From a virus, in IMG/VR virus record IMGVR_UViG_3300033388_006324, positions 1-51,289 of that record: DNA of 51,289 bases. One strand, written 5' to 3'. This document shows positions 1 to 51,289 of this stretch, piece after piece. Under the pieces are notes generated by a model that did not search any database, was not told the origin of the DNA, and saw only the letters and a list, made by a program, of their open reading frames with translations. Positions within the stretch are counted from its first letter, which is position 1. Every line of letters starts with the position of its first letter. Both the position numbers and the translations under genes were made by a program.

Positions 1-8
1 GAAAGATT

Positions 9-14
9 GGAGGT
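9..14 (+). promoter_or_regulatory. Shine-Dalgarno sequence before the first gene
   Basis: GGAGGT lies 5 bases before the ATG at 20. It is the only strong Shine-Dalgarno match I noticed in front of a gene here; almost all other genes have an A/T-rich leader without one. It decides the choice of the ATG at 20 over the upstream GTG at 17. Confidence 0.6.
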
Positions 15-19
15 CAGTG

Positions 20-289
20 ATGGCGAGACACAAGAAGAAGAGGAAAAAACGAATTAGGAAAAGTTCACCAAGAATGAGTGAAAACACTCTAACCAAGTTC
101 CACATAATTCCAAAATCTTTGGGAGGTACTGGAGGAGGCAATAACATTTCATTAGTCCCATTGGGGCTACACAGAGAGTACCATAATCTATTTGGGCTAC
201 TTACTCCACCAGAGATAATAAATTATCTAGTTGATTATTTCTGGAATGGACAATGGAAGTATGTTTTACAATCTCTCGATAAAAAATAA
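20..289 (+). CDS. Small HNH-like protein
   Basis: This 89-residue protein starts with a very basic segment rich in Lys and Arg. It then has an HNH-like core: HIIPKSLGG, an Asn-rich stretch (GGNNISLVPL) and a late LHREYH His pair. HNH proteins are metal-dependent endonucleases, and phages carry them as homing enzymes or packaging-associated nucleases. The start is the ATG at 20, which has a Shine-Dalgarno sequence. The reading frame is open upstream to the window edge and matches the frame of the truncated gene at the right edge, so it could be the tail of a longer protein if the ends join. The HNH assignment is from motif spacing only. Confidence 0.6.
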   Translation: MARHKKKRKKRIRKSSPRMSENTLTKFHIIPKSLGGTGGGNNISLVPLGLHREYHNLFGLLTPPEIINYLVDYFWNGQWKYVLQSLDKK

Positions 290-300
290 TCCTTCTTGGG

Positions 301-366
301 AAGTCTAGAACCTTAGGCTTCTCACTCCATTGCTGGGCGTTCCCCAATACCCAGCAACGGGGGATA
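301..366 (+). other. Structured intergenic segment, possible pseudoknot
   Basis: The gap from 290 to 686 holds no convincing gene. Near its start are two inverted repeats: AAGTCTA/TAGGCTT (301-320) and TGCTGGG/CCCAGCA (331-337 and 350-356). The loop of the second contains CCCC (342-345), which can pair with GGGGG at 360-364, giving an H-type pseudoknot. No U-tract follows, so it does not look like a simple terminator. A frame around 395-520 encodes a hydrophobic stretch but has no ATG start. Confidence 0.35.
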
Positions 367-686
367 ATTATTAACAAAAAAATATTTGTAAATTTATTTT
401 TGAAACTATCGTTGCAATAATCATTATTATCGCTGTGATAGTTAGTATAAGCGTATATGCGTTATCTAGTTTTCCACTCCAAAAAAGACAATATACGAAT
501 TATCAAAATGCCATTCGGTAAGTGGATATTGACTAATGGAGTTACTAGGATAATAGGAAGTAGAAAAATAATTAAAAAAATATACACGATTACAAAACTA
601 AAGAAAAAAAGGTTTAAATAAAGCCAAAAACAAAGCTAAGTGTTTTGTAATCACTAGAGTAAGCACAAAATAACAATAAAAAACAT

Positions 687-830
687 ATGAAATATTCTTT
701 CGAAGAAATAAAAATAATAGAAGAGATTGAGAATGAATTAATAGCAGCCGTCAGATACGGAGATTTGCGTGAAGGAAATATGGAAAACTGTTTAAATAAT
801 ATATTTAAAAAATATAAGAAATATGAATAA
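687..830 (+). CDS. Small hypothetical protein (47 aa)
   Basis: The ORF encodes an acidic, helical 47-residue peptide beginning MKYSFEEIKIIEEIE. An A-rich leader without a Shine-Dalgarno sequence precedes the ATG, as for most genes here. The 3' end overlaps the next small ORF by 8 bp, so the two are probably translated together. I do not recognise a family. Confidence 0.45.
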   Translation: MKYSFEEIKIIEEIENELIAAVRYGDLREGNMENCLNNIFKKYKKYE

Positions 831-1002
831 ATATGAACAAATCAAACAACTAAAATTAGAAAAAAGGATTTTAGAATTGGAAAAGGAGATATTAGAGTTT
901 AAGAGGAATAACGGATATTATCCTTGTTATTTTCATCCAGAAAAATATCAACGTTATCTAAATAACCCTAGCACTTTTAATCCAAGTTCTCCAATTTATT
1001 AA
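823..1002 (+). CDS. Small hypothetical protein (59 aa)
   Basis: The N-terminal half (about residues 1-30) is a Leu/Lys/Glu-rich amphipathic helix that could form a coiled coil. The C-terminal half is rich in Tyr and Pro (YYPCYFHPEKYQRY). It overlaps the end of the preceding 47-residue ORF, which suggests coupled translation. No family is recognised. The gap from 1003 to 1258 holds the promoter and leader of the next gene. Confidence 0.45.
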   Translation: MNKYEQIKQLKLEKRILELEKEILEFKRNNGYYPCYFHPEKYQRYLNNPSTFNPSSPIY

Positions 1003-1170
1003 AAATTTGTTACTTCCCAAAATAGCAAAATGCTACTTCTTCTAAACAAGAAATATCAAAAAACTTGCTTTAAATAGAGGTTTTTAGCATACTGTTGTTA
1101 CATAATTAAAATATATTTGTTACAAAAATATGAAAAATTTTAAAAGGAGTTATCTAAAAGAGTAAAAATA

Positions 1171-1179
1171 TGATATAAT
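1171..1179 (+). promoter_or_regulatory. Extended -10 promoter before HNH gene
   Basis: TGATATAAT at 1171-1179 is an extended -10 (TGnTATAAT). The -35 region is weak. The same TGATATAAT string precedes the HNH gene at 3135, so both homing genes appear to carry their own promoter. Confidence 0.45.
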
Positions 1180-1195
1180 AAAGATATAAATAATT

Positions 1196-1250
1196 AAATT
1201 GGTAGTCTTGTGTTATGCCTTTACACCAATTTGGGCATAGCACTGGACTT
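1196..1250 (+). promoter_or_regulatory. Leader pseudoknot upstream of HNH gene
   Basis: Three complementary pairs lie in this 55-nt leader. AAATTGGT (1196-1203) pairs with ACCAATTT (1225-1232). GTGTTATGCC (1210-1219) pairs with GGCATAGCAC (1234-1243) through ten pairs including one G-U. AGTC (1204-1207) pairs with GACT (1246-1249). The first helix crosses the other two, so the leader can form a pseudoknot ending nine bases before the ATG at 1259. A role in translational control or in the element's mobility is inference. Confidence 0.45.
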
Positions 1251-1258
1251 TAAAACAA

Positions 1259-1891
1259 ATGAGAAAACCTATAATTAAAAAAGGGGATAAATTTAATAGA
1301 TTAACTGCAGTTAAGTTTGACCATAGGGATAAATGGAGGGGTCAATATTGGTTGTTTCGATGTAATTGTGAAAATGAGAAAGTGATTTCATCTAGTAGAG
1401 TTATTACAGGTCGCACTAAATCTTGTGGATGCTTGCAGAGAGAAACAGCAAGAGATTTAGGGAATAAGAATAAAACTCATAAAAGTACAGGAACAAAAAT
1501 TTATGGTATTTGGCAAGCGATGAAAGCACGATGCAATAATCAGCATACTTTAGCTTATAAAAATTACGGTGGTAGAGGAATTAAAGTTTGCAAGCGTTGG
1601 GAGAAATTTGAAAACTTTTATAAGGATATGGGAGAAGCACCAAAAGGAATGAGCATTGATAGAATAGACAATAACGGAAACTACGAACCTAAAAACTGTA
1701 GGTGGGCAACACGAGTAGAACAAGCTAATAATACTAGGAGTAATCACCTATTAACATATAAAGGAAAAACACAAAATATAGCACAATGGGCAAAGGAAAT
1801 AGGGATAAGCTATTTTACATTAAAAAGTAGAATTATATTATATAAATGGTCAGTAGAAAAAGCATTAACTACAAAAGTTTATGAAAAATAA
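1259..1891 (+). CDS. HNH homing endonuclease, AP2/HNH type
   Basis: This 210-residue protein has a Cys-containing N-terminal region (WLFRCNC near residues 31-37 and SCGCLQ near 55-60), a YGGRGIKVCKRW segment near 103-114, and an HNH core DRIDNNGNYEPKNCRW at about 134-149. The C-terminal 50 residues look like a DNA-binding helix-turn-helix module (IAQWAKEIGISYFTLKSRI). Such enzymes are free-standing homing endonucleases that nick or cut DNA near their own locus. It has its own promoter and structured leader, and its stop overlaps the start of the lysozyme gene by 11 bp. A shorter, decayed paralog lies at 42207-42665. Confidence 0.8.
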   Translation: MRKPIIKKGDKFNRLTAVKFDHRDKWRGQYWLFRCNCENEKVISSSRVITGRTKSCGCLQRETARDLGNKNKTHKSTGTKIYGIWQAMKARCNNQHTLAYKNYGGRGIKVCKRWEKFENFYKDMGEAPKGMSIDRIDNNGNYEPKNCRWATRVEQANNTRSNHLLTYKGKTQNIAQWAKEIGISYFTLKSRIILYKWSVEKALTTKVYEK

Positions 1892-2906
1892 ATACTTATA
1901 TGGAGCGGATGCGTCTCATTATCAACGAGAAGTGCCAAAAACAAGTTTCGCTATCTGCAAATGCACAGAAAGTTTAAGTTTTGTTGACCCTACCTATAAG
2001 GCTAAAAAGAAGTTTTGTAGAGATAATGGCATTTTGTTTGGTGCATACCACTTTCTTCATAACAATCCAATAGAAGAGGCAAAACATTTTCTTAATAATA
2101 TTGGAGATTTAAAAGAGGGAGAATTAGTCGCTTTGGACGCAGAAACTGGTCAATCACCTGAACTTTGTGAGAAATTTCTAAAATATGTAGAAAATAAATT
2201 AGGTTTTAAGCCATTCATATACGCACCAGTTAAAAATTGGAATAAATCTGTTGATTATCCTTTATGGGTAGCTAGATATGGCAGGAACAATGGAAAAATA
2301 AACGAAGACCAGCCACCTAATATAGGAAAGTTTAAAGACTGGGTAATTTGGCAATATACTTCCGCTAATGGATTAGATAGAGATGTTTTTAGAGGAACAA
2401 TAGAAGAGCTTAAAAAATATGGTAATAAATTAACTTCAAATAAAATGGACAAAATTAAAGAAACAAAAAAAGCTATCAAAAAATATATTTTTGACTTTAA
2501 AAACTTCATTAACGAAAAAGAAGATGTAAAAGTCGCAAAAAAAATCAAAGAATTGGTAGAAGACGCTAATACTGCTATCAGAGGGAATGAAATACTAGAA
2601 GAAGATATGAAAGATATGGCTGTAATGAACAAAAAACTTAAAGAAGAGAACGCTGAATTGTCATTATCGTTGGAAAACAATAGCTACGACACGATTGAAA
2701 CCAAAGCCTTGCAAGTATCACTAAATAGACTTAAATCTTCTCTAAACGGCTATATTGTAAGAGTTAAAAACCAAAAGAAAACGATTGAAGAACAAGATAA
2801 GAGGATCACAGAATTGCAAGGACTAAATCAAGGGAATGCAAAAGATGCTAAAATTGTAGATAGTCTGGTATTTTTTATAAAAAGCATAATTAGCAAGATT
2901 AAATGA
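1881..2906 (+). CDS. GH25 lysozyme (endolysin) with coiled-coil tail
   Basis: Residues 5-185 match the GH25 lysozyme fold: an early GADASHYQ segment, AYHFLHN, and the catalytic-type LDAET (Asp86, Glu88), followed by PLWVARY and WQYTS. GH25 enzymes cleave the beta-1,4 bond of peptidoglycan, so this is probably the endolysin. Residues 190-325 are Lys/Glu-rich and heptad-like, consistent with a coiled coil rather than a usual wall-binding domain. The hydrophobic C-terminus (LVFFIKSIISKIK) is encoded by DNA that is repeated about 920 bp downstream, showing that the gene's 3' end was duplicated when the methyltransferase/HNH cassette entered. A holin-like gene follows at 4028. Confidence 0.85.
   Translation: MKNKYLYGADASHYQREVPKTSFAICKCTESLSFVDPTYKAKKKFCRDNGILFGAYHFLHNNPIEEAKHFLNNIGDLKEGELVALDAETGQSPELCEKFLKYVENKLGFKPFIYAPVKNWNKSVDYPLWVARYGRNNGKINEDQPPNIGKFKDWVIWQYTSANGLDRDVFRGTIEELKKYGNKLTSNKMDKIKETKKAIKKYIFDFKNFINEKEDVKVAKKIKELVEDANTAIRGNEILEEDMKDMAVMNKKLKEENAELSLSLENNSYDTIETKALQVSLNRLKSSLNGYIVRVKNQKKTIEEQDKRITELQGLNQGNAKDAKIVDSLVFFIKSIISKIK
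2868..2896 (+). repeat. Lysozyme 3'-end repeat, copy 1
   Basis: These 29 bases encode VFFIKSIISK at the present end of the lysozyme gene. They match 3790-3818 with only two differences, both silent (AGC versus AGT for Ser). Together with copy 2 they bracket the methyltransferase remnant/HNH cassette. Confidence 0.75.
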
Positions 2907-3085
2907 AAATAAATATATCAAATGAAGATGCCTTAGTTTTTTTAAAAAAACAAGAAGACAATTCTTCTGATATTTTGTTTTGCGATCCACCTTATGCTCT
3001 TGGTTCAGAAATAATTATTAGTAAAGATGGAAAACCTGAGTATAAAAAAGCAGTAGATTTTATGAGTAAATTATTGACTTTATGA
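2903..3085 (+). pseudogene. DNA methyltransferase, N-terminal remnant
   Basis: The ORF starts at the ATG that overlaps the lysozyme stop (ATGA). It encodes a methyltransferase-like N-terminus with a DPPYALGS catalytic motif IV. Homology appears to end near FMSKLL, after which the frame stops. Intact adenine or cytosine-N4 methyltransferases of this type run for several hundred residues. The matching C-terminus is found at 3683-3790 in another frame, after the HNH gene. The middle of the gene, including the SAM-binding FxGxG region, is missing. The product is therefore almost certainly inactive. Confidence 0.7.
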
Positions 3086-3107
3086 AATCAATGGTATATG
3101 ATATAAT
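3074..3107 (+). promoter_or_regulatory. Candidate promoter of HNH gene
   Basis: TTGACT (3074-3079) is followed by TGGTATATG and TGATATAAT. The TATAAT at 3102-3107 gives a 22-bp spacing, which is too long; the TATATG at 3095-3100 gives 15 bp with an extended TGG. The extended -10 matches the one before the HNH gene at 1259. Confidence 0.4.
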
Positions 3108-3134
3108 TGTATTAATAAATATAATTATACTAAT

Positions 3135-3737
3135 ATGAGAATTAAACCAATAAAAAATTATAAAGGAATTTATAAAATAACAGATGAGGGTAGGGTTTAT
3201 TCTATTAAAAGAATAGATAAACAGGGTAAAGAAGTTGGAGGTAGATTTTTAAAATTACATAATAATGGTAAAGATTATTTAAAAGTTGTTTTAAGTAAAG
3301 ATGGAAAAATAGAAAGAAAATATATACACAGATTAGTAGCGAAACATTTTATTCCAAATTCACAGAATAAATGTTGTATTAATCATAAAGATGGAAATCC
3401 TAAAAATAATTATTATTTTAATTTAGAATGGTGTTCTTATTCTGAGAATATAAAACATTCATTCAAAAAATTAAACAGAAAAGCTACATATAAAGGAAAA
3501 TTTGGTAAAGAGCATAATCGTTCAAGGGTTTATTCACAATATGATAAAAGTGGTAATTTTATTAAGAAATGGTATTCAAGTTATGAAATACAAAGAGGAT
3601 TGGGAATAATACAACAAAATATTTCTAAGGTTTGCAAAGGAAAAAGAAAAACTGCTGGTGGATTTATTTGGAAATATGCTGATATAATGCAGGATTTGAA
3701 TACATTGAAGGATGTGAAATCAATGAAGAATATGTAG
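3135..3737 (+). CDS. HNH homing endonuclease (NUMOD4-HNH-NUMOD1 layout)
   Basis: The 200-residue protein has the layout of SPO1-type homing endonucleases. A NUMOD4-like N-terminus (KNYKGIYKITDEGRVYSI) is followed by an HNH core with YIHRLVAKHF, CINHKDGNPKNN and NLEWCSYSENIKH at about residues 63-115. A NUMOD1-like DNA-binding C-terminus ends in GGFIWKYAD. The last 15 or so residues (after YAD) are read from methyltransferase DNA in a foreign frame, which marks the right junction of the insertion. It lies between two fragments of one methyltransferase gene and probably caused or accompanied that gene's loss. Confidence 0.85.
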   Translation: MRIKPIKNYKGIYKITDEGRVYSIKRIDKQGKEVGGRFLKLHNNGKDYLKVVLSKDGKIERKYIHRLVAKHFIPNSQNKCCINHKDGNPKNNYYFNLEWCSYSENIKHSFKKLNRKATYKGKFGKEHNRSRVYSQYDKSGNFIKKWYSSYEIQRGLGIIQQNISKVCKGKRKTAGGFIWKYADIMQDLNTLKDVKSMKNM

Positions 3738-3790
3738 AAATTGCAAATGCTAGAATAGAATATTGGACAAAACAAAAACGAATGATTTAG
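3683..3790 (+). pseudogene. DNA methyltransferase, C-terminal remnant
   Basis: In a frame different from the overlapping HNH end, the sequence reads NAGFEYIEGCEI, then NEEYVEIANARIEYW, ending TKQKRMI-stop. This is the typical C-terminus of phage N6/N4 DNA methyltransferases (GFEYIG-E-EYVEIA-ARI). It pairs with the N-terminal remnant at 2903-3085. No start codon is available, so it is a fragment. Confidence 0.7.
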
Positions 3791-3818
3791 TATTTTTTAT
3801 AAAAAGTATAATTAGTAA
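3790..3818 (+). repeat. Lysozyme 3'-end repeat, copy 2
   Basis: This is the second copy of the lysozyme 3' end. Its frame runs LVFFIKSIISKLKK and stops in a TGA that overlaps the ATG of the next gene at 3828, as the original lysozyme gene presumably did. Confidence 0.7.
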
Positions 3819-3827
3819 ATTAAAAAA

Positions 3828-4007
3828 ATGAGTAACTTCATAGGAAAAGCAAAAAATCCAAAGACACATATTGAAACACAAGCATTATTTGTAGATGATG
3901 GAAGATGTTATAAAGTAGTATTCAACGAAGATGGATCTGATTATGATTTTATGCAGAGTAAAAAGAAAAAAACATTTTTAGTGGAAGAAAAAGAATTAAA
4001 AAGTTAA
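3828..4007 (+). CDS. Small hypothetical protein (59 aa)
   Basis: A 59-residue, mixed-charge protein beginning MSNFIGKAKNPKTH. It carries a central hydrophobic/acidic stretch (ALFVDDGRCYKVVFNEDG) that could form a small beta domain. Its ATG overlaps the stop of the orphaned lysozyme 3' end (ATGA), which suggests it was once translationally coupled to the intact lysozyme gene. I recognise no family. Its place between lysin and holin suggests a lysis- or virion-related role, which is inference only. Confidence 0.5.
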   Translation: MSNFIGKAKNPKTHIETQALFVDDGRCYKVVFNEDGSDYDFMQSKKKKTFLVEEKELKS

Positions 4008-4027
4008 TTAAATAATTTAAAAAATAT

Positions 4028-4207
4028 ATGAATAACAAAAAAGAATGGTATAAGTCAAGAACAATTTGGGTAGCAGTGTTGCAATCCCTTGTTGCAATAA
4101 TTTCTATTTGGAGTAATATGTATCCTGAGGTAGGAGGTATCCTATTAGCAAAGTCATTTGTAGATATATCATTAAGAGCAATTACAAATAAAAAAATAAA
4201 TTTATAG
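4028..4207 (+). CDS. Holin-like small membrane protein
   Basis: The 59-residue protein has a charged N-terminus (NNKKEWYKSRT), a hydrophobic segment (IWVAVLQSLVAIISIW, about residues 13-28) and a second weakly hydrophobic stretch. The start resembles small phage holins that begin with WYKSKTVW-like sequences. Holins form membrane lesions that release the endolysin. The position 1.1 kb after the GH25 lysozyme, with the same strand and A-rich leader, supports this. The assignment rests on topology and position and is tentative. Confidence 0.5.
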   Translation: MNNKKEWYKSRTIWVAVLQSLVAIISIWSNMYPEVGGILLAKSFVDISLRAITNKKINL

Positions 4208-4216
4208 AATAAAAAA

Positions 4217-4555
4217 ATGTCATTAAATAAATTAGAAATAATAAGAGGAGATGATACCAATTTAGATGTAACATTTACTGATAAAAATGATGTAGCTATT
4301 GATATTTCCAATGATAATTTAATTTTTACAGCTAAATCTGATTTAACTTCTAGTAGTGGAGTAATTTCTGTTGAAGTAGCATCTGGAGAACATTCAGTTC
4401 CAGTAGAAGGAAAAACTAATATTACATTATCACATAGTGATACCGATATTAATGCTGGTAGCTATTTTTACGATATTCAGTTGACTTCTAATCTTGGGAT
4501 AGTGAGGTCTATTGACTATGGAAAATTAATTATTAAACAAGATATAACTAATTAA
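4217..4555 (+). CDS. Baseplate/tail protein with BppU-like N-terminal fold
   Basis: The 112-residue protein follows the pattern of phage baseplate upper (BppU-type) Ig-like domains: LEIIRGDDTNLDVTFTD at the start, a beta-rich middle, then LSHSDTDINAGSYFYDIQL and a final GKLIIKQDIT. Such domains attach receptor-binding proteins or fibres to the tail tip. It is followed by other likely virion genes. No catalytic motif is present. The family call is by sequence pattern only. Confidence 0.6.
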   Translation: MSLNKLEIIRGDDTNLDVTFTDKNDVAIDISNDNLIFTAKSDLTSSSGVISVEVASGEHSVPVEGKTNITLSHSDTDINAGSYFYDIQLTSNLGIVRSIDYGKLIIKQDITN

Positions 4556-4569
4556 ATAATTTAAAAAAA

Positions 4570-4707
4570 ATGGGAAAAGAAAAAATGGTGACAATGTATG
4601 ATCCAATAGTGGACGCATACAGACAAGTAGAATTGTCAAAAGCTAAAAAATTCGTTGAAGAAGCAAATAAGCTTAAAAAACGAATTGAAGAAGTAGAAAG
4701 TAAATAA
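4570..4707 (+). CDS. Small coiled-coil peptide (45 aa)
   Basis: The ORF encodes a 45-residue peptide whose second half (LSKAKKFVEEANKLKKRIEEVE) is an amphipathic Lys/Glu helix. It sits 14 bp after one virion gene and 16 bp before another, with the usual A-rich leader before its ATG. I recognise no family; a small structural or assembly peptide is plausible. Confidence 0.5.
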   Translation: MGKEKMVTMYDPIVDAYRQVELSKAKKFVEEANKLKKRIEEVESK

Positions 4708-4723
4708 TTAAATTAAAAAAATT

Positions 4724-5218
4724 ATGGAAAAGAAAACACAAGAAAAAGCTACTCACAAAACATTGTGGAGAATTAAAAAATTTGCCAATGACGAGGCTTT
4801 TAAAAAGGGAATTGCCTTTGAAGAAAAAGAAATAGAAGGAAATATCTTAGTTAATACTGGTATCAACGCTGCTTTAACTTTATTAGCAGGGGGTGGTGGA
4901 ACTGCGTTTGATAACACTAATGCTTATTTAGGAGTAGGTGATAGCACAACAGCAGCTGCAGCAACTCAAACTGATTTGCAGGCTTCAACTAATAAATTAC
5001 GAAAAGGAATGAACAGTGGTTATCCTACTTATGGAACTAATCAGAAAATAATATTTCAAGCAGATTTTGGGTCATCAGATGCTAACTTTGACTGGCAGGA
5101 ATTTGGAACATTTAATGCTTCAACTGCTGGGACTATGCTTGACCGCAAAATTTCTGATCAGGGAACGAAAGCGTCAGGACAAACTTGGCAATTATCTCTT
5201 GAAATCACATTAAGTTAG
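4724..5218 (+). CDS. Phage virion-associated protein
   Basis: This 164-residue protein has a charged N-terminus and then a Gly/Ala/Thr-rich region with NAYLGVGDSTTAAAATQTDL and FGSSDANFDWQEFGTFNAS. I recognise this pattern from conserved phage structural proteins of unknown exact role, often encoded near tail fibre genes. The C-terminus (ASGQTWQLSLEITLS) looks like the final beta-strands of such domains. It precedes the radical SAM gene by 13 bp. Confidence 0.55.
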   Translation: MEKKTQEKATHKTLWRIKKFANDEAFKKGIAFEEKEIEGNILVNTGINAALTLLAGGGGTAFDNTNAYLGVGDSTTAAAATQTDLQASTNKLRKGMNSGYPTYGTNQKIIFQADFGSSDANFDWQEFGTFNASTAGTMLDRKISDQGTKASGQTWQLSLEITLS

Positions 5219-5231
5219 AAATTAGAATAAA

Positions 5232-6020
5232 ATGGTAAAAATACCTAAAATTTTGCCAAAAGAAATAACGGATAAATACAAAGTTAATATTAGATTGGAT
5301 AAAAAAATGAAATTATTTCAACTTGAATTGACAAATTACTGCAATGCGGAATGCTCTTTTTGCAATAACAAAATAATGAAAAGAAAAAAAGGATTTATTT
5401 CACTAAAAACAGTCAGGAAAGTTATTAAGCTGATTAAAAACAAACAAGAGAGCATAGACTTAGTCCATTACGGAGAATCATTATTGCATCCGAAATTTTT
5501 TGAGATAGTAAAATTATTCTCTGATGAAAAAATAAAAACAGGAATTTATACGAATGGGAAATTGCTTACTTCAGAAAATATAGACAAGATAGCAAATTCA
5601 CAATTAGCGGAAATATGTATATCAATGAATTATTTTAATCCTAGAAAAGAAGTTGAAGAATTAGTTAAAAAGAAAAAAGGGAGTATTACTGTAGTTTTTT
5701 TAAAAACGCCAAAAGGATTTGATACTAAAAAAGATGCTTTGAGTAATGACGATATGCTTGAATTTATTGAATGGGCTGAAAAAATCGGAATTAGATACAG
5801 AATAGATAATTATTTTAATCCCGTAAGAATCAATGGAAAATATGGTTGTGCTGATAAATATAATAATGGAGATTGTTTAATGAGAAAAAGAAAACAGGCT
5901 ATCTGTTTGTGGAACGAAACTTTAATTGGTTGCAAAAAAGATTATGATAGTAAAGATCCTATTGGAAAATTAGATAATTTGTTAAAATTAAAATACAAGA
6001 ATTCAAAATGCCCATATTAA
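5232..6020 (+). CDS. Radical SAM enzyme
   Basis: Residues 30-45 carry the radical SAM cluster motif CNAECSFC (Cys37, Cys41, Cys44), which binds a 4Fe-4S cluster and cleaves S-adenosylmethionine. YGESLLHP (GGEPLLHP-like) and later barrel segments follow. The C-terminal third holds further cysteines (GCADK, GDCLM, AICLW, GCKKD, KCPY) that could hold a second cluster, as in SPASM-type proteins. Its stop overlaps the next gene by 13 bp, and that gene overlaps a third by ATGA, so it forms a tight unit with two glycosyltransferase-like genes inside the virion operon. The substrate is unknown; modification of a peptide or sugar is inference. Confidence 0.8.
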   Translation: MVKIPKILPKEITDKYKVNIRLDKKMKLFQLELTNYCNAECSFCNNKIMKRKKGFISLKTVRKVIKLIKNKQESIDLVHYGESLLHPKFFEIVKLFSDEKIKTGIYTNGKLLTSENIDKIANSQLAEICISMNYFNPRKEVEELVKKKKGSITVVFLKTPKGFDTKKDALSNDDMLEFIEWAEKIGIRYRIDNYFNPVRINGKYGCADKYNNGDCLMRKRKQAICLWNETLIGCKKDYDSKDPIGKLDNLLKLKYKNSKCPY

Positions 6021-6724
6021 TATCAGTTATAATTCATAACAAGAATGTTCAATATTTGGATAGAGTATTGGATAGTATAAAAAACCTTAAAGGCAAATTT
6101 GATTTAGAGTGTTATTGTTTTAATACAGAAAATAAAGTTATAGATTATTTTGAGAATAAAGATATAAAATTGCTTACTTATGAAAGACCAATTTTTAATA
6201 AAAAAAATGATGGTGTTGAGCATTACTGTGGAATGGAAAGAGAGGAATTAAGCCAGCTGGTTTTTTTAAGAAACAAAATATTAGATAGATTATTAGATAC
6301 TAAATGTTCACATCAGTTACTTGTTGATTCAGATGTTATTTTAAAAAAAGAAACTGTTGAAAGATTATTGGCAAGCAAAAAAGATGTAGTTGGTGGTTGG
6401 TATTTTAATAAAAGATTTCCAGATATAGCTGTAACAATGATATTTTTTAATAGATACATAGGAGATTGCATAAAGCGAAAAAAATTATTTAAAGTAATAA
6501 CGATTGGGGCTGGCTGTTTATTATTAAGCAGGAAAGTGATAGAGAGCAAAAATAGATTTCCTTACAAAACATTGAGAGGAGAGGATTGGGATTTTAGTCA
6601 GAATTTAATTAAAAAGGGATATGAGATTTATTGCGACAGTTATTTATATTGTGAACACTTAGGAAAATTTAGGAAAGAAGCAAAAGCTTATAAGAATAAA
6701 AAAATTAAGGAATGGAACTTATGA
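6008..6724 (+). CDS. Glycosyltransferase-like protein (GT-A)
   Basis: The 238-residue protein starts with a Rossmann-like strand (ILISVIIHNKNVQYLDRVLDSI) and has a DSD motif (LLVDSDVIL, about residues 107-115) as expected for the metal/nucleotide-sugar site of GT-A enzymes. Later segments (VVGGWYFNKR, TIGAGCLLLSRKV, LRGEDWDFS) match the acceptor-side pattern of family-2-like transferases. It has no membrane anchor. It shares these landmarks with the next gene, suggesting a duplication. It overlaps both neighbours and so is probably co-translated with the radical SAM enzyme. Confidence 0.65.
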   Translation: MPILISVIIHNKNVQYLDRVLDSIKNLKGKFDLECYCFNTENKVIDYFENKDIKLLTYERPIFNKKNDGVEHYCGMEREELSQLVFLRNKILDRLLDTKCSHQLLVDSDVILKKETVERLLASKKDVVGGWYFNKRFPDIAVTMIFFNRYIGDCIKRKKLFKVITIGAGCLLLSRKVIESKNRFPYKTLRGEDWDFSQNLIKKGYEIYCDSYLYCEHLGKFRKEAKAYKNKKIKEWNL

Positions 6725-7452
6725 AAAAAATAGTAATAGTTTTATTGACTCATCAGGCGTATTTTCCAATTTTTGAAAGGGTAATGAATGCAGTGCAAAA
6801 GATTGAAGTACCAGAAGGATATAAGGTTGATAGATTAGTTTTTACTGATTTACAAAAAGGAGAAAAAATACCAGACAAAATGATGAATTATATCAAAGAG
6901 AATAATATTTGGTTAGAGGTGATTAGAACGCCCATAGTAAAATTTAAAAGAAAACTTCCGAAAGGATGGATTGCATCAGGAACGGATTGGACAGAAAAAC
7001 AAGTTTGGAAAGTTAAGGAAATAAGAAATGCTTATTTGAATATAGTAAAAAAGGGGAATTATAGTTGGCTTCTAAATGTAGATGGCGACACTCAACCGCC
7101 GAAAGATGCTCTTAAAAAGTTGTTAGCGGAAAATAAAAAATGTATAGGAGGATGGGCATATAATAGAAAACATGGAGGAATTTTAATAAATCCCAATAAA
7201 ATAGAATTTAAGCAAGTATATCAAGTTTATCTTACTGGCACTTATTGTTTGTTGGAACATAAAGATGTTTTTCAGAATGTTCCATACACGCTTTGGGAGG
7301 ATAAACCAAATCCAGCCGATGATAGAAAAAGGAACATAGATATTCGTAAAGCAGGATATAAAATTTATTGTCATCCGGGTGTATTTTGCGAACATATAAA
7401 TCCTGAAACAGGAAAGGCTTATAGGGATAATTCTTATAAATTTAAGTTATGA
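6721..7452 (+). CDS. Glycosyltransferase-like protein (GT-A)
   Basis: I choose the ATG at 6721 because it overlaps the previous stop as ATGA and gives MKKIVIVLLTHQ, a normal GT-A start; an ATG 9 bp upstream is also possible. The protein has a DGD metal-binding motif (LLNVDGDTQPP) and a CIGGWAYNRK segment like its upstream neighbour. It also has WEDKPNPADD and CEHINPETGK near the end. It belongs to the three-gene radical SAM/glycosyltransferase unit and its own stop overlaps the tail fibre start (ATGA). Transfer of a sugar to a virion component is inference. Confidence 0.65.
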   Translation: MKKIVIVLLTHQAYFPIFERVMNAVQKIEVPEGYKVDRLVFTDLQKGEKIPDKMMNYIKENNIWLEVIRTPIVKFKRKLPKGWIASGTDWTEKQVWKVKEIRNAYLNIVKKGNYSWLLNVDGDTQPPKDALKKLLAENKKCIGGWAYNRKHGGILINPNKIEFKQVYQVYLTGTYCLLEHKDVFQNVPYTLWEDKPNPADDRKRNIDIRKAGYKIYCHPGVFCEHINPETGKAYRDNSYKFKL

Positions 7453-9941
7453 ATAAAGAAATACAGAAAATTTTAGACAGGGAAATTGCTGCGTTGGGAG
7501 TTGAAAAACAAGTAAGAGAAACTATAAATTCTTCTACTTTTAGATACAAGCAAAAAATAGATGATGTGAATGATGATATTATTGCTGAAATAGGGGATAT
7601 TGCTAAGGAGGATTTTAGACCACACTTGAAATTAGAAAAATGGGATGGTGAATGTTTCTTGAATATAAAGACTAAAGAGAATTTGGGAAAGATCCTTGTG
7701 ATTGAAGATGAAAAAGTTAAGTGGATTGATAATAAAAAAGAATACCATTTTTATCCACGAGAGCCTGAAGCTGTTGGTTTTGAAAAATGGTATGAGCCTT
7801 TTGTAAAGAACCGTGCGGGAGGGTTTGAAATTGAAATAATTTTAAATGAAAAACCTGAAACAAATGTTTTAGAATTTGATATAGAAACAAAAGGATTAAA
7901 ATTTTTATATCAGGATATTTTGACACCAGACGAAAGGGATTTAATGGAAATAGAGGGGGAGATTATCAGACCAGATTTTATAGAGGGATCGTATGCTATT
8001 TATAGAGAAGAAGATAAAAAAGTTTATTCTAACAAGGAAGATGCAAAAAAATATAAAACAGGTAAATTTGGACATATTTATAGACCAAAGGCAACGGACG
8101 CTGAAGGGAATTGGGTTTGGGAAGAATTAAATATAGATAAGAAAAAAGGGAAACTAACAATTACAATACCGCAAGAATTTTTAGACAATGCTGTTTATCC
8201 AATTAAAAGTCAGGGAACGAACTTTGGCTATGAAACTTGTGGTAGTAGCAGTCAAAACTGCGGATCATTCACCTTCGCAGGCTCCTTTTTCACTTGCTCT
8301 GGGACAGGAAATGCTGATAGTATAACTGCTTGTTTGAATGGAGGATCGGCAGACATTAAGTATCAATACGCTATTTATAAAAAAAGTGATTCTTCTAAAG
8401 TGGGTGTTACTAATGAGGGAACTTTAACTGGTTCTGTTAGTGATGAGAAAAAAGTATTAACCTTTGCAAGCCCGCCTGCTTTAACTGGTCAAGATTATGT
8501 ATTAGTTGCTTGGAATGATTATACTGGTAGCATTGGTCAGTTATACATAAGATATGATACTGAAAGCGACAAGGGAAGATCTGACGGTGATTATACTTAT
8601 AACAACTGGCCTGATACAGCTTCTTTTGATATAACAAATAGTAAATGTTCCATCTACGCCACCTATACAGCAGGAGGAGGAACTGTTGCTCCAACAGTAA
8701 CAACTCAATCTGCCACCAACGTTGAAAAAACAACTTGCACAGGAAACGGAAATATAACTGACACAGGAGGAGAAAATGCTACTCGTAGAGGTTTTTGTTA
8801 TATGACAGGAACTTCTGGCGACCCCACCACTGCGAATAGTGTTGCTTATGATGATGGAGATTTCACGACAGGAGCTTTTTCAAAAGGAATAACAGGGTTA
8901 ACAGCAGGGACTAATTACAGAGTTAGGGCTTATGCCGTCAATTCAGAAGGAACAGGATATGGGAATACAGTCCAAGTTACAACGATATTTGAAAAAAGCA
9001 TTTCAGAAACAGGTTCAGGCAGTGAAAGCCTAAGTATAACTAATACTTTAGATTTATCTGAAAACTCACAAGGAAGTGAAAGTTTAGGAACTTCTAATAG
9101 TTTTAATATTTCAGAAATAGGAATAGGAAGTGAATTGTTGAGTTTATTAAATACTCTCGCATTATCAGAAACAGGAGCAGGCTCAGATATTGTTAATTTA
9201 TTAAATAGTTTTATTATAAGTGAAACAATGGCTGGAAATGAAACATTAAATTTGTTAAATAGTTTTATATTATCAGATACAGTAAATAGCAATGAAGTAA
9301 TAAATTTATTGAATAACGTTGATTTACAAGACAGTGCCAATGGTGATGAAGTAATATCAACTATTAAAAATGCTATTATAAGAATAATAGAAACAGCACA
9401 AGGTGATGAAATAATAAATTTATCCAATCAATTTAGTTTGCAAGATACAGGGAACAGTGATGAAACGATAGCATTGCTTAATAATTTAAAGTTAGAGGAT
9501 ACAGGAAATAGCGGAGAGATAATAAATTTATTAAATAGTCTAAAATTATTTGATAATGGAAATAGTGATGAAACTTTAAATATAATTAGTAATCTTTCAA
9601 TAATAGAAGTAGCTACTGCTTCCGAAATAATAAGTTTGTTGAATAGATTTAAATTAGATGAAAACGGATCAGGAATAGAAAGTTTATCAATTTTAAATAA
9701 TCTTAAATTAAGTGATAATGTGAATGGCAATGAATTATTAAATATTTTAGGTAGAATTGCTTTAAAGGAAACAGGGACAGGTGCTGAAAATATTTCAATA
9801 GAAATTTTAAGATTGATTTTGAAATTGAAGGCACTTATAACACTTAGTAAATTAAAAGCAAATATAAATAGAAATCAAATAAAAGCAAATATATCTAAAG
9901 AAAAAATAAAAGCAAAAATAATTGTTCAAAAATACGGTTAA
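7449..9941 (+). CDS. Large tail fibre/spike protein with 18-residue repeats
   Basis: The 830-residue protein has at least four regions. Residues 1-270 form an N-terminal virion-attachment-like domain. Residues 275-405 are a beta-rich domain with several cysteines. Residues 410-510 resemble a fibronectin-type III or related domain (APTVTTQSATNVEKTT, then GLTAGTNYRVRAYAVNSEG). Residues 516-787 are 15 repeats of 18 residues, and the end is a Lys-rich KIKAKI-type tail. Exposed, repetitive beta structure fits a host-contact fibre or a long shaft. It is translationally coupled to the glycosyltransferase-like genes just upstream, which makes it an obvious candidate substrate (inference). Confidence 0.75.
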   Translation: MNKEIQKILDREIAALGVEKQVRETINSSTFRYKQKIDDVNDDIIAEIGDIAKEDFRPHLKLEKWDGECFLNIKTKENLGKILVIEDEKVKWIDNKKEYHFYPREPEAVGFEKWYEPFVKNRAGGFEIEIILNEKPETNVLEFDIETKGLKFLYQDILTPDERDLMEIEGEIIRPDFIEGSYAIYREEDKKVYSNKEDAKKYKTGKFGHIYRPKATDAEGNWVWEELNIDKKKGKLTITIPQEFLDNAVYPIKSQGTNFGYETCGSSSQNCGSFTFAGSFFTCSGTGNADSITACLNGGSADIKYQYAIYKKSDSSKVGVTNEGTLTGSVSDEKKVLTFASPPALTGQDYVLVAWNDYTGSIGQLYIRYDTESDKGRSDGDYTYNNWPDTASFDITNSKCSIYATYTAGGGTVAPTVTTQSATNVEKTTCTGNGNITDTGGENATRRGFCYMTGTSGDPTTANSVAYDDGDFTTGAFSKGITGLTAGTNYRVRAYAVNSEGTGYGNTVQVTTIFEKSISETGSGSESLSITNTLDLSENSQGSESLGTSNSFNISEIGIGSELLSLLNTLALSETGAGSDIVNLLNSFIISETMAGNETLNLLNSFILSDTVNSNEVINLLNNVDLQDSANGDEVISTIKNAIIRIIETAQGDEIINLSNQFSLQDTGNSDETIALLNNLKLEDTGNSGEIINLLNSLKLFDNGNSDETLNIISNLSIIEVATASEIISLLNRFKLDENGSGIESLSILNNLKLSDNVNGNELLNILGRIALKETGTGAENISIEILRLILKLKALITLSKLKANINRNQIKANISKEKIKAKIIVQKYG
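8994..9809 (+). repeat. Tail fibre repeat array, 15 units of 54 bp
   Basis: The array encodes 15 units of 18 residues, with one unit of 20. A representative is LALSETGAGSDIVNLLNS; the core pattern is L-x-L-[SD]-[ED]-x-G-x-G-x-E-x-[LI]-x-[LI]-L-N. The units are diverged in DNA sequence, so the array is not a recent expansion overall. Confidence 0.85.
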
Positions 9942-9966
9942 TATAAAAGGCAGATATAGGTATATC

Positions 9967-9995
9967 TTGACATCCAGTAAAAAATAATCTATTTT
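9967..9995 (+). promoter_or_regulatory. Candidate promoter for head genes
   Basis: TTGACA (9967-9972) is followed after 17 bp by TATTTT (9990-9995). A second TTGACA lies at 10024-10029 but lacks a well-placed -10. The 132-bp gap after the fibre gene is the largest in this part of the arm, fitting a promoter for the protease/capsid genes. Confidence 0.45.
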
Positions 9996-10073
9996 AAGTA
10001 ATATATAATAATATAATGCTCTATTGACATATTTTTAATAAATATATGTTCATTATTAGCTTGAATTTTGTTT

Positions 10074-11294
10074 ATGCCTTATCCAGGAGTACCAAAAGAA
10101 TTAACACCAAAAATGGATAGTTGTGTTAAAAAAGTAATGAAAGATGGAAAAGATAAATCTTCTGCCATTGCTATTTGTGAAACTTCTATTATGAGCCAAA
10201 AAGAAAGAAAAAAAGAAAAACCATATGAAATAGTAGCTAGCAAAGAAAAAAAGTCTGAAACAAGATTAGTTTATTTTTCTCAAACACCAACCAAGAAATC
10301 TATAAATGCATCAAAAGAAGGGAAAATTCTTAAAAATGTAGAAATATTTAAATCAGGAACATATAGAGGCATACAATTTAAAAATTCAGGATTAGATAAA
10401 ATGGTAGCTAATTTCTATTATCTAAAAGCTTTCGGTGTTTTTCCAAATGTTCCTGTAAGAGCAGATCATCCATCAGGTGGATTTTTCGGTGGAGGGGATA
10501 TTATTGATAATATTGGTGGCTATATTAAAGATATAAAAAGAAAAGGAAATAAGTTAATAGCAGATTTTAGAATTACTTCTGAAAAAATGTGGGATAAGAT
10601 AGTAGAAGGTTCTTATGTTAGTAGAAGTGCTGAAATTGGAACTTATGATGATAATAATGGAATTATATATTCACCTATCTTATATGGAGTAGCTTGGGTA
10701 GATATTCCTCAAGTAGAAGGATTATCACCAACCTTTAATTATTCACGAAATAATAAAAATTTTGAGTTAATAAATCTTAATGCAATAATGAATATGCCAA
10801 ATGAAAAAGAATTTCCTCCTGTAAAAGAGGAAAAGAAAGAAGAAAATCTTCCTATAAAAAAAGAAGAAGCTAAAGAAGAGAAAAAAGAGGAAGAAATTAA
10901 AGAGGAAAAAAAGGAAGTTAAAAAACATAATAAATTAAAAGAAAATAATATGGAAACAATGGAAAAGGAATTTCCTAAAGAAGCTAAAGAATTAAAAGCT
11001 CTTAGGGAAGAAAAAAAAGTGTTACTTTTGAAAGAAAGAGAAACATTTGTAGATTTGATGGAAAAAGAAGGAAAAATTTTACCAGCTCAAGTCAAAGATG
11101 AAAAAGTATTTGTGAAAGATTTGACTGAGGAACAATTTAATAAATACAAAGAGATGAAAGAAAAATCTGCTAGTATTGTTAAATTAGACAAGGAAGTAAT
11201 AGAAAAAGAAGAAGAAGGGGAAGAGAAAAAAGAAGAAGATAAAAAAGAAACAACAGACGAAAAAGCGGATAAATTTATAAAAGAAACTAATTAA
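10074..11294 (+). CDS. Prohead protease with C-terminal scaffold region
   Basis: I start at the ATG at 10074 (MPYPGVPKEL), not the upstream TTG. Residues 1-45 match a common phage N-terminal segment (VPKELTPKMDSCVKKVMKDGKDKSSAIAIC). Residues 85-240 look like a Mu-gpI-type or related head maturation protease, with VRADHP and SYVSRSAEIG as likely catalytic His and Ser regions. From about residue 240 the protein is extremely Lys/Glu-rich and helical, as in scaffolds. An in-frame ATG at 10950 has an A-rich leader like other genes here, so a shorter scaffold (114 residues) may also be made. The gene precedes the decoration and capsid genes, the normal order. Confidence 0.7.
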   Translation: MPYPGVPKELTPKMDSCVKKVMKDGKDKSSAIAICETSIMSQKERKKEKPYEIVASKEKKSETRLVYFSQTPTKKSINASKEGKILKNVEIFKSGTYRGIQFKNSGLDKMVANFYYLKAFGVFPNVPVRADHPSGGFFGGGDIIDNIGGYIKDIKRKGNKLIADFRITSEKMWDKIVEGSYVSRSAEIGTYDDNNGIIYSPILYGVAWVDIPQVEGLSPTFNYSRNNKNFELINLNAIMNMPNEKEFPPVKEEKKEENLPIKKEEAKEEKKEEEIKEEKKEVKKHNKLKENNMETMEKEFPKEAKELKALREEKKVLLLKERETFVDLMEKEGKILPAQVKDEKVFVKDLTEEQFNKYKEMKEKSASIVKLDKEVIEKEEEGEEKKEEDKKETTDEKADKFIKETN

Positions 11295-11311
11295 TAATTA
11301 AATAAAAAAAT

Positions 11312-11728
11312 ATGAGATCTATAACTCCTGCTAGTGGAATAGTTATAAAAGAATATTTATATTCTACTGAAGGAACACAATTTGAAAGTTATACTATCGA
11401 TTCAGATACAGTTTCTACTGTTGATAGTGATAACAAAAAATATCTGAATAAAGGAGTAGTTTTAGCAAGGATAACATCTCCTGCTGCTGCTTCAGGATTA
11501 GTTGGACCATACGATCCAACAGAAAGCGATGGACGACAATTGGATTATACTATTGTTGGAATTAATGATACTTTTGCTGATTTATCAGAAGGTGATGTTG
11601 ACGCAGGAGTATTGGTTAATGGAACAGTTAAAGAATCAGAAATTCTTATGGGTGCTGCAGACGGAGCATTGCCTCCTACATATAAGGAGTTGCTTAGAAC
11701 TTCAACGCTTGATATTCTCGTTAAATAA
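11312..11728 (+). CDS. Head decoration protein, lambda gpD-like
   Basis: The 138-residue protein has the features of gpD-like trimeric decoration proteins: a KKYLNKGVVLARIT segment, then GPYDPTESDGRQLDYTIVGI, and an Ala/Gly-rich end with VLVNGTVKESEI. Such proteins bind the three-fold axes of the expanded capsid and stabilise it. It is placed directly before the major capsid gene, as in lambda. It is preceded by an AATAATTAAATAAAAAA-type leader without a Shine-Dalgarno sequence. Confidence 0.75.
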   Translation: MRSITPASGIVIKEYLYSTEGTQFESYTIDSDTVSTVDSDNKKYLNKGVVLARITSPAAASGLVGPYDPTESDGRQLDYTIVGINDTFADLSEGDVDAGVLVNGTVKESEILMGAADGALPPTYKELLRTSTLDILVK

Positions 11729-11749
11729 TTAATAAATTGAAATAAAAAT

Positions 11750-12778
11750 ATGAACAAACTTGATGTATATGGTTTAGATCAAGCTACCATGACCTCCGTT
11801 GTTAATAAATTAGAAAACAAAGGTGGTAAAAAGATTGGTTTGAGTTATCTTCCATTTTTCAATTCTCCAACAGAAGAATTGACTTGGGATATAGTTAAAA
11901 CAGTTAGTCCATTAGCTGACTTTAGAGCAGTTGATGGAGAAGCTAAACTTGTAGGACGACAAGCATTTGATAGAGCTTATGCTGATGTTGTTAGTTTAGC
12001 TCAAAAAGAAAGATTCAATGCTTCTGATTTAAGAAAAATTCGTGAAGCTGGAATGTTACCGATTGTTGATGGTAAGATTTCCTTAGTAGCTCAGCAAGGT
12101 GCTGCAGCTAAAAAGAAAGTAAGAGATGCTTTGCAACGATGTAAAGACGCTATTGACAATAGATTGGAATGGATGCAAGTAAACGCTCTTTTAGGAAAGG
12201 TTAGTTCTCCTTCTACTTCAAAAATTAAATTTTCAGTAGATTATGGAATTACTCCAGGACAATCTGGTGTTGTACCTTCTACTCTATGGAGTACTACTGC
12301 AACTTCTGATCCTTTGGGAGACATTCTAGATTGGCAACAAACAGTTCTTGAAAAAACTGGTGTTTTAATGACAGTAGCAATTATGTCAAGAAAAGCATTA
12401 AGCTATGCTTTAAAAGCGAAAGGAATGAGAACAATTATGCAATATACTAATCCTATGTTGTCATTGACTAAAGCTCAACAAGTTATTGAAGAAAATACAG
12501 GGATTAAGATTGAACTTTATGATTCAACTTATACTAACGCAGCAGGAAATACTGTAACAAGATTTTTAGCAGAAAATACTATTATTATGTTAGCCCCTAC
12601 TAATGATGGAATTGGAGATACTGCAAGAGTAATGCATCCATTAGCTGATTATAAACCTGGATATTATTCTTGGACGGTAGAAAAGAAAGATCCGTATGGA
12701 ATTGAGGCAGGTGTCGGATTAGATGCTTTCCCACGAATTAAACATCCTGAAGCATTATTCAATGCGAAGGTATTTTAA
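11750..12778 (+). CDS. Major capsid protein, lambda gpE family
   Basis: This 342-residue protein fits the HK97-fold gpE family in length and pattern. It has an N-terminal arm with TWDIVKTVSPLADFRAVDGEA, an A-domain region with IKIELYDSTY, and a C-terminal KKDPYGIEAGVGLDAFPRIKHPEALFNAKVF. About 415 copies of such a protein would form a T=7 head. It follows the decoration protein and precedes connector genes. Two hairpins in the gap after its stop may stabilise or limit the transcript. Confidence 0.85.
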   Translation: MNKLDVYGLDQATMTSVVNKLENKGGKKIGLSYLPFFNSPTEELTWDIVKTVSPLADFRAVDGEAKLVGRQAFDRAYADVVSLAQKERFNASDLRKIREAGMLPIVDGKISLVAQQGAAAKKKVRDALQRCKDAIDNRLEWMQVNALLGKVSSPSTSKIKFSVDYGITPGQSGVVPSTLWSTTATSDPLGDILDWQQTVLEKTGVLMTVAIMSRKALSYALKAKGMRTIMQYTNPMLSLTKAQQVIEENTGIKIELYDSTYTNAAGNTVTRFLAENTIIMLAPTNDGIGDTARVMHPLADYKPGYYSWTVEKKDPYGIEAGVGLDAFPRIKHPEALFNAKVF

Positions 12779-12791
12779 TAGAACTCAGCAT

Positions 12792-12840
12792 TAAAGTTTT
12801 TACAACTTTATGGATAAGGTATGAAAGATTGTACCTTATC
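12792..12840 (+). other. Tandem hairpins after the capsid gene
   Basis: TAAAGTT/AACTTTA (12792-12810) and GATAAGGTA/TACCTTATC (12813-12821 and 12832-12840) are perfect inverted repeats in the 78-bp gap after the major capsid gene. No U-tract follows, so RNA stabilisation or processing is more likely than termination. Confidence 0.5.
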
Positions 12841-12856
12841 ATGAGGTTATAAAATT

Positions 12857-13369
12857 ATGGAGACATATTCAAATGATAGAGATATATCAGAAAAACTTGC
12901 TCAAGTTACGATTTCTTCTGATATAGTAATAGCAGATTTTAGAACTGATTCATTTAATATAATCAATGCCAAACTAAGAAAGTTATATATAGTTCCTATA
13001 ACTTCTAAGGATATTACTGATGTTGGAATACTTAAATCTATTGAATCATCGTTATCGGCTGGGAATATTTTATTGGCTGTAGCTATATTACATGAAGTAG
13101 AAAATACACATGAATATGGAAAAATATTGATTAATAGAGCTAATCGGATGTTAACAGAGTTAATCAATGAAAAAGTAGTTTTATCTAAGGAAGCAATAAG
13201 AGATACTGACGATTCTGATGAAGTGATAGACCCTCCAATAATTGATGGTAGTTCTTCTGATAAGTATGCTACTTTTGATAGACCTATGTCTGGAATTGAA
13301 AACGATGCTATTGAAGGTAAGGTTGATGCTACTAAATACAATAGTTTAGAAGATACAAAAACAATATGA
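12857..13369 (+). CDS. Head-tail connector/adaptor-like protein
   Basis: The 170-residue protein begins with a region (DIVIADFRTDSFNIINAKLRKLYIVPI) resembling head-completion adaptors of the Mu gp36/HK97 gp6 type. The C-terminal third is acidic and low in hydrophobic residues (DDSDEVIDPPIIDGSSSDK). It lies between the capsid gene and a virion morphogenesis gene, the usual place for the adaptor. Its stop overlaps the next start by 4 bp. The family assignment is tentative. Confidence 0.5.
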   Translation: METYSNDRDISEKLAQVTISSDIVIADFRTDSFNIINAKLRKLYIVPITSKDITDVGILKSIESSLSAGNILLAVAILHEVENTHEYGKILINRANRMLTELINEKVVLSKEAIRDTDDSDEVIDPPIIDGSSSDKYATFDRPMSGIENDAIEGKVDATKYNSLEDTKTI

Positions 13370-13851
13370 TAGAGGTAACAATAAGTGGAATAGAAGAGTT
13401 AAAAAAAACATTACAAAAATTAAGATATATAGGAAGAATAGCTGGCAAATGGATGAATTCTGGAGAACCTAATGGAATAATGCAAAAGAGTTTTTTGAAA
13501 AATTTTAAGTTACAAGGAAGACCAAGATGGTTACCGTTATCAGAAGTAACGATTGAAGATAGAGATAAGAAAGGATATGGAGAAGGACCAATATTGCAGA
13601 GAAGTGGTGAGTTGATGGATAATGTTACTAAATTAAAAGGAACTACAAAAGTAAGTAACAATTATTCAGAAACTACATGGGGAGTGAAAGAATTACCTTT
13701 TAAAGTAAGACAAAAATTTGCTTCTAACCAATCTGGCAAAGGAAGACCTGGACAAAAATTACCAATGAGACCAATGATAGGATTTCAAAAAAATGATGGC
13801 AAGGAATTAGTTAATAGTTTATCTGATTGGATTCTTAAATCAATTACATGA
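13366..13851 (+). CDS. Phage virion morphogenesis protein (gpG/HK97 gp10-like)
   Basis: The protein of 161 residues shows the pattern of the Phage_tail_S/virion morphogenesis family: an N-terminal helix (GIEELKKTLQKL), then RPRWLPLSEVTIEDRDKKGY, PILQRSGELMDNVT, and a final PMRPMIGFQKNDGKEL. Members are tail-completion or stopper-type proteins at the head-tail joint. It overlaps both the upstream adaptor-like gene and the downstream gene by 4 bp (ATGA), so the three connector genes are coupled. Confidence 0.7.
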   Translation: MIEVTISGIEELKKTLQKLRYIGRIAGKWMNSGEPNGIMQKSFLKNFKLQGRPRWLPLSEVTIEDRDKKGYGEGPILQRSGELMDNVTKLKGTTKVSNNYSETTWGVKELPFKVRQKFASNQSGKGRPGQKLPMRPMIGFQKNDGKELVNSLSDWILKSIT

Positions 13852-14324
13852 GAAATTATATTTTAACAAATATCAAAGAAGGATTAGACGATAACTTGGG
13901 AGTTTCTTCTAAATATAAGAATGTTTTAGTGGATGAAGTTACTAACCAAATCCCTGAGAGTGTAACGGTGAATTATTTTGTTGGAGTAGATATTGTGTCT
14001 GCTAATAGTGCTGATAGAGAAATTGGAAAAAGTTATCCTGTAAGAAGAATTTACGAATGTTCTATTGCTACTTTAGTTAAAAATGCTGATTTCAATAGCG
14101 GGCAGAATGAAGTTGATATTATTGTAAATAGAATTTTTAAATATTTTGCTCAAGATATTGGAAGTTTAGGAGGATTATCATTAACAAGAGATGGAATTAA
14201 AGAAACAGTGATTAGTTTTGATATTGAAAATATGGTTTATGGCCAAGCAGCAGGATTAAAAGTTGGTCAATTAGGAAATGCTTGTCTTATTAGTTTAAAT
14301 ATAATGACAGAAATAATAATTTAA
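13848..14324 (+). CDS. Tail terminator-like protein
   Basis: The 158-residue protein has a mixed alpha/beta pattern: an N-terminal helix, strands including ESVTVNYFVGVDIV, and a later RIYECSIATLV. It is located between the virion morphogenesis protein and the tail tube, where tail terminators (gpU-like) normally sit. Tail terminators cap the tube and fix its joining to the head. I see no diagnostic motif, so the call is from position and size. Confidence 0.5.
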   Translation: MRNYILTNIKEGLDDNLGVSSKYKNVLVDEVTNQIPESVTVNYFVGVDIVSANSADREIGKSYPVRRIYECSIATLVKNADFNSGQNEVDIIVNRIFKYFAQDIGSLGGLSLTRDGIKETVISFDIENMVYGQAAGLKVGQLGNACLISLNIMTEIII

Positions 14325-14336
14325 TTTAAAAAATTT

Positions 14337-15320
14337 ATGGCATATACAGCGGAAAAAGGTTATGTTGGATTGGCTATTCAGCCAGTGAAAGGAACATTTA
14401 CAGAACCAACAGACTTTATGAAAGTTCAAGGTATTGACATCAATCCTGATGGGGAAAAAATTATCCCAGATGTTGAAATTGGTTCAGGAAGTGATATTAC
14501 GGAAATCTATCAAGGAAATTATAAGATTGCAGGTTCAATAGATTCATATATTAGATCAGAAGCTATCGGATTATTATTCTATGGTGCAATGGGATCATAT
14601 ATAGCATCTGGTGTAGTTAGCACTGGTGCTTATTTGCATAATTTTGTTCCATCTGGAGAATTACCTTGGCTTTCAATTAAAAAATCAGTGGCTGATGATA
14701 TTCAAATATATGATTATACTGATTGTAAAATAGAAGGATTCACCGTTGATATAAATGCTTCAGAACCTTCAACAGCTAAATTTGATATTGTAAGTATATC
14801 TGATGAAGAAGGGTCTGCTAGTAACGAAAGTTTTGAATCAACTCCAATGCTAATTGCAACTCAAGCTAATGTTAATATTGGTGGTGCTAGTGTAAGTGTT
14901 AAAAAAGCATCAATAACGATTAAGAATAATCTTGAGAATGGAGATTTCAGAGTAGGTTCAAGATTCTTAGGTGATATTACTGAAAAACGTAGAGAAATTG
15001 ACTTATCTCTTGATATTGTCTTAGATACAACTTCAGAATTATATAAGAAAGCTTTCTATGGCTCAGCTACAGCGAATTCTGCAACTAATGATGTTTATGC
15101 TGATAGTGTCGATATAGTTCTTAGTAGTCCAACTAAAATTGGGGCATCTGCTCTTCCGTATAAGATATTATTTTCTGTTAAAAATGCTGTTTTTATGACA
15201 GCTCCAATACCAGCCAAAGGAGATGATTTGATAGTTATTACTCTGACTCTAAAAGCTGTTAAATCTGGAACAAATAATATTTTTGAAATTCACAGTTGGA
15301 ATGGAAAGGCTTCTTACTAA
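14337..15320 (+). CDS. Major tail (tube) protein
   Basis: The 327-residue, beta-rich protein starts AYTAEKGYVGLAIQPVKGTFTEP. This N-terminal pattern is typical of tail tube proteins in which a strand-rich core follows a segment near VQGIDINPDGEKIIPDVEIG. It precedes the tail-assembly chaperones and tape measure, as the tube gene usually does. Its size suggests one extra beta domain beyond the minimal tube fold. A transcript leader of the A/T-rich type precedes it. Confidence 0.75.
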   Translation: MAYTAEKGYVGLAIQPVKGTFTEPTDFMKVQGIDINPDGEKIIPDVEIGSGSDITEIYQGNYKIAGSIDSYIRSEAIGLLFYGAMGSYIASGVVSTGAYLHNFVPSGELPWLSIKKSVADDIQIYDYTDCKIEGFTVDINASEPSTAKFDIVSISDEEGSASNESFESTPMLIATQANVNIGGASVSVKKASITIKNNLENGDFRVGSRFLGDITEKRREIDLSLDIVLDTTSELYKKAFYGSATANSATNDVYADSVDIVLSSPTKIGASALPYKILFSVKNAVFMTAPIPAKGDDLIVITLTLKAVKSGTNNIFEIHSWNGKASY

Positions 15321-15348
15321 TAAGTTTAATAAACTAAATTAAAAATAT

Positions 15349-15717
15349 ATGGCAAATGTCTATTTTGGAGAACAAAAAAGAGAAAAATTAATGTTAGATG
15401 ATACCCAGTATATTGAGTATAAGAAATTGAATGAAGGTGAATTAATTCAATATCAAGATTCTATTTCTGGAAAAGTCATAATGGACCAAGATACAAGAAA
15501 AGGAGAAATTGAAACTAAAGTTGGAACAGAACGATCTATTTTAATCAAATTAGCTGTTTGTGGATATAGTATTATGTTTGGTGAAAAAGAATATACTAAA
15601 TATGATAAAGATGAATGGGAGAAAACATTATACCCTGTAATGGATGGAGATAAGGCCAATGAATTATATAAAAAAATCAAAGAGTTTAATGGATTTGACG
15701 AGGCTAAAAAAAAATAA
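15349..15717 (+). CDS. Tail assembly chaperone, short form (gpG-like)
   Basis: This 122-residue protein is the upstream reading frame of a tail-chaperone pair located between tube and tape measure genes. It ends in a run of nine A residues (15706-15714) read as three Lys codons before TAA. This A9 run is a classic -1 slippage site. Chaperones of this type bind the tape measure and recruit tube subunits during assembly and are absent from the mature virion. Confidence 0.75.
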   Translation: MANVYFGEQKREKLMLDDTQYIEYKKLNEGELIQYQDSISGKVIMDQDTRKGEIETKVGTERSILIKLAVCGYSIMFGEKEYTKYDKDEWEKTLYPVMDGDKANELYKKIKEFNGFDEAKKK

Positions 15718-15947
15718 GAGAAAAGCAATTACTTGAACTTAGAGCTACAACGAGAGATTGGGCAAGAGGGTATCAAATAGTCAATCCTCCGTCCAGTCTC
15801 TCTTTGTTTACCATGTGTAAAGAGTTAAATTGCTTACCCTATGCAGGAGGATGGTTTGACCAAGACCCTGAAATTTGTCAAGATTTTAAAATTATTTCTA
15901 ATGTAATTGCTGAAGAAGAAGATAAAAAATCTAAACAAAAAAAATAA
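15349..15947 (+). CDS. Tail assembly chaperone, -1 frameshift product (gpGT-like)
   Basis: A -1 shift on A9 (15706-15714) continues translation as IREKQLLELRATTRDWARGY and so on for 77 residues to TAA at 15945-15947, directly before the tape measure ATG. The extension has no ATG start near its beginning, has normal codon use, and contains Trp/Cys-rich protein-like sequence (GGWFDQDPEIC). This is the expected long form of the lambda G/GT type. The gap could not otherwise be explained, so the frameshift is well supported by sequence alone. Confidence 0.8.
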
Positions 15948-18518
15948 ATGATGGATTATAATTTACAAATAAAAATGACAGCGTTAAATCAAGCGAGTGC
16001 GAAAGTAGATGCTGTTTCAGGTTCTGTTGATAAATTAGATAATTCAACTAAAAAAAGTAATAAATCTCTTAAAAATTTTGGTAAGTCATGGGAATCCTTT
16101 GGCTCAAGAGTCAATGTTTTAGGACAAAGAATGAGTGGTGCAATTACATTGCCTTTAATTATGTTTGGTAAAAGTGCTATTGACACAGCTATTGTAGTAG
16201 ATAAAGCTTGGGCAAGATTTAATAAAATATTTTCAGGGACAAAAGAAGATGCAGAAGGATTAAAAAAAGAGTCTAAAGAACTTTCTGAAGAATTTGGAAT
16301 TAATATTGAAGATGTTTTTGGTGTTATGGGTGAATTTAATAAAGCTGGAATAGATTCAAAAGATGTATTAATCAAGTTATCTAAAAAAGCATTAGAAACA
16401 AGCATTTTATTTGATACAGATTTGAAGTCAGCCTTTGAAGGTGTAAAATCAGTCATGTTTGGTTTTGGTCTAAATGTTGATGAGACTAGAGATGCATTAG
16501 CTACAATCAATATTATAGGTGATAAGACAACTACTTCTGAGCAAGATATATTAGATGTTATGCAAAAATCAGGTGGAGTTTTTAAGCAAAATTCAATAAG
16601 TATAAGGGACGCCGCTGCTATGACTTCTCTCTTAGCTCAAAGTAATATTAAAGGGACGATTGCAGGTAATATGTTTAAAACAGTCATTTCTAAGATTAAC
16701 GATGCAACGCCCAAAGCTACAAAAGAAATGAAAAATTTTGGAATAGATGTTTCAGGCAATGCTTTTAGAACAGCCAGTTTTGTAGATAAATTAAAAATGT
16801 TGCATGACAAACAAACAGAAGTTTTTTCTTCAGGAAGTAAAGTAAAAATTGCCAATTACAACACGGCAATGAAAGATTTAGTTGGATTAAGACAATTAAA
16901 CAGATTTAGTATTTTAGTTGACAAAGTTGATCAATTAAAAGAAGTAACAGATATGGCATCAGATGAAACAAAAAATCTTGAGTTTTGGAATAAGCAACTT
17001 GCGGTTGTTTTAGAATCTACGCCTAAAAAGTTAGAGATAATGAACCAAATGTATAGAAATCAACAAATTATTTTAGGAAATAAACTATTACCGATAAAAA
17101 TGGAATTGTTGAAAATTATGACAAAATTAATAAATAAATTTAATGAATTATCTCCTGGAACTCAAGATTTTATAATTAAATTGGGTTTAATCGCAGCAGC
17201 TATTGGACCAGTTCTTGTATATGTTGGGTTATTAGTTACTGCTTTTGGATTTATGTTTACTACAGCGGGATTAGTAATAACTGGAATGATAGGTTTTGCT
17301 ATTTTATTATCAGTAGCATGGGCAAAAAATTGGAATGGGATACAAGACAAGACAAAGAATGTTTTAAATAATATAAGAAAATGGACAAAAGAACATTGGG
17401 ATGAGATACAGAATAAAACAAAAAATGTTTTAAATAATATAAGAAAATGGACAAAAGAACATTGGGATGAAATATCTAGTATATTTAAAGGTGCTTGGAA
17501 AATTATTAAAAGTATTTTTGATATAGGATGGGGAATATTAAAAGGAGCGTATGATATTGCTATGGAAATATTTACAAGAGATTGGAGTCTTGCATGGGAA
17601 GGATTAAAGCTTGTAGTTAAAAGTATTTTTATTGGAAAAAGTGGAGAAGGAGGAATAGTAGGCATAATCAATGGAGCTATTGATATATTAAAAAATTCAA
17701 TAAAAATAGGGACACAAGATATGATTAATTCATTTAGTAAGATGTCCACAGTTACACAATCTATTTTATTGGGATTAGGAATATATTTCTCTGCTTGGTG
17801 GTTAGCTAGAAAATTAGAAATTCTTTATATAATGGCATTATATGCGAAAGATTGGATACTAGCTATGGCTAAATGGTCAGCAGCAACAATTGGACAATTT
17901 GTAGTTGTTGGAAAGGCAGCTATGACATTACAGGGGGTATTATCATTACTTTCTGTTCCAATAGTTATAGCAATTGGTATTGGCTCAATTATAGCAGCAA
18001 TAAAAGCTGCTAAACTTCTAGGAGAAGCAGTGAATGAAGCTTCTGATTCTAATGATGCTAATATTAAAAAAATAAATGAGTTATTATCACGAGCTAAAGA
18101 ATTAAAAGGAGTCAATGAGGAAGAAAGAAAAAAATTGATAAAAGCAGCTGATGTATTGGGAAGATCAAATGCTAAAGTTATGTCTGATTGGGCTGGAAAT
18201 AGTGGAGGAATTGAATGGATAAAAGGAGTTAATAAAGCTTTGGGGCTTGCTAGTGGTGGATTAGTCTATGCAGCGAATGGATATTTATCTCAAGGTAAAG
18301 ATACTGTACCTGCTATGCTTTCACCAGGAGAAATGGTATTAAACAAATCACAACAAACAAATTTATTTGATATGTTGAGTGGAAGAAACTCTGTTCAAAC
18401 TGCAGGTGGACCAACAATAAATATAAATGTAGGAACAATGGTAGCTTCTAGGGGAGAGCAAAGAGCATTTGCAAGAAAAATAGAAGAATTAATTAGTGAA
18501 GATAAAGGAAGATACTAA
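15948..18518 (+). CDS. Tape measure protein
   Basis: This 856-residue protein is the longest gene of the tail module and is placed right after the frameshifted chaperone. Residues 40-400 resemble a phage TMP core domain (LPLIMFGKSAIDTAIVVDKA, GGVFKQNSISIRDAAAMTSLL). Hydrophobic segments follow near 410-450 and 595-685 (about 17175-17325 and 17735-18010). Near the C-terminus, GLVYAANGYLSQGKDTVPAMLSPGEMVLN is typical of TMP ends. Residues 469-512 contain a nearly exact 22-residue tandem duplication. Tape measures set tail length and pass into the host envelope on DNA ejection. Confidence 0.85.
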   Translation: MMDYNLQIKMTALNQASAKVDAVSGSVDKLDNSTKKSNKSLKNFGKSWESFGSRVNVLGQRMSGAITLPLIMFGKSAIDTAIVVDKAWARFNKIFSGTKEDAEGLKKESKELSEEFGINIEDVFGVMGEFNKAGIDSKDVLIKLSKKALETSILFDTDLKSAFEGVKSVMFGFGLNVDETRDALATINIIGDKTTTSEQDILDVMQKSGGVFKQNSISIRDAAAMTSLLAQSNIKGTIAGNMFKTVISKINDATPKATKEMKNFGIDVSGNAFRTASFVDKLKMLHDKQTEVFSSGSKVKIANYNTAMKDLVGLRQLNRFSILVDKVDQLKEVTDMASDETKNLEFWNKQLAVVLESTPKKLEIMNQMYRNQQIILGNKLLPIKMELLKIMTKLINKFNELSPGTQDFIIKLGLIAAAIGPVLVYVGLLVTAFGFMFTTAGLVITGMIGFAILLSVAWAKNWNGIQDKTKNVLNNIRKWTKEHWDEIQNKTKNVLNNIRKWTKEHWDEISSIFKGAWKIIKSIFDIGWGILKGAYDIAMEIFTRDWSLAWEGLKLVVKSIFIGKSGEGGIVGIINGAIDILKNSIKIGTQDMINSFSKMSTVTQSILLGLGIYFSAWWLARKLEILYIMALYAKDWILAMAKWSAATIGQFVVVGKAAMTLQGVLSLLSVPIVIAIGIGSIIAAIKAAKLLGEAVNEASDSNDANIKKINELLSRAKELKGVNEEERKKLIKAADVLGRSNAKVMSDWAGNSGGIEWIKGVNKALGLASGGLVYAANGYLSQGKDTVPAMLSPGEMVLNKSQQTNLFDMLSGRNSVQTAGGPTININVGTMVASRGEQRAFARKIEELISEDKGRY
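17352..17483 (+). repeat. 66-bp tandem duplication in tape measure gene
   Basis: Two 66-bp units start at 17352 and 17418. They encode KNVLNNIRKWTKEHWDEI twice. In the first 54 bases they differ at two positions (G/A), so the duplication is recent. The hydrophobicity pattern (Trp-rich, amphipathic helix) is kept. Confidence 0.85.
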
Positions 18519-18519
18519 T

Positions 18520-18885
18520 ATGTGGGGAAAAATAAACGATTTAGAAATTAAAGCACCATCAGTATTTTCATCAACAGATGAAGTTATTGGTGGATTTAAT
18601 GTTACCTTAAAAGGAACAAAAAGAAGATACATTAAAGCTGTAAAAAAAGTTTGGAAGTTAGGTTATAATTTTCTTACTACAGATGAATATGATAATATTT
18701 ATATAGAATTTGCTAAAGAAATTCCAAGTTCAATACAAGAATCACAAACTTACGCTATTTTTACAGTTTATGAAAGTTCAATGAATATAAATGAAGAAAA
18801 TGTTCATATAAATATTTCTTCAAGAACTATTGTCCCTGGAACAAATTATTTATCTAATGTAGAAATAACTTTAATACAAGTATGA
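18520..18885 (+). CDS. Tail protein after tape measure (distal-tail-like)
   Basis: I start at the ATG at 18520 (MWGKINDLEIKAP), 1 bp after the tape measure stop; a GTG at 18496 inside that gene is less likely. The 121-residue, beta-rich protein has no obvious motif. The position between tape measure and the large tail-tip protein fits a small distal tail or minor tail component. Its stop overlaps the next start by 4 bp. Confidence 0.5.
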   Translation: MWGKINDLEIKAPSVFSSTDEVIGGFNVTLKGTKRRYIKAVKKVWKLGYNFLTTDEYDNIYIEFAKEIPSSIQESQTYAIFTVYESSMNINEENVHINISSRTIVPGTNYLSNVEITLIQV

Positions 18886-20918
18886 TTATTGCTCCCTCAG
18901 GATTGATTTCTAATATGGAATCATATACAAGAAATCCAACAGCCAAATTATCTATTTCTTGGGATACAATTCTTTTGTCTGGGGAATGGTTTAAATTAGA
19001 TCAAACAGAACTTGATTCTGGAGGTATTTTAACACAATACGAATATGAAGAAGGTGATATTATTCTTGAAGGATTATCAGATATTGATTCAAGAATTTAT
19101 ACCGATGAAACTGATTGTCTATTATCTTTAGAAGGATATTCTAAATTACAAGGAGATTCTTACCAATATTCTATTGCTGATATGGATGTATTATTAGATA
19201 ATACTGATAGCAGATATATTCCTAAGGAAAATAAAAATAAATTAAATAACAGTGGATTTGAATTTAATAAAGATAGTTGGAATGAATCATTAGGAACAAA
19301 TGCATCTTCTTTCATTGATGAATATAATCCTCATTATGGAATAAGAGACTTGCAAATAGATAATCCTGGTCAGAACAATGCGTCAATGTTTTCTAATGTA
19401 GTTGATGTTTACACTACTGATGGTCATAACAAAATTCCTATATTATCAGTAGAAGATTGGAATTTATCTTTTTATGTTACTGGTAGTGGAATAATGTCAT
19501 TAAATCTAATGGCCTATGATTTATCAGCAAGTGGAAGTAATGATATAACTACAGGTTATTTATCTGGCTCAGCTTATCAGATATCATTAGAAAACGATGC
19601 TTCTGGTGTTTGGAATAGACTTGATACTTCTTTATCTGTTCCGTCAGGAACATATTATTTGAGAGCATTACTTTCAACTTCTGGCCGTTGGGCAAGATTT
19701 GATGATGGCCAAGTAGAAAAAAGTTTAAATGTAACAGCTATTGAAAATAATTTTATCGGTGATTTGATTTTACCTAAAAGAGCTATTCGTTCTGAAGTCG
19801 GTTTTAATAATTACAATATTCCAAAATTTACAGGATTAACTACTAAATTTACTCCAAATATTATTGAAGATACAATTCAAATTTATGCTTATGATATGGC
19901 AGATAGGCTGAAAGATATTATTATTATTGATAAATATTATGAAAATAAAAGAACAGATGAATTGATTATTGAATTAGCTTCTTTAGCTAATATTGGGATA
20001 GAATCAATATCATTAGAAACAGGTACAAATACAGTAGAGTTTGCTTATTTTCAAGAAGGTTCTGTTTGGACATATATGAATCAAGTGGCTGAAAGTGAAG
20101 GAGGCAGAATATTTTTTGATGAAACTGGAAAATTAATTTTTTGGAATAGAAATCATTATAGAAATAATACAGATATTAAATATACTTTTGATTTTTCAAA
20201 CAATATAATTAATTTAAGCTATGAAATATCTAAAGAAAAAGTAAAAAATTATATTAAAGTACAAGCTTCTCCTAAAAAGAAATTAGCAGATACAAAAATT
20301 TATGACGATACTACTAATTCAATTATTGGTAATGGAGAAACAGAAGAATTTTTTTGTCAATATAATTATAAAGAAGAAACTTCTGTCCCAGCTTTAAATG
20401 TTATTGTTCCTACCATAGGGACAGATATTATTGCTAATACAGCAGAAGATGGGTCAGGAAGTAATATTTCAAGTGATATTTCAATCTCAAGTTATTATAT
20501 TTTTAGAGATTCAATGAGGTTAAATTTGCATAATGCTAATGCTTCTACAGCTTATTTAACAACTTTTCAAGTTTATGGTGATCCGATAGTTACTGCTAGA
20601 TATATTAAAGAAATACAAGAAGATAAAAATTCAGAAGCAATTTATGATACTCAAAAACTTAACATAGAAAATAATTTAATTACTACTGATAGTTTTGCTT
20701 CTGATTTAGCTACTCAAAAATTAGCTGAGTTGAAAGATTCAAGAGATTTTATTAAAATAAATGCAGTTGGAGTTCCTTATCTTCAATTAGGAGATATGGT
20801 TAAGGTGCAAAGGTCATTTGATGGAACATATGAAAATTTTATTATTATAGAAAATTCTTGGTCATTTCAAGATGATTTTACACAAACATTAACATTAGAG
20901 AAAAAAGTAATTGTTTAA
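18882..20918 (+). CDS. Tail-tip/baseplate hub protein
   Basis: This 678-residue protein likely forms the tail tip. Residues 60-110 hold YSKLQGDSYQYSIADMDVLLDNTDSRY. A jelly-roll or carbohydrate-binding-like insert (about 115-290) follows, with GTYYLRALLSTSGRWARFDDGQV. Then comes a hub-like segment (IQIYAYDMADRLKDIIIIDKYYE and IFFDETGKLIFWNRNHY), and a C-terminus with VPYLQLGDMVKVQ. Hub/tail-associated proteins of this type close the tube and often bind a surface glycan. It is coupled by ATGA to the preceding gene and followed by the collar fibre. Confidence 0.6.
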   Translation: MIIAPSGLISNMESYTRNPTAKLSISWDTILLSGEWFKLDQTELDSGGILTQYEYEEGDIILEGLSDIDSRIYTDETDCLLSLEGYSKLQGDSYQYSIADMDVLLDNTDSRYIPKENKNKLNNSGFEFNKDSWNESLGTNASSFIDEYNPHYGIRDLQIDNPGQNNASMFSNVVDVYTTDGHNKIPILSVEDWNLSFYVTGSGIMSLNLMAYDLSASGSNDITTGYLSGSAYQISLENDASGVWNRLDTSLSVPSGTYYLRALLSTSGRWARFDDGQVEKSLNVTAIENNFIGDLILPKRAIRSEVGFNNYNIPKFTGLTTKFTPNIIEDTIQIYAYDMADRLKDIIIIDKYYENKRTDELIIELASLANIGIESISLETGTNTVEFAYFQEGSVWTYMNQVAESEGGRIFFDETGKLIFWNRNHYRNNTDIKYTFDFSNNIINLSYEISKEKVKNYIKVQASPKKKLADTKIYDDTTNSIIGNGETEEFFCQYNYKEETSVPALNVIVPTIGTDIIANTAEDGSGSNISSDISISSYYIFRDSMRLNLHNANASTAYLTTFQVYGDPIVTARYIKEIQEDKNSEAIYDTQKLNIENNLITTDSFASDLATQKLAELKDSRDFIKINAVGVPYLQLGDMVKVQRSFDGTYENFIIIENSWSFQDDFTQTLTLEKKVIV

Positions 20919-20930
20919 ATTAAAAAAATT

Positions 20931-21698
20931 ATGGCATGGACACAACCTAGGGGCTGGTCATATAAAGAAGCACCAGGCTCAGACAAAATGAATGAACAAA
21001 TTAGAGATAACCTAAATTATTTAAAAACATCTTTACCACCAGGAGTAATGATGAGTTTTGCTGGTAGCTCAGCACCAACGCAATGGTTGCTTTGCGATGG
21101 TAACGAAGTATCAAGGACAACTTATTCAGATTTATTTGCAATTATAGGAACTACTTATGGAAGTGGAGATGGATCTACCACATTTAATTTACCTAACAGA
21201 AAAGGTAAGGTTGGAGTTGGTGTAGATACTGGACAATCAGAATTTGATACTTTAGGAAAAACAGGAGGAGAAAAAACGCATACATTATCAAGTGGAGAAA
21301 TGCCAGTGCATACTCATATACAGAATAGCCATAATCATAGTCAGAATAGCCATAATCATAGTCAGGACAGTCATACTCATACACAAAATAGTCATAATCA
21401 TAGTCAAAATAGCCACGCTCATCAATTAGCAACTGAAGGAGATTCTAGTGGTTCATATTTTTCATTAAATGGAACAGGATCTGGAAACAGGTCTTTATCT
21501 GGGCCAACAAATAGATGTGCACCAGCCACAGCAACCAACAATGCCACTACTGCAACTAACCAATCTACTACAGCAACCAACAATGCTACTACCGCAACCA
21601 ACAATGCCACTACTGCAACTAACCAAAACGCAGGAGGAGGAGCAGCACATAACAACTTATCACCATATATAACAGTAAATTATATAATCAAAACTTAG
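20931..21698 (+). CDS. Tail collar domain fibre protein
   Basis: Residues 35-95 contain the phage tail collar domain: PPGVMMSFAGSSAPTQWLLCDG, then FAIIGTTYGSGDGSTTFNLPNRKGKVGVG. After it come His-rich 7-residue repeats of the NSHNHSQ type (about residues 125-165). A second set of 7-residue repeats follows, of the ATNNATT type. HxH motifs in fibre tips such as T4 gp37 bind iron along a trimer axis, so a metal-bound needle is a reasonable inference. The C-terminus NNLSPYITVNYIIKT is typical of collar fibres. It is the last gene of the plus arm before the terminator. Confidence 0.85.
   Translation: MAWTQPRGWSYKEAPGSDKMNEQIRDNLNYLKTSLPPGVMMSFAGSSAPTQWLLCDGNEVSRTTYSDLFAIIGTTYGSGDGSTTFNLPNRKGKVGVGVDTGQSEFDTLGKTGGEKTHTLSSGEMPVHTHIQNSHNHSQNSHNHSQDSHTHTQNSHNHSQNSHAHQLATEGDSSGSYFSLNGTGSGNRSLSGPTNRCAPATATNNATTATNQSTTATNNATTATNNATTATNQNAGGGAAHNNLSPYITVNYIIKT
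21307..21425 (+). repeat. 21-bp His-rich coding repeats
   Basis: About five to six units of 21 bp encode NSHNHSQ-type heptads in the collar fibre. A second 21-bp repeat family (ATNNATT units) follows at about 21530-21625. Confidence 0.75.
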
Positions 21699-21757
21699 GC
21701 TTATATAAGCCAAAAGACGAGGCTCAAAATTGAGTTGTAAGCGATTTAAATTTTGAG
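21698..21757 (+). other. Palindrome and hairpin after the collar fibre gene
   Basis: GGCTTATATAAGCC (21698-21711) is a perfect 14-bp palindrome. CTCAAAAT (21723-21730) pairs with ATTTTGAG (21750-21757). Both lie between the collar fibre stop and the terminator and may help end the plus transcript. Confidence 0.5.
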
Positions 21758-21764
21758 ATAATAT

Positions 21765-21792
21765 AAAAAGACATTGGAATATATGTCTTTTT
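21765..21792. terminator. Bidirectional terminator between convergent arms
   Basis: AAAAAGACAT (21765-21774) and ATGTCTTTTT (21783-21792) form a 10-bp stem with an 8-nt loop. A/T tracts are on both sides, so it can stop transcription from either direction. It lies where the plus arm (ending 21698) meets the minus arm (ending 21816). Confidence 0.8.
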
Positions 21793-21815
21793 AATATTTT
21801 TTAGATTGTATGTTT

Positions 21816-23066
21816 TTACAAAGTATTTTTAATCAATTTATCCCATTTTTTTCCAATAATTTCCCAAGTAATATTTTCTGTTGTCCATTTATAAGCATTG
21901 TCAATATATTCTTTAGTTGCATCAGGATGAGAATATGCCCAAAGCATTTTACTAACTAAATCATCAACATTAGGCATTGGCCTTATAATAGAATTATCTA
22001 GTGGTCCGTTCATAACAACTTGAGTTAACGGATTTCCAGATTTATAAAGCAATCCTCTTTTTTGAGCAAGTATTTCTGTAAGAGAAGTATTATCAGGAAA
22101 AACATTTAAAGTTTTAGTGGCCATAGCTTCAGAACAACTTAATCCCCAACCTTCTCCTAATGTAGTAGAAATATTTAGATTAGCTAAATTATATATTCCA
22201 TTCATATATTCCGTAGGAAATGAATACCCTTTTTTATATAGATTAGGATTAGGATACAACCAATTTTTATTTATTTTCAATCTTGAAGCAACTCTTAGCA
22301 AATCTCCTCCTCTATCGTTTTTTACATCACAATGAGTATAAAGAACAGAATTAGGAACAATAGAATGAAATATTTTAAAAGCTAGTAAAGTATAGACGAG
22401 AGCTTTTCTTTCTTGATTTCTATTAACATTAACAATCAAAAAATGTTTATCTAATTTATTATCTTTAAAAAATTTATTAGAAAATTCCTGTTTTTCTTTT
22501 TCTTCCATCGGATAGAATTTTTTAGTATCTACTCCATGATAAATAACTTCATATTTTCGTGATACTACTTGTTGACTTTTACTTTTTCCATAGTAAGTAT
22601 ATGGGACAGCTACATCTGCATATTTAACTGTTTTTTCTATCCAATCTCCTTCTGGAACACTATCAATAGGATAATAATATATCCATTTAAAATTACGACC
22701 TTTTTGAAAAACTTTTTTCCCTTCCTTTTCCAATATCACACCATCTCTTAACTCTTTTATAGCTTTACTAATAGAGGCCATAATAAAAGTATCTTGGAGA
22801 GTAAATACTACATCAAATTTATTATCTTTATTTCTCAATAAATCTAAAAATTTTTGACGACCATAAATATCATTTTGTTTATTAATTCCTGCAGGATAAA
22901 TTTTATAAGGAAAATCATGAGGATCACCAAAATAATTTATACCTACAATAGTAATATTATAATTACCAGTTGAATATAGATGTGCTAATATATTTTTAGC
23001 TACTATACCAAATCCAGTATTCCCAGTTGGAGAATCTCCATAAAATAATAGATTTATTTTTTTCAT
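21816..23066 (-). CDS. Glycosyltransferase, GT-B type
   Basis: The 416-residue protein has a GT-B layout. The N-terminal half holds a glycine-rich start (LLFYGDSPTGNTGFGIVAKNIL). The C-terminal half has KHFLIVNVNRNQERKALVYTLLAF and NISTTLGEGWGLSCSEAMATKTLNVFPDNTSLTEI, the latter matching the E-x7-E nucleotide-sugar site of family-4-like enzymes. Such enzymes move a sugar from a nucleotide donor, usually in the cytoplasm. It is the last gene of the glycan operon transcribed from the promoter near 28050. Target and sugar are unknown; virion or host-surface glycan are both possible. Confidence 0.8.
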   Translation of the reverse strand: MKKINLLFYGDSPTGNTGFGIVAKNILAHLYSTGNYNITIVGINYFGDPHDFPYKIYPAGINKQNDIYGRQKFLDLLRNKDNKFDVVFTLQDTFIMASISKAIKELRDGVILEKEGKKVFQKGRNFKWIYYYPIDSVPEGDWIEKTVKYADVAVPYTYYGKSKSQQVVSRKYEVIYHGVDTKKFYPMEEKEKQEFSNKFFKDNKLDKHFLIVNVNRNQERKALVYTLLAFKIFHSIVPNSVLYTHCDVKNDRGGDLLRVASRLKINKNWLYPNPNLYKKGYSFPTEYMNGIYNLANLNISTTLGEGWGLSCSEAMATKTLNVFPDNTSLTEILAQKRGLLYKSGNPLTQVVMNGPLDNSIIRPMPNVDDLVSKMLWAYSHPDATKEYIDNAYKWTTENITWEIIGKKWDKLIKNTL

Positions 23067-23114
23067 ATTTAAAAATTTTACTAATTAACGAAGCCGATAA
23101 AAATAGAACTTTTT

Positions 23115-23552
23115 TTATTTTTGATAGATTTCTTTTTCATCAGCCTTTAAAATCCAAAACTCTAATCGTGGATTTTCTTTATCAATATACATCCTTGAGC
23201 CATCATGTCCTATGATAATATGATAATTATCATCCTCTAATATATCCATTTTGACTAATAAATCTTGTATTCCTTCATAAAAATTACTTATATCTCTTTT
23301 TCGTTTATCATAATTATAAAAATGACATTTTAATATAATAGGATAATCAATATTACAAACTCTAGTTTTTTTATTCCTTATTTTACCATTAGCTCCATAA
23401 CCAAGTTGTTTCATTGCATCTTTTTCCCAACCTGTATAATTAGTACTATAAACAGTTATTATTCTTTTTAAATATTTATGAAAAATAGTTCTTTGCGAAT
23501 TTTTTTTAGCATAAAATCTTCCATAAATTGTTGAATGATATATTGTTTCCAT
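23115..23552 (-). CDS. rusA: RusA-like Holliday junction resolvase
   Basis: I start at the ATG at 23552 (METIYHSTIYG). The 145-residue protein matches RusA resolvases in length and in the acidic segment KRDISNFYEGIQDLLVKMDI followed by LEDDNYH, which supplies the catalytic aspartates. RusA cuts four-way DNA junctions, useful for resolving replication or recombination intermediates before packaging. It is the only clear DNA-metabolism gene inside the glycan operon, which suggests a recent insertion or shared late expression. Confidence 0.75.
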   Translation of the reverse strand: METIYHSTIYGRFYAKKNSQRTIFHKYLKRIITVYSTNYTGWEKDAMKQLGYGANGKIRNKKTRVCNIDYPIILKCHFYNYDKRKRDISNFYEGIQDLLVKMDILEDDNYHIIIGHDGSRMYIDKENPRLEFWILKADEKEIYQK

Positions 23553-23557
23553 TTTTT

Positions 23558-24361
23558 TTACCAAAAGTCTTTTACAATAAACTTATCTTTTTCTTTATGT
23601 TCTTTAAGACTTATATTTATATTGTTAAAAGGATGTTTGTAATATTTTTCCAACATAGCAGGGACATCACCGAGAGGTTCACATCCATATTTACTGATAA
23701 AATACTTTTTATTATTTTTAAAAGCTTCTTCTATTATTGGTTTTAAATGAGGATTATTTTTAATAGTTTGAGAACATAAATGATAATATGTTCCATCAAT
23801 TGTTGAAACTGCTTTTTCTTTCAATAATGCTATTCTGGCATGATAATCACTATCTTCAAAATAAGCTACATGAAAATTTTCATCAAAAAAACCTATCTTA
23901 TCGATGGTTTGTTTATTTATTAGGAAACAAGAAAAATCAGGATGTTCATTATCAATTTCATTTTCATCATATTCTTTTTTAAATTTTTTCATTTCTTCAA
24001 TGGAGATTGATTGATCATTTACTCCTGTAACCATAACATATTTTTTTGTTTCTATCTTTTTAACAAGATTGTCAATAGTATTTGGAGCTAAGACAATATC
24101 ATTATTTATAACAAAAAATAAATCACAATTATCATTTATAGCTCTGTTAATTCCTAAGTTCCAACAAGCAGCCAATCCTGAAGTAATAGGATTTCTATAG
24201 GAGATTATATCTTTTCTACTATCTAGCCATTGTTTAGTTCCATCAGTAGAGCCATTATCAATAAGAATTATTTCATAATCATGCTTAGTTTTGATAGAAT
24301 CAATCGTTTGCTTTGTATATTCTAAACAATTAACTGTAACAATAATAATTCCTATTTTCAT
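23558..24361 (-). CDS. Glycosyltransferase family 2
   Basis: The 267-residue protein has the GT-2 layout: IGIIIVTVNCLEYTKQTIDSI, the nucleotide-binding IILIDNGSTDGTKQWL, and a metal-site NND (FFVINNDIVL). A C-terminal acceptor region includes FFDENFHVAYFEDSDYHARI, the ED motif of the catalytic base. It has no membrane segment, so it probably acts on a soluble acceptor or a nucleotide-linked intermediate. Its start overlaps the stop of a 44-residue coiled-coil gene (ATGA). Confidence 0.85.
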   Translation of the reverse strand: MKIGIIIVTVNCLEYTKQTIDSIKTKHDYEIILIDNGSTDGTKQWLDSRKDIISYRNPITSGLAACWNLGINRAINDNCDLFFVINNDIVLAPNTIDNLVKKIETKKYVMVTGVNDQSISIEEMKKFKKEYDENEIDNEHPDFSCFLINKQTIDKIGFFDENFHVAYFEDSDYHARIALLKEKAVSTIDGTYYHLCSQTIKNNPHLKPIIEEAFKNNKKYFISKYGCEPLGDVPAMLEKYYKHPFNNINISLKEHKEKDKFIVKDFW

Positions 24362-24492
24362 TTTTTTATTTGGTTAGATTTAATATTTAAATTAGAATTA
24401 ATTGATATTTCGTTTCTTAATTCTAACTTTTTTAACTCTAATTGTAATTTTAATTTTTTAATTTCAAGTTTTAACAATTCTTTTTTATTCAT
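24358..24492 (-). CDS. Small coiled-coil peptide (44 aa)
   Basis: This 44-residue peptide is a nearly pure Leu/Lys/Glu heptad helix for its first 30 residues (LLKLEIKKLKLQLELKKLEL). It is coupled by ATGA overlaps to both neighbours: its start overlaps the methyltransferase stop and its stop overlaps the GT start. That precise double coupling argues for a real gene, perhaps an oligomerising adaptor for operon enzymes (inference). Confidence 0.6.
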   Translation of the reverse strand: MNKKELLKLEIKKLKLQLELKKLELRNEISINSNLNIKSNQIKK

Positions 24493-25019
24493 TGCTTTGT
24501 AACAATTATTCCTAATATCCACCAATCTAATGCTATTTTACCATTTAATCCTAATTCTGTCAATTTTTCAGCTGTAAGTATTATCCAATTAAAATTTTTT
24601 ACTTTATTTGTTAATTCTTCTAAGTCATAACACCAAGCATGATGATCGGCATTACTACCATGATATGGTCCTGTCATATTAATGGAAAAAGTAAAATGGT
24701 CTATATCTTTTGTAATATATTTTTCAGCTAATTCTCTAGAATCAGGAACTGTAATAATTAGAGAACCATCCTTTTTTAAACATTTCATCCAATTTTCTAT
24801 TACATTAGGAACAATAGACATTTCTATATGTTCTACAATATGAGAAGCTGTCATAATATCAAAAGTTTCAGGAGCAAATGGAAGTTCTTTAGAAACATCA
24901 CCCGCTATTTCAACTTTTCCATCCCTATTATCTAAATCCATATTTATCCATTCTGTTGTTGAATCACTATTGAAATGTTGGTCCCCGCATCCAAGATTAA
25001 TTGCCTTTTGTTTATTCAT
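24489..25019 (-). CDS. SAM-dependent methyltransferase (class I)
   Basis: The 176-residue protein carries motif I INLGCGDQHFN at the start, an acidic post-I residue (NMDLDN), and the KELPFAPETFDIMTASHIVEHI and LKKDGSLIITVP segments. These are typical of Methyltransf_11/type-12 small-molecule methyltransferases. It is probably an O- or C-methylating enzyme for a sugar, given its location among glycosyltransferases and a UDP-sugar enzyme. The start overlaps the upstream GT gene by 8 bp. It is not a DNA methyltransferase: there is no DPPY motif. Confidence 0.75.
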   Translation of the reverse strand: MNKQKAINLGCGDQHFNSDSTTEWINMDLDNRDGKVEIAGDVSKELPFAPETFDIMTASHIVEHIEMSIVPNVIENWMKCLKKDGSLIITVPDSRELAEKYITKDIDHFTFSINMTGPYHGSNADHHAWCYDLEELTNKVKNFNWIILTAEKLTELGLNGKIALDWWILGIIVTKQ

Positions 25020-25710
25020 AATATATATCTAATTTATAATTTATTCTTGCTTGGCTTAATTCTTCTAACATAACATCAGCTCCAGTAGCAGGGTCTCCAT
25101 TTGAATTAGTTACTCCACAATGAAGAACTTTATGAGGAATAAGTCTAATCACTAAATTTTTATCTTTTCTAATTCTTTGACACATTTCCCAATCCTCTGA
25201 AGCCATTATTCCTGTTGTTTCTTTAAGTCCATAATTAAAAAAATCATCAGTTGAAATAAACCAAGAATTTCCAGAAACAGCATCAACTGTCTCTATTCCA
25301 TCTTTTGTTTTATCTAAAAAATCGTTATTGGCACGCATAAATGGATGACAATAAGCTCCTACTATTTTAATTCTCTTATCTATTTTATAGGCTTTATGAC
25401 AATTTTCTAACCAATTAGGTAAAAAATACATATCATTATCAGTATGATAAATAAATTCATATCCTTTCTTTCTAGCAATTTCAGCTCCAATATTACGGCA
25501 AGAAGATAAAGAACCTAGATTAGTTAAAACTAAATCAGAAATTAAACCAGCACTATTAAATTCAATCAATGAAGAAATATCATCGCTCCCATCATCAATA
25601 ACAATTAAATCAAATAATACTCTTGAGGTATTAGCAAAAAGAGTTCTAATCGTTTGTTTTAAAAGTTTTTGTCTATTTTTAGTTATTAAGATAATCGCTG
25701 TTTTTTTCAT
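25012..25710 (-). CDS. Glycosyltransferase family 2
   Basis: This 232-residue GT-2 protein has [36 protein letters not shown], and a DND metal site ([11 protein letters not shown]). The acceptor region contains [11 protein letters not shown], providing the ED catalytic base. There is no membrane anchor. The start overlaps the stop of the epimerase/decarboxylase gene by 4 bp, and the stop overlaps the methyltransferase start, so the three are co-translated. Confidence 0.85.
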
Positions 25711-26651
25711 AATATTGATTTAAAATAATCTATTGTTTTATCTAATCCTACAGATATATCTATCTTTGGATTATAATTAAATAAGCTTTTAGCTAAACTT
25801 ATATCAGGTTTTCTTTGTTTAGGATCATCTTCAGGTAAAAGATGATAAACAAGTTTACTATCAGAAGATATTTTTGAAAGTATTTTTTCTGCCAATTCTT
25901 TAATTGTAATTTCTTGTGGATTACCTATGTTTACAGGATAATGATAGCCAGATATCATTAGTTTTTCTATTCCATTAGTTAAATCATCTATATACTGAAA
26001 ACTTCTTGTTTGAGAACCATCACCATAAATTGTAATATTTTTGTTTTGTAATGCTTGAACAATAAAGTTAGAAACAACTCTACCATCATCGATTGCCATT
26101 TTATCGCCATAAGTATTAAAAATACGGACTATTCTTGTATCCAAATTATATTGTCTGTGATAATCCATTATGATAGTTTCAGCAGCTCTTTTCCCTTCAT
26201 CATAGCAACTTCTTGGACCAATACAATTGATATTTCCATGATAACTTTCTTTTTGTGGAGATATTTCAGGGTCTCCATAGATTTCTGAAGTAGAAGCTTG
26301 TAGAAATTTTGCTTTATTTATTTTAGCTAAATCTAGCATATTGATAACTCCTAATACAGAAGTTTTCATTGTTTCTATAGGGTCTTTGTGATACCACTTT
26401 GGAGAGGCTGGACAAGCTAAATTATATATTTCATCGATATTATCAATATGGTAAATATTATTTAAAGGAAGAAAAGCAATATTATGATTTATTACTTCAA
26501 AATTAGGATTTTTAAGTAAATGTTGAATATTTTCCTCGTTTCCAGTAATAAAATTATCTACACAAATAACTTTATTGTCTTCTGTAAGTAATTTTTCACA
26601 TAAGTGAGAACCAATAAATCCTGCTCCTCCAGTAACTAATATTTTTTTCAT
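25707..26651 (-). CDS. UDP-glucuronate decarboxylase (UDP-xylose synthase)-like SDR
   Basis: The 314-residue protein is an extended short-chain dehydrogenase with NAD-binding GGAGFIGSH (residues 8-16) and YxxxK (Tyr150, Lys154). The segments [21 protein letters not shown] and [10 protein letters not shown] plus [14 protein letters not shown] are signatures of UDP-glucuronate decarboxylases, which make UDP-xylose from UDP-glucuronate. The most likely role is supplying UDP-xylose for the neighbouring glycosyltransferases. A related NDP-sugar epimerase or dehydratase is possible, but ACPASP favours UXS. Phage-encoded UXS is unusual and suggests acquisition from a host. Confidence 0.8.
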
Positions 26652-27121
26652 TTTTTTAGTATTACAAAATAAATTACATTATCTTCATCAAAGTTATTAT
26701 CAATCATCTTAAATTTAGTTTTTACTCCATATCCTTCAGATAAACCATTAAAGGCAGTTTTTCCAGAACCATCATCACAAAAATATTGAAATGATTCTGC
26801 ACAAAAAAATCTAACATGGGTTGGGTCTTGGATTGAAACTTCTTTATTCCATCTAGGAACCATTATTTCAAATATTCCATCTTTTTTTAAACATCTATAA
26901 ATTTCATTCCAAACAAATATATAATCTTTTTGTTTTATATGTTCTAAAACATTATGTGCTTTAATAGTATCAAAGTAATTATCATTAAATGGTAATCCTC
27001 TTCCTAAATTTCTGATAATACATCTTTTATCGTTACTAGATAAATCAATTCCAACCCATTTATCCATTTTAGTGTCTTTAGATAATTCATTTCCACATCC
27101 TATATCTAAATTTTTATTCAT
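26648..27121 (-). CDS. SAM-dependent methyltransferase (class I)
   Basis: This 157-residue protein has motif [10 protein letters not shown], the acidic GIDLSSND, and [22 protein letters not shown] followed by [13 protein letters not shown]. It resembles the other methyltransferase of the operon in length and pattern, so the two may methylate successive sites on one glycan. The start is 5 bp from the preceding GT stop and the end overlaps the UXS-like gene (ATGA). Confidence 0.75.
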
Positions 27122-27126
27122 ATATC

Positions 27127-28011
27127 TTAATATATTTTAGTTTTAATTTTTTCATAATTCATCCATAACTCATATCCAATGATGGAACCTTTCTCATCAT
27201 GTATATCATCAATAAGCATAGGCAATTTTTCTTTTCCATATTCATATAATGGGATATGAGATTCTTCATGAATTTGTTGTTTTGTTTTTCCAAATCCTTT
27301 ATTCCACTCTTCTCCTACATCAGTTTGTCCACCTTTATGAAAAAACATTAATGGAATAACAATATTTTCATATCCGAGTTCAATAGATTGAAGAGAAATT
27401 AAATTATCATAATTATGATGTTGAGGCAATATATCAGAAAAACCTTCAGTTTTATCAAGTAATTCTTTTTTAATAGCCATAAAAAAACCATCAAAAACAG
27501 CCACATTTTCTTTTTCACCCTTTAAATTTCTGAACCCATGTATTTCTTTATCCATAAGACAGTTTGAGACATTGCCACTTCTAGCTAACTGTTGCATTTT
27601 ATAAGGACTTTTATATATATCATTAGTTCCTAATCTTTTAGCTCCATAAGCTCCAACAATTCCAACTGAATAATATTTTTCAAAGGTATCTAATATTTTT
27701 TTATCCCAACCAAATTCTAAAAATTCAACATCATTATGAGTAAAAACTATAATATCTTCAGAAGCTCTTTTCCAGATTTGATTGAGGGCTGGTCTTACTC
27801 CAATATTTTTATTATTTCTAATAAGTACAATTTTATTTATTATTTTACTATCTAAATTATAACTATGAAGAGTTGATAATGTCTCTGGAGTAGATCCATT
27901 ATCTACTAAGTATATCTTTTCTATTTTAGTGGTGGTTGCTCCTATTTGTTTTAAACATTTAGCAGTCTCGCTAAATTGATTCATCACAGGAATACCTATT
28001 GATATTTTCAT
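27127..28011 (-). CDS. Glycosyltransferase family 2 (first gene of glycan operon)
   Basis: The 294-residue protein has the GT-2 landmarks ISIGIPVMNQFSETAKCLKQI, IYLVDNGSTPETLSTL, and an HND metal site (VFTHNDVEFL). It is the first gene after the strong promoter at 28046-28074, which probably drives the whole glycan operon down to 21816. The C-terminal half contains MAIKKELLDKTEGFSDI, typical of GT-2 lid regions. Confidence 0.8.
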   Translation of the reverse strand: MKISIGIPVMNQFSETAKCLKQIGATTTKIEKIYLVDNGSTPETLSTLHSYNLDSKIINKIVLIRNNKNIGVRPALNQIWKRASEDIIVFTHNDVEFLEFGWDKKILDTFEKYYSVGIVGAYGAKRLGTNDIYKSPYKMQQLARSGNVSNCLMDKEIHGFRNLKGEKENVAVFDGFFMAIKKELLDKTEGFSDILPQHHNYDNLISLQSIELGYENIVIPLMFFHKGGQTDVGEEWNKGFGKTKQQIHEESHIPLYEYGKEKLPMLIDDIHDEKGSIIGYELWMNYEKIKTKIY

Positions 28012-28045
28012 AATTTTTATATAAATTAAATTTATTTATACTTAC

Positions 28046-28074
28046 ACTATACCCTGATTATTTTTATTTGTCAA
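28046..28074 (-). promoter_or_regulatory. Promoter of glycan operon
   Basis: On the minus strand TTGACA (28069-28074) is followed after exactly 17 bp by TATAGT (28046-28051). It lies in the 68-bp gap between the helicase stop and the first glycosyltransferase. Confidence 0.75.
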
Positions 28075-28079
28075 AATTT

Positions 28080-29390
28080 TTAAAAGTATTCATAGATTAT
28101 CCCGCTCTCTTGTTTCATATACACTGAAAATGCACCAATTTTACCCATACGATTTTTATTTAAAATAACTTTTATAGGAACATCTTGTCCACTCTTGTAT
28201 CGTTCTAATATTTCCTCTTCTGTTCCTTCTCTTTTAAGATATATAAAAATATCAGAAGCAGCTCTAATTGCTCCTGCATCCTTACCTCCTACTTCTAATG
28301 ACCCTTTAGATTTATTTGATTCATTAGAGACTTGAGATAACAAAACTGTAGCTACTTTTAATTTACGAGTAAGTGTCTGAATTTGTTTAATAGCTAAATT
28401 GATAAGTCTAAACTGGTCATTAGAAGTTTTAGAAGATAAATTTTGTACATAATCAATAAAAAAAACATCTGTTTTATTTTTGATTACTTCATTCTGCATA
28501 GTTAGCAAAATATCTTCTATAAAAGAATATTCAGTGTAAACATTCAATTTTTTGTTCTTATATTTTTGTTTAGCTACAGTTTGTTTTTTATAAATATCAT
28601 TATCTAATAATCCTTTAGTAATTTCTGATGGAGAACAATTTATTTCCAAGGCTAATAATTTAGAAAATAAATCCATTTTTCCCGTTTCCAAGCTAAAAAG
28701 ACAAATACTTTTATCTTGTTCTAATAATCTTTTAATAATATTAATCATAAAAGTTGTTTTTCCTACAGAAGTATAAGCAGCTATAGTCCAAAGAGCTTCT
28801 GGCTGAAATCCATCAGTTACTCTATCTAAAGATGAAAATTTAGTAGGAATACCTAATAAATCAATGCCTTCAGCTTTTTTTTCAGCATATTTTTCTTGAA
28901 TTTCTGTATATTCCTTGCAAATATCATTTATACCAACACTTTTTTCAACTTTACTGAAACTTAAATTTAATATTTTATCTGAAACTTGTTTTATTATTTT
29001 TTTAGGACTAGTAATATTTCCATTTTCTATAGCAGTAGCATTATTAGAAAAAAATTCCCAAAAAGTTCTTAATTTATATTTATTTTTTAAAATAGTTACA
29101 TAATGCTGGGTATTTGGAAATTCAAAAGAGATATTAGCTATTTCTGTTAGATAAGAAGAACCGCCAACATATTCTAATCTTTTATTTTTATCTAATTCAT
29201 CACTCACAGTTATTATATCTGGAATAATTGATTTCGACTGTAAGCTCAAAATTGCCCCTAGAATGAATTTATGTTTGTCATAATAGAAATATACCTCTGA
29301 AAGCTCAATACCTAGCTTGAGCAATGTTTTTGGCTTGCTCAGTAAGCTTCCTAAGATTATTTGTTCTGTTTGTTGAGAATATAATGCCAT
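28080..29390 (-). CDS. dnaB: Replicative DNA helicase, DnaB-like
   Basis: The 436-residue protein has the DnaB layout: an N-terminal helical domain (QTEQIILGSLLSKP), then a RecA-type ATPase domain from about residue 180. Walker A is AAYTSVGKTTF (about 204-214) and Walker B is VFFIDYVQNL. It would form the hexameric helicase that unwinds the fork. With no phage polymerase seen, it presumably loads host replication machinery. Its start shares one base with the previous stop (TAATG). Confidence 0.85.
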   Translation of the reverse strand: MALYSQQTEQIILGSLLSKPKTLLKLGIELSEVYFYYDKHKFILGAILSLQSKSIIPDIITVSDELDKNKRLEYVGGSSYLTEIANISFEFPNTQHYVTILKNKYKLRTFWEFFSNNATAIENGNITSPKKIIKQVSDKILNLSFSKVEKSVGINDICKEYTEIQEKYAEKKAEGIDLLGIPTKFSSLDRVTDGFQPEALWTIAAYTSVGKTTFMINIIKRLLEQDKSICLFSLETGKMDLFSKLLALEINCSPSEITKGLLDNDIYKKQTVAKQKYKNKKLNVYTEYSFIEDILLTMQNEVIKNKTDVFFIDYVQNLSSKTSNDQFRLINLAIKQIQTLTRKLKVATVLLSQVSNESNKSKGSLEVGGKDAGAIRAASDIFIYLKREGTEEEILERYKSGQDVPIKVILNKNRMGKIGAFSVYMKQESGIIYEYF

Positions 29391-29680
29391 TATAATATTA
29401 AGTCTTCTCCAAAGATTTTTGGAGAACTATCTTTTTTACGAATTAAATACATAAAATGAGCTAAATTAAAACTTTCACCAGTTCTTTTACATTTATAGAT
29501 TGAGCTAGGATTTATTTCACCATTTTTAATTTTAAATAAAAGAGTATCAACAAATTTATATTCTTTTGCAGTTAGCTCAACTTCATTATATCCACATTTA
29601 AAAATAAATCTATCAGTTTCTTTGATATTAGAATATTTTTGGATACTATCCTTCGTAGATTGTAGGCTTTGGTTTTCCAT
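29390..29680 (-). CDS. Hypothetical protein next to helicase
   Basis: I choose the ATG at 29680 (MENQSLQSTKDS), since the longer frame starts at TTG. The 96-residue protein has FIFKCGYNEVELTAKEYKF, a helical middle, and a final IRKKDSSPKIFGEDL. It overlaps the upstream gene by 35 bp and abuts the helicase start. I recognise no family. Position between a helicase-loader-like gene and DnaB suggests a replication accessory role. Confidence 0.5.
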   Translation of the reverse strand: MENQSLQSTKDSIQKYSNIKETDRFIFKCGYNEVELTAKEYKFVDTLLFKIKNGEINPSSIYKCKRTGESFNLAHFMYLIRKKDSSPKIFGEDLIL

Positions 29681-29957
29681 TGCGTTCAAAATATAATTTA
29701 AATTTAAATAATTTATTTTTCATTTGATAAGGAGTATCAGCTACAGGGGCAAAATCTTCACCCTGGCAAGCTATTACTTGCTCAGTCATAGATGTTACTG
29801 TTTCTATACCCCAACGGTTAATCATCCATTCAGCGGCTTTACGAGAAGTCTTATTAGCAAAATTTATTGCAGGATTAACTTCATAAAATAATGCCATAAT
29901 TTCTTGAACTTCCTTTTTTAAATTTTCATTTTTTTCTATAGACATAAATTTTTTCAT
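29646..29957 (-). CDS. Replication-associated protein (loader/DnaD-like C-terminal domain)
   Basis: I start at the ATG at 29957 (MKKFMSIEKN), which has the usual A-rich leader; the GTG at 29978 lies inside an RNA structure. The 103-residue protein contains INFANKTSRKAAEWMINRWGIETV and a PYQMKNKLFKFKLYF end. This matches the C-terminal helical segment often seen in phage replication/primosomal proteins (NKT-R-A-EWL, TPYQLK-K). Here it stands alone, as a compact loader or accessory. Confidence in the exact role is low. Confidence 0.5.
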   Translation of the reverse strand: MKKFMSIEKNENLKKEVQEIMALFYEVNPAINFANKTSRKAAEWMINRWGIETVTSMTEQVIACQGEDFAPVADTPYQMKNKLFKFKLYFERNGKPKPTIYEG

Positions 29958-29966
29958 TTTTTTAAC

Positions 29967-30014
29967 AAAAAAGGACACCCGCTTGGAAGGAGGTATCCAT
30001 TTTTGCTTCCAAGC
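29967..30014 (-). terminator. Pseudoknot or terminator in replication operon
   Basis: On the minus strand GCTTGGAAG (30006-30014) pairs with CTTCCAAGC (29981-29989) in a perfect 9-bp stem. The loop contains GGATACC (29992-29998), which can pair through seven pairs, one G-U, with GGTGTCC (29973-29979), immediately followed by six Us. The second helix plus U-tract is a terminator; both helices together form an H-type pseudoknot. It sits between the SSB-like gene (stop 30041) and the loader-like gene (start 29957). Confidence 0.6.
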
Positions 30015-30040
30015 TAATTATATTTTACTATTATATTAAT

Positions 30041-30934
30041 TTAAAACGGGATGTCTTTTATGTTTACTTCCTCTTCTTCTTCATCTATTTGAATTATAGG
30101 TATTTCTTCTTTTTCTTTTGCAGGAGTATCTTCTTTTAGAGGAGCTTCCTTTTTTCCTAACTTACTTCCAAAAAATTCATCCAATTTTTCCAATTCTGCA
30201 TTAAATTCTGTTTGAATATTTTCTAATTCTTGTAATTGTTTTAAGGATAATTTATCCTTTTTGGTAAAAGAGAAAGCTGCTATAGGTGATTTACGAGTTT
30301 TCCCAGTATAAGTCTTATCAGATAAAATAGATGAAAATTTAGTCATAGTTGTTGACATGAAATCTCCATCTTGTCTTGTAAAGTCATTCATATAATCAAA
30401 GAAGTTAGACCTTGAAACTCCTTTTGAATCTATCCTAACTATATTCCTTGTTTTAAAATCTGTTAAGACATAGATTGCATGGTGTAATTCTAGCTTTTTT
30501 TCAATTTCAGTATCATCCTTGAGTGAATACTTATTATTTACTTCTTTATAATTTCCAACAAAAACAGGTTGATATTTCCCTTCAGCGTCTTGTTCTTTAA
30601 CGGAGATTAATTCAGTATCATTGTATGAATTAAATTCATTAGTTAAAATATTAGGTTTTCCTTCAGCATATTTATATTTTAGTCTTAAAAACATTCTAAC
30701 TTTTAAAATAATCCCGTCAAAAGGTTTTTTATATTTTTCATTGGTATATCCTTGAGCTGTTTTAGTTGATTTAATAAAATCTCCTATCTTAAATTCTGAT
30801 TCTTTCCCATCATTTGATGGATTGTAGATAGTTAGAGTAGATAGAGAAGTATAAGATTGAATATTTTCTCCTGCTTTTTGAGCAATACGTTGAGAAATTT
30901 CATTTTCTTCGTTGGTAACTAGTTTTTTGTCCAT
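30041..30934 (-). CDS. ssDNA-binding protein-like, acidic DIPF tail
   Basis: This 297-residue protein is not a typical short OB-fold SSB, but its end has the hallmark of bacterial SSB proteins: a Glu-rich stretch (EEEEEVNIKDIPF) finishing in Asp-Ile-Pro-Phe, the tip that recruits partner enzymes. The middle (GDFIKSTKTAQGYTNEKYKKPFDGIILKVRMFLRLKY) is beta-rich and basic. Context fits: it lies between an SbcC-like ATPase and the helicase genes. I infer a phage ssDNA-binding protein of an unusual family that docks the host's SSB-interacting proteins. Confidence 0.6.
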   Translation of the reverse strand: MDKKLVTNEENEISQRIAQKAGENIQSYTSLSTLTIYNPSNDGKESEFKIGDFIKSTKTAQGYTNEKYKKPFDGIILKVRMFLRLKYKYAEGKPNILTNEFNSYNDTELISVKEQDAEGKYQPVFVGNYKEVNNKYSLKDDTEIEKKLELHHAIYVLTDFKTRNIVRIDSKGVSRSNFFDYMNDFTRQDGDFMSTTMTKFSSILSDKTYTGKTRKSPIAAFSFTKKDKLSLKQLQELENIQTEFNAELEKLDEFFGSKLGKKEAPLKEDTPAKEKEEIPIIQIDEEEEEVNIKDIPF

Positions 30935-30945
30935 ATTATTGTTTT

Positions 30946-32622
30946 TTAATTAATTTTTAATGATTGATTATTAACTTTACAAATAAAACTTTGCTTGGGG
31001 ATAGAAATAGATGAATCTAGGACTTCAGCGTTATCTAAAAAGAATATATTTATTTTTTCTTGGAGTAATGAATTGATAATTTGTGAAAGAGAAATATCTA
31101 CTCTAGCTTTTTCTCCTGTGGATAATTTTGAATAGTCTTTACCATCAATAGTGATATGAAAGACTTCTTTATATTCTAATTTATTTTTTAATAATTGTAA
31201 GGTAACTATATCTGAATTAGGAATTAATTTTTGGAATTGTTCTTTTAATGGTTGAAGTTTAATTTTCATTTCTTCTGCTGGAATTCCTTTAGGAGAAAAT
31301 AGATTTATAAGACTTATCAATTTCCTATTAGAAATGACAATTTTATTTAATTCTTCTTTATTTCTTTTTTTCTCTGCTTCTTTTTTTTCTTTCTCTTCTT
31401 CAAATATATTTAAAGCATTTTTTTCTTTGATATATTCTATTTGATATTTTTCTAACCTATTGATTTCTACGCCTATTTTAGCTTGTTTTTCAGCTGGTTT
31501 TTTAAAAAGCTTTATAGGTTCTTTAATATAAGTCTTTAATTCATTTAATTCTTCTTTATTTTTCTCATTCTTTTCCCATTTTTCAAGCTCAATTTGATAT
31601 TTTTCCTTTTCTTTTTCAATGTTTTTCTCAATTTCTTCTAATTTCTTTTTATTTTTTAAATTGATTTTATCAATTTTATCTCTATGTTGTTTAGTGATAG
31701 ATTGTAAACAAGTAGGACAAATATTTTCAGGAAGATCTATCTTTTTTGAATATTCTTTCTTGAGATTATTTAATTCATATATAGCATCTTTGTCTGGTTT
31801 TTCTATATCTAAGATTTTCATTCTAGATATTTTATCTTTTATTTTTTCATTATCTTCCTTTATTTTAGCATTTTTTTTCAATAATCTATCGTATTCTTTG
31901 AGTTTAACTCCTATTTCATAGTTTTTCTTTTGTATCATTTTAGCTTTTTTCATCTTATCTGAAATATCTTGCTTGGTAATTTCTGGAGAATCTCCTATTA
32001 TATTATTTTTAATTAATATTTTTAATTCCTTAATTCTTTCTGTGTTTTGTAATTTTTGCTTTAAAAGTTCTTTGTGTGTTTTATCTAAATTATCAAATGA
32101 AAGGTTATATTTTTTAATATCTTCAACATCTCCTTTTAAATTTTTAAATAATTCAATGTAATTTGTTGAAGGAGTTAGATTAAGAATATACTTTCGCTTT
32201 GTTTGTTCATTGAGAGACATAAACCATCCAATATTAAATACAGCAGAAAAATCTTTGAATGATGGAATTAATGTATTCAATTCTTGTTGAGTTATTTTAG
32301 CGTCTTCATCAGATTGAGAATTATCTAAATAAGTTATTTTTGTTTGGGTTTGAGTTCGCTCTCTTCTTACTACATGTTCTACTCCTTTATATTCAAAAGT
32401 TAATTCTACAAAAGTTTTAGCTTTCCCATTACTTATATATTTATCAGATAAAGAAAGTGATCCTTCTGGAGTGCTATTATATAAACAAAAGATTATAGCT
32501 TCTTTAATGGTAGTTTTCCCTTCTCCATTTTTTCCGGTTATAAGATTGCTATCTTGCAAATCAATTTCTTGTTCTTCTCTAAATTTTTTGAAATTTATAA
32601 ATCTAAGTTTTTTTAATTCCAT
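30946..32622 (-). CDS. SbcC/Rad50-like ATPase with zinc hook
   Basis: The 558-residue protein has Walker A GKNGEGKTT (residues 30-38) in a typical SMC start (LRFINFKKFREEQEIDL). A long coiled coil follows with a central CPTC zinc hook near ENICPTCLQS. The end carries an ABC signature (LSTGEKARVDISLSQII) and Walker B (INIFFLDNAEVLD). In SbcCD/Rad50-Mre11 the ATPase works with a nuclease on DNA ends; T4 gp46/47 does so in recombination-dependent replication. I see no SbcD/gp47 partner in the window. The protein is about half the length of host SbcC. Confidence 0.75.
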   Translation of the reverse strand: MELKKLRFINFKKFREEQEIDLQDSNLITGKNGEGKTTIKEAIIFCLYNSTPEGSLSLSDKYISNGKAKTFVELTFEYKGVEHVVRRERTQTQTKITYLDNSQSDEDAKITQQELNTLIPSFKDFSAVFNIGWFMSLNEQTKRKYILNLTPSTNYIELFKNLKGDVEDIKKYNLSFDNLDKTHKELLKQKLQNTERIKELKILIKNNIIGDSPEITKQDISDKMKKAKMIQKKNYEIGVKLKEYDRLLKKNAKIKEDNEKIKDKISRMKILDIEKPDKDAIYELNNLKKEYSKKIDLPENICPTCLQSITKQHRDKIDKINLKNKKKLEEIEKNIEKEKEKYQIELEKWEKNEKNKEELNELKTYIKEPIKLFKKPAEKQAKIGVEINRLEKYQIEYIKEKNALNIFEEEKEKKEAEKKRNKEELNKIVISNRKLISLINLFSPKGIPAEEMKIKLQPLKEQFQKLIPNSDIVTLQLLKNKLEYKEVFHITIDGKDYSKLSTGEKARVDISLSQIINSLLQEKINIFFLDNAEVLDSSISIPKQSFICKVNNQSLKIN

Positions 32623-32627
32623 TTTTA

Positions 32628-32888
32628 TTAAATTGTTACTTGATTATTTTTTTTTCTTTGTTGACGTAACCAGTATCGATGATTCCAAACTTTTACATTC
32701 TCTTTATGTCTTCTTTTCCATTCAGTAAGGTAAAGTTTTTTAGCTTCAAGAGCATGCTCATGACAACAATATTTTATAACTTTTTGTCCAAATTTCTTTT
32801 TTAAAGGTTTGTCGCAACCAGGTAATTGACATGTGGTATATTTTCTATAATTTGTTGCTTTTAGTTTTTTATAATCGTTGTTCAACAT
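32628..32888 (-). CDS. Small zinc-finger protein
   Basis: The 86-residue, very basic protein has CQLPGCDKPLKKKFGQKVIKYCCHEHALEAKK, a probable treble-clef-like zinc site (C-x4-C ... C-C-x-x-H). The rest is Lys/Arg/Trp-rich helix. It resembles small phage DNA-binding zinc fingers, including truncated HNH-like domains, but lacks an HNH core. It overlaps the upstream gene by 20 bp. Confidence 0.55.
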   Translation of the reverse strand: MLNNDYKKLKATNYRKYTTCQLPGCDKPLKKKFGQKVIKYCCHEHALEAKKLYLTEWKRRHKENVKVWNHRYWLRQQRKKNNQVTI

Positions 32889-33318
32889 TTTTTTTCTTTT
32901 GGATTTTTATGTATCCGAATTTAGGTTTTTTAGTTATTTTTTCTCTACATCTTGCCATTTCTTCCATAGTAACAGCACCTGAATAAGTAGCTTTTTTAAG
33001 ATATCTAGTAATAGAAGCATTTACTTTTAAAAAAGCAATAGCCTTTTCCATCCCTAAACCGTCAATAACTGAATTAACATTGTATGATTCTATTTCTGTT
33101 GGCTCTACCCTGATTATTTCATATTCCTTAAAATCAATTTTTTTAATATCTTCATCTGACATTAATTCTGATCCTTTTTTTCTTACTTTGAGTTCTAATT
33201 CTGTAACTTTTTTTTTGATTGTATTTAAATAATAATATAAAGAAGAAAATTTTTCTATATTTGTTATCTCATAAGAAGATTTATCAATGTTTACTAGAGC
33301 TTTTTCTAAATTTTTCAT
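32869..33318 (-). CDS. Hypothetical protein in replication operon
   Basis: The 149-residue protein is mainly helical and charged, with a long N-terminal coiled-coil-like segment (YYYLNTIKKKVTELELKVRKKG), then EYEIIRVEPTEIESYNVNSV, and a basic tail. It begins the replication/recombination operon after a 30-residue membrane peptide. I recognise no family. Confidence 0.55.
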   Translation of the reverse strand: MKNLEKALVNIDKSSYEITNIEKFSSLYYYLNTIKKKVTELELKVRKKGSELMSDEDIKKIDFKEYEIIRVEPTEIESYNVNSVIDGLGMEKAIAFLKVNASITRYLKKATYSGAVTMEEMARCREKITKKPKFGYIKIQKKKNVEQRL

Positions 33319-33336
33319 AAAATCATTTATTTAAAT

Positions 33337-33429
33337 TTATATCAAAAAAATTATTAGTAATATAACAGGAAGTGATAATAGTAACAAAAGAACCCCTATT
33401 AATATCAATGTTAATCCTATTTTTATCAT
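33337..33429 (-). CDS. Membrane micro-peptide (30 aa)
   Basis: The ORF encodes MIKIGLTLILIGVLLLLLSL and ten more hydrophobic residues, a single membrane span with almost no soluble part. It is the first ORF after a consensus promoter and has an AAATTAAAAAAAT-ATG leader. Function unknown; similar micro-peptides recur across this arm. Confidence 0.5.
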   Translation of the reverse strand: MIKIGLTLILIGVLLLLLSLPVILLIIFLI

Positions 33430-33454
33430 ATTTTTTTAATTTAGTTATGTTCTT

Positions 33455-33482
33455 ATTATACTCTTTTAATATTTTTTGTCAA
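33455..33482 (-). promoter_or_regulatory. Consensus promoter of replication operon
   Basis: On the minus strand TTGACA (33477-33482) and TATAAT (33455-33460) are separated by 16 bp, both perfect matches. It is placed just downstream of a copy of the 34-bp repeat and should drive the genes from 33429 to at least 28080. Confidence 0.85.
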
Positions 33483-33488
33483 ATAAAA

Positions 33489-33522
33489 TCCCTGCAATAT
33501 TTAGAAATGACCGATAAAATGG
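33489..33522 (-). repeat. 34-bp dispersed repeat, copy 1
   Basis: This copy (plus-strand start TCCCTGCAATATTTAGAAAT, then GACCGATAAAATGG) lies 8 bp after the methyltransferase stop and 6 bp before the consensus -35. Other copies are at 42165, 42697 and 43208. Confidence 0.8.
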
Positions 33523-33530
33523 TATGATTT

Positions 33531-35282
33531 TTATAGCAATGGTCTTTGTTTTAATCTTTGTTTGGCAATTTCAAAATACTCCTTATCAAGTTCTATTCCT
33601 ATAAAATCTCTACCAGTATTTATACAAGCTATACCAGTAGTTCCACTTCCCATGAACGGATCTAATACCATTCCTCCTGTAGGAGTTTTGGTTAGAGTAC
33701 ATAAATATTCCATTAGTTTAAGAGGCTTTACTGTTGGATGGAAGTTACTTTTAGGTTGAATTTGTTTGTGTTCTTTTTTTAATGATGCTCCTCCTAAATC
33801 CATTGTTTTACCCTCATTAGCCTGCATAGAACCAGCTACTCTTTTCTCCAATCCCTCACACCCCCTATTCCTTTCACTTTTTGAAGCTTTGGCACAATAT
33901 AGAAATCTTTTTGGTTCGGACTTTTCTATTTTTTGGATGTATTTTCTGATGGCAGGAAGCACATAACCAAACAATTTCAAAAGGTTTTTCGTAGTCGGGG
34001 TGGTGTCTATGTTGTCCAGGTTTTCCACATAACTGGCAAGGTTCTGGATTAGGATACATTTTCTGTAATTTCCGATAAAGTCCTGAATAGCTTGTAATTC
34101 CTCGTTCTTGGAAACCAAGTTCTTTATTTTTACAAGTTCTTGAACAATAGACATTCCGCATAAGTCGCACAGGTTTCCCACATACTTTACAAGCTGGACG
34201 CTTTTTTCGTTTAGACTCTGCGTAGCATTTTGCTGAGCAGTAGGTTCTATGATTTGATTTATATTCTTCCCACTCTTTTCCACAAATTGGGCAAACTTGT
34301 TTTTGCTTTGACATAAGTTTTCTTTATTATTTAACTTAGTGTCGGTATAACAATAATGACAAACATTGTCAATTTTTATATTCTTAAAGAATCTAGAAGC
34401 ACCTCCTTTGTCGTTGTGACCACTTATAATATTTGGTTGAGAATTATAATCTCCAAAAGCGTTAGTATCTTTTTTCCCATTTGGATTTCTTTTTCCAATA
34501 GTTGATTTACTCTCCCCACTTTGTTCATCTAACATCTTTCCTGCTTCTTCATCTAGGATAATGTTAGCTGGAAATCTGCCTTGCACTTCTTGTCCTTTGT
34601 ATTTGTCATCAAAACTACAATTAAATGTTCCTTTCTTTGCTTTTGCCGGTGTACTAAATCGTTTTTCCGTCCCTATCCTCCCTCCGTCTATATTCAGGCC
34701 ACTAACTCCCCATTTAAGAGCATTGTTAGCATAAGTTCCATCGTTTGGTTTTTGACATACAAGTATTGATTCGTAGCTCGGCTTTAATGCGTGGGATTTC
34801 CAACCATTCCAGAGTTTGGCTTCGGAAGTTGTTGGTTCGGTAATATCTAATTCTTTTTTAGCAGTTTTCCCACTATTATAATTGCCACCTTGAATATCAA
34901 TTGTTCCTTGTATAGTTCTTTTCCCAATGATTTTTCTCTCGTGTTCTTTGTCCAACTGCTTACTTATATCAGTAGCTTTCGGAAAACCTGAGCCATACAT
35001 ATACATAATAGTATCCTTTAGTATAAATCCAGCGTCTTCTACTTTTACTGCCATTCTATGTTGAGTTCTGCTACCTGCAAAGATTAAAGCAGTTCCTCCT
35101 GGTTTCAATACCCTAAGAGCTTCTTTCCATATCTCAATAGAAGGAACATCATAATCCCATTTTTTACCCATAAATGATAATCCATAAGGAGGATCAGTAA
35201 TTATCGTGTCAATACTATTGTTTGGAAGTTCTTTCATTTTTTCTAAGCAATTTCCTAGAATTAATTTTATATTATTTTGCAT
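33531..35282 (-). CDS. DNA methyltransferase (N6/N4) with internal insert
   Basis: The 583-residue reading frame begins with ILGNCLEKMKELPNNSIDTI and catalytic DPPYGLSFMGKKWD (residues 31-44). It ends with HPTVKP (515-520), the SAM-binding DPFMGSGTTG (541-550) and a typical IGIELDKEYFEIAKQRL. Residues 1-298 and 460-583 form one normal methyltransferase of about 420 residues. Residues 300-459 interrupt the conserved SRFF/YCAKASKSERN motif and are not methyltransferase sequence. That insert keeps the frame open while a second gene (HNH, 33874-34314) is read in another frame through it. Activity of the interrupted protein is uncertain. Confidence 0.8.
   Translation of the reverse strand: MQNNIKLILGNCLEKMKELPNNSIDTIITDPPYGLSFMGKKWDYDVPSIEIWKEALRVLKPGGTALIFAGSRTQHRMAVKVEDAGFILKDTIMYMYGSGFPKATDISKQLDKEHERKIIGKRTIQGTIDIQGGNYNSGKTAKKELDITEPTTSEAKLWNGWKSHALKPSYESILVCQKPNDGTYANNALKWGVSGLNIDGGRIGTEKRFSTPAKAKKGTFNCSFDDKYKGQEVQGRFPANIILDEEAGKMLDEQSGESKSTIGKRNPNGKKDTNAFGDYNSQPNIISGHNDKGGASRFFKNIKIDNVCHYCYTDTKLNNKENLCQSKNKFAQFVEKSGKNINQIIEPTAQQNATQSLNEKSVQLVKYVGNLCDLCGMSIVQELVKIKNLVSKNEELQAIQDFIGNYRKCILIQNLASYVENLDNIDTTPTTKNLLKLFGYVLPAIRKYIQKIEKSEPKRFLYCAKASKSERNRGCEGLEKRVAGSMQANEGKTMDLGGASLKKEHKQIQPKSNFHPTVKPLKLMEYLCTLTKTPTGGMVLDPFMGSGTTGIACINTGRDFIGIELDKEYFEIAKQRLKQRPLL
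33874..34314 (-). CDS. HNH endonuclease nested out of frame in the methyltransferase
   Basis: In a frame different from the methyltransferase, the same strand encodes a 146-residue protein with three CxxC-type knuckles (CPICG, CKVCG, CQLCG) and an HNH/HHPDY core: HRHHPDYEKPFEIVWLCASCHQKIH (His104, His105, Cys118, Cys121, His122, His126). The start is the ATG at 34314. Both frames are open for the full length. The motif quality shows that this is the selected HNH frame. It is presumably a homing endonuclease embedded in its target gene. Confidence 0.8.
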   Translation of the reverse strand: MSKQKQVCPICGKEWEEYKSNHRTYCSAKCYAESKRKKRPACKVCGKPVRLMRNVYCSRTCKNKELGFQERGITSYSGLYRKLQKMYPNPEPCQLCGKPGQHRHHPDYEKPFEIVWLCASCHQKIHPKNRKVRTKKISILCQSFKK

Positions 35283-35309
35283 AAATGTTTATTTTTTTTA
35301 TTATTATCT

Positions 35310-35489
35310 TTAATATATAAATGAATTATGTTTTTGATTTTTCAAGCTATTAAGTTTTTTAACAATTTCTGCATTCCTTTTATAAAGTTTGGCCCACTTA
35401 GCTTTTTCTTTCCAGCTTTTAGTGGGTAATATGTTTTTCATTATTTTTTCATTTTCGTACATTTCTTTTTTTAAAAGTTTAGTTTCCAT
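35310..35489 (-). CDS. Small basic protein (59 aa)
   Basis: A 59-residue, Lys-rich helical protein (METKLLKKEMYENEKIMKN), with WKEKAKWAKLYKRN near the middle. The pattern resembles small phage DNA- or RNA-associated peptides but I recognise no family. It lies between the methyltransferase and a 19-residue membrane peptide, on the same strand, with the usual A/T leader. Confidence 0.5.
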   Translation of the reverse strand: METKLLKKEMYENEKIMKNILPTKSWKEKAKWAKLYKRNAEIVKKLNSLKNQKHNSFIY

Positions 35490-35493
35490 AGTT

Positions 35494-35553
35494 TTATTTT
35501 TTAGTTGTAGTTATAATTATTACACCTAGTAGTATTATAATTGAAGTTAACAT
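35494..35553 (-). CDS. Membrane micro-peptide (19 aa)
   Basis: MLTSIIILLGVIIITTTKK is a single hydrophobic span with a Lys-Lys end. Its ATG overlaps the end of the upstream gene. It could be chance, but several like it occur in this arm. Confidence 0.3.
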   Translation of the reverse strand: MLTSIIILLGVIIITTTKK

Positions 35554-35858
35554 GATATTCTATAATCTTTAGCGGTATAATTCCCTAAGAATTTTCCTTG
35601 TTTTTCTTTTATAATTATCTTTTCATCACAAATCGGGCATTTAACATAGTAAATCTTTTTTTCGTAGATGTTGCCAATAGCGATATATTCATCGTTATAA
35701 CCAGCTACATCTTTTCCTGGATTGTAACAATTAAAAACCCACTCATCACTATGTTCATCTGGCTGAACACGTATTTCCTCTTTTCTAATTTTTATGTCAT
35801 TCTCGTTATATTTAAATTTGTGAATACCGTTGAATGCTTCGTGTTGTATTTGTGCCAT
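35547..35858 (-). CDS. Hypothetical protein with CxxC site
   Basis: The 103-residue protein has a charged N-terminal half (IRKEEIRVQPDEHSDEWVFNCYNPG) and a C-terminal half with KCPICDEKIIIKE, a single CxxC knuckle, plus a terminal Cys. It could bind one zinc ion. No family is recognised. The gene lies in a row of short accessory genes. Confidence 0.55.
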   Translation of the reverse strand: MAQIQHEAFNGIHKFKYNENDIKIRKEEIRVQPDEHSDEWVFNCYNPGKDVAGYNDEYIAIGNIYEKKIYYVKCPICDEKIIIKEKQGKFLGNYTAKDYRISC

Positions 35859-35885
35859 AGTTATTTTTTTAGTTTAATTATTTTA

Positions 35886-36054
35886 TTAAATATCGAACTC
35901 AATAACAATATCGTCAGCTAAACAACTTAAATCTACCTCAACTCCATCATAACGCAAATAGCTAGCTACTTCTTCGCTGTTTTGAGAGAGCCCATTGAGT
36001 TCATTCAGTATATCTACTGCCACTTTTAAGAGTAATTTTTTTCTTTTGTTCATA
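35886..36054 (-). pseudogene. Small acidic ORF, apparently frameshifted
   Basis: Two overlapping frames cover this stretch. From the ATG at 36054 the frame reads MNKRKKLLLKVAVDILNE and then loses coding character. From the ATG at 36005 another frame reads MKLNGLSQNSEEVASYLRYD and then an acidic Val/Leu-rich end to 35886 (39 residues). The two halves join naturally if one A in the run near 36000-36002 is dropped. This is either a frameshifted gene, a sequence error, or a separate 39-residue gene. Confidence 0.35.
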
Positions 36055-36078
36055 TTTTTTGTTTAATTGTTAATCCTT

Positions 36079-36111
36079 AGTTCATCTAAAGTTCGTCTAA
36101 ACTTCGTCTAA
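36079..36111. repeat. 11-bp tandem repeats, array 1 (3 units)
   Basis: Units AGTTCATCTAA, AGTTCGTCTAA and ACTTCGTCTAA follow each other without gaps. They span the stop and last codons of the gene at 36086-36421, encoding part of RRSLDEL. A related array is at 38537-38580. Confidence 0.7.
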
Positions 36112-36421
36112 ACCTTTTTATTTCCTTTAAAAATTTAATTACATCTTTTTCTTTTTTAAAATCGTATTCTGTTTTTTTATCTGTTACTGTTGCCTCGGAT
36201 TCCATTGTCGGCACTTCATATAGCCAATAGGTTAGCCAATCTTCTACTTCCTTGTCCCCCAAATCTAGCCCCTCCAAATAGGCAGATACACAATTACCCA
36301 TAATAATAGGAGAAAATTCATTAGGAGCCATTTCTTTAACAAAATTAGTAACAGCATCATCAAGTTTTCTATCTTCCTTTTCCCACTTCTTAAGGTTTTT
36401 TAATATTTTTTTCCAATTCAT
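36086..36421 (-). CDS. Hypothetical acidic protein
   Basis: The 111-residue protein is helical and acidic, with NWKKILKNLKKWEKEDRKLDDAV at the start and AYLEGLDLGDKEVEDWLTYWLYEVP in the middle. Its C-terminus is encoded by the 11-bp tandem repeats. I recognise no family. It is separated by 9 bp from the gene upstream and probably belongs to the same operon. Confidence 0.6.
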   Translation of the reverse strand: MNWKKILKNLKKWEKEDRKLDDAVTNFVKEMAPNEFSPIIMGNCVSAYLEGLDLGDKEVEDWLTYWLYEVPTMESEATVTDKKTEYDFKKEKDVIKFLKEIKRFRRSLDEL

Positions 36422-36430
36422 AATTGTTAT

Positions 36431-36787
36431 TTAAAATCTTATTTTTGTTAATCTTTCAATATGTTTTTTGACAAAATCTTCAGCTCCACGTATCCTTGTT
36501 TCAAAATAATTCAAATCATCAGGAGAATTTTCAATCTGATGTTTCCATTCGTTAATAATAAATTCTCTTAGTGAAGTAAACAAATTAGCATACATTTCTC
36601 CTTCGTTTATGTGGCTATAATATAAATCTTGTGCCTCTCTTATGCTTGGCACCGCATCTTTTTTATCCAAAGCGAATGCGAAATTTTCAAGGGCATAAAA
36701 TAACCTCTTTGGTTTATTTTCTAATTCATCTAAATCAAGAATTAAACTTTCTATAGCTTTTATTTGGTCTTCGTTGAATTTTTTCAT
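36431..36787 (-). CDS. Hypothetical protein
   Basis: A 118-residue helical protein (FNEDQIKAIESLILDLDELENK at the start, then YALENFAFALDKKDAVPS). It has no cysteine-rich or catalytic motif that I can see. A GC-containing hairpin sits 30 bp upstream of its start in the transcript leader. Function unknown. Confidence 0.6.
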   Translation of the reverse strand: MKKFNEDQIKAIESLILDLDELENKPKRLFYALENFAFALDKKDAVPSIREAQDLYYSHINEGEMYANLFTSLREFIINEWKHQIENSPDDLNYFETRIRGAEDFVKKHIERLTKIRF

Positions 36788-36816
36788 ATTATTAATTTAA
36801 TTTTTTAACTTTTTAT

Positions 36817-36838
36817 CCATCCCCAAAATTGGGGAAGG
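36817..36838 (-). other. 5'-leader hairpin
   Basis: CCATCCCC and GGGGAAGG flank AAAATT, giving a stem of about eight pairs with one mismatch. It lies 30 bp before the ATG at 36787. A similar hairpin (38512-38533) precedes the RNA ligase gene. Confidence 0.5.
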
Positions 36839-36849
36839 CTATTTGTCAA

Positions 36850-37179
36850 CTAATAATGAAACCAACCTGTCCAATAATATGGTATCAAATTAAAATTAGT
36901 TAACGCTATCATTATTTTGAATACTATTAAGGGTATTAGAATAGTATAAGCTATATTTTGCATTTTTTTATCTTCAGTTATTTGATAGACTAGATGAGGA
37001 ATAAACATCACTAGCAAATAGAAAAATAGAGTAATAAGCACCATCCCTAGCATTCCTCCATAATGCCAAATATAACGGATTAGAGGGTTCTCTTCCACTC
37101 TCCAATCCGCTTGGATAATGGTTGACCAGAAGTCCAGAATAACTGCTATTGTCCAAATTGTATTGACAAATTTTTTCAT
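36850..37179 (-). CDS. Multi-span membrane protein
   Basis: The 109-residue protein has three hydrophobic segments: about residues 8-24 (IWTIAVILDFWSTIIQA), 41-60 (GMLGMVLITLFFYLLVMFIP) and 77-97 (IAYTILIPLIVFKIMIAL). A short charged loop contains WRVEENPLIRYIWH. It resembles small DUF5658-like membrane proteins. It is 4 bp downstream of another membrane-peptide gene. Role unknown; superinfection exclusion or lysis are possibilities only. Confidence 0.6.
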   Translation of the reverse strand: MKKFVNTIWTIAVILDFWSTIIQADWRVEENPLIRYIWHYGGMLGMVLITLFFYLLVMFIPHLVYQITEDKKMQNIAYTILIPLIVFKIMIALTNFNLIPYYWTGWFHY

Positions 37180-37183
37180 AATT

Positions 37184-37336
37184 TTACAGTCCTGCTAGAC
37201 CTAGCATAATCCCGAAGAAAAATGCCATCGCTAGAAAAACCACATAGATTGAACCAAATACATAAATGGCTTTCTCGTACCATTTATTTAATACCCACTC
37301 TCTTTTCATCTCTTCCTTGTTAATGATTGTTTTCAT
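37184..37336 (-). CDS. Small membrane protein (50 aa)
   Basis: The ORF has a charged N-terminal half (MKTIINKEEMKREWVLNKWYEK) and one membrane span (AIYVFGSIYVVFLAMAFFFGIMLGLAGL). The leader is A/T-rich without a Shine-Dalgarno sequence. It is adjacent to the three-span protein downstream and may act with it. Confidence 0.55.
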   Translation of the reverse strand: MKTIINKEEMKREWVLNKWYEKAIYVFGSIYVVFLAMAFFFGIMLGLAGL

Positions 37337-37342
37337 ATTTTT

Positions 37343-37561
37343 TTATTTAATTATTATTTTATCTTTGCTATACGCCGTCCTTAACCAAACAGCTACTTTA
37401 TACAATATGTTACCAGATAGAGGAATTTCCAACGCACGACTAATAGCAGTAAGTCCTATTTCCCCTTTCATCCAAGCAACAGCTAGTTCAATTTCTTCAT
37501 CTGTTGGAAGTTTCCTGTTACTTTTATACTGTTTAGCCTTTTCTAACAATGTTTTTGTCAT
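37343..37561 (-). CDS. Small helix-turn-helix-like protein
   Basis: The 72-residue protein contains LPTDEEIELAVAWMKGEIGLTAISRALEIPLSGNILYKVAVWL. The AWMKGEIGLTAISRALEIP part has the spacing of a helix-turn-helix, as in small phage regulators. The ends are basic. I infer possible DNA binding; the target is unknown. Confidence 0.5.
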   Translation of the reverse strand: MTKTLLEKAKQYKSNRKLPTDEEIELAVAWMKGEIGLTAISRALEIPLSGNILYKVAVWLRTAYSKDKIIIK

Positions 37562-37574
37562 TTTTTTAATTTAA

Positions 37575-38483
37575 TTATTTAAAACTTCTTTTTAACAATT
37601 TCTTTTTGTAAAATTCTGGAAATCCTTTGGTAGAATATCTTAATAATTCTTTTCCAAATTCATTCCAAAGAAATTTTTTAATGTTATCTATTTCTTCTTC
37701 GGTAATATCTCGTTGGATTTCTTTAATTAGTTTTCCAATATCTTTTGGGCTATTATCTAAGTCATCTTTTTCTGCTAAATGTTGGATTGATTTGTCCCAC
37801 CTAGCTTCTGTTTTATAGCTATCTTTGAATGTTTGCCACTTTCCTCCTGTTGTTTTTTTGTTTTTCCAATTTTTTCTATGAACTTCTTTAAATTCCTCTG
37901 AAACATATTTTCCAGCCATAACTGGAATTGGTTGTCCGCCTAATAAGAAAGGCTGATAATAGTTTTTTGCCACTACTCCCTCTATTTTAGATTTACCTAG
38001 AATGCTTTCTTTTTCAAGCATTTCTAAAAAAACTTCTTGATTATCAATTTTTCCTTTAAAAATTAAAGGAACTGTTTCTATGTTCAGCTTATCTGCATAT
38101 TTTTTTAACTCTTCATAATTATCAATAAACCTTGTCCCAGTTTCCTCGGAAATTCCAAATAATATCAAATTATTTTTTGGCACTCTGGAATATTCCAAAG
38201 TATTATGATGAGGACTATTCAAATATTCGCAATAAAAAACTGTATTATTAGGTATCTTATCTTCAATAGATTGGATATAATCAGTTCCTACTGTAAACAT
38301 CTTAGTTGGATTGTCAAAAAAAAGTTGTGCTCCTTTGCTTCTAGCAAATAGTTCATTATCAATCTTACCAAATACAAATTGAGATCCATCTATTTTTTCT
38401 GTTATTTCTACTGCTGGACTGTCAAAGATGGTAGAAATATAATCAGTGCCTATCGCAAATATTTTTGGGAATGCTTTTAACAT
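37575..38483 (-). CDS. RNA ligase (Rnl2-like)
   Basis: The 302-residue protein has nucleotidyltransferase motifs: KIDGS (Lys30, the AMP-accepting lysine), a motif-III-like YCEYL (84-88), motif IV EGVVAK (168-173) and motif V MAGKYV (189-194). These fit the RNA ligase family used by phages to repair cut tRNAs or other RNAs in response to host anticodon nucleases. The C-terminal 100 residues are a charged helical domain. Its leader holds a hairpin and the four-unit 11-bp repeat array. Confidence 0.8.
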   Translation of the reverse strand: MLKAFPKIFAIGTDYISTIFDSPAVEITEKIDGSQFVFGKIDNELFARSKGAQLFFDNPTKMFTVGTDYIQSIEDKIPNNTVFYCEYLNSPHHNTLEYSRVPKNNLILFGISEETGTRFIDNYEELKKYADKLNIETVPLIFKGKIDNQEVFLEMLEKESILGKSKIEGVVAKNYYQPFLLGGQPIPVMAGKYVSEEFKEVHRKNWKNKKTTGGKWQTFKDSYKTEARWDKSIQHLAEKDDLDNSPKDIGKLIKEIQRDITEEEIDNIKKFLWNEFGKELLRYSTKGFPEFYKKKLLKRSFK

Positions 38484-38511
38484 AGTTTTAATTTAATTAT
38501 TAAATCTTTGC

Positions 38512-38533
38512 CCTTCCCAGAATTTGGGGAAGG
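38512..38533 (-). other. 5'-leader hairpin of RNA ligase gene
   Basis: CCTTCCC (38512-38518) and GGGAAGG (38527-38533) form a 7-bp stem. It lies 28 bp before the ATG at 38483 and resembles the hairpin at 36817-36838. Confidence 0.5.
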
Positions 38534-38536
38534 CTT

Positions 38537-38580
38537 AGTTCGTCTAAAGTTTATCTAAAGTTCAACTAAAGTTTATCTAA
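38537..38580. repeat. 11-bp tandem repeats, array 2 (4 units)
   Basis: Four gapless units AGTTCGTCTAA, AGTTTATCTAA, AGTTCAACTAA and AGTTTATCTAA lie in noncoding DNA upstream of the RNA ligase gene. The unit length equals about one helical turn. Confidence 0.75.
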
Positions 38581-38605
38581 AGTTTTCTTTTTCATATTTT
38601 TTAAT

Positions 38606-38677
38606 TTAATTATTTATAATTGCGATAATTATCGGAAATAATAATATCCAGATAATAATTACGTTTGTCATATCCAT
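38606..38677 (-). CDS. Membrane micro-peptide (23 aa)
   Basis: MDMTNVIIIWILLFPIIIAI followed by INN is a single membrane span. The start at 38677 has an A-rich leader; a second ATG at 38671 is in frame. No family recognised. Confidence 0.4.
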   Translation of the reverse strand: MDMTNVIIIWILLFPIIIAIINN

Positions 38678-38682
38678 AAGTT

Positions 38683-38778
38683 TTATTTCCAACAATCATC
38701 AAATACACTTAGATACTTAAGCCATATCGATATTTTATTGTTATGGCTACATAGCCATTGGTGTATTTTACATTTCAT
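38683..38778 (-). CDS. Small Cys/Trp-rich peptide (31 aa)
   Basis: This 31-residue ORF (MKCKIHQWLCSHNNKISIWL and on) has three cysteines and two histidines and a leader typical of the phage. Such MKCK-H-W starts are common in tiny phage zinc-binding proteins. Support is limited to start context and composition. Confidence 0.4.
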   Translation of the reverse strand: MKCKIHQWLCSHNNKISIWLKYLSVFDDCWK

Positions 38779-38795
38779 TTTTTTTAAATAATTAA

Positions 38796-38906
38796 TTAAA
38801 AAAATCTTTTAAATATTATTAAAGCTTCAATTGCTAATATAGAAATTAGCCAAAGAAAAATGAGAATGCTTATTAAATCTTCAATTTTAACTTTGTTTTT
38901 TTTCAT
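38796..38906 (-). CDS. Membrane micro-peptide (36 aa)
   Basis: A short charged N-terminus (MKKNKVKIED) precedes a 22-residue span (LISILIFLWLISILAIEALIIF) and a basic end. The leader AATTAAATTAAAAA precedes the ATG. It is one of seven or so similar membrane peptides in this arm. Confidence 0.5.
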   Translation of the reverse strand: MKKNKVKIEDLISILIFLWLISILAIEALIIFKRFF

Positions 38907-38924
38907 AATTTTTAATTTAATTAA

Positions 38925-39482
38925 TTATACTAAAATCTTGCCATCTTTTATTTTTCCTTTTTCTTTTAAAAGTTTAATTGCATCTTCTACTTCTTTATCT
39001 TTTTCTGGAATTACCTCTAATTTACCGTCTAAACAAATGGGGTCTGAAGCATTTTCTCTTCCTTTTTCCCAAGAGGTGCATTTAATAAAATTATAGCAAT
39101 TAAAAAAAGCATAATAAGATATTTTTTTACCATCAAAACTACCACCATTGAAATCCCTACCCTTGAAATTCCTACCATTGAAATCCCTACCATTAAAATC
39201 TCTACCATTAAAATCACGACAACTCAGGTCACTACTGTAGTCACTACCATCAATATCCCTACCATTGAAATCAAGACATCTCAAATTTCTACCGTTAAAA
39301 TCTCTGCCGTTGAAATTATACAGTTCTACATTATCCTCCAAATATATATTGTCACATCTGACATCTCTCAGCTCATTTTTAGTCGGTGAAAATTCAATCC
39401 TCACATCCTCACCATAGAGAATTAAATCTTTATCTTTGTTTACTAATTTTGCTAACTCTATTGAGTTTTTAATTATTATCAT
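38925..39482 (-). CDS. Pentapeptide-repeat protein
   Basis: Residues 50-118 of this 185-residue protein consist of pentapeptide units of the DFNGR type (for example RDFNGRDFNGRDFNGRNFKG), expected to fold into a right-handed quadrilateral beta-helix. The repeats are nearly exact in DNA (15-bp units at about 39130-39310), indicating recent expansion. Some pentapeptide proteins mimic DNA and bind gyrase; whether this one does is unknown. The C-terminal 60 residues are a separate charged domain. Confidence 0.75.
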   Translation of the reverse strand: MIIIKNSIELAKLVNKDKDLILYGEDVRIEFSPTKNELRDVRCDNIYLEDNVELYNFNGRDFNGRNLRCLDFNGRDIDGSDYSSDLSCRDFNGRDFNGRDFNGRNFKGRDFNGGSFDGKKISYYAFFNCYNFIKCTSWEKGRENASDPICLDGKLEVIPEKDKEVEDAIKLLKEKGKIKDGKILV

Positions 39483-39490
39483 TTTTTAAT

Positions 39491-39787
39491 TTAATTATTA
39501 TTTTTTCTAATTTTATATTTAATTGTTGGAGCTTCCCAAGGAAGTGGGTCTTTTTCTCCTGTATTTTTGATGTATATGTATAATCCTGCTAATTTTTCCT
39601 TATCTATTTTTTCTAATTCTTTAAAAAAATACCATTCTTTTCCATCAAAGCTACCAATCCCTAATACAGACAATCTATCATCACCGAATAATGGGCTATA
39701 CCCTCGGATGACTCCATTATCATATATATCAACTGCGACGAAATCTTGCCCTTGGTCTTCTAATTTTAATGTTTTTATTATTTTCAT
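39491..39787 (-). CDS. Hypothetical protein
   Basis: The 98-residue protein has a beta-rich start (IIKTLKLEDQGQDFVAVDIYDNGVIRGYSP) and a helical KELEKIDKEKLAGLYIYIKN. It is 8 bp upstream of the pentapeptide-repeat gene and probably co-transcribed. I recognise no family. Confidence 0.6.
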   Translation of the reverse strand: MKIIKTLKLEDQGQDFVAVDIYDNGVIRGYSPLFGDDRLSVLGIGSFDGKEWYFFKELEKIDKEKLAGLYIYIKNTGEKDPLPWEAPTIKYKIRKNNN

Positions 39788-39803
39788 AATTTTTTTTATT
39801 TAA

Positions 39804-40352
39804 TTATTTAAAACTTCTCCAGCAAGCCCACTCGTGTAGGTGTCCAGCTTTAATCTGCTTACTTGCCCATTCTGAGGAACAATCTAAATCAAAAGCACAT
39901 TCATCTGATACTTCAGGATGCCACTTTCTACTAATCTGGAAATACCCTCTATCATAGCTGTTATTCTTTGGATTGATACACTCAGGGTTGTCACGCTCTC
40001 CACAAGCCTTGTTCCAGCTACTCTCACACTGGATAAGGTTCATCGCCTTATCCACATCAGCTCCGAAGTAGCGGGATACTAGCTCTCTGGGTGTAATTTT
40101 ACCCGTTTGAGTTTTCTCCAATAGGGGTGCTTGCACTCCCCTATCCATTGTTGCAGACGTTACTTCTTTGGCTGACGCTCTATTATTAATCCATATAGTC
40201 TTAGTTGTTATCGGCTCAAATACTATCGGTGCTAGCATATATATCAGGGTGTAGGTAATTCCGATAATAATTCCGAGTGTAAATGTCAGGAATTTACTCT
40301 TCATAAATTGGTTTTTTTTCTTTTTAAACCAATTTTTAATTTTTGTTTTCAT
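39804..40352 (-). CDS. Membrane-anchored lytic transglycosylase-like protein
   Basis: The 182-residue protein has a basic N-terminus, a membrane span at about residues 20-45 (FLTFTLGIIIGITYTLIYMLAPIVF), a linker, and a lysozyme-like domain. In it, AMNLIQCESSWN carries the likely catalytic Glu110 and YDRGYFQIS follows. Four to six cysteines could form disulphides outside the cytoplasm. Transglycosylases cut peptidoglycan; this one would be displayed at the cell envelope. It is on the early-type minus arm, away from the GH25 endolysin, so a role in entry, envelope remodelling or as an alternative lysin is open. Confidence 0.7.
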   Translation of the reverse strand: MKTKIKNWFKKKKNQFMKSKFLTFTLGIIIGITYTLIYMLAPIVFEPITTKTIWINNRASAKEVTSATMDRGVQAPLLEKTQTGKITPRELVSRYFGADVDKAMNLIQCESSWNKACGERDNPECINPKNNSYDRGYFQISRKWHPEVSDECAFDLDCSSEWASKQIKAGHLHEWACWRSFK

Positions 40353-40404
40353 TTTTGTTTTTTGTCCCTTACACCCATAGGATTTTTAATTATTAACTAA
40401 TTTT

Positions 40405-40833
40405 TTATCTATGTATTCTTTCCCCCATTTTTTTAATATTTCCATTTTTCAGACGAATAATTCTTTTTTCAGCGTCTTCTATGCTGTCAAAATATTCTCT
40501 CTTTTTTATATTAATAATTTTTTTAACCTTTTCAAGAACTGGTGTGTCAGTTCTTGAATCTAAATGACGGAAGCAAGCCTCTATGGAGCCTCGAACGAAT
40601 CCTAGATAACCCTCTACTAATGCCATTTCTTTATCTTCATTTATCTCTAGAATTCTAGAGATAAATAAGTTCCAACCTGTTGTTTTTTCGGGATTTAGCG
40701 GAACAAGTATTTCCCCGTCTACTAGTTGATTTATTCTTTCATATTTATCGCCGTCTATCATCTTCCCTGTTTCATCAGCGAAATGATAGGTAGAATAATA
40801 TAACTCATTAACTACATACTCATATTTTTTCAT
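40405..40833 (-). CDS. Hypothetical protein
   Basis: The 142-residue protein has aromatic-rich start YEYVVNELYYSTYHFADETGKMIDG, a middle EILVPLNPEKTTGWNLFISRI and a helical basic end. I recognise no family. Its leader contains the dyad GACTTGCTTAGGTC, which also occurs upstream of the gene at 44564-44896, so the two genes may be co-regulated. Confidence 0.6.
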   Translation of the reverse strand: MKKYEYVVNELYYSTYHFADETGKMIDGDKYERINQLVDGEILVPLNPEKTTGWNLFISRILEINEDKEMALVEGYLGFVRGSIEACFRHLDSRTDTPVLEKVKKIINIKKREYFDSIEDAEKRIIRLKNGNIKKMGERIHR

Positions 40834-40869
40834 AATTTTTTTTAATTTAATTTATTAATTTATGAGAGA

Positions 40870-40893
40870 GCAGTTTTTTGACTTGCTTAGGTC
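40870..40893. promoter_or_regulatory. Candidate operator, copy 1
   Basis: GCAGTTTTTT followed by GACTTGCTTAGGTC. The second part is a near-dyad (GACTTG/TAGGTC). It matches 20 of 24 positions at 44926-44949, and both copies lie between two genes just upstream of a minus-strand start. Confidence 0.5.
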
Positions 40894-40899
40894 GTGGGT

Positions 40900-41340
40900 C
40901 TATTCTCCTTCTTCCTCTACCCAGCACTCAGGACAAATATGAGTTCCACCCTCCTTTACTTCTTGTGGTTCGTCTATGTAATCATACATCTTACCGCAGG
41001 CTTCACATTTTACTTTGTTTTTTAATAAATTTTCTCCGTAGTCATGCATTGTTTGCAGTGCTATTTCATTCAATTTTCTTCCAAATTTTTCATTATAAAA
41101 TAATCCTAACCCAGCAATATTCAAGTAGTAATCTTGCCAATGATAACCACTAGTTGGACAAATGAACCAATTCACGAATGTTCGCTGTTCACACATTGTT
41201 ACCATTTCTTCTTTGTGTTTGCCTCTTCTGTGAGGCATTGGATGGTCAGCAAGATTTTTTTTAGATTCTTCCAAGAAAATATCCAGTTTATTTTCTATCC
41301 ATTTAGGAAGTTCATCTATGTACTCTTCTTCTTTTTTCAT
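40900..41340 (-). CDS. Hypothetical protein with C-terminal zinc ribbon
   Basis: The 146-residue protein contains an N-terminal charged region (HPMPHRRGKHKEEM), a middle TSGYHWQDYYLNIAGLGLFYNEKFG, and a C-terminal zinc ribbon: CEACGKMYDYIDEPQEV then HICPECWVEEEGE (two CxxC knuckles). Zinc ribbons of this sort bind nucleic acid or RNA polymerase. It is the first gene after a strong promoter and has a long structured leader. Confidence 0.6.
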   Translation of the reverse strand: MKKEEEYIDELPKWIENKLDIFLEESKKNLADHPMPHRRGKHKEEMVTMCEQRTFVNWFICPTSGYHWQDYYLNIAGLGLFYNEKFGRKLNEIALQTMHDYGENLLKNKVKCEACGKMYDYIDEPQEVKEGGTHICPECWVEEEGE

Positions 41341-41351
41341 GCTTTTTTTAT

Positions 41352-41504
41352 TCTCTCGGTAGCGGAAGTAATCATACCGCCACCACCGAGAGAGATTACT
41401 TAATTATTATTGATAACCATATAATCGCTTTGCGAATTATTCAGTTATTAGTAGCTAAATTAGTAGATTGCCATTTATAGTTTTTTTGGCTTTCTTATTT
41501 AGCT
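41352..41504 (-). promoter_or_regulatory. Structured 5' leader of the zinc-ribbon gene
   Basis: Transcription from the promoter at 41511-41539 gives a leader of about 160 nt. It holds a TAGCTAAAT/ATTTAGCTA inverted repeat (41452-41460 and 41497-41505), a small CGC-AAA-GCG hairpin, and a strong two-part stem at 41352-41393 (TCTCTCGGT/ACCGAGAGA with inner GCGG/CCGC). The last ends 11 nt before the ATG at 41340 and could hide the initiation region. Confidence 0.5.
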
Positions 41505-41510
41505 AACTCC

Positions 41511-41539
41511 AGTATATACCCTTATTGCTTTTTTGTCAA
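41511..41539 (-). promoter_or_regulatory. Strong promoter for accessory genes
   Basis: On the minus strand TTGACA (41534-41539) and TATACT (41511-41516) are 17 bp apart. It should drive the accessory genes starting at 41340. Confidence 0.8.
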
Positions 41540-41767
41540 GGGTATAGTTTTAGTAAAAAAAATAATGTTTATGTTGAATCAATTCTATAAGTTTACAATT
41601 ATCTCCACCTAAAAAGCATACAAACATATAAACCTACTCAGGCTCTTAATTTCATCAACCCCGAGTAGTGCGTATAGAGGTTTTGTAGAGGCTTATAGGT
41701 GGTGAGAAATAATTATTTTTTAATTGCAAATAAAAGATATTTTTTTGATAATTTAATAAATTGAGAT

Positions 41768-41799
41768 AAAAAAAACTACCTCTCATCAACTGATGAAAG
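41768..41799 (-). terminator. Terminator-like hairpin ending the noncoding RNA
   Basis: On the minus strand CTTTCATC and GATGAGAG (41780-41799) form an 8-bp stem with an AGTT loop. A GTAG gap and eight Us (41768-41775) follow. The gap makes it imperfect but acceptable. Confidence 0.55.
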
Positions 41800-42113
41800 A
41801 AAAAGCTTGTGTAGTAAACAATTATTAGTCCTTATTGGTCAATGGTATCCTAGCACTGCTCAATGGACACCTTGTATAATCTTTTTACAGTGCGGTGGAG
41901 TTGGAATTTCTTTGAAACGAGTTTTGTATTCTTTTTTACAAGACAAATTCCCTATCACTCCGATAATGACTTTTGGGTATTTAAAACCCCCGCTGAGTTT
42001 TACCTCTTAAATTGCTTTCTTTGTAAATAGAACCAAAAAGCCCAACTTGTAATCGCAGTACAAATCAGGCTTTTTAGCCCTATCCACTGCGATTAGATAA
42101 GCTATTCAATTCT
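41768..42113 (-). ncRNA. Structured noncoding RNA, about 346 nt
   Basis: The 800-bp gap between 41403 and 42207 contains no credible gene, but it has a consensus promoter at one end and a terminator-like hairpin at the other. In between, on the minus strand, I find: a 10-bp perfect stem (42086-42095 with 42050-42059) enclosing GGCT/AGCC; AAAAAGCC/GGCTTTTT complementarity reaching 42035-42042; a three-part hairpin (41957-41961/41897-41901, 41945-41951/41903-41909, 41937-41941/41924-41928); and GGTGTCC/GGATACC (41865-41871/41844-41850) whose loop pairs with 41888-41893, a pseudoknot. I see no tmRNA, RNase P, group I intron or tRNA signature. Function unknown. Confidence 0.6.
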
Positions 42114-42119
42114 AAATCC

Positions 42120-42148
42120 ATTGTATCATGTTTAATTTTATTTGTCAA
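42120..42148 (-). promoter_or_regulatory. Promoter of the noncoding RNA
   Basis: TTGACA (42143-42148) and TACAAT (42120-42125) on the minus strand have a 17-bp spacer. It lies 16 bp downstream of copy 2 of the 34-bp repeat. There is no gene for about 780 bp downstream. Confidence 0.8.
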
Positions 42149-42164
42149 GTAACTATTTTAAAAG

Positions 42165-42198
42165 TCCCTGCAATAATTGAAAATGACCGATAAAATGG
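42165..42198 (-). repeat. 34-bp dispersed repeat, copy 2
   Basis: Plus-strand start TCCCTGCAATAATTGAAAAT, then GACCGATAAAATGG. It is 8 bp after the stop of the HNH gene at 42207. Confidence 0.8.
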
Positions 42199-42206
42199 TG
42201 CTATTC

Positions 42207-42665
42207 CTATCTCTTTTTATTTATTTTAATCCACTTACCATTTTCCTTACAATAATCTTTTTCATTATCGATTCTAATAAATTTATATCCTTCAGGCTTT
42301 TCTCCCATATCTTTATAAAAGTTTTCAAATCTATTCCAACGATTACAAATTTTTATTTTTTGTTTTTTATTTTTTTCATAATAATAATTGTTAGGGTTGT
42401 TGCATTTCTGAATAAAATTTTCCCAAACCTTATATTCTGGACTTTTAGACATAAAATGCGTTCTATGTGCATTTTTCATAGACTTATATAAACATCCACA
42501 AGATTTAGTTATTCCTCTAATAACGCTATTAACTCTAATTATTTTATTATTTCCGCAATCACATTTAAATAGCCAATATAAGTTGTTATGTTTATCTCTA
42601 TGATCAAATTTAATAGCTGTTAGCTGGTTATATTTATTTTCTTTTTTAATTATACTTTTTTTCAT
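42207..42665 (-). CDS. HNH endonuclease, shortened paralog
   Basis: The first 120 residues align clearly with the HNH protein at 1259-1891: IIKKENKYNQLTAIKFDHRDK, YWLFKCDCGN, TKSCGCLYK and NRFENFYKDMGEKPEG. The catalytic part is altered: DRIDNNGNYEPKNCRW has become FIRIDNEKDYCKENGKWIK, so the usual Asp-Arg-Ile-Asp and the final Asn-Cys-Arg-Trp are changed. The DNA-binding tail is absent (152 versus 210 residues). It may be a decayed or repurposed homing enzyme. It is flanked by two copies of the 34-bp repeat. Confidence 0.7.
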   Translation of the reverse strand: MKKSIIKKENKYNQLTAIKFDHRDKHNNLYWLFKCDCGNNKIIRVNSVIRGITKSCGCLYKSMKNAHRTHFMSKSPEYKVWENFIQKCNNPNNYYYEKNKKQKIKICNRWNRFENFYKDMGEKPEGYKFIRIDNEKDYCKENGKWIKINKKR

Positions 42666-42696
42666 TGTTTTAATTTAATCAATTGATTTTTTTGAA

Positions 42697-42730
42697 TCCC
42701 TGCAATAATTGAAAACAACCGATAAAATGG
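42697..42730 (-). repeat. 34-bp dispersed repeat, copy 3
   Basis: Plus-strand start TCCCTGCAATAATTGAAAAC, then AACCGATAAAATGG. It is 9 bp after the stop of the gene at 42740 and 31 bp before the ATG of the HNH paralog. There is no consensus promoter next to this copy. Confidence 0.8.
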
Positions 42731-42739
42731 TGCTAATTT

Positions 42740-43081
42740 TTACTTTTTTCCTTCTCGTTCAATGTTTTCCTTTAAATTATCGTTTAAATAACTACTAGCT
42801 AAATATAAATGAGCAGTTTCTACATTTTTTAATAGTTCCTCGGGAATATTAAACTTCTTTGAAAGTTTTTTATATATTTCACTAGGAATCAAATCTAACG
42901 GATTTTTAGAATTTTTAACATTATTTATTTTTTCAAGTTTAAGCCAAAAATCCTCAAAAATATTTTTTCCAGCTAATTCTTCTATATTGTTTTTATCACT
43001 TATTGTTAAATCATCATAAATCTTACTAGGATGATTGTTTCTTACTATACTAAAAACTAGTTCTTCTTTAACTTTTTTCAT
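42740..43081 (-). CDS. Hypothetical protein in repeat-flanked cassette
   Basis: The 113-residue protein starts MKKVKEELVFSIVRNNHPSKI, has a helical middle with NIFEDFWLKLEKINN and ends in EELLKNVETAHLYLASSYLND. Its leader (AATTAAATTAAAACA-ATG) is almost identical to that of the HNH paralog downstream. It lies between copies 3 and 4 of the 34-bp repeat. I recognise no family. Confidence 0.55.
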   Translation of the reverse strand: MKKVKEELVFSIVRNNHPSKIYDDLTISDKNNIEELAGKNIFEDFWLKLEKINNVKNSKNPLDLIPSEIYKKLSKKFNIPEELLKNVETAHLYLASSYLNDNLKENIEREGKK

Positions 43082-43207
43082 TGTTTTAATTTAATTAATT
43101 ATTTTACTTCTTTTTTACTTCTCTTTTTACTCTTTTTTTAACTTTTTTACTCTTTTTTAACTTTTTTTGTTATAACTATAAATGCAAGTTTTTTTATTAA
43201 AAAAAAG

Positions 43208-43239
43208 TCCCTGCAATAATTGAAAACAACCGATAAAAT
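43208..43239 (-). repeat. 34-bp dispersed repeat, copy 4 (32 bp)
   Basis: Identical to copy 3 for 32 bases, up to CCGATAAAAT, then diverging. No gene ends next to it. The region on its minus-strand 3' side (43082-43200) is a low-complexity A/G tract on the minus strand. Confidence 0.75.
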
Positions 43240-43308
43240 ACCCTGTTATTCTCGTGGAATATCCTTTTTCAAAAGCTGTTTTTTGCGATCCGTTTATTTT
43301 TTTTAAAC

Positions 43309-43338
43309 AACGTCGCACAATGTAACAAAAGCGACGTT
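43309..43338. other. AACGTCGC dyad
   Basis: AACGTCGC (43309-43316) and GCGACGTT (43331-43338) are perfect arms around a 14-nt loop. GTCGCACAATGT (43312-43323) recurs in inverted orientation near 45526-45537. The stretch 43082-43615 has no gene, but a high density of dyads. Confidence 0.5.
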
Positions 43339-43362
43339 AACTTTTTCATCTTTTCAGTTTTT

Positions 43363-43384
43363 GGCTTGTTTAAGCCTTTTTTTT
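43363..43384 (+). terminator. Hairpin plus T-tract, copy A
   Basis: GGCTTGTTTAAGCC followed by eight Ts. The same 14-mer occurs at 45480-45493. No plus-strand gene upstream explains it, so it may serve another role, such as origin structure. Confidence 0.5.
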
Positions 43385-43398
43385 AATTTTTAGATAAC

Positions 43399-43430
43399 AA
43401 AAAAACACACTTGCATCGCTTAAGTGTGTT
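43399..43430 (-). terminator. Terminator after the 43.6-45.1 kb genes
   Basis: AACACACTT and AAGTGTGTT form a 9-bp stem with a 9-nt loop. On the minus strand Us follow directly (43399-43405). It lies downstream of the gene at 43616 and upstream of the repeat-flanked cassettes. Confidence 0.7.
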
Positions 43431-43440
43431 TTAGTGTGTG

Positions 43441-43511
43441 ATAGCAATTAATTGCTATGTTTGGCTAAAAGTTTTATTTTTCTTTTTTTATCAAGCGGAT
43501 TAATTCCGCTT
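43441..43511. other. Palindrome ATAGCAATTAATTGCTAT and second dyad
   Basis: An 18-bp perfect palindrome at 43441-43458 and a stem AAGCGGA/TCCGCTT (43493-43499 and 43505-43511). They could be operators or part of an origin; nothing decides between these. Confidence 0.45.
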
Positions 43512-43615
43512 CCAACGAATTCAAACATCTTTTATTTTTAATTATAAAAGATGGTAGCAATAAGCTTTTTAGCCTGTAGAAAGCCTGTAAGGCTTTAAAA
43601 TTAGTGTTATACATC

Positions 43616-44029
43616 TTATTGTATGTTTGCTAACTCTTCTATTTCTTCAGAAGAAAGCAATTTTTTTAATTTTTTAACTTCTTTTTTAACTGCTTTATAG
43701 ATTTTAAGGGCTTTTATTGAATCGCTGGAATAGCCAAAAGCATCGGCGAAGTCCTGGAAAGTGTTAACCTCTGCATAAGGATCTAAGCAAGCTAGCACAT
43801 CGTAAGCAGTCGGTTTTTTTCCGGCGTCTTGATTAGCGATTGAGTCCCAAAAGTGAAAGACATAAGATTCATCAGTTTTACGATTGTATAGAATCACTGC
43901 ATAAGTTATCCCGTGGCTGCTGCCATTCTCTTCATCCCATAGTGGGGATGTTTGCGGAATAGCTTTTTTAATTTCAAGGGCTAGCTTGTTTTTAGCTAAA
44001 AAGTTGTTAGCTTTTTTTTGATAATTCAT
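43616..44029 (-). CDS. Conserved phage/plasmid protein of unknown function
   Basis: The 137-residue protein contains ITYAVILYNRKTDESYVFHFWDSI, PTAYDVLACLDPYAEVNTFQDFADAFGY and SSDSIKALKIYKAVKKEVKKL. I recognise this pattern (PTAYDVLACL...Y...F..F...FGY..DS..A..IY.AV) as a widespread family on phages and plasmids without a settled function. It is transcribed from the promoter at 45248-45276. Confidence 0.7.
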   Translation of the reverse strand: MNYQKKANNFLAKNKLALEIKKAIPQTSPLWDEENGSSHGITYAVILYNRKTDESYVFHFWDSIANQDAGKKPTAYDVLACLDPYAEVNTFQDFADAFGYSSDSIKALKIYKAVKKEVKKLKKLLSSEEIEELANIQ

Positions 44030-44087
44030 ATTTTTTAGTTGTTAAAGTGCGATGCAAGCAGTCGGTTAATTAATAGTTGACTACATC

Positions 44088-44112
44088 AAGCATCTTAATT
44101 ATTAGGATGCTT
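44088..44112. other. AAGCATC hairpin
   Basis: AAGCATC and GATGCTT form a 7-bp stem with an 11-nt loop, in the 93-bp gap between the gene at 43616 and the membrane peptide at 44123. Confidence 0.4.
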
Positions 44113-44122
44113 AAGTAATTAG

Positions 44123-44242
44123 CTAATTGATTGCTATCCTTAATATAACAATAATTACAATATAAAGAATTAAAAGATAATCAAAAAAATTAAAATTGAT
44201 TTTCTTTTGTTTTTTGATTGATGATGGGGTGTATAATTTCAT
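44123..44242 (-). CDS. Membrane micro-peptide (39 aa)
   Basis: A polar N-terminus (MKLYTPSSIKKQKKINFNFF) precedes a span YLLILYIVIIVILRIAI. It begins 5 bp after the stop of the gene at 44248. No family recognised. Confidence 0.45.
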   Translation of the reverse strand: MKLYTPSSIKKQKKINFNFFDYLLILYIVIIVILRIAIN

Positions 44243-44247
44243 TTTTT

Positions 44248-44559
44248 TTAGTGATTATTAATATTTTTTATGATATAACTTGCTTTTTTCAATAAAGGGT
44301 AAAAGTTCGTGCTAGTCATTGGGCAAGCGTAAAAATGACCATCAAAGATAGAATAAAATTGTAACTCATGATGCAAGTTAACATCTGCTATACGGACTAA
44401 TCCTCTGCTTAGTATAAATTCAAAAATTTGAGCTTGCAATAAATTTTTTTTGCTTAATAAGTATGGTCTTATTTCACTTAGCTTTAGTTCTTTTGAGATT
44501 ATACGGTGCAATCTTCCGTCTTTTCTTTTATTTATATATCCTATTCGATATTTTTTCAT
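44248..44559 (-). CDS. Hypothetical protein
   Basis: A 103-residue basic protein with GYINKRKDGRLHRIISKELKLSEI at the start and HHELQFYSIFDGHFYACPMTS near the middle. It is coupled at short distance (4 bp) to the gene upstream. I recognise no family. Confidence 0.55.
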   Translation of the reverse strand: MKKYRIGYINKRKDGRLHRIISKELKLSEIRPYLLSKKNLLQAQIFEFILSRGLVRIADVNLHHELQFYSIFDGHFYACPMTSTNFYPLLKKASYIIKNINNH

Positions 44560-44563
44560 TTTT

Positions 44564-44896
44564 TTAAACGTTAAAAATTAAATTTATTTTATGGTAATAG
44601 AACATGAATTGAGCTTCGCGGATAATTTTATAGAAGTCTATAGGTTCGCTTAATCCTTCGTGTAGAATCTCTTCTATGTATTCTATAGCGTCCGCGCTTT
44701 CTTTTTCAATCCATTTTAAGAGATCTATATTGTAGATATCGACCATACCATCAGCAACCTCTGCCATTGCTTCATCTAGTCGGTCATTATCAGTTAAAGT
44801 AAAACCTTTGAGAGCGTCTAACATATCTAACACGTCGCCGTCTTTTTCTTTTTTAATTAGATTATCAATTTTTTTAGCTATTTTTTTTTGGTACAT
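44564..44896 (-). CDS. Hypothetical acidic helical protein
   Basis: The 110-residue protein is helical and acidic (DGDVLDMLDALKGFTLTDNDRLDEAMAEVADGM). Its leader contains four to five tandem TAAC units and copy 2 of the GACTTGCTyAGGTC dyad. I recognise no family. Confidence 0.55.
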   Translation of the reverse strand: MYQKKIAKKIDNLIKKEKDGDVLDMLDALKGFTLTDNDRLDEAMAEVADGMVDIYNIDLLKWIEKESADAIEYIEEILHEGLSEPIDFYKIIREAQFMFYYHKINLIFNV

Positions 44897-44925
44897 TTTT
44901 TTTTAGTTAGTTAGTTAGTTAAAAA

Positions 44926-44949
44926 GCAGTTTAAAGACTTGCTCAGGTC
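44926..44949. promoter_or_regulatory. Candidate operator, copy 2
   Basis: GCAGTTTAAA followed by GACTTGCTCAGGTC, a dyad GACTTG/CAGGTC with one wobble. Its partner is at 40870-40893. Confidence 0.5.
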
Positions 44950-44955
44950 TCTTTT

Positions 44956-45117
44956 TTATCCTTCCATAGAATAAAAAACATCTCTTACTTCATCTTCGTC
45001 TAGATTCATGTGATTATTCTCTTGCAAAAAATAATCAATATTAGCATCTAGATCGTGGTTGCCTGTTCTGTGGCAACTTTCTAAAAAGTCATTTATTGCA
45101 ATCTCTAATTCGTTCAT
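44956..45117 (-). CDS. Small acidic protein (53 aa)
   Basis: MNELEIAINDFLESCHRTGN followed by an acidic helical tail (NLDEDEVRDVFYSMEG). It is the first gene after the promoter at 45248-45276 and so is likely expressed early and strongly. Small acidic first genes of phages often bind host proteins; here that is inference only. Confidence 0.55.
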   Translation of the reverse strand: MNELEIAINDFLESCHRTGNHDLDANIDYFLQENNHMNLDEDEVRDVFYSMEG

Positions 45118-45247
45118 TTTTTTTTGTTAATTAGTTAGTGGATAGCTACCGGGTAACCGCGGGGCGTGTTATTCAGTAGCTTTAGTACAATAGTAATAGG
45201 ATGCCGTTTTTTTATGTTGTATGGGTCTTTATTACTATTATATTAAA

Positions 45248-45276
45248 ATTATACTCTTATATAATTATTTTGTCAA
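45248..45276 (-). promoter_or_regulatory. Consensus early promoter, minus arm
   Basis: TTGACA (45271-45276) and TATAAT (45248-45253) on the minus strand are 17 bp apart, both perfect. It starts the minus arm. Confidence 0.85.
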
Positions 45277-45479
45277 GCGTTTGGGGTTTTTATTTAATTT
45301 TTTTGTATCTATTTTTTAAGCTGATAGATTCAGAAAAAAATAAAGCACGATTAAATTATCCCCTCCTTATTTTTTTTATTTTTCTATTTTTTTTTATTCT
45401 TTTTTTTTATTTTTTTATGGTTTTTTTTGTTGTTTTTTATGGTTTTTTATGGTTTTTCGGACATTAAATTGTGCTTTTT

Positions 45480-45537
45480 GGCTTGTTTAAGCCATTTTAA
45501 GCCTTTTTTTAACGTCGTACAATATACATTGTGCGAC
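45480..45537 (+). other. Hairpin/T-tract copy B and GTCGTACAAT dyad
   Basis: GGCTTGTTTAAGCC (45480-45493) is followed by a second AAGCC and seven Ts. GTCGTACAAT (45514-45523) then pairs with ATTGTGCGAC (45528-45537). Both motifs also occur at 43309-43384. The divergent gap 45118-45802 otherwise holds a T-rich tract (45360-45465) and the promoters. Confidence 0.5.
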
Positions 45538-45611
45538 ATTGTCCAGAAAATAGAGGGTAGGGGGTAGTTATAAATGGGTGCTTACTTTTATATAATTTCA
45601 CAATATTTAAA

Positions 45612-45771
45612 CTCTTTGTGCTACACTATATTTTTATTTTTTTATACTATCTCTTTGTGCTACTACACATTTTTATTATTATTATTTTTTAATCTTTAAT
45701 TTATACATATCCATTATTTTATTAACTATTTATACTATACTCTTGACAAATAATCTCAGTGTGCTACACTA
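45612..45771 (+). repeat. Three TGTGCTAC promoter-like repeats
   Basis: CTCTTTGTGCTAC occurs at 45612-45624 and 45651-45663. TGTGCTACACTA occurs at 45617-45628 and 45760-45771. The third copy contains the extended -10 of the promoter for the plus arm, so the others may be extra promoters or operator half-sites. Confidence 0.6.
45743..45770 (+). promoter_or_regulatory. Promoter of plus arm
   Basis: TTGACA (45743-45748), 16 bp, then TGCTACACT with an extended -10 (TG at 45762-45763, TACACT 45765-45770). It lies 33 bp before the ATG at 45803. Confidence 0.75.
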
Positions 45772-45802
45772 GTATTATAATCAATTAGTTTAATTTAACA
45801 TT

Positions 45803-46021
45803 ATGAGTTTAGCATTACCTATTATAAGTATATTTTTTGCAGGAGGACTTATTTGTTTAATGGGCTTTACTTTCTTTGCTACTATCTTAGGACTTATTGC
45901 TGGTTTAATAGCTTTTAATAAGAATGGTTGTAAGGATATACAAGTACTTAATACCCGGTGGGCTTTAACTACAGGAATTATTATTATTTATGCATTGATA
46001 ATAGCTGTAATGTTATTATAG
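45803..46021 (+). CDS. Small two-span membrane protein
   Basis: The 72-residue protein has a first hydrophobic region at residues 4-38 (LPIISIFFAGGLICLMGFTFFATILGLIAGLI) and a second at 54-72 (TTGIIIIYALIIAVMLL). A short polar loop (NKNGCKDIQVLNTRW) separates them. It is the first gene of the plus arm. Topology would fit a holin-like or host-envelope-acting protein, but a holin-like gene also lies at 4028. Confidence 0.6.
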   Translation: MSLALPIISIFFAGGLICLMGFTFFATILGLIAGLIAFNKNGCKDIQVLNTRWALTTGIIIIYALIIAVMLL

Positions 46022-46036
46022 TTTTTAAAAATTATT

Positions 46037-46318
46037 ATGAGATTAAATAAATGGTTTGATTTTTATTATAAACATAAAGGACGTTGTCCAGAGTGTGGTA
46101 GATGGCTAGTTCCTCACATGGGTTGTGTTGGTTGGATATTTGGAGATAATAAACAAGAATGTTCTATTAATAAACTATCCAGAGAAAGCTATTCACAAGG
46201 ACCTGAGAAGTTTGATTATTTTGTAAAAAAAATGAGAAAGAGGCTTAAATATAAAACTAATGAAAGGATAAATGTTGACATCCAACGAAAAAAAACCTAT
46301 CTTAAACTTAACAATTAG
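46037..46318 (+). CDS. Small zinc-binding protein
   Basis: This 93-residue basic protein has CPECGRWLVPHMGCVGWIFG near the N-terminus, a CxxC plus His/Cys site for one zinc ion. KKMRKRLKYKTNERINVDIQ follows. It may bind nucleic acid. Its 3' end overlaps the next small gene by 47 bp. Confidence 0.5.
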   Translation: MRLNKWFDFYYKHKGRCPECGRWLVPHMGCVGWIFGDNKQECSINKLSRESYSQGPEKFDYFVKKMRKRLKYKTNERINVDIQRKKTYLKLNN

Positions 46319-46430
46319 GGAGTTTAGGAATAACATTTCTAAATATTGGCCATTGGTTGTAGATGGAACTATTATTATCATTTATAATAATAAAACACCT
46401 ATTCTAATTGTCAGTTCTTATAAAAAATGA
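46272..46430 (+). CDS. Phd/YefM-like antitoxin-type protein (52 aa)
   Basis: The 52-residue protein reads LTIREFRNNISKYWPLVVDG followed by TIIIIYNNKTPILIVSSYKK. This fits the N-terminal DNA-binding part of Phd/YefM antitoxins (T-REFR-NIS--L-LV--G--I-I-----P--I----). The toxin-neutralising C-terminal helix seems to be missing and there is no toxin gene next to it. It overlaps genes on both sides (the stop as ATGA with the next start). A phage-borne antitoxin against a host toxin, or a small repressor, is inference. Confidence 0.5.
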   Translation: MLTSNEKKPILNLTIREFRNNISKYWPLVVDGTIIIIYNNKTPILIVSSYKK

Positions 46431-47197
46431 TATATTGGAAAGGAAACAAATTACATAGCTTACTTTATGATGGTGGTGTTGTTCAAGCTAAATATTTAGA
46501 TTATACGCCTTTATGGTATAATGAATTTATTATGGGGAGAGCTTTTGTAGAGGAAATGGGGATTGCTTTTAATTCTGAAATAAAACTTACTGATAAATAT
46601 AATTATATTCCTCTTAGAAGAGTATCTAAGAAAAGAATAAAAAATAATAATCTTCGTAAATTAGTTAAAATATCTTTTCGTGAAAGTATTCCTCTTGTAA
46701 GTGATAATTTAGATATTGATGATTTTCCTAATAGATTTGCTATTAAAACTAAGGATATAGATTTATTGAGAGAACTTATTTCTCGTGGTAAGAAGGTTAC
46801 ATGGTTTGAACCTGATTTATATACGCAAGCTAATTATTTGGGAATATTAAATTTTGAACATGTATTTTTAGACCCTTATATTAATACACATATAATTCTT
46901 CCTTCAGGAGAGGCAGTTCCAGAAAAAGAAGTTGTTCATAAAATAATGAATGGTTCTTGGAGTATTAAGTATTCTAAACTTATTGGATTTAATATAAAGG
47001 ATGTCCACGCCCGTATTAGTTGGAAAACATATAATGCTTTAAGATATAGGAAAAATTTGAGTTATAGTGGAGGAGGATTTTTTTCAGAGCCTGTAATAGT
47101 AAATTTATATAATATTTTTTCGTTAACTTACCTAATATGGAAACAAAGCCAATTAAATGTGATGACTGCAAAAAAAAGGATTGTCCATACAAAATAG
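46427..47197 (+). CDS. Hypothetical protein before terminase
   Basis: The 256-residue protein has no motif I recognise. The sequence is mixed alpha/beta with MIYWKGNKLHSLLYDGGVVQ at the start, IPLRRVSKKRIKNNNLRKLV and WFEPDLYTQANYLGILNF in the middle. It is coupled by ATGA to the antitoxin-like gene. Its last 20 codons overlap the start of the terminase small subunit, so the true end of selection may be earlier. Position suggests a packaging-related function. Confidence 0.6.
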   Translation: MIYWKGNKLHSLLYDGGVVQAKYLDYTPLWYNEFIMGRAFVEEMGIAFNSEIKLTDKYNYIPLRRVSKKRIKNNNLRKLVKISFRESIPLVSDNLDIDDFPNRFAIKTKDIDLLRELISRGKKVTWFEPDLYTQANYLGILNFEHVFLDPYINTHIILPSGEAVPEKEVVHKIMNGSWSIKYSKLIGFNIKDVHARISWKTYNALRYRKNLSYSGGGFFSEPVIVNLYNIFSLTYLIWKQSQLNVMTAKKRIVHTK

Positions 47198-47637
47198 CTG
47201 GAGCAGTGTGTGTATTAAATTCACAATTAGCTCCGTTGATTAAAGCTGCTAAGACAAGAGATCCTATTCTTATTTCTCAATTTATTACAACTATTGTTGG
47301 GAGTGAGTTTGATAGATACCAAAAAGCTAAAGAATCTGAAGATTTAGGTGGTGAGAGTGAACAAACTATTGTAGATAAAAGTGGGAATGTCCGAACAATA
47401 ACTGTAAAGAATAGAATTAATAGTGGTGTTACTAGTTTAGCAATGAATTTAGTTAAATCTGGCAAAGTACTTAATGATATTCTTAATCCACCTAAGACTA
47501 GTCCGTTGTTACAGCAAAATAATCAGTATAATATCAAAATGAGTACAGTTGATGCTATAAGAGATTTAAAAGGAGATAATAAGGATAAAGTTATTAAATT
47601 TATTGATGATAAACTAGATGCTAAAAGGTCAGACTAA
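47137..47637 (+). CDS. terS: Terminase small subunit-like protein
   Basis: The 166-residue protein starts with a Cys-rich segment (CDDCKKKDCPYKIAGAVC). It continues with helical ISQFITTIVGSEFDRYQKAKESED and ends with IRDLKGDNKDKVIKFIDDKLD. It lies immediately upstream of, and overlaps by 20 bp, the terminase large subunit, the normal place for the DNA-recognition subunit. The Cys cluster might bind zinc. The call is mainly positional. Confidence 0.55.
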   Translation: METKPIKCDDCKKKDCPYKIAGAVCVLNSQLAPLIKAAKTRDPILISQFITTIVGSEFDRYQKAKESEDLGGESEQTIVDKSGNVRTITVKNRINSGVTSLAMNLVKSGKVLNDILNPPKTSPLLQQNNQYNIKMSTVDAIRDLKGDNKDKVIKFIDDKLDAKRSD

Positions 47638-49276
47638 AGAGTTTTTAGATAATGCTAATTCTCAACAATTAGAGGAAGTTAGATGGCTAATTGACCATCC
47701 TGAATATGAAGAAAGACCTGTTGATATACATACATTTATCAATAATCCTTATTATTTAGGTCTTAAATTTTCTGTTTCTGGAAAAAGAGCTTTCGGATGT
47801 AGGCCAAAGATTGCTGATAGATTGAAAGAAATATTTGACCCTAGTAAGCATTATGAAGAATTTGTCTTATGCTGTGGTATTGGGTGGGGAAAAGATTTTG
47901 CTTCTTCTATTATTTTGACTTATCAGCTTTATAGATTAGCTTGTTTGAGAGAACCTCAGTTATTTTATGGATTATCTAAAGGAACTGCTATTCATTTAAT
48001 GTTGATGAGTATCAATGAGACACATGCTCATGATATTCTTTTTGGAGAAGTAAGGGCAAGAGTAGATAATTCGGAGTGGTTTAGAAGTAAATTTCCTTAT
48101 AATAAAAAAATAAACTCTGAATTGAGATTTCCTAAAAATATTTTCCTTATTCCTGGTAATTCTAAAGATACTTCTTTTGTTGGATACAATATTTTTACAG
48201 GGATAATAGATGAGGGTGATGATTATACTACAACAGAATCAAGAGATGACGCTATTGAGGGATATAATGCTATTAAGGATAGAATTGTCTCTCGTTTTCA
48301 AAATAAAGGAATGCTGGGGATGATAGGTTCGCCGAAAACTATCGGTGGATTTATGATAAAAATGTATGATAACGATGAAGGAGTTAGTGGACGATATAGG
48401 ATGTTAGCTCCTACATGGGATAGCTTAGAAGGAACTCCTATTCTATCTGGAAAAACCTTTAAATTCAGGGATATGAAAATTCCTGTAGAATATGAGCAAA
48501 GATTTATATCTGACCCTGAAAGAGCATTAAGAGACTTAGGTGCAAGACCTTCATTAGCCAAACAGCCGTATATTACTTTTCCTGGTAAGATAAAGAATAT
48601 GTTTACTAATGAAGTTCCTATATTATTTGATACTAAAAAAGATAAGGTTAAATCATTTGCTAAATTTAAAGAAGATATACAAGGAGACCCATCAATAAAT
48701 TATTATTGTCATATTGATTTAGCGGTTAATAGAAAAAAAGGTGATAGGTTAGGGTTAGCTTTAGGGCATGTAACAGGATTTAAACAGGTGCTTGATGAGG
48801 AAAATCCTTTAATTATGATTGATATAGCTATGGTTATAACCTCTCCTCCTGGTGGAGAAATAATGTTTAGAGATGTAAAACAATTAATTTTTTATTTACA
48901 AGAACAAGGTTTTAATATTGAAAAATTAACTTCTGATTCGTGGAACTCCATTGATATTTTACAAACATTTAATAATAATGGGATTAAAGCAGAAATACTT
49001 TCAGTAGATAGATTATCTAAGAATAAAGTTTCAGAGGCTTATGAAAAGTTTAAAAATGCTATTTATGAAGAGAGAGTAAAAGTTCACAAATATCCTTTGC
49101 TTAAAAGAGAGTTAGAAAGATTAGAATTGGTTAATGGAGAAAAGGTAGATCATCCTAATAACGGTAGCAAGGATTGTGCCGATGCCGTTTGCGGTGTTGT
49201 TTATAATATATTTCGTTCAAATTCATCACATATTCTTAACTTTACTCCTATTTATGGAGGCAAGCGAGAATTTTAA
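47618..49276 (+). CDS. terL: Terminase large subunit
   Basis: The 552-residue protein has the packaging ATPase and nuclease layout. A variant Walker A lies in FVLCCGIGWGKDFAS (about residues 87-93) and Walker B in FTGIIDEGDDY (about 196). The RNase H-like nuclease domain begins with YYCHIDLAVNRKKGDRLGLALG and ends near GSKDCADAVCGVVY. It cuts concatemeric DNA and pumps it into the prohead through the portal encoded next. Its start overlaps the small subunit end by 20 bp. Confidence 0.9.
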   Translation: MLKGQTKEFLDNANSQQLEEVRWLIDHPEYEERPVDIHTFINNPYYLGLKFSVSGKRAFGCRPKIADRLKEIFDPSKHYEEFVLCCGIGWGKDFASSIILTYQLYRLACLREPQLFYGLSKGTAIHLMLMSINETHAHDILFGEVRARVDNSEWFRSKFPYNKKINSELRFPKNIFLIPGNSKDTSFVGYNIFTGIIDEGDDYTTTESRDDAIEGYNAIKDRIVSRFQNKGMLGMIGSPKTIGGFMIKMYDNDEGVSGRYRMLAPTWDSLEGTPILSGKTFKFRDMKIPVEYEQRFISDPERALRDLGARPSLAKQPYITFPGKIKNMFTNEVPILFDTKKDKVKSFAKFKEDIQGDPSINYYCHIDLAVNRKKGDRLGLALGHVTGFKQVLDEENPLIMIDIAMVITSPPGGEIMFRDVKQLIFYLQEQGFNIEKLTSDSWNSIDILQTFNNNGIKAEILSVDRLSKNKVSEAYEKFKNAIYEERVKVHKYPLLKRELERLELVNGEKVDHPNNGSKDCADAVCGVVYNIFRSNSSHILNFTPIYGGKREF

Positions 49277-49282
49277 TAAACT

Positions 49283-50650
49283 ATGAAAATTTTTGGTAAA
49301 AAACTATTTTTAAAAAAGAAAAGTCCAGCATTAGATAATGAGCAAATTTCTACAGTAGGGGTTACTAGCTTATATTCCTTAATGGATGGAACTAGTTATA
49401 ATCCTGATATTATTGATACAAGCACATATTTAAAAATTTCAGAACATTATCAGGTTTCTGCTGCATTGGCAGTTATTAACTATTCCATTCAACAAATAAA
49501 TTGGTTTATTGATACTAAAAATGAAACAACTAGAGTTGTTTTAACTTTGGCAATAGAAAAAATTTGGAATAAGCTTATTCGTTCTATTTCTAAGTCTTTT
49601 ATTTATGGATATTCACCTAATGTGAAAGTATTTACTTTAGAAAAAATTGGAGGTAAGAATTATGTTATTTATAAAAAAATTAGAGATGTAAATCCTAAGT
49701 ATTGTGATGTTAAGACTAATAAGTGGGGTAATTTTGACGGGTTTGTTTATAAAAAAGGAACATTGCAAGAAAAATACATTTCTCCAGATATCAGTTTCTG
49801 GTATGTCAATAATGAAGAAAATGGGAATATGTATGGAAAATCAATGCTTAAAAAAATTTATAAGCCTTGGTGGAGAAGTGAAAAAATACATGATTTTTCA
49901 GATAGGTATTATGAGAGATTTGGAGAACCGTTAGTTATCGGAAGAGCTCCGACGGCTGCTAAAGTAAAAGATTCTACTGGGACAATAAGGACGGCCCAAG
50001 AGCTTATGACTGATGTTATCGGGTCAATTAGAAGTCATTCTTCAGTTCAACTTCCTTCTGATAGAGATGTAGAAAATAAAGAATATGAATATGATCTTAA
50101 ATATCTTGAATCACAAATGCGTGGTTTTGATTTTGAAAATTATTTGAAAAGATTAGATATGGAAATTGCTAGAGGTTTATTTTTGCCGGAACTTATTTTT
50201 GGAGGTTCAACTGGAGGTTCTTATTCGTTAGGTTCAGCTCAGATAGAAGTGTTTTATACTAATTTAATGGGTATAATGAACAATATAGTTGATTATGTTA
50301 ATTTATATTTATTACCTCAGTTAATTGAATATAACTTCAAAAAAGATGAAATAGCTAAATTTAACTATCAACCATTGTCAGGTGAACAAGAAAAAAATAT
50401 CAATGCTATGATATTGACATTGATAAAAGGGAATAAATTAAAGCCAGAAACTAAACAATTAGAAGATATTTCTGGAATTAAATTTGAAGAAATCAAAAAT
50501 GTTGTTAAGCCTGAAGTTGATATAAAAAAAGAAATTAAGGAAGAAGCTAAAGAAATCATATTAAAAGATAGAGAAAAAAAATTAGATAAAAAAATAGAAG
50601 AAGTGGATAGCATTAAAAAAGAATTAACTAATTTATATTTAGATGAATAA
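49283..50650 (+). CDS. Portal protein
   Basis: The 455-residue protein begins after the terminase and contains typical portal segments: VSAALAVINYSIQQINWFI, the wing KWGNFDGFVYKKG, the SFWYVNNEENGNMYGKSMLKKIYKPW stretch, and FERYYERFGEP-like DRYYERFGEPLVIGR. Further on is LPSDRDVENKEYEYDLKYL. These match DUF935/phage portal-type proteins. Twelve copies would form the vertex ring. The C-terminal 60 residues are a Lys/Glu coiled coil. The stop overlaps the next start by 8 bp. Confidence 0.85.
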   Translation: MKIFGKKLFLKKKSPALDNEQISTVGVTSLYSLMDGTSYNPDIIDTSTYLKISEHYQVSAALAVINYSIQQINWFIDTKNETTRVVLTLAIEKIWNKLIRSISKSFIYGYSPNVKVFTLEKIGGKNYVIYKKIRDVNPKYCDVKTNKWGNFDGFVYKKGTLQEKYISPDISFWYVNNEENGNMYGKSMLKKIYKPWWRSEKIHDFSDRYYERFGEPLVIGRAPTAAKVKDSTGTIRTAQELMTDVIGSIRSHSSVQLPSDRDVENKEYEYDLKYLESQMRGFDFENYLKRLDMEIARGLFLPELIFGGSTGGSYSLGSAQIEVFYTNLMGIMNNIVDYVNLYLLPQLIEYNFKKDEIAKFNYQPLSGEQEKNINAMILTLIKGNKLKPETKQLEDISGIKFEEIKNVVKPEVDIKKEIKEEAKEIILKDREKKLDKKIEEVDSIKKELTNLYLDE

Positions 50651-51289
50651 TATTAAAAAATTTATTAATGATATAAAAGAACAAAGAGAAAGGAAATTTT
50701 TTGATAGGATAATAGAAAAAATTGTCTTTTCGATTGATACTTTTTATAAAAAAATAGTTAAGAATGTTTTTTCTGTTAAAATTGAAAATATAGATGATGT
50801 AAAGCCAGATAAATTTGATTTTAGCTCTTTAAAAATTCCAAAATCATTTGCTATAGACAACTTAGATGAAATATCAAAGTATATAAAAATTCCTAAGAAT
50901 GAATTTAAATTTGATAAAATAGAAGTTTCTAATTTAAAAGAAATAGCAAAGTATATAAAGAAAGAGGATATTGTAGTTCCTGATGAGTTTAGAATAAATA
51001 ATTTAGACGAGATAGAAGTTCTTAGACTTCCAAAAAATTTAAAAAAAATATCAAGTGAGAAAATAGAAAAATTATTATCTAAGCTAGTAGAATTAAATAA
51101 AAAAAAGCCAGATAAAAAAAGCACAACTTCAGATATTTTCATAAAAAATAAAAAAGCCAATGAGTATATTCCAGTTAGATTAGTTGATTATAAGGGGACT
51201 GATTGGCTTAAAAGTTTTGGTAATAGTGTGATGTCTTTTCCAACAGAAATAAATATAAAGAATAGTAAAGATAAGGTTATTAATCCTGC
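50643..51289 (+). CDS. Post-portal virion protein (truncated by window edge)
   Basis: The reading frame starts at ATG 50643, inside the end of the portal gene, and is open to the window edge (215 codons). The N-terminal 170 residues are very Lys/Ile/Glu-rich with a repeated FKIPK-SKYIKIP pattern (SSLKIPKSFAIDNLDEISKYIKI, SNLKEIAKYIK). The sequence ANEYIPVRLVDYKGTDWLKSFG resembles the C-terminal YIPVRL modules found in phage structural proteins located after the portal. Its frame matches that of the gene at the left edge, which matters if the ends join. Confidence 0.6.
   Translation, partial: MNNIKKFINDIKEQRERKFFDRIIEKIVFSIDTFYKKIVKNVFSVKIENIDDVKPDKFDFSSLKIPKSFAIDNLDEISKYIKIPKNEFKFDKIEVSNLKEIAKYIKKEDIVVPDEFRINNLDEIEVLRLPKNLKKISSEKIEKLLSKLVELNKKKPDKKSTTSDIFIKNKKANEYIPVRLVDYKGTDWLKSFGNSVMSFPTEINIKNSKDKVINP

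Follow-up and report, generated by a model that had tools for sequence, protein, structure and literature searches.

Genomic setting of the locus

The stretch of DNA analyzed here (the window) is a virus record of 51,289 bases from an uncultured phage, and its G+C content is 29%. Recognised genes are those for an endolysin, a tape measure protein, TerL, portal, a DnaB-like helicase, an SbcC-like protein and an RNA ligase. A Shine-Dalgarno-like motif was found for 5 of 54 genes and is missing from the other 49. The closest RNA ligase from a named genome, with 48% identity, is that of a Candidatus Roizmanbacteria MAG, and a host in the Patescibacteria is therefore possible, although TerL relatives from that phylum are distant. 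RNA ligases 34–63% identical to that of the window (L022–L057, L083, L084) are scattered over otherwise unrelated viral contigs, and MAGs of Ca. Roizmanbacteria and Ca. Nitrosotalea have them as well. This scatter suggests that the gene has been moved by frequent transfer.

Searches with portal and TerL gave the relatives L005–L012, which are fragments stopping short of the region described below; a TerL search of genome contigs gave none. In one relative the TerL gene is split by an in-frame insert of ~360 aa that resembles an intein with a homing endonuclease (L009:3499–6249), and another carries about five iteron-like direct repeats of TTAGCGTATC (L012:780–915, plus strand). The window (45441–45772) and L005 (198–391) have an intergenic region in common, which contains GTCGTACAATATACATTGTGCGAC as an inverted repeat as well as repeats of the motif TGTGCTACA; one of these repeats serves as the −10 element of a rightward promoter. 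The region looks like a late-operon control region. Strong plus-strand hairpins (z −6.0) are also present at 281–400, inside a gene-poor stretch (290–1258).

The initial annotation had placed a gene-free interval at 41403–42207. We confirm the absence of a convincing gene, as reading frames in the interval are short, start with GTG or TTG, or lie on the wrong strand, and we correct the bounds to 41341–42206. Inside the interval, at about 42165–42195 on the minus strand, lies a 31-nt intergenic repeat, ATTTTATCGGTYRTTTYYAAWTATTGCAGGGA, with further minus-strand copies at 42697–42727, 43208–43238 and 33489–33519. Three of the four copies directly follow a stop codon, and two flank the HNH gene 42207–42665. 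An exact-pattern search for the repeat in viral contigs gave no match.

A predicted 346-nt RNA between a promoter and a terminator-like hairpin

Just downstream of the repeat, a sigma-70-type promoter is found on the minus strand (42148–42120, TTGACA-N17-TACAAT), with a TG before the −10 element and 11 of 12 consensus positions matched. Sites matching at least 11 of 12 positions number six in the whole genome, i.e., at 45276, 42148, 41539, 33482, 28074 and 24563, all on the minus strand, compared with 0–5 per strand in shuffles. From the promoter we infer a transcript start at 42113 and a transcript of ~346 nt (42113–41768, minus strand). It would end in an intrinsic-terminator-like hairpin (41800–41768) with a 9-bp stem (41800–41779), a 3-nt spacer and eight Us. 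Both bracketing elements had been proposed before and are present as described. A single rule yielded seven terminator-like candidates in the whole record, two of them inside the 346-nt RNA (42070–42040 and 41800–41779). The G+C content of the RNA is 35%, compared with 19–33% in other intergenic stretches.

The next gene (40900–41340) is preceded by a promoter TTGACA-N17-TATACT on the same strand (41539–41511). Each having its own near-consensus promoter, the RNA and this gene therefore seem to be separately promoted. A further long minus-strand hairpin lies past the terminator at 41710–41595 (z −4.4); a promoter of its own was not seen.

The folding signal is concentrated at the 5′ end

The 346-nt RNA folds at −95.6 kcal/mol (z −4.43), hence better than shuffled sequence, as the initial annotation had required. 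The excess is uneven, with most of the signal in the first ~90 nt (z −6.15, compared with −2.06 for the 3′ 256 nt). We also calculated z by shuffling for the 60 lowest-energy 120-nt segments of the 51-kb record. Three of the six segments with the best z fall in the interval and its edge (42001–42120, 41321–41440 and 41601–41720; z values here are −7.4, −7.25 and −5.3), and the fourth-ranked segment, 41281–41400, overlaps one of them. The computed fold of the 5′ 90 nt is far better on the minus strand (−35.2) than on the plus strand (−20.1), which argues for an RNA and against a DNA palindrome; a difference of this kind is what GU pairs in an RNA would lead one to expect.

Two predicted, mutually exclusive folds of the first 91 nucleotides

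Four minus-strand segments make up the 5′ domain. S1 (42113–42086, nt 1–28) contains the core UAAUCGCAGU (42095–42086, nt 19–28). S2 (42087–42059, nt 27–55) is the 5′ arm of a 29-bp rod (fold A), the apical loop of which is S3, ACUGCGAUUA (42059–42050, nt 55–64). S4 (42051–42023, nt 63–91) is the 3′ arm of this rod. S3 is the perfect complement of the S1 core, and in the alternative fold B S1 pairs with S3 and, through its outer part, with S4. The perfect 10-bp stem noted earlier is thus S1:S3, and the competing AAAAAGCC/GGCUUUUU pairing lies within the uninterrupted rod (42087–42023), which has 21 Watson-Crick and 8 GU pairs with zero mismatches. Shuffled sequences never gave a helix longer than 17 bp (0/200).

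We assessed the folds separately by shuffling either S1 alone or S2 alone, 5000 times each. Pairing of S1 with S3S4 (fold B) amounts to −26.1 kcal/mol (z −5.8) and that of S2 with S3S4 (fold A) to −32.4 kcal/mol (z −7.4), and no shuffle was as good in either case. The outer S1:S4 pairing alone was equalled by 21 of 5000 shuffles. The two folds are nearly isoenergetic (−34.9 for B, −37.1 for A). With nearest-neighbor energies, B is the minimum-energy fold of the growing chain at lengths 64–90 and A from ~92 on, and the predicted barrier between them is 22–30 kcal/mol. We conclude that the 5′ 91 nt are predicted to be a bistable domain with mutually exclusive folds, each beyond chance.

Fold A contains a terminator-like part (42070–42035), i.e., a 12-bp stem (42070–42040) followed by UUUUUGGUUCU, an interrupted U-tract. 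At the end of this tract (nt 79–80), B is predicted to be about 2.6–2.7 kcal/mol better than A, so that, unless a regulator intervened, the polymerase would by default read through. A kissing loop between the hairpin AGCUUAUC...GAUAGGGCU and the rod loop was considered and set aside, because the 10-bp S1:S3 helix of fold B accounts for the complementarity by nested pairing.

The 3′ domain

The remainder of the RNA forms a multibranched domain (42018–41812, minus strand) closed by AAGCAAUU/AAUUGUUU, with a z of −1.85 without the terminator. By itself it is just marginally above chance. The pseudoknot that had been noted at 41893–41844 is present with 7 + 7 bp (GCACUGU/GCAGUGC and GGUGUCC/GGAUACC) and was equalled by 3 of 400 shuffles (p about 0.01). 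Its segments follow the same S1-S2-S1′-S2′ order as the 5′ domain, with a longer linker. The 3′ domain could be an unstructured spacer carrying a chance pseudoknot.

Family and homolog searches

None of the 4227 models of Rfam 15 matched the RNA at gathering score; the best weak match was a eukaryotic miRNA model on the rod (26.3 bits, cut-off 100). ARAGORN found no tRNA or tmRNA in the window. The RNA thus bears no known signature in Rfam, tRNA and tmRNA searches, in agreement with the first reading of the sequence. The HNH neighbor had prompted us to consider group I intron, HEARO/omega-RNA and retron readings, for which Rfam gave no match; moreover, the HNH protein (152 aa, phrog_374) is not IscB-like in size, and no reverse transcriptase was found among the proteins searched.

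The viral, phage and genome collections searched yielded no homolog of the 346-nt RNA. Neither blastn and megablast of the phage collection nor an exact-pattern search of viral contigs with the pseudoknot core gave a match, and anchoring on the neighboring protein 40900–41340 or on the helicase found no relatives. The RNA ligase search gave 51 viral and 2 genome loci, with the RNA in none of the viral ones. Across 380 genomes from the phylum to which the Roizmanbacteria match belongs, two short matches were rejected, one lying within a coding frame (L088) and one judged by eye to be chance (L089). Homologs not being found, maintained pairing is seen just among sequence-unrelated copies of the layout.

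The initial annotation had proposed that this RNA could represent a new class. It is structured, has its own promoter and terminator-like end and falls outside the families tested; the demonstrable part of that proposal is narrower, namely the 5′ two-state domain.

The layout recurs in the phage and in a relative

We scanned for rods whose apical loop complements a segment abutting the 5′ foot of the rod, with strict criteria of a rod of at least 14 bp, complementarity of at least 8 nt and a gap of −3 to 8. The S1-S2-S1′-S2′ layout gave four strict matches in the window, three of them before protein genes, and recurs once in L005. Sixty shuffled strands contained one strict match, i.e., about 0.03 would be expected in the window compared with the four found, and this significance is partly post hoc, since the scan was designed after three copies (42023, 41352 and L005) were known. 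It was the scan itself that brought up the copies at ~1204 (1196–1249) and at 29964. When the 100 nt upstream of 57 gene starts were scored, three reached at least 22, with a shuffle mean of 0.01. In unrelated phages, 1.5 Mb of strand gave no strict match. A looser scan of 53 unrelated phage or genome loci sharing only the RNA ligase gave 9 matches, compared with 11 in shuffles, and none of the 9 reached the strict criteria.

The second copy (41401–41352, minus strand) has S1 AAGTAATC and a 14-bp rod with GATTACTT in the loop, and ends 11 nt before the ATG at 41340. In the third (30014–29964, minus strand), S1 is GCTTGGAAG and the rod carries CTTCCAAGC in its loop and ends in TTTTTT, 6 nt before an ATG at ~29957. 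The fourth (1196–1249, plus strand) combines S1 AAATTGGT with a 16-bp rod and ACCAATTT in the loop, and the ATG at 1259 follows 9 nt further on. The copy in the relative (L005:2641–2703) lies 18 nt before an ATG, behind a promoter TTGACA-N17-TATAAT. A weaker candidate for a fifth copy in the window (44088–44050, minus strand) has a 10-bp rod and 7-nt complementarity and lies 20 nt upstream of the ATG at 44029.

The five copies are without common sequence in S1/S3 or S2/S4. Pairing is kept though the letters differ; the evidence for compensation is thus drawn from copies and not from orthologs. For all five, folding of the growing chain is predicted to form S1:S3 first and the rod afterwards. 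The rods at 42.0 kb, at 29.97 kb and in L005 are each followed by a U-rich tract. As the other two are without it, termination cannot be the function common to all copies.

L005 and L006 share a 7.9-kb stretch at 97.5% identity, which begins exactly where the U-tract of the L005 rod ends; upstream of that point no similarity between them was detectable. The breakpoint (L005:2708/L006:1122) is exactly at the 3′ end of the element, and upstream of it L006 has an HNH-like reading frame. The L005 element lies at a mosaic boundary, or was swapped there. L005 also contains another, unrelated gene-free stretch with multiple hairpins (420–665, plus strand), with an 11-bp closing stem AATAAATAGCT/AGCTATTTATT and about eight hairpins (z −2.8), behind a promoter TTGACA-N17-TACATT; it has no Rfam match.

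Discussion

We tentatively read the locus as an early transcription unit of the phage that makes a ~346-nt non-coding RNA headed by a co-transcriptional two-state switch, with attenuation as its most likely role, and we rate this reading at somewhat short of an even chance. As the RNA emerges, S1 (nt 19–28) would pair with S3 (nt 55–64) and extend into fold B. Once S4 is complete, from nt ~92 on, the 29-bp rod S2:S4 of fold A would become the better fold and S1 would be freed. In fold B the polymerase would pass and the long RNA would be made; if fold A formed early, its terminator-like hairpin would end transcription at nt ~80. We propose attenuation because fold A contains this hairpin, and a scheme in which read-through goes with fold B would suit the reported copy best. 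There is no gene between the switch and the second terminator-like site; translation therefore cannot be the output of this copy. The missing gene also speaks against attenuation, as do the interrupted U-tract of fold A, the predicted advantage of B at nt 79–80 and the two copies that have no U-tract. The function common to all copies may be folding timing, RNA stability or polymerase pausing. It is conceivable, if rather doubtful, that the copies together represent a new class of small co-transcriptional switch, i.e., S1-S2-S1′-S2′ leaders, each with its own sequence, that time or gate coding and non-coding early RNAs.

Alternatively, the 346 nt could be the product themselves, as a trans-acting structured phage RNA (sRNA or ornate RNA) with the rod serving to stabilise it or to bind a protein and the active part lying in the pseudoknotted 3′ domain. 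In favor of this, the RNA has its own promoter and terminator-like end, no ORF and a G+C content above that of other intergenic stretches, and its pseudoknot beats 397 of 400 shuffles. We nevertheless consider this unlikely: the z of the 3′ domain is only −1.85 to −2.06, the collections searched gave no homolog, and the best-supported part is common to mRNA leaders.

A translational leader, in which the rod lies within the A/T-rich leader usual in this phage (TAATTAAATT...AAAACAATG) and brings it beside the start codon, and S1:S3 hides this leader, would have to explain why no start codon follows the reported copy, which would either have lost its gene or drive an RNA. It would equally have to accommodate the U-rich, terminator-like end of three of the five rods and, in the smaller copies, a rod stability far above that of S1:S3. 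We therefore hold it to be quite improbable, even though three of the four window copies end 6–11 nt before an ATG, S1 overlaps the end of the A/T-rich leader and most genes of this phage are without a Shine-Dalgarno-like motif.

A 29-bp double-stranded rod is of sufficient length for RNase III. Together with the hairpins at 41.6 and 41.37 kb, it forms a set of three strong same-strand hairpins ~300–400 nt apart, which might serve as processing sites in a longer early transcript or stabilise it as 5′ protective hairpins. The complementarity of S1 to the loop in five copies and the separate promoter at 41539 are both left unexplained by this reading, to which we give little credence. A processive antitermination element like HK022 put would stay with the polymerase and let it pass later terminators. 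The position would suit such an element, with an early promoter directly ahead of it and terminator-like sites further on, but the next gene is served by a promoter of its own (41539) and the folds are alternatives instead of two fixed hairpins, which makes this very improbable. Least credible is that the structure is a palindrome acting in the DNA (at an origin, packaging or regulatory site) or arose by chance through replication slippage, for although the interval is A/T-rich with many inverted repeats, the fold is strand-asymmetric, its 8 GU pairs come with no mismatch, one inverted duplication would not yield interleaved complementarity and none of 5000 shuffles was as good.

If the two-state switch is real, one phage would repeatedly reuse an RNA switch defined by architecture only, without sequence conservation. 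Such switches would escape Rfam-type searches and covariation pipelines that need alignable homologs, whereas a simple geometric scan does detect them. The copy before a non-coding RNA separates transcription or RNA stability from translation, so that the question is directly testable.

Comparison with known systems

GOLLD, ROOL and OLE are large structured non-coding RNAs with pseudoknots and kissing loops, GOLLD and ROOL being found in phages (PMC12286853). Unlike these, the 346-nt RNA is much smaller, has no Rfam match and no tRNA island nearby, and its structure beyond the 5′ domain is marginally above chance. The putL site of phage HK022 follows PL directly, and each of the two put RNAs is ~70 nt long and has two stem-loops (PMC9378689). 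The RNA described here is likewise structured and right behind an early phage promoter; in contrast to put, one segment picks between two partners, and there are four sequence-unrelated copies.

The switch shares with attenuators and riboswitch expression platforms two mutually exclusive folds, each beyond chance, in a leader behind a promoter. The order of the folds would likewise be set by transcription, with an antiterminator-like form early and a terminator-like hairpin afterwards. It differs in its interleaved S1:S3 and S2:S4 pairings, with the complement of S1 in the loop of the rod, in the absence of a known aptamer or leader peptide, and in two copies being without a U-tract. No controlled gene lies downstream of the reported copy, while other copies do precede genes; we therefore say that this RNA would work like an attenuator and do not class it as one.

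H-type pseudoknots are found in 5′ leaders, for example that of T4 gene 32. Their complementary segments have the identical linear order, but here the stems would act as alternatives and not together, because a linker of 0–4 nt between S1 and a rod of 14–29 bp should geometrically prevent them from coexisting. The S1-S2-S1′-S2′ design, as modeled here, suggests a kind of RNA switch that had not been recorded before. What is new is the recurrence of one layout, with unrelated sequences, before three protein genes of the phage and in its relative L005.
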